A stretch of 23,766 nt of DNA, taken from positions 1 through 23,766 of IMG/VR virus record IMGVR_UViG_3300043119_000416. The stretch is one strand, 5' to 3'. Both the position numbers and the translations under genes were made by a program. Numbering within the stretch: the first letter of the stretch is position 1; each line of letters starts with the position of its first letter. Below the pieces are notes generated by a model. It was given only the letters and a program-made list of their open reading frames with translations. It was not told the origin of the DNA and ran no database searches. Shown piece after piece: positions 1 through 23,766 of this stretch. Origin of the DNA: a virus.

Positions 1-8
1 AGGCTGGC

Positions 9-404
9 GTGCCTAATGGCCCCACAAAACAAGCTGAACTATCACGGGCGCAGGAAATAACCGAGCGCGGCGGCACGCCTTTGATGCCGGAAATCGAGGG
101 CGCAGAATACCTGGTGGCTTACTGGCAAGATCTTGGCGTGATCACATCGTCGGGAATGGGCTTGTCTGCTCTGAGTTCACAGGAAATTTGGGCCTGGGAT
201 CAATGTCATGGCACAATGCTGCAACCATGGGAGTTGCGCGTTTTGCGGGATATGTCTAGGTCTTACTTGGTGCAATTGCACGAAAGTGAAAATCCGGAAT
301 GTCTGCCTCCATTTGGTGATCCAGTAAATGTTTTTGATCGTGCGCTTGTGGCCAAAAAAGTCAGCAACGCATTCAGGTCATTTCAACAGGTAAAACCAAG
401 ATGA
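9..404 (+). CDS. Putative tail-assembly protein upstream of tape measure (possibly 5' partial)
   Basis: This protein of about 131 residues ends at the ATGA overlap with the tape measure gene, the place where lambda-like phages keep the tail assembly chaperones (gpG/gpT) or DUF1799-type proteins. Its middle (about residues 28-100) carries the pattern of an acidic start, a glycine/methionine-rich turn, a Trp-rich helix and a conserved 'LRDMSRSYL' helix, then a Pro-rich tail. I recognise this pattern from small proteins preceding tape measures in proteobacterial phages. The only start in view is GTG at 9; an in-frame ATG lies at 84 without a convincing ribosome site. The frame stays open to the window edge, so the real start, or a frameshift fusion with an upstream chaperone, may lie outside. 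The role is inferred from position and weak family resemblance. Confidence 0.6.
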   Translation: MPNGPTKQAELSRAQEITERGGTPLMPEIEGAEYLVAYWQDLGVITSSGMGLSALSSQEIWAWDQCHGTMLQPWELRVLRDMSRSYLVQLHESENPECLPPFGDPVNVFDRALVAKKVSNAFRSFQQVKPR

Positions 405-3400
405 GCACATCAGTCGGCACATTGACAATCGAGATGGCAGCCAACATCTTGCGCCTCCAGCAAGACATGGACAAGGCCAAGACAACCGTCGAAAACACCA
501 TGGCCAAGATCAGCAAGGCTGCTGGCGCTGCTGGCATGGCCCTTGGTGCATTGGGCGTGACTGTCGGTGTTGGCGCTTTTGCTGGCTGGATCAAAGGCGC
601 GATTGATGCAGCAGACGAAACCAGCAAACTTGCGCAAAAGATCGGCCTGGCCGTGCCGCAGGTGGCGGGATTGCAACTTGCATTTCGTCAATCGGGAATT
701 GATGCTGGAGCACTGCAAACCAGCATGAGCAAATTGTCGGTGGCGATTGCTGACGGCAACGATGCCTTTGTCGCAATGAATATCAGCACCAAAAAAGCTG
801 ATGGCACATTGAAGACAACCAGGGAAATGCTTGGAGACATTGCCGACAAGTTCAAAGATTATGAAGATGGGGCGGCAAAGACTGCACTGGCTGTTCAAAT
901 TTTTGGCAGGGCTGGTGCTGATCTGATCCCTCTTTTGAATGGTGGATCTGAGGCGCTCGACGAATTCGACGCAATGGCCAAGAAACTTGGCCTGACGCTT
1001 GACGAGGATACGGCCAAACGTGCCGAAAAGTTTAACGACACATTGGACTTGATGGGGCAGGGATTCAAAGGCATCAGCGCACAAGTCGCAGCACAAATGC
1101 TGCCAACACTTGAGGGGCTGGCTGATCAGTTCTTTTCGTCCATGACCGAGGGCGACCGCCTGAAGAAAATTGGCGATGCCTTGGCCATTGGATTGAAAAG
1201 TCTTTACGTTGTTGGCGTGGCTTTGGTCGGGGCTTTTCGGGCTGTTGGTGACACGCTTTATGCGGTTGGCGCTCAAGCCATGGCCGTGATGCGTGGTGAC
1301 TTTTCGGGTGCTGTCAAGATCGGCGAACAGTATGCCGCCGATATGAAGGCAAACTGGACAGGATCATTGGCTGAAATTGACAAGGCGTGGAATGCCAACG
1401 GCAGTACCGCAGTCAGCACCATGGCCGCCACCTCTGCGGCATTCAAAACACAAGCTCCAGTTGTTTCGACTGCAACCAAAAAGATGACCGATGAAACGGC
1501 CAAGAATACCGCCGAAACAGCAAAGCAAGAGGCCGAATATCAAAAGCTAATTCACAGCATCGAAAACAAAACAGAAGTGATGATTGCCGAGGCCGATGGC
1601 ACTGGCAAATTGACTGAGGCTCAAAAAATAGAATTGAAAGTGCAGCAAGACTTGCGCAATGGCACGCTCAAATTGACCGAAGAGCAAAAGGCCAACTTGG
1701 ATGCGGTTTTGAAATTGATGCTGGCGACCGAAGACAAAATCAAAACCGACAAAGAGATGGAGGCCACTCAGCTAAAAATCATCAAGGTTTCTGAGCAATT
1801 TGTAGATGCACAGAAAAAAGAAACTTCCTCTTTGATTGAGGGAAATCTGAAGCTGCAAGAACAAAACGATGTTTTGCGTCTTGGCGAGTCGGCTGTTCGT
1901 GCGCGTGAAATCGCTGTGCTGAGAGCCCAGGCAACAGACTTGGACTTTTATGCGGCAACATTTGAAGGCAACGAGGAGCTGGCCAACCAAGCACGACTGC
2001 TCCGCGAACGGGCAAATCTGCTTGAAGACAATGCTGGACTGGTGGCGGCCAAAGCCACCGCAGACGAGTGGAAGAAAACCTCTGAAAGCATCGAGTCCAG
2101 TTTGACCGATGCGCTCATGCGCGGTTTCGAGTCGGGCGAGGGGTTTGGCAAAAACCTCATGAGCACGCTTACCAACATGTTCAAGACATTGATCTTGCGG
2201 CCAATCATTCAACCCATTGCGCAGGCCGGATCGTCAATGGTTCTGAATGCCCTGGGCATTACATCCTCTGCGGCCTCTGCGGCTGGGGGTGCAAGCACGC
2301 TTGGCTCATTGGCATCAGGTGGTGGCTTGTTGGGTTCGATGGCCAATGCTGGCCAATACTTTGGCACAGGGTTCATGAATACGATCTCCGGATCTGGTGC
2401 GATGACGGGCTTAACGGCTGGCGCAGAAATTGGCGGCATGAGTGGCTTTGCGATGCAAGCTGGCGCTGTCATGCCTTATGTCGCAGCCGCGCTGGCGCTG
2501 GTTTCGCTGGTCGACTCGCTGGACGATTCGGGCACTTTGCACTCAGGCGGCACTGCTATGGCAAGCGCAACGGGCGCAAGAGCCACCACAGGCGAAGAAT
2601 TAAATTTTGTCGTGCAAACAAACGAAAAAATGCAGACCAGCATTGTCGGCATGGCTGGCAGCATTTCAAACACTTTGAACGGCTTGTCACGCGCATTTGG
2701 CATGGCCGAGGAGGTGGTGGTCGGCTTGGGCTTTGCAGACGATACAAGCGCAGACGGGGCATGGGGCGCTTTGAAGATTCTTGCCAGCGGCAGGACACTG
2801 GTGGATTGGGCCAGCGGCGTGGACAGATGGCCTGGGTTCGAGTTCTCGGACGGCGAGGCGGGGCTTGCAGAGTTCACGGCCAAGATCGCCACCGATGTGA
2901 AAGGCATGATTTCCTCGCTCGGCTTGCCCGAGTGGGCGATGTCGATCACAAACAATTTGCAAGATGGCGCCTCGCTGGAGCAAGTGCTTGAAACGCTGAA
3001 TCAGGTGGCAGCAATTCAATCAATGCTGGTGCAAGCAGGAGAGGCGCTGACGCTGATGGGCGGGCCATTCGCGGCGCTGGCCGCCAGCGGCGACGCTGCG
3101 GTGATGGCCATCTCGGGATTGGTCGGCGGCATCGATCAACTTGTGTCCAAGGCGCAAGGCTTTATGGCCAACTATTACACCGAGCAAGAACAATCCGGAG
3201 TGATCGCATCCTCGCTGGTGCAAGCCTTGTCGCAGGCAGGATTCACGCAAGCGCAAATCGAGGCGCTGGAGACTCGGGCAGATTTCCGCACGCTGTTGGA
3301 GAGCCTCAACGTCACCACCACCACTGGCCAGGAACAATTCGCCACGCTGTTGAATTTGCAAGACCAATTCGCGGGCCTGACCAGCACCATGAGCGAACAG

Positions 3401-4042
3401 CAAATGACGCTCTTGGAATTGATGGAATCTGCACCACAGGTGACAATTTTGGAGGCTATGGTTGAGGCCGAAACAGAAAATCAATCGCGCATCCAAACTG
3501 CCGAGGAATTGGCGCAAACGACTTTGAACTCAATGGACGGATCTTTGACTTCACTTAATGCAGAGGTGGCAAATTTATCCGGCGTAATGGTGACCGGATT
3601 AAGCGCAATTTCCTCGGCCACATCTGGGGCGATTGCAAGCGCGAATGAAATTGCAGAAGCAGCCATTGCTGCTGCACAAAAATCAGCGGCGGATGCAATT
3701 GCTCAAACGTCCAGCGAATATGCGCTCGGCGGCACAGGTTTTGCCTCGGGCGGTTTCTACAATGGCGGCATGGCGATGGTCGGGGAGCATGGGCCAGAAC
3801 TTATCAACTTTGGCGCTCCAGGGCAGATCTACACTGCTCCGGCCACAGCCAGCATGATGGGCGGCGGCGATGTGACAGCCGAGATTCGTGCCTTGCGTGA
3901 AGAGGTATCTATGATGCGCATGGAAACACGAGCCACCGCTGTGAACACTTCCAAGATCGCAAAATTGCAGGATAATTGGGATGTTCGCGGCTTGACCGTG
4001 AAAACCGATGCTGACCAACCTTTGGACACTGTGACCGTATGA
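401..4042 (+). CDS. Tail tape measure protein
   Basis: This 1213-residue protein should set tail length and occupy the tail tube. It begins with a helical region of about 35 residues, then an Ala/Gly-rich hydrophobic stretch (about 39-62), a second hydrophobic helix near 255-280, long Lys/Glu-rich coiled-coil stretches (about 365-570) and an Ala/Gly-rich middle. The C-terminus has the motif typical of tape measures, a Gly-rich 'FASGG' followed by 'VGEHGPEL' near residue 1127, and then a short coiled coil. The ATG overlaps the upstream stop (ATGA), so it is probably translationally coupled. At about 0.15 nm per residue, the usual rule for tape measures, the tail would be about 180 nm. That figure is inference. 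Confidence 0.95.
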   Translation: MSTSVGTLTIEMAANILRLQQDMDKAKTTVENTMAKISKAAGAAGMALGALGVTVGVGAFAGWIKGAIDAADETSKLAQKIGLAVPQVAGLQLAFRQSGIDAGALQTSMSKLSVAIADGNDAFVAMNISTKKADGTLKTTREMLGDIADKFKDYEDGAAKTALAVQIFGRAGADLIPLLNGGSEALDEFDAMAKKLGLTLDEDTAKRAEKFNDTLDLMGQGFKGISAQVAAQMLPTLEGLADQFFSSMTEGDRLKKIGDALAIGLKSLYVVGVALVGAFRAVGDTLYAVGAQAMAVMRGDFSGAVKIGEQYAADMKANWTGSLAEIDKAWNANGSTAVSTMAATSAAFKTQAPVVSTATKKMTDETAKNTAETAKQEAEYQKLIHSIENKTEVMIAEADGTGKLTEAQKIELKVQQDLRNGTLKLTEEQKANLDAVLKLMLATEDKIKTDKEMEATQLKIIKVSEQFVDAQKKETSSLIEGNLKLQEQNDVLRLGESAVRAREIAVLRAQATDLDFYAATFEGNEELANQARLLRERANLLEDNAGLVAAKATADEWKKTSESIESSLTDALMRGFESGEGFGKNLMSTLTNMFKTLILRPIIQPIAQAGSSMVLNALGITSSAASAAGGASTLGSLASGGGLLGSMANAGQYFGTGFMNTISGSGAMTGLTAGAEIGGMSGFAMQAGAVMPYVAAALALVSLVDSLDDSGTLHSGGTAMASATGARATTGEELNFVVQTNEKMQTSIVGMAGSISNTLNGLSRAFGMAEEVVVGLGFADDTSADGAWGALKILASGRTLVDWASGVDRWPGFEFSDGEAGLAEFTAKIATDVKGMISSLGLPEWAMSITNNLQDGASLEQVLETLNQVAAIQSMLVQAGEALTLMGGPFAALAASGDAAVMAISGLVGGIDQLVSKAQGFMANYYTEQEQSGVIASSLVQALSQAGFTQAQIEALETRADFRTLLESLNVTTTTGQEQFATLLNLQDQFAGLTSTMSEQQMTLLELMESAPQVTILEAMVEAETENQSRIQTAEELAQTTLNSMDGSLTSLNAEVANLSGVMVTGLSAISSATSGAIASANEIAEAAIAAAQKSAADAIAQTSSEYALGGTGFASGGFYNGGMAMVGEHGPELINFGAPGQIYTAPATASMMGGGDVTAEIRALREEVSMMRMETRATAVNTSKIAKLQDNWDVRGLTVKTDADQPLDTVTV

Positions 4043-4935
4043 AAGTGATCAAGCCCACCACTATCACCGATGCGATGATCGTGTCAAGCAACGCTGTGGA
4101 GGCGCACGCTGCTTGGGCCGTGGGCACGACATACGCAAAAGATGCGATGGTCGATTATGGCCAGCACTACTACATCAGCCTGGTGAACAGCAACACTGGC
4201 AACTTGCCCGATGCGGTTGGCTCGACCTTTTGGTCGCAGACTGGTCCAGACAACAAACACGCGATGTTTGATGCGCAGATCAGCACGGCCACAACGGCCA
4301 CATCACCGCTGATCGTTTCGGTAAAACCTGGGATTGCCAACTCGGCGGCATTCCTCGGTCTGGTTGGAACAGAACTGACTGTGACGATGATCGACAACAC
4401 GGGCGGGCCAACGGTCTACACACGCACCGTGAACCTTGACGGCACGATCATCACCGATTGGTACATGTATTTTTTCGAGCCATTTGTGCAGCTTGGCGAG
4501 GTGGTGCTGACCGACTTGCCGCCTTACTCCAACGGCATCATCACGATGACGCTGACCTCGGGCGGTTCGGTGGCTGTTGGTGAGTTCTTGGTTGGTGCTG
4601 TTTACCAGATCGGCGAAAATGACCTGGAGCACGGCGCGACCATTGGAATTATTGACTATAGTCGCAAGGACACAGATCCAGACACGGGCGTGGTCACCTT
4701 TGTGCCTCGGGCTTATTCCAAGCGCATGAGTGGCCAATTCCTTTTGGCCAATGGTGCGATCAGCGGAGTGCAGCAAATCCTGGCATCCATTCGTGCAACA
4801 CCAAGCGTTTATATTGGCTCCGAGGCGACCGACTACGGGGCGCTGATTGTGTATGGTTTTTATCGTGACTTTTCCATCGACATCGCTTATCCAACTCACA
4901 GTTGGTGCCGCATCGAGGTGGAAGGGCTTGTTTAA
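4039..4935 (+). CDS. Tail protein with carbohydrate-binding-like N-terminus
   Basis: This 298-residue protein starts in an ATGA overlap with the tape measure stop. Residues about 22-70 contain the spaced aromatic pattern of CBM5/12-like modules: 'AAWAVGTTY', then 'YYISL', then 'STFWSQTG'. Similar modules are common in phage tail-tip and fibre proteins, where they may touch surface glycans. The rest is predicted beta-rich, with many Thr/Val/Gly residues and no catalytic motif I can recognise. Its place directly after the tape measure is where distal-tail or baseplate proteins are encoded, so a structural role at the tail tip is likely. I cannot say which component it is. Confidence 0.7.
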   Translation: MKVIKPTTITDAMIVSSNAVEAHAAWAVGTTYAKDAMVDYGQHYYISLVNSNTGNLPDAVGSTFWSQTGPDNKHAMFDAQISTATTATSPLIVSVKPGIANSAAFLGLVGTELTVTMIDNTGGPTVYTRTVNLDGTIITDWYMYFFEPFVQLGEVVLTDLPPYSNGIITMTLTSGGSVAVGEFLVGAVYQIGENDLEHGATIGIIDYSRKDTDPDTGVVTFVPRAYSKRMSGQFLLANGAISGVQQILASIRATPSVYIGSEATDYGALIVYGFYRDFSIDIAYPTHSWCRIEVEGLV

Positions 4936-4950
4936 TTAAGGAAAAAGAAA

Positions 4951-6246
4951 ATGGCTATCACACCACTGCCAACGCCTCCCACGCGAGATGATCCCACGAA
5001 CTTTGCTGCACGGGGTGACGCATTCCTTGCGGCTTTGCCAACATTTGTGACAGAGGCCAATGCACAGGCCGACACGGTGAACACGCAAGCTGCTTTGGTC
5101 ACAGCATCGGCGGCTGTGGCTGGCGCTGCATCCAAGGCCGCACTCGGCGCGGCCAATTACAAAGGAGAGTGGGCAGACCTGACTGGCGCTCTGGCTGTTC
5201 CAGCGAGTGTTTCGCATTCTGGCAGTGTTTGGTTATTGATCAATTCATTGGCAAACGTCACCGCGAGTGAGCCTGGGGTGACTGGTGATTGGGCAGACAT
5301 TGGTGTCCTCGGTTCTTCTTTTCAAGAATTCACCACATCAACAAGTTACGAAAAATCATCTGACGCAAAATTTGTGATGGTTGAATTGTGGGCCGCTGGC
5401 GGTGGCGGTGGATCAGGGCAGTCGAGCACAGCAGGTACCGAAAGGGGCGGCGGCGGTGGTGGCGGCGGCGGGGCTTATGTCACCCGAGTTTTCAAGGCCG
5501 AAGAGTTGGACCTGATAACTTACATCGTGCTTGGCGCTGGCGGTGCTGGCGGTGCTGCAAGGACCACCGCACAGACAGGAGCAGCTGGTTCTGTTGGTGG
5601 CAACACAACTTTTCAACCATTTTCGGGCGCAGCTTATTTGGCGGCCTATGGCGGCGCTGGCGGCCTTGGAGGTTCTTCAACGGCCATATGGGGTGGCGGC
5701 GGCGGCGGTGCGCTTGCGGCTGGAAACCTTTATATAGGTGGAGCGCCTAGAGGGTTATATGACAATGGAAGCAACACTGTTGCTGGTGCTTTTGGCGGTG
5801 GCGATGGAACCACTGCTGCTGCTTCACCATCAGGTTTTGGTGGCGGCGCTGGCGGGGCAGGAAGATCGAATTCAGGGTTGTTTGGCAGTTGCTCATATCA
5901 AGGCGGCGCTGGTGGTGGTGGTGGTGGTGGAATCACGGGGGCAAACGTATCATATGCGGGCGGTCCTGGCGGTTCCATCACAGGAGCATCAGGCGGCGGC
6001 GGCGCTGGTGGCGCTGGTGCTGCAACCGCATCAAGTGTCGGAGGAAATGGAACAGAAGGGACTTCTCCAAGGTTTGGAGGCGGCGGCGGCGGTGGTGGTG
6101 GATCAACCATTGGAGTTGGCGGCACTGGTGCGAATGGTGGTCCTCGCGGCGCTGGCGGCGGCGGTGGTGGCGCATCAATTTCAGGCTCAAACTCTGGCGC
6201 TGGTGGCACTGGCGGCGCTGGCTTTGCCAGAATTTACACTTGGTAA
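4951..6246 (+). CDS. Glycine-rich tail fibre / tip adhesin
   Basis: This 431-residue protein is preceded by a good ribosome site (AAGGA, 4938-4942). Residues 1-65 form an Ala-rich helical section typical of the virion-anchoring end of tail fibres. Residues about 70-115 resemble a small Trp/Gly module ('YKGEWADL', 'GDWADIG'). From about residue 150 to the end the protein is dominated by runs of glycine (up to eight or nine in a row) mixed with Ala, Ser and Thr, and it ends 'GFARIYTW'. That ending and the composition match the glycine-rich domain seen at the C-terminus of many tail proteins. Polyglycine-II helix sandwiches in phage adhesins such as S16 gp38 are the known structural precedent. 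The likely role is receptor recognition. The GGC/GGT-rich DNA gives long meaningless reading frames in other phases. Confidence 0.8.
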   Translation: MAITPLPTPPTRDDPTNFAARGDAFLAALPTFVTEANAQADTVNTQAALVTASAAVAGAASKAALGAANYKGEWADLTGALAVPASVSHSGSVWLLINSLANVTASEPGVTGDWADIGVLGSSFQEFTTSTSYEKSSDAKFVMVELWAAGGGGGSGQSSTAGTERGGGGGGGGGAYVTRVFKAEELDLITYIVLGAGGAGGAARTTAQTGAAGSVGGNTTFQPFSGAAYLAAYGGAGGLGGSSTAIWGGGGGGALAAGNLYIGGAPRGLYDNGSNTVAGAFGGGDGTTAAASPSGFGGGAGGAGRSNSGLFGSCSYQGGAGGGGGGGITGANVSYAGGPGGSITGASGGGGAGGAGAATASSVGGNGTEGTSPRFGGGGGGGGGSTIGVGGTGANGGPRGAGGGGGGASISGSNSGAGGTGGAGFARIYTW

Positions 6247-6257
6247 GGAATCAAAAA

Positions 6258-6623
6258 ATGAGAGCACACGTTATTCAAAACGGTTTTGTGGTCAACACAA
6301 TTGAGGTTTCATCCTTGGATTTTTTGCCAAACTTGATCGCTGGAGATGTCGGCGGCATTGGCTGGGAATGGGATGGTGAAACCCTGATTGATCGAGTCAC
6401 ACCAACGCCAGAGCAGATCGCAGAAAATTTGGCTGCGGAGGCTCGGGCAAAAAGAGCAAAAATCCTGGCTGAGGAAATCGACACGATGAATCCAATGCGA
6501 TGGGCAACATTGAGCACCACCAAAAAGGCAGAGTGGACAGCATACCGCCAGGCGCTGCTTGACCTGCCTGCGCAAGAGGGCTTTCCTCTTACAATCAATT
6601 GGCCCACAGCACCAACAGCTTGA
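6258..6623 (+). CDS. Tail fibre assembly-like protein (Phage_tail_APC-like)
   Basis: This protein has 121 residues. The start is set by the ATG at 6258 with AAGGA eight bases upstream; the longer open frame upstream is only a shadow of the polyglycine gene. The C-terminal third carries the signature of tail assembly chaperone-like proteins: 'KKAEWTAYRQALLDL' followed by 'FPLTINWPTAP'. A charged helix rich in Ala, Lys and Glu precedes it. Such proteins usually lie directly after the fibre gene and help it fold or trimerise, and this one follows the glycine-rich adhesin at 11 bases. The chaperone function is inferred from family and position. Confidence 0.72.
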   Translation: MRAHVIQNGFVVNTIEVSSLDFLPNLIAGDVGGIGWEWDGETLIDRVTPTPEQIAENLAAEARAKRAKILAEEIDTMNPMRWATLSTTKKAEWTAYRQALLDLPAQEGFPLTINWPTAPTA

Positions 6624-6634
6624 AGGATTGAGCC

Positions 6635-7294
6635 ATGAGCATTGAAACACAAACACAAGACTTGATCGACGCAGCCAATGACCTGAACGTGGCCGCCACA
6701 GGGCTGCAAAGCGTGGTGGTTACTCAGGCAAATGCCGCACGCGATGCGGCGCAAGGTTATGCCACCGCAGCGGCGGCCAGTGCTGCAAGTGCTGCTGGCG
6801 CGGTCAATGCGGCCTTTGTCTCTGCGCTGATCACCACGCCACAGGCCAACAGCACCGTGACGGCCGCAACACTGACAGGTCACACATTCAGCATTCCTCC
6901 TGGCAAAACGCTGACGCTGATGGGCCGGATGATCTTTACATCGGCGGCGACGACCACTGGCGCTTTTTACGGTTATGAGGCCACACACCCCGTGGGCGCT
7001 GATGGCAATTTGCAAGGTTCATGGTTTGCCGAGGTAAACCTGTCGAGCGCGGCGGCTTCCACATCGCTGACTGACGGTGACGCAGTTGATCTGGCAGCCA
7101 ACACAACGCTGGCCGCTGGTGTCTTGGGCACAGCATCGGCCGCTGGCAACAATGCCGCCATGATCAACTTGGCGCTGAAAAACAATTCCACAAACGTCAC
7201 ATCCACCGTGGCTTTGCAATTCAGATCTGAGGTGGCCACAAGCGCGATCACAGCGGTTGTCGGCACAAACGCGACTGGCTACATCCTGGGGTAA
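6635..7294 (+). CDS. Putative tail fibre / virion structural protein
   Basis: This 219-residue protein has a clear ribosome site (GAAGGA, 6622-6627). Residues 1-65 are Ala/Gln-rich, with a heptad-like pattern that should form a coiled coil, as at the base of trimeric fibres. The remainder is rich in Thr, Ser, Ala and Gly and looks like a beta-sandwich ('PGKTLTLMGRMIF', 'ATGAFYGYE'). There is no enzyme motif. It follows the fibre assembly protein and precedes the lysis-associated membrane proteins, so a second fibre or tip decoration protein is the best reading. I do not recognise a named family. Confidence 0.6.
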   Translation: MSIETQTQDLIDAANDLNVAATGLQSVVVTQANAARDAAQGYATAAAASAASAAGAVNAAFVSALITTPQANSTVTAATLTGHTFSIPPGKTLTLMGRMIFTSAATTTGAFYGYEATHPVGADGNLQGSWFAEVNLSSAAASTSLTDGDAVDLAANTTLAAGVLGTASAAGNNAAMINLALKNNSTNVTSTVALQFRSEVATSAITAVVGTNATGYILG

Positions 7295-7297
7295 CGA

Positions 7298-7477
7298 ATG
7301 AGCACGATCGACGCAACAGACGCACGCCTGTCTACCCATGAACAGGTGTGTGCTTTCCGATATGAGCAGATCAATGCCAGGCTCAAGCGGCTGGAGGGCG
7401 TCATCGTCACCGCAGCAGGGGTGATGATCATGTCAATGGCTGGCGTGATCTTTTCGGCACTCTGGTTGACAAAATGA
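7298..7477 (+). CDS. Small membrane protein, XhlA-like layout
   Basis: This protein has 59 residues. The N-terminal half (1-34) is a charged amphipathic helix with 'RYEQINARLKRLEG', and residues about 35-57 are one hydrophobic segment ending in 'LWLTK'. This layout, a short coiled-coil helix followed by a single membrane span, resembles haemolysin XhlA-type proteins found in phage lysis regions. The match is by architecture only. GGGG lies six bases before the ATG, and the stop overlaps the next start (ATGA at 7474). Confidence 0.6.
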   Translation: MSTIDATDARLSTHEQVCAFRYEQINARLKRLEGVIVTAAGVMIMSMAGVIFSALWLTK

Positions 7478-7581
7478 AAGACTGGGCCGTGGCATTCATT
7501 GCTGCGGTCTTTGTCTGTGCCATCGTGGTCTGGACCACCTACACCCTCATTCCAATTTTCAGGGCTTTTTATGTTGGTTGA
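7474..7581 (+). CDS. 35-residue membrane microprotein
   Basis: This very short frame is supported by an ATGA overlap with the gene before it and a 11-base overlap with the gene after it. It begins 'MKDWAVAF', and residues about 4-30 are almost entirely hydrophobic, so it should be a single membrane span with a short positively charged tail ('FRAFYVG'). It could be a holin-like or lysis-regulating peptide, but nothing beyond topology and position supports that. It is a plausible real gene because the overlaps fit the compact arrangement around it. Confidence 0.5.
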   Translation: MKDWAVAFIAAVFVCAIVVWTTYTLIPIFRAFYVG

Positions 7582-8032
7582 ACTTGCGGCGGCAAACGCA
7601 GCCTTCAATGTCATCAAGCAAGCCTTGGCCAATGGCAAAGAGTTGTCGGCCATCGGTGGTCGGGTTTTTGATTATTTCGACAACAAGGCCAAGATCCAAG
7701 AAAAGGCCACCAGGAAATCAGCAAGCGGTGCAGAGCGTTCAGACATGGAAGAATTCATGGCGCTTGAGCAACTCAAGCAGCAAGAGGAGCACCTGCGCGA
7801 ATCCATGGTCTACGCTGGCAGGGCTGGCATGTGGGATGACTGGGTGAAATTCCAAGCCCAGGCTGCACGGCGCAGGCGTGAACAAAAAGAGGCCATTGCC
7901 CGTGCCGCCATTTTGCGCAAAGAGCGCGTGGAGCGATTCGTCGAGTATTTTTCAATCGGCATGGCCACAATCATCTTGGCTGCGCTGATCATTTATGGTG
8001 TCATCATTTACATGACATACATCAGAAAATGA
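7571..8032 (+). CDS. Conserved phage membrane-anchored coiled-coil protein
   Basis: This 153-residue protein starts at the ATG at 7571 with AGGG at 7561-7564. A frame opening at TTG 7499 overlaps two other genes and is less likely. Residues 1-45 form a helix ('AANAAFNVIKQAL') and residues 55-125 a highly charged helix with 'EEFMALEQLKQQEE' and 'GMWDDWVKFQ'. Residues about 128-150 are a C-terminal membrane span. I recall proteins with the same layout in many aquatic phages, encoded between tail and lysis genes and without assigned function. It overlaps the next gene by ATGA. Confidence 0.7.
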   Translation: MLVELAAANAAFNVIKQALANGKELSAIGGRVFDYFDNKAKIQEKATRKSASGAERSDMEEFMALEQLKQQEEHLRESMVYAGRAGMWDDWVKFQAQAARRRREQKEAIARAAILRKERVERFVEYFSIGMATIILAALIIYGVIIYMTYIRK

Positions 8033-8637
8033 GCGAAAAGCCAGCATCTTTGATCGACAAGGTGCTTGCCTATGTGGACAGCCCTTTTAAGCTGTTCTCG
8101 GTGATTCTGATGGGCCTGGTGGCCTTTGCCGGATACTTTGTCTGGCAAAACCAGGACTTCATGCGCGATGCTTACAAAGAATCAAAAAAACTGCCAGAGA
8201 TCAACACGGCCAGGGCTGATGATGCAAGCGCCATGTTGTTCAAAAAAACAGGCGCGACCGTGGTGGCTGTGTTCAAGGTCAATCCACTTTTCAACAGCCG
8301 CACGCTTTACAAGGCATACACAAAAGACGGTCGCGACAAATCCATCGAGGACATTGATGTCGGGCTGTTCAGTCAGAATTCGGCAAACAATGCCGATGTC
8401 ATCAAATTGATGACTAATGAAATGCCCTGCGGCGAGTATCGTTATGCACAGTCTGAAGTCGGGCTTTGGTATTTGGACAAGGGCGTCACGTTTACCTGTC
8501 GGGTCAGCGTGCCTCCAGATTCGCACAGATTCGTCGGCCAGGTGACGGTCGGGTGGTCCGAGCCACCGCAAAACATTGAGCAAGTTCGCTTCATGCTGGA
8601 GATCGCCAGCGCCATGTTGACAAAAAGGGGAAATTGA
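8029..8637 (+). CDS. Membrane-anchored protein with extracytoplasmic domain, unknown function
   Basis: This 202-residue protein starts in an ATGA overlap. It has a short charged N-terminus, one membrane span at residues about 19-40, and then a domain of about 160 residues with mixed alpha/beta character. Following the positive-inside rule, the large domain should face the periplasm. Two cysteines in this domain ('MPCGEYR' and 'FTCRVSV') could pair there. It is encoded with the other membrane proteins of the lysis region, but it lacks the lipobox or Pro-rich stretch of spanins. I do not recognise the family with certainty. Confidence 0.65.
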   Translation: MSEKPASLIDKVLAYVDSPFKLFSVILMGLVAFAGYFVWQNQDFMRDAYKESKKLPEINTARADDASAMLFKKTGATVVAVFKVNPLFNSRTLYKAYTKDGRDKSIEDIDVGLFSQNSANNADVIKLMTNEMPCGEYRYAQSEVGLWYLDKGVTFTCRVSVPPDSHRFVGQVTVGWSEPPQNIEQVRFMLEIASAMLTKRGN

Positions 8638-9161
8638 TGCTTTCGTTATTTTCGACACTTGGGGGTCTGCTGATCAGCGGCCTGCCAAAATTGCTTGAGT
8701 ATTTTCAGAACAAGGCCGATCAGCAGCACGAACTGGCGCTGGCCAGGGTGCAGACTGAGCGCGAACTGGCCATGGCTGCGGCTGGCTTTGCCGCACAAGC
8801 CAAGGTCGAGGAGATCCGCACCGAGCAGGTGGCCATGCAAACACAGGCTCAAATGGCCGAGGCAGAGGCAGGCATGGTCAAGGGTGCGCAAGAGCACGAC
8901 AAGGCCGTGCTGGGCAAGGCATCGACCTGGGTGGTCAACTATGTGGGCACTGTGCGGCCAACGGTGACTTATATTTTTGTGGCCGAGTTGGTGGCCATCA
9001 ATGCGTTTTTGTGCGTTTACCTGTGGAATCACCCAGGCTTGATCACCAGCATTGACGATGTTCTGCGTTATGCCGACATAATTTTTGGTGCTGATGAAAT
9101 GGCAATGCTTGGGGGTATACTAGGGTTTTGGTTTGGATCAAGAACTTGGAGCAAAAAATGA
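8637..9161 (+). CDS. Holin-like membrane protein (3TM / GTA-type holin-like)
   Basis: This 174-residue protein starts at ATG 8637, overlapping the upstream stop by one base (TGATG), with AGGGG at 8626-8630. It has an N-terminal hydrophobic helix (about 1-20), a long Ala/Glu/Gln-rich coiled coil (about 25-90), a membrane span at about 107-130 and a last one near 150-168 that ends 'FWFGSRTWSKK'. The final motif and the spacing of the spans resemble holins of the GTA_holin_3TM type, although the long coiled coil is unusual for a holin. Its place two genes before an endolysin without signal peptide supports a holin role. The endolysin needs a pore, and no better candidate is present. Confidence 0.6.
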   Translation: MLSLFSTLGGLLISGLPKLLEYFQNKADQQHELALARVQTERELAMAAAGFAAQAKVEEIRTEQVAMQTQAQMAEAEAGMVKGAQEHDKAVLGKASTWVVNYVGTVRPTVTYIFVAELVAINAFLCVYLWNHPGLITSIDDVLRYADIIFGADEMAMLGGILGFWFGSRTWSKK

Positions 9162-9643
9162 CAATTGGTGTATATGCTGTTCACAACAAGATTACTGGGC
9201 GTGCCTACATTGGCAGTTCAAAACATGTTGAGTTGCGGCTGATACACCACAAAAGCTATATCAACACAGGCTTGTTTTTGCACTATCAGGGCTACGCTGA
9301 AGACGCTAAAAAATATGGCGTGGATGCGTTTGAATTTAAGCTGCTGGCCGAAACACCGACAATTGCTGATGCTCGGGATATGGAGCAGGAATTTTTGGGC
9401 ATCTTTTTGGGAGACTTGTACAACAAAGCCCCAAGTGCAAATGGCGCAAGTGGCACAAAACGCCAAAGCAAGCCATACATAGAAGGCGCGGCAAAAAGAA
9501 ATTCTGACCCAGAATATCGAGCCAAATTGAGTGAGGCATGCAAGGGTAAGCGCAAGGTTATTGAGTGTCCTCATTGTGAAATTAGCGGCGGTGGTGCAAA
9601 TATGCGCAGATACCACTTTGATAACTGCAAGGTGAAAAAATGA
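9158..9643 (+). CDS. GIY-YIG homing endonuclease with NUMOD-like and zinc-finger C-terminus
   Basis: This protein has 161 residues. The nuclease domain shows GVY (4-6), YIG (17-19), the catalytic Arg27 and Glu76, all in the order expected for the GIY-YIG family. A NUMOD3-like helix ('DPEYRAKLSEACKGK') follows. Then comes a zinc finger with C137, C140, H153 and C157, of the 'CPHC...RYHFDNC' type found at the end of several phage homing endonucleases. The start is ATG 9158, overlapping the holin-like stop (ATGA), and the stop overlaps the endolysin start (ATGA). The stretch looks poorer in GC than its neighbours, fitting a mobile gene. It probably nicks or cuts a cognate intron- or HEG-less lysis locus. 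Confidence 0.9.
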   Translation: MTIGVYAVHNKITGRAYIGSSKHVELRLIHHKSYINTGLFLHYQGYAEDAKKYGVDAFEFKLLAETPTIADARDMEQEFLGIFLGDLYNKAPSANGASGTKRQSKPYIEGAAKRNSDPEYRAKLSEACKGKRKVIECPHCEISGGGANMRRYHFDNCKVKK

Positions 9644-10146
9644 AACTCTCACAAGCTGGCGCAGATCTGATGCACCGCTTTGAGGGGTGCATGAGCAAGC
9701 CATACCTGTGCCCTGCACACATTTGGACCATCGGTTTTGGCCATGTGCTTTACCAAGAACAGATCCGATTGCCGATGGTGCGCGTTGAGGGCAAGGATGT
9801 TGCAATGATCCGCAAGGAAATGCCATTGAAACAGGAGGACAATCGTGTCTGGAGCAAAGCAGAGATCGAGGAATTATTCGCGGCTGACATCGCAAATTTT
9901 GAGTCTGGTGTTTTACGACTTATTCCTGGCTGTGTTGGCCATCAAGGCCGCTTTGACGCTTTGGTCAGTTTTGCCTTTAATGCTGGGCTAGGAAACCTTC
10001 AGCGCAGCACCATCCGAATGAAGGCAAACAGGGGTGAATGGAATGATGCCGCCGAGGCTTTTATGCAATGGACAAAGGGCGGTGGCCGAGTGCTGCCTGG
10101 CCTTGTCAAAAGGCGCGTGGCCGAGAAGGCGCTGTTCTTGTCTTGA
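9640..10146 (+). CDS. Endolysin, GH24 lysozyme
   Basis: This 168-residue muramidase should cleave the MurNAc-GlcNAc bond of peptidoglycan. The catalytic triad fits the GH24 pattern E-8aa-(D/C)-5aa-T: Glu15, Cys24 and Thr30 ('FEG', 'LCP', 'WTIGFGH'). The Cys in the middle position is the known alternative to Asp. Residues about 37-69 form an insertion absent from T4-type enzymes. The rest ('FDALVSFAFNAGLG', 'RSTIRMKANRG', 'LPGLVKRRVAEKALF') matches the family well. No signal peptide or SAR helix is visible, so release should depend on a holin. It is the last gene before the strong terminator. Confidence 0.95.
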   Translation: MKLSQAGADLMHRFEGCMSKPYLCPAHIWTIGFGHVLYQEQIRLPMVRVEGKDVAMIRKEMPLKQEDNRVWSKAEIEELFAADIANFESGVLRLIPGCVGHQGRFDALVSFAFNAGLGNLQRSTIRMKANRGEWNDAAEAFMQWTKGGGRVLPGLVKRRVAEKALFLS

Positions 10147-10195
10147 TGTATGCTGGAGTCGCTGCTTGCCATGGCAGCTTTCCGGTTGGGAACTT

Positions 10196-10224
10196 GCCAG
10201 GGCTTTATGCCCTGGCTTTTTTTT
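10196..10224 (+). terminator. Rho-independent terminator of the late operon
   Basis: A perfect 8-bp stem (GCCAGGGC / GCCCTGGC) with a 5-base loop is followed directly by eight T. It lies 50 bases after the endolysin stop and separates the rightward late genes from the leftward genes that end at 10440. Confidence 0.93.
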
Positions 10225-10439
10225 GCATGAATGCAACCCAGCATCGAGCACACATCCACCGTTTGGGGCTGGTCTGCACGCCTCCATCGGTGAGCCTGTC
10301 TCTTTGACATTTGTTGCAAAAGATCATGATTTTCTGCATCCTGTTTTGCAGCCAGGGCTTTGTTTTGATTGACAAACACCCAGCACATGACAGCGAGTCA
10401 ATGGGACTGGTTTGGGCTTAAACCAGATTGTTTTGAAGC
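10225..10439. other. Convergent intergenic region without supported gene
   Basis: This stretch lies between the late terminator and the end of the leftward operon. It holds a 7-bp hairpin at 10407-10426 (CTGGTTT / AAACCAG, loop of 6) that may help end leftward transcription, but it has no T run on either strand. A minus-strand frame beginning at 10388 runs back through the terminator into the endolysin and has no ribosome site, so I do not call it a gene. Confidence 0.5.
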
Positions 10440-10655
10440 TCATGATTTATTGCCCCTGATGTCTTTTAGACTGCGGCTGGCATACAAATAATAATTGTGC
10501 GTGTCTTGGCAGGCGTGCAGACCTTCCAGCACATCAATGCAAGCCTGCAATTCACGCTCGGCCATCAAATCAGCAAAACGCTGCAAAGCCTTTGGGTGTT
10601 CCAGATGGCAGGCTGGAAGATTCGCCTTCCTTGCCAGATCCATGATGGTGCTCAT
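10440..10655 (-). CDS. Small protein of the 'AREAG...LVRADEREAC' phage type
   Basis: This protein has 71 residues, starting at the ATG at 10655 that overlaps the upstream stop (ATGA). It has the layout 'MDLARKANLP', then 'ALQRFADLMAERELQAC', then a helical tail. This is the same plan as the proteins at 18084-18296 and 18676-19008, in which an N-terminal 'REAG'-like turn precedes a helix with an 'ADEREAC' motif. Such proteins are common in phages of Burkholderiales and have no known function. It is the last gene of the leftward region. Confidence 0.65.
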   Translation of the reverse strand: MSTIMDLARKANLPACHLEHPKALQRFADLMAERELQACIDVLEGLHACQDTHNYYLYASRSLKDIRGNKS

Positions 10656-10834
10656 GCCGACAAACCATTGACAAGCAGCATGGCCAAGCCAATGCCGATC
10701 ACAAAGGCCAGAGCAACACCAGCCCACTTTTCCCAGGCTGGCTCTTTGTGACCCATGGGGTAAATGCTGGTATAGCCCTGCTGAAATGTGCAGTCGGCCA
10801 AGGTGCGAGGGGTTGTCATGTGTGAGGGTTTCAT
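10652..10834 (-). CDS. Small membrane protein
   Basis: This 60-residue protein starts at ATG 10834, with a purine-rich stretch (GAAAGAAACGAA) just before it. An internal ATG at 10819 is a less likely start. Residues about 37-58 form one strongly hydrophobic segment ('GVALAFVIGIGLAMLLV'); the first 36 residues are polar. Its stop overlaps the start of the next gene (ATGA). A function cannot be read from the sequence. Confidence 0.6.
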   Translation of the reverse strand: MKPSHMTTPRTLADCTFQQGYTSIYPMGHKEPAWEKWAGVALAFVIGIGLAMLLVNGLSA

Positions 10835-10861
10835 TTCGTTTCTTTCGGTTGGTTAAGGGAT

Positions 10862-10875
10862 GGGGCCGTGGCCCC
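10862..10875. other. GC-rich hairpin between leftward genes
   Basis: A GGGGCC / GGCCCC inverted repeat with two bases between the arms lies in the 49-base gap between the genes ending at 10884 and starting at 10834. No T run follows on the minus strand, so it may slow transcription or protect a transcript end rather than terminate. Confidence 0.35.
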
Positions 10876-10883
10876 TGGTTGGT

Positions 10884-11375
10884 TTAAATTTTTGCGAACT
10901 TGGTTGCTGGGGTGAATTTGCCATCCACATAAATGCGGCTTGGGTATTGATTAAACAACTTTCCTTTAACCGAGCAGTTGATGATCTGGTTTTGCTCGAT
11001 GATGACATTGCGGCTGTTCTTGACACCAGAAATCACAAAATTAGCGCCACCTGCTCGACGAACACAAGGCTGATTCAACTCGCCAATTTTGGCATCAACT
11101 TTTGCCAAAACTTCATCTGCCATGTCTGAGGCAAGACTTGCAGCAAATTTTGCCAAACGCTGTTCGTTGAGGCTGTAAGTGCCATCCATGCGGTTGCTGC
11201 TACGGTCGCAGCAAGGACGAACAGTCTCAGACCACATGCGATATTGGCGGCTGTTGGCAACACCTTTAGCATCAACGCCAAAGGTCTTGATGATGCTATC
11301 AAAGTGGAAGCGAACACTGCGGTTAATTTGAGCAGTAAAAACTTCAATCAATTCGTTTTTAAGTGTGTCGTTCAT
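10884..11375 (-). CDS. Hypothetical protein, unknown function
   Basis: This protein has 163 residues. The start is ATG 11375 with a strong ribosome site (GGAGAA, nine bases before), which decides against the longer open frame. The N-terminal part (1-110) is mainly helical with Lys, Glu and Asp. The C-terminal part (about 115-160) is beta-like, with 'RRAGGANFVISGVKNSRNVIIEQN', and contains one Cys after a Pro. A good promoter (11409-11436) lies just upstream, so this gene and the two after it can be expressed on their own. I do not recognise a family. Confidence 0.65.
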   Translation of the reverse strand: MNDTLKNELIEVFTAQINRSVRFHFDSIIKTFGVDAKGVANSRQYRMWSETVRPCCDRSSNRMDGTYSLNEQRLAKFAASLASDMADEVLAKVDAKIGELNQPCVRRAGGANFVISGVKNSRNVIIEQNQIINCSVKGKLFNQYPSRIYVDGKFTPATKFAKI

Positions 11376-11408
11376 TTCGTTTTCTCCGGTGGGTTGTTGA
11401 TGTTTGAA

Positions 11409-11436
11409 ATTATACACGAACAACCACAGCCAACAA
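11409..11436 (-). promoter_or_regulatory. Sigma-70-like promoter for the 10440-11375 genes
   Basis: On the minus strand there is a perfect TATAAT (11414-11409) with TTGTTG 16 bases upstream (11436-11431). It lies between the TAG stop of the gene ending at 11453 and the ribosome site of the gene starting at 11375, exactly where a new transcription unit would begin. It is flanked by several GTTGTT copies on the minus strand that could be binding half-sites. Confidence 0.6.
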
Positions 11437-11452
11437 CAACCTAGGATAAACC

Positions 11453-11929
11453 CTATGTTTTGTGCTTTTTTTTCACCACGACATCTTGCGGTCTGGCTTT
11501 GCCCAAGATGATGTCGTGCATCTTTTTTTCGGTGATGCGGTGGCAGCGAATCATTGACCTGGCCGACATCACCTGAATGATCTGTGAATAGTCCTCAAGC
11601 ACAGCACGCAAGGTGGCAATGCCCTTGGCATCAAGCCTGATCACGCCATGCTGCACATGCCTTTGGCCAGCCAAGGCCATGGCCTCAATTGCATCTTTGA
11701 GCAGCCCAGATCCATCATCGCAGGCTTTATGCTCGACCATGGTTTCAAGCATGTTGATTGCATCACTGACCACCTCCCAGTCTTGGATGGTCGGCTCTGG
11801 CGATGTCTCCAGCGACCGCAGGCCCTGAAACATCCTGAACAGTTGGTGCTTGATTTTGTCTTGTGGCAATGGCTCATTTTTGGACGCCAGCAATTCATCC
11901 ATCAAGCTATAGGTGGTTTTCAATTTCAT
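11453..11929 (-). CDS. Hypothetical phage protein
   Basis: This 158-residue, mostly helical protein starts at ATG 11929, overlapping the stop of the HNH-like gene (ATGA). The N-terminus 'SLMDELLASKNEPLP' is followed by long amphipathic helices, and the C-terminal 25 residues are very basic ('RITEKKMHDIILGKARPQ', ending in KKKHKT), which could bind nucleic acid. No catalytic motif or metal site is evident. It forms a three-gene unit with the Arc-like regulator and the HNH-like protein, which suggests a linked task in gene control, but that is inference. Confidence 0.65.
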   Translation of the reverse strand: MKLKTTYSLMDELLASKNEPLPQDKIKHQLFRMFQGLRSLETSPEPTIQDWEVVSDAINMLETMVEHKACDDGSGLLKDAIEAMALAGQRHVQHGVIRLDAKGIATLRAVLEDYSQIIQVMSARSMIRCHRITEKKMHDIILGKARPQDVVVKKKHKT

Positions 11930-12459
11930 CGCATCAGCCCTGCAAACGGGTTCAGGCTGGCATTGACAATGCGCCTGGCCCTGTTTGCTTTGATTTTGGT
12001 TATCGTGCCATGGCTCACCCCATGAGCCAGTGCCAGTGCCCTGCTCGGTTCCTCAGATACCATGATGTCATCGACCTGATCTTGTGACAGCTTGCGCCTT
12101 GGTGCTGCGGCTGCCTGGAGTTTGGCAATGCGCAAGGGGTGCTTGTGATCAACAGCAGCGGCCATGACCTGCATGTGCTTTTTCTGATCGACCACCTTGA
12201 TGTGCTCAAGCCTGACGCACAGGTCATTTCCGCAGGTGGTTTTGAAATATGCAAGATCTGGAACTTTGCGATTGTTGAGCATCATCACCAGTTTGCGAAC
12301 AGGGAACATGATGCCGCCATGGCTGACCTGCGGATATTGGTTCATGTACGAATAACCCAGCCACTCAATGCAATCATCCTCTGCACTGGTGCGCTCCATC
12401 AAGCTGTCAATCGTGTGAATCGTTATTTTTCGTTTCTTGCGTTTTTGAGGTGCGGTCAT
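11926..12459 (-). CDS. Degenerate HNH-like protein with C-terminal helix-turn-helix
   Basis: This protein has 177 residues. Residues 27-95 follow the plan of an HNH_3-type domain: Cys30 and Trp33 ('DDCIEWLG'), a central 'YPQVSHGG' strand, and 'TTCGNDLCVRLEHIKV' (74-89) where the usual motif is H-x-CGN..C..P.HL. The general-base histidine is replaced by Thr74, and 'NP' before His86 is 'RLE', so nuclease activity is doubtful. Residues about 123-165 form a helix-turn-helix ('KLSQDQVDDIMVSEEPSRAL', 'GVSHGTITKIKANR'). The basic N-terminus (KRKKRK) fits DNA binding. The start is ATG 12459, overlapping the Arc-like stop (ATGA). It may be a worn homing endonuclease or one recruited as a DNA-binding regulator. 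Confidence 0.7.
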   Translation of the reverse strand: MTAPQKRKKRKITIHTIDSLMERTSAEDDCIEWLGYSYMNQYPQVSHGGIMFPVRKLVMMLNNRKVPDLAYFKTTCGNDLCVRLEHIKVVDQKKHMQVMAAAVDHKHPLRIAKLQAAAAPRRKLSQDQVDDIMVSEEPSRALALAHGVSHGTITKIKANRARRIVNASLNPFAGLMR

Positions 12460-12602
12460 TTTTGATTGAAATGGGTTTTGATGATGTGCAAGACTTGCGA
12501 GGCCACCGTGCGGGTGTTTTCCTCGGCCTCTTTTTTCAGAGCCTCCATGAGCGATGGAGGGATTCTGATGTTCATATATTTGGTTTTGATTTCGTTGTCC
12601 AT
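12456..12602 (-). CDS. Arc-like ribbon-helix-helix repressor
   Basis: This 48-residue protein is nearly all one ribbon-helix-helix domain. The DNA-contacting strand is residues about 8-14 ('KYMNIRI'), helix A 16-27, and helix B starts after 'AEENTRTVAS', which closely matches the Arc turn 'AEENGRSVNS'. It should dimerise and bind an inverted operator. The start at ATG 12602 is supported by AAGGA seven bases upstream; a longer frame has none. A 6-bp inverted repeat (GGCAGG/CCTGCC) lies at 12617-12635 just before the gene and could be its own operator. It heads the three-gene unit that continues to 11453. Confidence 0.85.
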   Translation of the reverse strand: MDNEIKTKYMNIRIPPSLMEALKKEAEENTRTVASQVLHIIKTHFNQK

Positions 12603-12616
12603 GATGGTCCTTGAAT

Positions 12617-12635
12617 GTGGCAGGGATTCCACCTG
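12617..12635. promoter_or_regulatory. Inverted repeat upstream of the Arc-like gene
   Basis: GGCAGG and CCTGCC are separated by seven bases (GATTCCA) in the 84-base gap between the SSB stop and the Arc-like start. A ribbon-helix-helix operator is one reading, but no T run follows, so it is not a clear terminator. Confidence 0.35.
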
Positions 12636-12686
12636 CCTCCACATCACTTTAGGGTCTGCGTGTCCAAGACCTGCGGGGTGATTCGA

Positions 12687-13268
12687 TCAGGCCCAGTTGT
12701 CATCGTCGGCCACATCAGCAGCGGCTTTTGCAGCGCCAGCACCGATGCCGAATTCATCGGCTGCACTCATGCGAGGTGCGCCAAGAGGTTCACCTTTGGC
12801 CACCAGCAAGACATTATTCAGGCCAAAGGCCACGCCTTTGTTGCCGACCGCATCGTAGGCATAGGCATTGACTGACAGCTTCACATAATCGCCCGATGTG
12901 ACTGCATCAGGGTCGATCAGATCGCGGCCATTCATGTCGATGATTGCTGGCTTGTTTCGGTCGGCATCGGTCTTGCAGTTGAAAAACAGGTGGCCTTTGT
13001 ATTCCGCACCCATCGGGCTGCCATCATCCTTGGTGGATGTGTCGCCATCGCGCAGAGGGTTTTTCAAGCCCTTTGGCACAGTGCCTCCAAACTTCTTATC
13101 AATGGCAGCCTTGGCCGCAGCCTTGAGGCCATTGATCGTGTCTGTGTCGGTCTTGGGCACAAGCACGACAGCCGAATATTCGTTTTTCCCGTTCATTTCG
13201 TTTTTACCTGGTCGCATGATCTTGGCATAAGACAAGCGGACTTTTCCGGTTACAAATCGTGTTGACAT
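12687..13268 (-). CDS. ssDNA-binding protein, DUF2815 family
   Basis: This protein has 193 residues. It begins 'MSTRFVTGKVRLSYAKIM', and further on it has 'KNPLRDGDTS', 'YKGHLFFNCKT', 'DPDAVTSGDYVKLSVNAYAY' and 'GVAFGLNNVLLVAKGEPLG', which together identify the DUF2815 family of phage OB-fold, gp2.5-like ssDNA-binding proteins. The C-terminus is acidic (DVADDDNWA), as in SSBs that recruit partners through the tail. The start is ATG 13268 with AAAGGAA eight bases upstream. DUF2815 is usually found with DUF2800 nucleases, and one is present at 15241. A terminator and a probable promoter lie immediately upstream, so this gene can be transcribed apart from the helicase. Confidence 0.93.
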   Translation of the reverse strand: MSTRFVTGKVRLSYAKIMRPGKNEMNGKNEYSAVVLVPKTDTDTINGLKAAAKAAIDKKFGGTVPKGLKNPLRDGDTSTKDDGSPMGAEYKGHLFFNCKTDADRNKPAIIDMNGRDLIDPDAVTSGDYVKLSVNAYAYDAVGNKGVAFGLNNVLLVAKGEPLGAPRMSAADEFGIGAGAAKAAADVADDDNWA

Positions 13269-13290
13269 TTTCGGTTCCTTTGGTTTCGAC

Positions 13291-13318
13291 GTTAAAAAAA
13301 GCACAAACTGATTGTCAA
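13291..13318 (-). promoter_or_regulatory. Candidate promoter of the SSB gene, within a terminator
   Basis: On the minus strand, TTGACA (13318-13313) stands 16 bases before TTTAAC (13296-13291, four of six consensus positions). The -35 box is inside the hairpin and the -10 box uses the end of the terminator T run. A start near 13284 would leave a leader of about 16 bases carrying the ribosome site. The perfect -35 box is convincing and the -10 less so. Confidence 0.45.
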
Positions 13319-13331
13319 TCAATTTGTGCTT
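13294..13331 (-). terminator. Rho-independent terminator after the SNF2-like helicase gene
   Basis: Read leftward, a 16-bp stem with one mismatch (arms 13331-13316 and 13314-13299, tight turn) leads into seven T (13300-13294). It follows the helicase stop at 13347 by 15 bases and stands only 25 bases before the SSB start codon, so it should end the long leftward operon or attenuate it. Confidence 0.82.
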
Positions 13332-13346
13332 ACAGCATACCACAGA

Positions 13347-14570
13347 TCAAAGGATCTGCTCGATGATGTTCAGTTTTTTGAGCACTTTGCCCAAAATCGT
13401 GTGGTCCAGGCTGTTGCGCGTGGTGAGGATATAAACCGCAGGCGCGATGCCAAATTTTTGAATGTTCTCGACTCTGGCCGATGCCTGCTCAAAAGCACTG
13501 GTGGCCCAAGTCGCCTCGACAAAAATCACCGTGCTGGACTTGGACAGATCCACGCCTTCAGACAGCGTGGCAATGTTTCCGATGATGACTTTGGCATCAC
13601 CAGCCTGGAATGCCTCGATGTGCTTTTGCCGATCCGCTGCTGGGGTTTCTCCAGTGACCATCACGGGCTGATAATCCTTGAGGCCATCGTGCAGCATGGA
13701 GGCCACATCTTTGTGCCAGGCAAAGACCACCAGCGATTCGGACGGGTCATCCTCCAGCTTTCCTTTGATGAAATCAAGCGCCAGCGGCACTTTCCTGATG
13801 CCTCCCTCGCGCATGACCTCGGCCAAACCATCAAGCGCCAGGATCAGGTTTGGATTGTCAACCAGGGCATCAGAATCAAATTGCTTTTCCCTGCGGTCGA
13901 TGGGCAGATCCAACTCAATCATGCTGATGACGGGCTGCTGGTAGTTTTGGAAGACATCAGCCCTGGTGCGGCGCAAGACATGGGGGGTCAGTGCCTTTTT
14001 GAGTTCTGGCAAGTTGCTGGCCCCTGACACATCCAAGCCCCATGGTGAATGCCAGGCTTTTGCGTACCTGTACGCAAATTTCAGCCATGATCCTTTGTAA
14101 ATGCCCAGGCCGTGCAGCAGTGGCCAGATCTCGATTGGCCTGTTTGGAATGGGCGTGCCAGACAGCGCATAAACCACAGGCGTGGCCTTCATCAACTTCA
14201 TGGCCACCTTGGTGCGCTTGGTGGTCGGTGTCTTGATGCGGTGGGCTTCATCAATGATCAGGGTCTGCCAGCCATTGAGCGCGGTCAGGTTTGGCAGCAG
14301 ATCGTAATTGACAATCAGCACGCCACCTGGCACGCACTCCTCGGCCATCTTGCGGCCATTGACGATCACAGCCTGAATGCCCAATTGCTCAAATGCCTTT
14401 TTCCACACAGGCTTGGCCACAGCAGGGCACAGAACCAGCGCGGGCAGGTTTTGCGCAGCCGCTGTGGCCGTGGGCAATGTTTTGCCAACCCTTGGGGCAT
14501 CGGCCAGAATGCAGCGTTTGTGGGTCAGCAGAAAATCGCGTGCGATCTCTTGGTGAGGGTAGAGGGTCAA
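13347..14570 (-). CDS. SNF2-like DEAD/DEAH-box helicase
   Basis: This 407-residue SF2 ATPase is a compact phage version of the SNF2 family. Walker A is 'DAPRVGKT' (24-31) and Walker B/DEAH is at 107-110. Motif III is 'SGTPIPNRP'. In the C-terminal RecA-like lobe there are 'VVFAWHKDV', 'GNIATLSEGVDL' and 'EQASARVENIQKFG', the last being the place of motif VI. The likely task is remodelling DNA or displacing proteins during replication or recombination. The start appears to be TTG at 14570 in a TTGA overlap with the methyltransferase stop; no in-frame ATG lies nearby. It is the last gene of the long leftward operon. Confidence 0.9.
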   Translation of the reverse strand: MTLYPHQEIARDFLLTHKRCILADAPRVGKTLPTATAAAQNLPALVLCPAVAKPVWKKAFEQLGIQAVIVNGRKMAEECVPGGVLIVNYDLLPNLTALNGWQTLIIDEAHRIKTPTTKRTKVAMKLMKATPVVYALSGTPIPNRPIEIWPLLHGLGIYKGSWLKFAYRYAKAWHSPWGLDVSGASNLPELKKALTPHVLRRTRADVFQNYQQPVISMIELDLPIDRREKQFDSDALVDNPNLILALDGLAEVMREGGIRKVPLALDFIKGKLEDDPSESLVVFAWHKDVASMLHDGLKDYQPVMVTGETPAADRQKHIEAFQAGDAKVIIGNIATLSEGVDLSKSSTVIFVEATWATSAFEQASARVENIQKFGIAPAVYILTTRNSLDHTILGKVLKKLNIIEQIL

Positions 14571-15244
14571 AACATGGCCTCTTGCGTTTGCTTTATTGGT
14601 TGAGGTGCAAACAATTGACCTTGAGCCACAGCTTGCTCGATCCGTTGGCAGGCGATTTCAAAGTATTTTGGTTCACGCTCAATGCCTATGAATTTGCGGC
14701 CAAGCTGAATGGCGGCCACACCTGTCGTGCCACTGCCCATAAATGGGTCAAGGATGGTTTCAGATTTTGGGCAAATTTCAATAACCCATTTCATCACTTC
14801 AAGTGGTTTTTGAGTTGGGTGATAACGCTGTTCATTGCCCTGGCGAATCATTCCATTCCATCGCCATTGAAGTCGGCGAACAGCTTTTGACCAATTTGTC
14901 CAAGCCAATTCACAGTCTGCAAAATCGTTGTCACCATTCAATTTATCCCACACCAGCCAACATGATGTCGGCGGGAGGTTGAAATAATTGCCTCCAAAAA
15001 ACGCTTGGTGTTGTCCTTTGGTGCGGATTAACTCAATAAGCGCATCAGGCGGCGGCGCTTTGTCCCAGTCAAAGTCACCATAATCTTTAGGTGCAGCCAA
15101 CTTCCCTCGACTTGCCACTTTTTTGCTGTTTTCATTGATGCCATAAGGGGGGTCAGTGATGACAGCATCCACCTTATCAAGCGTTGGCAAAATGTCCATG
15201 CAGTCGCCAAGGTACAGCGTGGCATTTCCTATTTCAATTTTCAT
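14567..15244 (-). CDS. DNA methyltransferase (beta-class, N6-adenine or N4-cytosine)
   Basis: This 225-residue enzyme transfers a methyl group from S-adenosylmethionine to an exocyclic amine. Motif IV is DPPY (31-34) and precedes motif I ('DPFMGSGTTG', 166-175), which is the beta-class order. 'RYHPTQKPLEVMKW' is the usual conserved helix start. DPPY leaves adenine or N4-cytosine as target, with adenine more common. No restriction enzyme gene is beside it, so it looks like an orphan phage methylase, which may protect phage DNA from host restriction or mark replicated DNA. The ATG at 15244 overlaps the upstream stop. Confidence 0.93.
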   Translation of the reverse strand: MKIEIGNATLYLGDCMDILPTLDKVDAVITDPPYGINENSKKVASRGKLAAPKDYGDFDWDKAPPPDALIELIRTKGQHQAFFGGNYFNLPPTSCWLVWDKLNGDNDFADCELAWTNWSKAVRRLQWRWNGMIRQGNEQRYHPTQKPLEVMKWVIEICPKSETILDPFMGSGTTGVAAIQLGRKFIGIEREPKYFEIACQRIEQAVAQGQLFAPQPIKQTQEAMF

Positions 15245-16251
15245 GCCTTCACCTTCACCAGTGATGCCGCCTTGCGGGTTTCCTCGATCATGGCCTCTGG
15301 CACTTCCAGGCCCATTTTCAGGATGGCGCTGGCCGACTTCAAGCTAAATGCCTCGGGCTTGCCCTTGAGCAACTCGGCCACCAGCTTTTCATCCTTGAAT
15401 TTGGTCATCCTTGCACCAGGCTTCATCGCCCAGCCTTTGATCGACTCGGGCTGCTCGGCCAGTTGCTTTTTGGCCGCATCTTGCACAGCATCAGCCCATG
15501 TGCTACACAGCGCAGCATCGGCCAATTGCTCTGACGTGATGCCCAGGCCGAATTCAGTCTTTGCCGCATTCACGGCCACATCTCGCAGGGCATCGCATTG
15601 AGTCTTGGCTCGGCAATACTTGCAGGCATCTTGGTCTGGGTTCCTGGCCGCATTGGGCTGATGCGCAGCCACCGCCAGATCGCGCAGCTTGTCCTTCCAA
15701 GCCATCAGGTCGGCATAAGTGCATGACCATTCGCGCCAGCCACCATGATCGGGCTGGTAGATGGCCAGGCGCACAGTCACTGTCGGCGGCGCATTGAGCG
15801 CAATAGCAGCGCCTAGCGCATAGGTCATCAATTGGAGGTTGTTGTCTGGCGATACCTCGATGCGGCCAGTCTTGAGATCGCACACGGTCATGATGCCGCC
15901 ACCAATGGCGATCAAGTCAGCAGTGCCGCCGAGCGATTCGTGGATGGTTTTCAGCGCCTCGGTCACATCCAACTCGATGTAATGTTTCTTGGCGTGGGCT
16001 GTTTGCTCCATGGCTGTGGTGACATACTTTTGTGCGATGGCGATCATTTCATCGTCAACACCAGTGACAGGCTGCTGGCGCAGTATCTGTTCGGCGATCT
16101 CATGAATGTCAGTGCCTCGCTGGGCAGCCTCACTGGTGCTGTTTGGCATCCCTCGCTCGGCCAGCAGGGAGCCTGGGCAAACAGCAACCCTTGAGATCTT
16201 GCTGGCGCTCATAAATGCGTGCTGGCGCTGTGCGTGGTCAGGATTGGACAT
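15241..16251 (-). CDS. Cas4-like PD-(D/E)XK nuclease, DUF2800 family
   Basis: This protein has 336 residues. Nuclease motifs appear in order: 'HEIAE' (His50), 'GGTADLIAIGG', 'VCDLKTG' (the D-x-K pair) and 'LQLMTYALG', followed by 'YQPDH'. Four cysteines ('VCPGS' at residue 25 and 'ACKYCRAKTQC' further on) sit where Cas4/AddB-type enzymes hold an iron-sulfur cluster. The protein probably resects DNA ends together with the DUF2815 SSB at 12687, a pair known from phage recombination modules. The start is ATG 16251 with AAGGA upstream, 14 bases inside the previous gene; a longer frame (to 16332) has no support. Confidence 0.9.
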   Translation of the reverse strand: MSNPDHAQRQHAFMSASKISRVAVCPGSLLAERGMPNSTSEAAQRGTDIHEIAEQILRQQPVTGVDDEMIAIAQKYVTTAMEQTAHAKKHYIELDVTEALKTIHESLGGTADLIAIGGGIMTVCDLKTGRIEVSPDNNLQLMTYALGAAIALNAPPTVTVRLAIYQPDHGGWREWSCTYADLMAWKDKLRDLAVAAHQPNAARNPDQDACKYCRAKTQCDALRDVAVNAAKTEFGLGITSEQLADAALCSTWADAVQDAAKKQLAEQPESIKGWAMKPGARMTKFKDEKLVAELLKGKPEAFSLKSASAILKMGLEVPEAMIEETRKAASLVKVKA

Positions 16252-16411
16252 TTTTTTCCTTGTTGATTTCGTTGAGGTAGTTGTCGAGTGCATCCATTGC
16301 TGCCTGCCATTGGTCTGCGCAAAAAAAGTCATCCTTGGTCAGATAGAGCAAATTTGAAAGTTCATGCGCCATCTTGCGCGACAGGGCTGTCATTTTTTCT
16401 GTGTCATTCAT
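16238..16411 (-). CDS. Small helical protein, unknown
   Basis: This 57-residue, mostly helical protein starts at ATG 16411 in an ATGA overlap with the upstream stop; another ATG at 16423 lies in the same frame. The sequence is polar with one aromatic patch ('YLTKDDFFCADQW'), and its end overlaps the DUF2800 start by 14 bases. I do not recognise it. Confidence 0.55.
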   Translation of the reverse strand: MNDTEKMTALSRKMAHELSNLLYLTKDDFFCADQWQAAMDALDNYLNEINKEKNVQS

Positions 16412-16683
16412 GATGTGGTCCATTGAGTTTTGAATGTGCCATCGGCATTGAACACGCTTTCGGGATCGCCCAGCTTGATCTGGTTGCCGATCTCAATGCG
16501 ATGCCAGGCCGAACGGTTATTGATGACGCTGCGCACATTGGCTTTGGCCTCGGCCATGTTGCGCTCGATCATGGTCGAATAAAGTTGATGGTCAAAATAC
16601 CTGGGATCCTCCCAGTGTTTTGTTGAAGGCTTGAGGTTCATCCAAGCTGGCCATGATGCGCGGTCGAAATAGGTGTCTATCAT
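16408..16683 (-). CDS. Hypothetical protein
   Basis: This 91-residue protein starts at ATG 16683 with GGGGA upstream; a GTG at 16689 overlapping the glutaredoxin stop is a possible alternative. It has a Trp- and Tyr-rich first half ('FDRASWPAWMNLKPS', 'DPRYFDHQLY') and a short charged helix before a polar end. Nothing resembles a known catalytic site. Its place next to the glutaredoxin gives no firm clue. Confidence 0.55.
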   Translation of the reverse strand: MIDTYFDRASWPAWMNLKPSTKHWEDPRYFDHQLYSTMIERNMAEAKANVRSVINNRSAWHRIEIGNQIKLGDPESVFNADGTFKTQWTTS

Positions 16684-16685
16684 GG

Positions 16686-16925
16686 TCACATCCCCATTTT
16701 CTGAAGTGCTGCTTGCAAACCAGCCAGGCCACCAACGCGCTGGCCTTCGATAAATATTTGTGGCATCTGTCGGGCTTCGGGGTACGCCAACATAAAGTTA
16801 TTGCGCACAAAGTCGGGCCATGCTTCAACATCAATATCGGCGTATTCAATTCCCTTGCTGTCCATCAGCCGCTTGGCTGTCACGCACGCCGGACAAGAAT
16901 TTTTTGTATATACAACAATGTTCAT
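16686..16925 (-). CDS. Glutaredoxin / NrdH-like redoxin
   Basis: This 79-residue thioredoxin-fold protein has the CPAC redox pair (Cys11, Cys14), the cis-proline (Met54-Pro55) and the Gly65-Gly66 near the end, all in the standard places. Such small phage glutaredoxins usually hand electrons to ribonucleotide reductase, although no reductase gene lies in this window, so the partner may be the host enzyme or be encoded elsewhere. The start is ATG 16925, overlapping the previous stop (ATGA). Confidence 0.92.
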   Translation of the reverse strand: MNIVVYTKNSCPACVTAKRLMDSKGIEYADIDVEAWPDFVRNNFMLAYPEARQMPQIFIEGQRVGGLAGLQAALQKMGM

Positions 16926-17158
16926 GTGTTTTTGGCTTTCAAAATGGCTTCAGTCATTTCAAAAATGCTACTCTCTGACCTCAAAATCGTATCGCGTTCA
17001 TCTTCCGTCAGCCCCTGCCACTTACGTTTGGGCTGAGTAAGTTCTTCTTTTGCAAACGTAATGGCTTGCCCCAGCTTCTTAATCAGCACATCTTCAATCA
17101 GCGGCACAATAGACTCACGCAAGTAATCTCGCAACGCTTCTTCTTGTTTTGGCTTCAT
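16922..17158 (-). CDS. Small phage protein with WQGLT-ER motif
   Basis: This 78-residue helical protein starts at ATG 17158 (ATGA overlap). Residues 47-56 read 'WQGLTEDERD', a short motif that recurs in many small phage proteins and is also present, as 'WVGLTAGERD', in the protein at 18293-18679. The rest is amphipathic helix rich in Glu and Lys. The function is unknown. Confidence 0.62.
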   Translation of the reverse strand: MKPKQEEALRDYLRESIVPLIEDVLIKKLGQAITFAKEELTQPKRKWQGLTEDERDTILRSESSIFEMTEAILKAKNT

Positions 17159-17439
17159 CTGTCTTCTCCATCAAAGTTTTCAATGTGCTCTTGCAGTTCA
17201 ACAATGCGGGCTGTTTGGCGTTCTGTAAGTTGCTGTTCTGCCGCAAGTTCATCACGCACTTTGATGTACATGGCTTTGTAGTCTTTGCAGTGTGGGCAAT
17301 CCCGCCCGATGCCATCCAAATAGCCTCGCTGGTACGCTGATTCAGGGTCAGTTTCTTGTGGCGTCCAAGGGCACATACAGCCCGGCAAAATGCTGCCGTG
17401 CATACCTTTAGCCATTCCACAATTTGGGCAAGTGTTCAT
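17155..17439 (-). CDS. Cys-rich zinc-ribbon protein with coiled coil
   Basis: This 94-residue protein carries 'CPNC' (4-7), 'CMC' (near 21-23) and 'CPHC' (near 48-51), which suits one or two zinc sites. A charged helix from about 58 to 90 (heptad-like, Glu/Gln/Lys) should form a coiled coil. The start is ATG 17439 in an ATGA overlap. A regulatory or scaffold role is conceivable but not shown. Confidence 0.6.
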   Translation of the reverse strand: MNTCPNCGMAKGMHGSILPGCMCPWTPQETDPESAYQRGYLDGIGRDCPHCKDYKAMYIKVRDELAAEQQLTERQTARIVELQEHIENFDGEDR

Positions 17440-17585
17440 TCTTTTGTCTCCTGTTGTGGGATGTTAATTGTCACAAACCTTACAGCTGCATCACCATCTT
17501 TGAGTAGCACGACAAGAGTTGCGGCAGTTAAGTCCATGCCGTAAATATTGCGTAAAACTGTCCAAACCTTTTCTGCGTCATTCAT
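17436..17585 (-). CDS. Small hypothetical protein
   Basis: This protein has 49 residues and starts at ATG 17585, whose ATGA overlap with the upstream stop decides the start. It begins 'MNDAEKVWTVLRNIYG' and ends in a polar tail. The middle is mildly hydrophobic ('AATLVVLL') but too short to be a clear membrane span. It is not recognised. Confidence 0.55.
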   Translation of the reverse strand: MNDAEKVWTVLRNIYGMDLTAATLVVLLKDGDAAVRFVTINIPQQETKE

Positions 17586-17770
17586 GTTTTTTCCTTTGTA
17601 TAAAAAGCCACGCCTTTGTTGTTGATGCGGTTCTGCACCCATGCGTCAAGGCGAATGTCGTATCGAAAATAACCAAACAATTTCATTTCTTTATTTTGTT
17701 TGGAACATGGTTCGTCACACAAAGATTGACAAGGCTCGTTAGCAACTGGGCAATAGTCTGGCCTCGTCAT
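17582..17770 (-). CDS. Small Cys-rich protein
   Basis: This protein has 62 residues and starts at ATG 17770, overlapping the stop of the gene before it (ATGA); the longer frame to 17830 would overlap that gene by 60 bases. The first 22 residues hold four cysteines ('YCPVANEPCQSLCDEPC'), followed by 'GYFRYDIRLDAWVQN', a short pattern common in small phage proteins. It may bind zinc. Confidence 0.55.
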   Translation of the reverse strand: MTRPDYCPVANEPCQSLCDEPCSKQNKEMKLFGYFRYDIRLDAWVQNRINNKGVAFYTKEKT

Positions 17771-18087
17771 GCGTCTCTGCCTGTTTGATCCATCATCACG
17801 GTACGAGCCAAAGCCTCGCAGGTCGGACATGGCTGTGCTGCGGGTGGGTCAAGGTAAAGTGGTAAAGGGTCAAGTGATTCATCTGGTTTGAAGTGATACA
17901 AGCCTGCGTTATGGCTAATCCACGCCACAGGCTCCTGCACAGGTGCTGCAAGGGCTTGCTTGATGGCAACGATGGCTTTGTCTATTTTTGCTTGACTGAA
18001 ATATTGGTAGCTGCCTTCGCTTCCATATACCTGATCGCAAGACTCCAACGCCTCCAGCGCCAAGTCGAGTGCTTTGTCTTTGTTCAT
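17767..18087 (-). CDS. Duplicated cassette gene B, copy 2
   Basis: This 106-residue protein begins 'MNKDKALDLALEALESCD' and continues 'KAIVAIKQALAAPVQEPVAW', which is nearly the same as the start of the gene at 18293-18679. The C-terminal half differs: it holds 'CPTCEAL' in place of 'AQRQWVGLTAGER'. Small phage proteins with the 'LALEALE...AITAIKQALA' plan are widespread and uncharacterised. The start at 18087 overlaps the stop of the A copy (ATGA), with GGAGA upstream. Confidence 0.65.
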   Translation of the reverse strand: MNKDKALDLALEALESCDQVYGSEGSYQYFSQAKIDKAIVAIKQALAAPVQEPVAWISHNAGLYHFKPDESLDPLPLYLDPPAAQPCPTCEALARTVMMDQTGRDA

Positions 18088-18296
18088 TTGGTTTCTCCTC
18101 TTGCTCGAATGGCGGCGGCACATTGCCTTGGAAACCAGTCACTATCGTTCATGTCATCACACACCTTTGCACACGCCTCACGCTCGTCAGCACGAACAAG
18201 GGCTTCAAAGGCTTTGAGTTTGTTCTGGTAGTCAGTAGGGAATTGTTCCCAGTAGACAAAGCCAGCCTCACGGATTATGTCTATCGTGTCTCTCAT
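18084..18296 (-). CDS. Duplicated cassette gene A, copy 2
   Basis: This 70-residue protein begins 'MRDTIDIIREAGF' and has 'LKAFEALVRADEREACAKV', ending 'QCAAAIRARGETK'. It matches the start, the central helix and the last residues of the gene at 18676-19008 but lacks about 40 residues found there. Phage proteins with the 'ADEREACAKVC' and 'AIRARG' pieces are common and have no known role. It starts at ATG 18296, overlapping the B copy 1 stop. Confidence 0.65.
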   Translation of the reverse strand: MRDTIDIIREAGFVYWEQFPTDYQNKLKAFEALVRADEREACAKVCDDMNDSDWFPRQCAAAIRARGETK

Positions 18297-18679
18297 GTGT
18301 TCTTCTCCTTGAGTTTGGCTTCGATGCCTTTGCCGTAGTCATCCCATTGGTAGTGCTCAGTGAACAAAGAATCCCTTTCACCAGCCGTTAGCCCAACCCA
18401 TTGCCGCTGTGCTGCGGGTGGGGTGGCGCATTTGCACAGGGCTTCGACTTCAATGCCATGCTCTTGGGCCAGCGCAGCTTTCTGAGGGTCATCGCTCAGA
18501 ACGTAGTCCTGCCATACCTTTGACGGAACCCATCGCCACGCCACAGGCTCCTGCACTACTGGTGCTGCAAGGGCTTGCTTGATGGCGGTGATGGCCCTAT
18601 TTACGCGCTCCATTTCTCCCGGCTCATACAAACCGTCCAACGCCTCCAGCGCTAAATCGAGTGCTTTGTCTTTGGTCAT
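18293..18679 (-). CDS. Duplicated cassette gene B, copy 1
   Basis: This 128-residue protein starts at ATG 18679 (GGAGA upstream, ATGA overlap). The first 55 residues repeat the B plan ('MTKDKALDLALEALDG', 'AITAIKQALAAPVVQEPVAW'). The rest is a separate segment with 'PPAAQRQWVGLTAGERDSLF' and a charged end. The 'WVGLTAGERD' motif is shared with the protein at 16922. The front half matches copy 2 closely, and the tails do not match, which suggests tail exchange after duplication. Confidence 0.65.
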   Translation of the reverse strand: MTKDKALDLALEALDGLYEPGEMERVNRAITAIKQALAAPVVQEPVAWRWVPSKVWQDYVLSDDPQKAALAQEHGIEVEALCKCATPPAAQRQWVGLTAGERDSLFTEHYQWDDYGKGIEAKLKEKNT

Positions 18680-19008
18680 TTGGTTTCTCCTCTTGCTCGG
18701 ATGGCGGTGGCAATATTCCAAGCCGCGCTTGACTTAGGGGGCATGGACAGTAAAGCTGATGTGTCCATCAGTCGCTCATCTGCCAACCTTGCACACTCCT
18801 CACGCTCTGCCGACACCATCTTTTCGCACATCAGCGTCCAGCTTGCGTTTGCTCTGCGGTTGGTTTCTTCACGCTCATCAGCACGAACAAGATCAACAAA
18901 CGCTTTGAGTTGTTCAGGGCCAAATGTGTAAGTCGTGCGATCTGGGTAATGCCTGTTTGTGTAAGCAGTAGCCTTGACTTCACGGGCCATGTCTATCGTG
19001 TCTCTCAT
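18676..19008 (-). CDS. Duplicated cassette gene A, copy 1
   Basis: This 110-residue protein starts at ATG 19008, overlapping the stop of the previous gene. It begins 'MRDTIDMAREV' and has 'QLKAFVDLVRADERE', a second 'SAEREECARLADE' helix, and ends 'IATAIRARGETK'. Copy 2 (18084) carries only one such helix, so this version looks like the longer ancestor or an internally expanded form. The function is unknown. Confidence 0.65.
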   Translation of the reverse strand: MRDTIDMAREVKATAYTNRHYPDRTTYTFGPEQLKAFVDLVRADEREETNRRANASWTLMCEKMVSAEREECARLADERLMDTSALLSMPPKSSAAWNIATAIRARGETK

Positions 19009-19229
19009 GCTTCACTCCTAATTGCCAATGGCGTAAATTCTTTTTTTGGAATCCATCCTTTGTTGCCATCTTCCAATTCGACCATGAACTGATCGCCATC
19101 TTCCTCAAGAATGCGGCAACGCCAAAAACAATCTTGCGTAGCAGGATTCCGGCCACCACAAAAAAAACCTGTGTATCCGATTGGGTTCAATGCAAACCCG
19201 CTGTTTTGTTTTGCTTCGTCTTTAGTCAT
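19005..19229 (-). CDS. Small protein, unknown
   Basis: This protein has 74 residues and starts at ATG 19229 with GGGAGA just upstream and an ATGA overlap with the zinc-ribbon gene. It contains 'GFALNPIGYTGFFCGG' and 'FWRCRILEEDGDQFMVELED', which looks like a small SH3-like or beta-barrel fold with two Cys. I do not recognise a family. It is the fourth gene from the start of the leftward operon. Confidence 0.58.
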   Translation of the reverse strand: MTKDEAKQNSGFALNPIGYTGFFCGGRNPATQDCFWRCRILEEDGDQFMVELEDGNKGWIPKKEFTPLAIRSEA

Positions 19230-19366
19230 TTCTTCTCCCTCAAGCATGAGCAAGTCCAACCGCTGGCGTCATACCCAATGCCATGGCAATGTGGGCAAAG
19301 ATCATCAGCCTCGGCTGGTTTGACAGGGGCCAGCCAGCGTTTGAAAAAATTGATGATTGCGGTCAT
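19226..19366 (-). CDS. 46-residue zinc-ribbon microprotein
   Basis: The frame from ATG 19366 to the TGA at 19228-19226 encodes 46 residues: a basic amphipathic start ('MTAIINFFKRWLAP') and a zinc ribbon with 'CPHCHGIGY' and 'WTCSC' (Cys24, Cys27, Cys39, Cys41). It is supported by ATGA overlaps at both ends. The pattern resembles the small zinc ribbons of phage early proteins, and no function can be assigned. Confidence 0.6.
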   Translation of the reverse strand: MTAIINFFKRWLAPVKPAEADDLCPHCHGIGYDASGWTCSCLREKK

Positions 19367-19461
19367 GCCAGCCTCACAAGCCACCAAAGGCCAAAAAGAA
19401 TTGACACAGACACAGCAGCCGATGACAGCAGCATGGCCACCAAAATGATTTTGCTTTTCAT
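19363..19461 (-). CDS. 32-residue membrane microprotein
   Basis: The frame from ATG 19461 encodes 32 residues: 'MKSK' followed by one membrane span through residue 28 ('LSSAAVSVSILFGLWW') and a short end. Its start and its stop both lie in ATGA overlaps. It is the second gene of the leftward operon and might act at the host membrane early in infection, but this is only position-based inference. Confidence 0.5.
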   Translation of the reverse strand: MKSKIILVAMLLSSAAVSVSILFGLWWLVRLA

Positions 19462-19616
19462 TTGGACCTCACACTGGCTCTGATGGCGCAATGCAGCGCG
19501 GCCAAGGCCGTCACCTGCGGCCAGTCTTGATTGAACAAGGCCAGGAGCAAAAAGCCCCACAAAATAAAAAAACTGATCGCACCCAGTGCTGCGGCGATCT
19601 TGTAGGCGGTTTCCAT
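19458..19616 (-). CDS. 52-residue membrane protein, first leftward gene
   Basis: The start is ATG 19616, preceded by AAAGGA eight bases upstream. A GTG at 19646 lies in the same frame but has no ribosome site. Residues about 6-30 form a membrane span ('AAALGAISFFILWGFLLLAL') and the rest is a polar tail. It is the first gene after the leftward promoter, so it should be among the earliest proteins made. The function is unknown. Confidence 0.6.
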   Translation of the reverse strand: METAYKIAAALGAISFFILWGFLLLALFNQDWPQVTALAALHCAIRASVRSK

Positions 19617-19646
19617 CGGTCGGTCCTTTCGTTTGTTTGTGGCCAC

Positions 19647-19655
19647 ATATTAGCA
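19647..19655 (-). promoter_or_regulatory. Leftward promoter of the early operon
   Basis: On the minus strand there is TGCTAATAT (19655-19647), an extended -10 (TGn plus TAATAT, four of six matches). The -35 area (TTTTGT or TTGTTG) overlaps the palindrome at 19661-19673. The distance to the first gene is about 30 bases, which is suitable. Confidence 0.5.
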
Positions 19656-19660
19656 CAGGA

Positions 19661-19673
19661 TTGTTGACAACAA
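19661..19673. promoter_or_regulatory. Palindromic operator candidate between divergent promoters
   Basis: TTGTTG-A-CAACAA is a perfect 6-bp-arm inverted repeat centred at 19667. It overlaps the -35 region on both strands, so a bound protein could block both promoters. Confidence 0.5.
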
Positions 19674-19691
19674 AACCATGTACAATAAAAA
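19664..19691 (+). promoter_or_regulatory. Rightward promoter of the HTH / primase genes
   Basis: TTGACA (19664-19669, perfect) stands 16 bases before TAAAAA (19686-19691, four of six matches). The start would lie at about 19698, with GAGG (19707-19710) just before the first gene. Confidence 0.5.
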
Positions 19692-19711
19692 CATCAGCAA
19701 CTCACCGAGGC

Positions 19712-19894
19712 ATGATGAAAAAACCACACGACCACCAAAAAAAGCCATCACGCACAGCCCAGGCGCTGGCGATGGTCAATGAGGGCATGTCGATCAGAAA
19801 CGCTGCTGTCATTCACGACATCAGCCCACAGTCGATATATCGCCTGATCGCCTATCGTCGCAACCATCCACCTTGCCCTGTCTGCGGAAAATGA
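19712..19894 (+). CDS. Small HTH regulator with zinc-knuckle end
   Basis: This protein has 60 residues, with ATGs at 19712 and 19715; GAGG at 19707-19710 suits the second better. Residues about 15-48 form a helix-turn-helix ('RTAQALAMVNEGMSIRNAAV' and 'SPQSIYRLIAYRR'), and the protein ends with 'CPVCGK', half of a zinc site. The N-terminus is basic. It is the first gene rightward of the divergent control region, so it is the obvious candidate to bind the palindrome there, in the way of Cro/CII-like phage regulators. This role is inferred. Confidence 0.72.
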   Translation: MMKKPHDHQKKPSRTAQALAMVNEGMSIRNAAVIHDISPQSIYRLIAYRRNHPPCPVCGK

Positions 19895-20151
19895 CCATGC
19901 ACATTGACAACATCCTCCAACAACGTGGCGAAAGATATGGATCTTTTGAGCACAATGCGGCCACTGTGCAGGCACTCAAAAAGGTGCTGCACATGCACGA
20001 AAACTGGTTTCATTTGAACTATGACCAACGTGAGGCGCTCGACATGATCTGTCACAAGATGGCACGCATCATGAACGGTGATCCGAATTATGTGGATTCA
20101 TGGGCAGACATTGCGGGTTATGCAACCCTGGTGGCAAATAGGCTCAAATGA
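19891..20151 (+). CDS. DUF6378-type protein, MazG-like helical fold
   Basis: This 86-residue protein starts at ATG 19891, overlapping the HTH stop (ATGA). The family signature is clear: 'ERYGSFEHNAATVQ' near the front and 'REALDMICHKMARIMNGDPNYVDSWADIAGYATL' split across residues 47-80. This all-helical family is related in fold to MazG-like nucleotide pyrophosphohydrolases and is common in phage replication regions. Glu48, Asp51 and Asp73 are candidate metal ligands. Clearing unwanted (d)NTPs is the usual suggestion, not proven. It precedes the primase-helicase. Confidence 0.8.
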   Translation: MTMHIDNILQQRGERYGSFEHNAATVQALKKVLHMHENWFHLNYDQREALDMICHKMARIMNGDPNYVDSWADIAGYATLVANRLK

Positions 20152-20185
20152 TGTAAGATTTTTGGCCCTGGCTAGGTTCGCTACC

Positions 20186-20221
20186 GAAAAGCAGTTGACC
20201 ACTGCCTGCCTTGTGCTTTTC
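20186..20221 (+). promoter_or_regulatory. Leader with alternative hairpins before the primase gene
   Basis: In the 93-base gap there are two mutually exclusive pairings: GAAAAGCA (20186-20193) with TGCTTTTC (20214-20221), and GCAGT (20191-20195) with ACTGC (20201-20205). Both use the bases GCA at 20191-20193. A regulatory leader is possible, and there is no terminator-like T run apart from TTTT. Confidence 0.35.
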
Positions 20222-20244
20222 AGGTCAATTTCCAACAAGGTCAC

Positions 20245-22398
20245 ATGGAAAACAACCCAATTCCCCAAGCGCATCCATCAAGGGCAGTCGCACAGGCCAT
20301 CGCCAGCATTTGCCCTGATGCCATGTTCTGCGGCTTCAAAGTCAAGCCCAAGGCCGATGGCACATTTGCCAAGATACCCTTCAACAAGAACGGCCAGGGC
20401 GTGGCCGCCAACACGGCCAAGGCCGATCTGGTGCAAGGCAGCGAACTTAGCAGCCAGCCGCCAGGTGGTGAGCATTGGGGCGTGGTCATGCAGAACCCCA
20501 CATTCGATCCCTTTGGCGAACTGGTGCTGACAATCCTTGACCTCGACACCAAGCGCAGCACAGCCCCAAGAGATCTGCGCATGGAAAAACTCATGGCGCA
20601 GGCCAAAGCCATGGGCCTGATGACCGAGCGCAGCCACAGCAAAAAGGGCGGCCACATCATCTTTTTGGCCAAACCTGATCAGGATATGCCGCCAAAGATC
20701 AAACTCGGAAACGATCAGGAGATCGAGATCTTTGGCCATCCAAAGTCTGCTGGCAAATCGGTGATGCTTACAGGCGATGCACTCAGAGGTGATGTGATTG
20801 AAATCACAATCACGTTAAAAGAATTTTTGGCCAATGCTGGCATCAGCATTGAAAAAGAACCAGAGCCAAAACCAGCGCCAGCGCCAACCCTGCCAAGACA
20901 GACCACATCAGGCGACATGGACAAGGCCGCCGAGGCTTTGCAATTCATCAGCCCAGATCTGGACTATGACGAATGGATCGCCATCGGCCAAGCATTGCAC
21001 ACAGCATTCGGCCATGCAGGTCTGTCGATCTGGCATTCATGGTCATCACAGGGCAGCAAATATAAGGGCGACAAGGACATCGAGCAACACTGGCGCTCAT
21101 TTAAACCCGATGGAGGCATCACCCTTGGGTCATTGTTTCACCAGGCCATGGAGCGCGGCTACAAACCACCATCGCGCCAAGACGAACGGCGCACCGCTGT
21201 CGAGGATTTTGGCCAGTTCATCAAGGCCCAAGAGGCTGGGCCAACGGTTGACCAAGAAACAGGCGAGATCACCGAGCCACCAAGCCTGCACTGGCCAGAG
21301 GTCGATTACAGTCTGACCAGGCTTGAACCGATCCGCTATTTGGTCGACGGGTTCCTGGCCCACAGCTTGTTCGTGATGGCTGGTCAGCCAGGCGTGGGCA
21401 AGACCAGCGCATTGATCTCATTGGCCATGGTGCAGGCCGGATTCAGCATTGATGGCTGCGAACTCAAGACACGCAAGAGGCGAAAGACCATCTTTGTCAC
21501 CGAGGACTCAGACCAGATCGTGCGCAGCCTGTTTGCCTATGGCAAGCATTTTGGCATCGATCCTGCACACATTGCCGAGTTTGTGGTGATCATTGATGCC
21601 AGGCGGTCTGATGTCAAAGACATTTTGAAGCTGGCCCAGAACTGCGAAAAGCACACGCTCGACAATCAGCGGCCATGGCTGGTGCTCGACACGGCCAATG
21701 CCACGCTCGACCTCGATGATGAAAATGACAATGCCAAGGTCGGCCAATACCTATCGAGCATCAAGGCCACGCTGTTCGTTCAAATGCAAGTGCCGATCTG
21801 CATCACAGCACACACCAACAAGACCATCAGCCGCCAGGACAGCGATGCCCAAGCGCGTGGCGCATCGGCCTTCACAGGCGATGCAACCCTGACGGGCATC
21901 TTGTTCCTCGACAAGGATGATCAGCGTTACCTCAAGCTGACCAAAACCAGATATGAACCAGTTTTTAGGGAAATCAGATTCGATTCTCAAACATTTATTG
22001 AGGCCGTCACAGACGATGAAGGCGAATTGCAAGAGATCGTTTGTCGGGTGTCCATTCCCCATGTGAGCAGTGAGGAACTGAGGATTAAGTCAGCAGCAGA
22101 AAAGACCGACGAATATATGCAGGCGGCCATTATGGATAAATGCGACGAGGCCTGTTCATTTGTTCAGCACATAATAAATACTTCACCTGATGGCGTCATT
22201 ATCCAAAGAGGCCCAGGCCGGATTACTGTGCCAAAGAACATGACTCAAATGGTGGGTTTGAAATGGGATGACATACTGGACCAGATCAAGGGCGCAAAGT
22301 CCAATCATGATGTCACCAAGGCTATCAAACAGGCGGTCATGACGCGCTTTGGAGTGGACCACATGGGCCGTCCAGGGTGGGTTCAGTTGGTCGGATAA
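20245..22398 (+). CDS. Bifunctional primase-helicase (AEP-type primase, PriCT-2, RecA-like ATPase)
   Basis: This 717-residue protein has AAGG before ATG 20245. The N-terminal primase-polymerase part (about 1-195) has 'LTILDLDT' (the acidic pair 99-101), 'ERSHSKKGGHIIF' (128-140) and 'EIFG...VMLTGD' (161-178), matching archaeo-eukaryotic primases of phages. A Pro-rich linker (205-220) is followed by a PriCT-2-like domain (about 226-305). The C-terminal helicase has Walker A 'GQPGVGKT' (380-387), Walker B 'LVLDT' (479-483), the sensor His523 and 'RGASAF' (538-543). The protein should open and prime the origin. The non-coding repeat region after it fits that role. Base use near 22000-22200 is slightly richer in AT. 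Confidence 0.93.
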   Translation: MENNPIPQAHPSRAVAQAIASICPDAMFCGFKVKPKADGTFAKIPFNKNGQGVAANTAKADLVQGSELSSQPPGGEHWGVVMQNPTFDPFGELVLTILDLDTKRSTAPRDLRMEKLMAQAKAMGLMTERSHSKKGGHIIFLAKPDQDMPPKIKLGNDQEIEIFGHPKSAGKSVMLTGDALRGDVIEITITLKEFLANAGISIEKEPEPKPAPAPTLPRQTTSGDMDKAAEALQFISPDLDYDEWIAIGQALHTAFGHAGLSIWHSWSSQGSKYKGDKDIEQHWRSFKPDGGITLGSLFHQAMERGYKPPSRQDERRTAVEDFGQFIKAQEAGPTVDQETGEITEPPSLHWPEVDYSLTRLEPIRYLVDGFLAHSLFVMAGQPGVGKTSALISLAMVQAGFSIDGCELKTRKRRKTIFVTEDSDQIVRSLFAYGKHFGIDPAHIAEFVVIIDARRSDVKDILKLAQNCEKHTLDNQRPWLVLDTANATLDLDDENDNAKVGQYLSSIKATLFVQMQVPICITAHTNKTISRQDSDAQARGASAFTGDATLTGILFLDKDDQRYLKLTKTRYEPVFREIRFDSQTFIEAVTDDEGELQEIVCRVSIPHVSSEELRIKSAAEKTDEYMQAAIMDKCDEACSFVQHIINTSPDGVIIQRGPGRITVPKNMTQMVGLKWDDILDQIKGAKSNHDVTKAIKQAVMTRFGVDHMGRPGWVQLVG

Positions 22399-22440
22399 GG
22401 TCAAACATGAGGATCATCAAAAATGAATACTAAGAATTGC

Positions 22441-22480
22441 TTGGAAATAGTTGGAAATGGTTGGAAATGGTTGGACAACG
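22441..22480. repeat. Four 10-bp phased direct repeats (iteron-like)
   Basis: Four tandem units begin at 22441, 22451, 22461 and 22471: TTGGAAATAG, TTGGAAATGG, TTGGAAATGG and TTGGACAACG. The 10-bp spacing puts each on the same face of the helix, as in replication iterons. TTGGA and its complement recur in the hairpin at 22573-22609 and in 22615-22620. Confidence 0.85.
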
Positions 22481-22499
22481 AATTGAAGGGGGAGGTGTT

Positions 22500-22540
22500 T
22501 TGGGATATTCAGGGGGCAATTTATTGCCCCTGAATACCAA
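22500..22540. other. Long bulged hairpin in origin-like region
   Basis: Arms 22500-22520 and 22523-22540 pair over about 18 bp (TTGG, TATTCAGGGG, CAAT against ATTGCCCC, TGAATA, CCAA) with two bulges and a loop of two bases. No T run follows on either strand, so it is not a typical terminator. Confidence 0.75.
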
Positions 22541-22572
22541 TACCCTTCTGCAAAAATGAATACTAAGATTTA

Positions 22573-22609
22573 ATTGGTTGGAGTGCAATTCCTTTAGGCT
22601 CCAACCAAT
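22573..22609. other. Perfect 11-bp hairpin in origin-like region
   Basis: ATTGGTTGGAG (22573-22583) and CTCCAACCAAT (22599-22609) are perfect inverted repeats with a 15-base loop. Four T follow (ACTTTTCC), so weak rightward termination cannot be excluded. The arms contain the TTGG core of the nearby direct repeats. Confidence 0.75.
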
Positions 22610-22656
22610 ACTTTTCCAACTAATTGGCCATCCTGGTGGATGTGGTGAAAGGTGAG

Positions 22657-23049
22657 ATGATGCAAGCAAAAGCAAACAACAATGGATGTGTGAAAGATCA
22701 CACGATGGAAAAAGCAAAAGCCCATGGTTTGGTCGATGAACTGGCCGATGGGTGGGTTGACGATGACCGGATCACATGCAACATGTGCCAGCACATGGCA
22801 CAGCACCTGCACAAGGTCAACATGCCAGCAGATCACTTTGACAAGATCAGGCGAGAAAATCACATTGCCAATCGATGGATGTTTGATATTGTCAAGATTC
22901 AAAATAATTGGGCACGGGTTGAATATATGGGCTGGCAGTGCAATGGCGGCCAGCGTTCATATATTCCGATCGACATCAAGCACCGATGCGACAGCTATAA
23001 ACCCAAAGAGGCAGCACGGGCATTTAATGTGAAAGAATGGTGGGAATAA
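22657..23049 (+). CDS. Cys/His-rich protein, unknown
   Basis: This protein has 130 residues from ATG 22657; a second ATG at 22660 lies at better distance from AAAGGTGA. Cys41, Cys44 and His46 ('CNMCQH') and the later Cys95 and Cys111 ('WQCNGG', 'KHRCDSYKP') could bind zinc or iron. The rest is rich in Trp, Lys and Asp. The stop overlaps the next start by one base (TAATG). It is transcribed with the nuclease genes after the origin-like region. No family is recognised. Confidence 0.6.
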   Translation: MMQAKANNNGCVKDHTMEKAKAHGLVDELADGWVDDDRITCNMCQHMAQHLHKVNMPADHFDKIRRENHIANRWMFDIVKIQNNWARVEYMGWQCNGGQRSYIPIDIKHRCDSYKPKEAARAFNVKEWWE

Positions 23050-23426
23050 TGAATATCATTAAAAAGACATTTACAAAAAGAAAATCGACTGAATCAGTCG
23101 AGCAGATTAAATTCGTGCAGCATGTCCGAACCTTTTATCCTGACCTGGTTATATTCTCGATTCCGAATGGGGGGGATGTCTCAGCAACTCAGCGCATCAG
23201 GCTGACACAGGAGGGGATGCTTGCAGGTGTCCCTGATGTGATGGTGATGGCCATTGACCTGCCAGTGCTTGCCATCGAGTTCAAGCGGCCAGACGGCAAG
23301 GGCAAGGTCAGCGCAGAGCAGCAGGCCATCCAGGTTCAAATGGAGGGGGTGGGTGCTGTCGTGCGCATTGCCACATCAGCAGACCAAGCCAAAGGCCATC
23401 TGGCCGCATGGATGGCAAGGGAGTGA
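23049..23426 (+). CDS. VRR-NUC domain nuclease
   Basis: This 125-residue PD-(D/E)XK-type nuclease has Glu18 ('SVEQIKFV'), 'GVPD' (60-63) and 'IEFK' (76-79) as the active-site set, plus 'NGGDVSATQRIRL' before it. VRR-NUC proteins of this stand-alone phage type are thought to cut branched or Holliday-like DNA. The start is ATG 23049 with GGTGGGA upstream, and the gene follows the Cys-rich gene without a gap. Typical phage modules place it near helicase or replication genes, as here. Confidence 0.92.
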   Translation: MNIIKKTFTKRKSTESVEQIKFVQHVRTFYPDLVIFSIPNGGDVSATQRIRLTQEGMLAGVPDVMVMAIDLPVLAIEFKRPDGKGKVSAEQQAIQVQMEGVGAVVRIATSADQAKGHLAAWMARE

Positions 23427-23428
23427 CC

Positions 23429-23758
23429 ATGGCCAAGCAACAGGTGACAGAACGGCCAAGAGGGCGCACACTTCAGCGCATACGAGGCCGCATGATGCAA
23501 GACCAGCCTCTGTGCAGGATGTGTGATCAAGAGGGCTTTGTGACTTTGGGTGTCGAGATGGATCACATCCAGCCACTGTTCAAGGGAGGCAGCAACGATG
23601 ATGAGAATCTGCAAATGCTTTGTGTCGAATGCCACCGCAAGAAGACGGCGGCTGACCTGGGCATCAGGTACAAACCGACAATCGGCAATGATGGATGGCC
23701 AGTGACTCCAAAAAAATTTGAGGGGGATGGGGGGGGAGAAAAGTCTAAAGGCCCATAA
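23429..23758 (+). CDS. HNH endonuclease
   Basis: This 109-residue protein starts at ATG 23429 with GGGAG upstream. It has the zinc pair 'CRMC' (29-32), 'DHIQPLFKGGSN' with Asp45-His46, Asn60, and 'LCVECHRKKT' with Cys65, Cys68 and His69, the full HNH/McrA-like plan. Small HNH proteins just before the terminase genes often take part in packaging-site cutting, so terminase genes may follow. The tail after residue 88 is low-complexity ('GDGGGEKSKGP') and its codons include a run of eight G (23729-23736). Confidence 0.93.
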   Translation: MAKQQVTERPRGRTLQRIRGRMMQDQPLCRMCDQEGFVTLGVEMDHIQPLFKGGSNDDENLQMLCVECHRKKTAADLGIRYKPTIGNDGWPVTPKKFEGDGGGEKSKGP

Positions 23759-23766
23759 GCGTAAAC

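Follow-up and report, generated by a model that had tools for sequence, protein, structure and literature searches.

The intergenic segment at positions 22399–22656 of the virus record IMGVR_UViG_3300043119_000416 (IMG/VR), of which we analysed a stretch of 23,766 nucleotides, hereafter the window, is very probably the site at which this phage starts its replication. This reading rests on a minimum and a sign flip of GC skew, on the enrichment of DnaA boxes at the corresponding position in related phages, and on the covariation of the repeats in the region with the C-terminus of RepA, the replication protein encoded immediately upstream. Taking these data together, we consider it likely that the region is an iteron origin which the C-terminal domain of RepA would recognise, and at which RepA would be loaded and prime synthesis.

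Anatomy of the candidate origin

The region is 258 bp long and contains no annotatable gene; it lies between the end of repA at 22398 and the start codon (ATG) of the following gene at 22657, in agreement with a first-pass annotation that had placed a gene-free segment directly after a primase-helicase gene. The elements listed in that annotation, namely four 10-bp units at 10-bp spacing, an 18-bp repeat pair, a bulged hairpin and a perfect 11-bp hairpin, are all present. Together with the flanking genes, the features are the following (L-numbers are contigs of relatives).

20245..22398 (+): repA-like initiator gene, with PrimPol-like N-terminus, PriCT-2, RecA/DnaB-like helicase and C-terminal domain
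22072..22395 (+): RepA C-terminal domain, proposed iteron reader (covariation, cassette exchange; model pLDDT 79)
22399..22656 (+): candidate replication origin region, intergenic (architecture in 50 relatives, skew minimum and flip, DnaA boxes located here in relatives)
22418..22435 (+): A-rich flanking box, copy 1, CAAAAATGAATACTAAGA; conserved in L002
22441..22480 (+): 5' iteron cluster, four units, 10-bp spacing
22502..22538 (+): central bulged hairpin, GGGATATTCAGGGGGCAA/TTGCCCCTGAATACC; L003 has other stem letters with the pairing kept
22551..22568 (+): A-rich flanking box, copy 2, CAAAAATGAATACTAAGA; conserved in L003/L016
22573..22609 (+): 3' hairpin, composed of a direct iteron, a CCTTTAGG loop (22591–22598) and an inverted iteron
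22613..22620 (−): extra inverted iteron copy, TTTCCAAC, overlooked in the first-pass annotation
22657..23049 (+): conserved next gene, whose product is small and contains cysteines; it borders the exchanged cassette on the right

The TTGG-led 10-mers of the 5' cluster start at 22441, 22451, 22461 and 22471, in exact 10-bp steps, the last of them (TTGGACAACG) being degenerate, and the two copies of the 18-bp repeat are 133 bp apart. The arms of the perfect 11-bp hairpin, ATTGGTTGGAG and CTCCAACCAAT, occupy 22573–22583 and 22599–22609, and relatives preserve the loop of the 3' hairpin in the form CC(C)TTWRGGG. Neither the 18-bp repeat nor the period-10 tandem arose in any of 1000 dinucleotide shuffles, and the 11-bp hairpin arose in six; window-wide, the strongest period-10 array and the longest exact repeat both fall within this feature. 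The region folds as DNA with a z-score of −3.9 and has a GC content of 40%, compared with 52% for the window, with 50-mers down to 30% GC. The lowest-GC stretch of the window is located elsewhere, and 50-mers below 30% GC occur outside the region. Single near-matches to the iteron are found at 20220–20235 (minus strand, just upstream of the repA start) and at 22256, inside repA, and might permit autoregulation.

The replication protein and its neighbours

The repA product (717 aa) matches PF08707 (PriCT-2, E 6e-22) and PF13481 (AAA_25, E 3e-12). In its AlphaFold model (mean pLDDT 78), the N-terminus matches NrS-1 PrimPol, the closest solved structure (E 2e-8), and the centre matches DnaB (E 2e-6) and RSF1010 RepA (1g8y, E 5e-4); a profile of the protein has no sequence match in the PDB. 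The C-terminal domain by itself has no sequence match in the PDB and no Pfam family, and its model retrieved no significant PDB fold match, while the order of its elements would permit a winged helix. Among the phages and plasmids searched, this domain was found in these RepA proteins only. The product of the next gene has no Pfam or PHROG match. DNA polymerases of families A, B and III-alpha are absent from four near-complete relatives, and thus either host Pol III or the PrimPol would copy the genome. The window (12687–16332, minus strand) and the near-complete relatives also carry a replication/recombination module consisting of an Enc34-like ssDNA-binding protein, a SNF2-type helicase, an N6/N4 methylase and a PDDEXK/DUF2800 nuclease.

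Conservation among relatives

Relatives with repA comprise about 76 metagenomic viral contigs, the circular phage record MW202879.1 (44% identity) and one contig, L117, in a bacterial metagenome-assembled genome; the distinct relatives compared number 50, and the non-redundant regions, with the window included, 51. In the window and in all relatives read, the region directly follows repA and is built to a common plan: two to four direct repeats, spaced by roughly one turn of the helix, lead to an inverted copy and a central hairpin, beyond which come a further one or two direct repeats, a loop of the CCTTTAGG type and a second inverted copy. The letters of the repeats are wholly different between phages, and the copies inside one phage change together with their spacing kept, 10-10-10 bp in the window and 8-11-11 bp in many relatives. 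About ten repeat classes can be recognised (GTTGGAAAT, TATTAGGTGG, TCGACCGGAC, TCGAAGGGAC, TAATCCGGTA, CAACGGGTA, CAAGGGGTG, GATCGGAC, ATGGGGAC, TCGAGGATAC and kin). The expectation that the same repeats would recur beside the primase-helicase gene of related phages is thus borne out for the repeat and hairpin architecture, which is kept in 50 phages, and fails for the letters.

All 51 regions fold better than their shuffles (z < −3 in every case, median −6.5). A strict automatic check recovered the full plan in 31 of the 51; in the misses that were looked at, the 8-mer rule appears to have settled on another motif. The central hairpin of the window, L002 and L003 differs from that of relatives with DnaA boxes, and a search of viral contigs for its pattern, TTTTGGGATATT..AATACCC, returned a close relative and chance matches only; the AAAAATGAATACTAAGA box is likewise limited to the window's sub-clade. 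In MW202879.1, a hypothetical protein annotated at 3078–3311 (UOF82893.1) spans the origin region; this annotation probably does not represent a real gene. The ends of the L003/L016 contig (3300043466_002107) overlap by 122 bp inside the origin, so that this genome, complete at about 33.9 kb, is circular or permuted.

Strand composition and DnaA boxes

The detrended cumulative GC skew reaches its global minimum 42–398 bp before the marker of the repA end in all seven near-complete genomes, which come from lineages with RepA proteins as low as 44% identical. Third-codon GC skew is negative in repA (−0.15 to −0.28) and positive in the downstream genes (+0.06 to +0.21) in all 11 phages compared, among them that of the window; as the genes compared lie on the same strand, gene direction does not explain the flip. 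The window itself displays a local switch of strand composition at the region. The skew analysis proposed as a check on the iteron-type origin thus places both minimum and sign flip at the region in relatives and, with the architecture found beside the same gene in 50 phages, backs the proposal.

Exact DnaA boxes number 87 in the 290-bp regions after repA, all on the plus strand, versus 18 in 478.6 kb elsewhere, so that perfect boxes are enriched 160-fold in the region in relatives. At least one is present in 38 of the 51 regions; the regions of the window, L002, L003 and L090, which represent the window's sub-clade, have none. A second, smaller cluster lies 1.42–1.55 kb after the repA stop in L029, L030, L031, L033, L036, L038, L040, L050 and L077, and accounts for 17 of the 18 boxes outside the origin. 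It precedes a stretch of C-run/G-run and A-run/T-run sequence near the terminase genes, is absent from the same interval of L003 and L090, and is possibly a cos-like or second regulatory site.

Covariation of the repeats with the RepA C-terminus

When iteron similarity was compared with sliding stretches of RepA, controlling for whole-RepA distance, a signal appeared only at residues ~601–706 (partial r 0.20–0.38, compared with at most 0.08 elsewhere in RepA). A separate clade of 26 phages, to which the window does not belong, behaves in the same way: the partial correlation of origin with C-terminus given the core is 0.58 (permutation p 0.0005), that of origin with core given the C-terminus is −0.02, and the downstream gene does not covary with the origin beyond background (partial r −0.02). 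The relatives are related by descent, and Mantel-type tests correct for this kinship in part only.

The clearest exchange comes from one pair of contigs, L003 and L090, with DNA identity of 88–95% up to ~22097, where the exchanged stretch within the C-terminal domain begins, 37–67% over the final ~100 codons of repA together with the origin, and 86–97% again after ~22743. The same dip, in a milder form, separates the window from L002 and L003. This is the pattern that a specificity cassette would be expected to leave, as if the C-terminal domain and the origin had changed as one piece, in lock-and-key fashion. A tree of the helicase part groups L090 with the window at a support of 100/100. In the C-terminal tree this grouping is weak and separated by a long branch, and L090 does not fall with the other phages that carry its iteron. 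A transfer of the L090 domain from the L033/L077 lineage is rejected, as the C-terminal tree disagrees with it (p-AU 0.0096 against one clade); the domain may have come from another donor or may have diverged fast. Covariation and the joint exchange of C-terminal domain and repeats thus indirectly support recognition of the region by the primase-helicase.

Alternative explanations

The origin could instead be recognised by another protein, either the product of the next gene or host DnaA, with RepA acting only as the loaded helicase-primase. The conserved small gene that comes next and the DnaA boxes in most regions are compatible with this arrangement, which we nevertheless regard as unlikely, since the RepA C-terminus alone stands out in the covariation, in which the downstream gene has no share beyond background, and the window's sub-clade is devoid of DnaA boxes.

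Quite unlikely, in our estimate, is a regulatory role in which the region controls repA and the genes that follow it, with the repeats as an operator array bound by RepA or another regulator and the hairpins as terminators. Plasmid iterons often serve as operators too, the region sits between two same-strand genes, and T-rich sequence follows the 3' hairpin in several relatives. However, the window's copy has neither a terminator-like site nor an excess of promoters, and a control function would leave unexplained the skew minimum, the sign flip and the single orientation of the DnaA boxes.

We consider it very unlikely that the region, close to the terminase genes, serves in packaging (cos/pac) or recombination. 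VRR-NUC and terminase small subunit genes do follow at a distance of up to about 1 kb in one relative, and the window has an HNH gene, but the partner in covariation is the RepA C-terminus rather than the downstream gene. The L003 contig does close on itself inside the region, but the self-overlaps of 122 and 127 bp resemble assembler k-mer overlaps, and the G004 contig ends away from the origin. Finally, a structured RNA in the repA transcript is hardly credible despite the strong foldability and the pairing that survives letter changes between window/L002 and L003, because an Rfam search gave no match at a credible score, direct repeats at helical spacing and DnaA boxes are features of double-stranded DNA, and the skew flip would have no explanation.

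Proposed mechanism and implications

From the anatomy of the region, its conservation, the skew switch, the DnaA-box enrichment and the covariation with cassette exchange, all read from sequence, we infer, by analogy with P4 alpha, pRN1 and the PLE RepA/ori module, how an iteron origin served by RepA might work. RepA would bind the phased repeats via its C-terminal ~75–110 residues, with each turn of the 5' cluster occupied by one protomer and the 3' cluster by two, and this binding would load its own RecA-like helicase ring. The A-rich flanks or the hairpins would then open, and the PrimPol part of RepA would prime synthesis on the opened DNA. Boxes for host DnaA, which many relatives have in the central hairpin, may assist.

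More tentatively, and with somewhat less than even confidence, we propose that a hypervariable cassette for replication specificity, composed of the RepA C-terminal domain and the origin, is common to the whole phage family and has been repeatedly re-lettered or exchanged with its spacing fixed. Competition among co-infecting relatives, satellites or origin-targeting nucleases could have driven this process, comparable to plasmid incompatibility groups. The family provides about 50 natural pairs of a ~100-residue domain and a short DNA target, in about ten repeat classes with conserved spacing, which makes a joint change of initiator and origin specificity directly testable. The candidate region would also give an origin to an uncultured phage group with PrimPol-helicase replication proteins.

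Comparison with known systems

As in iteron origins, the direct repeats lie about one helical turn apart, strand composition switches at the site, and the site adjoins the gene of the putative initiator, RepA. In the P4 alpha protein, a single polypeptide unites the primase and the helicase with an origin-binding domain of winged-helix type, by which the short repeats (ori/crr) are read (PMC4234260). The likeness is that of a fused initiator beside iterons, and the phage region would function as an iteron origin with a P4-alpha-type initiator. However, P4 alpha has a Toprim primase, whereas RepA has an NrS-1-like PrimPol, PriCT-2 and a RecA-like helicase and, lacking Toprim, falls outside the P4 family; the C-terminus of P4 alpha is a winged helix, while that of RepA matches no solved structure in sequence or fold. 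In pRN1, the PrimPol-helicase gene (ORF904) is followed by an origin of conserved structure and variable letters, and for some phages the presence of similar stem-loops 3' of their replication genes has been proposed (PMC4234260). Here as well, the rep gene is directly followed on its 3' side by an element that keeps its structure and varies in its letters. The helicase of pRN1, however, is of the SF3 type, and the pRN1 origin consists of one long stem-loop and lacks iterons; with a RecA/DnaB-like AAA_25 helicase and iterons, the phage system is not of the pRN1 type.

RSF1010 oriV contains iterons and hairpin priming sites (PMC4234260), and its hexameric RepA-type helicase resembles that of the phage (fold match 1g8y), but RSF1010 divides among three proteins, RepA, RepB' and the distinct initiator RepC, what here would reside in one. 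The NrS-1 primase-polymerase initiates sequence-specifically, at sites proposed as an origin (PMC7102993, PMC8718748); its motif, TTTGGTTA, which has only two copies in the NrS-1 genome, is absent from the origin described here, and, as far as the accessible text of these reports goes, no iteron array is described for NrS-1, unlike the phage region. A sequence-based description exists of a family of AEP-PriCT proteins that have a RepA- or DnaB-type helicase and, at the C-terminus, a winged helix (PMC5862659); the literature searched yielded no account of their origin or of its exchange.

Exchange itself has its closest parallel in PLE, a satellite in Vibrio cholerae, in which the DNA-binding domain of RepA and the origin iterons covary and are swapped as a module, and only cognate pairs replicate (PMC8263062). 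In PLE the reader is an N-terminal RepA_N domain, which Pfam and PHROG searches did not find in the phage RepA, and the iterons are semi-palindromic and ~30 bp long; here the units are 8–11 bp and the proposed reader is a C-terminal domain of another family. The recurrence of the same pattern with different components suggests that the origin exchange known from PLE is a more general phenomenon.
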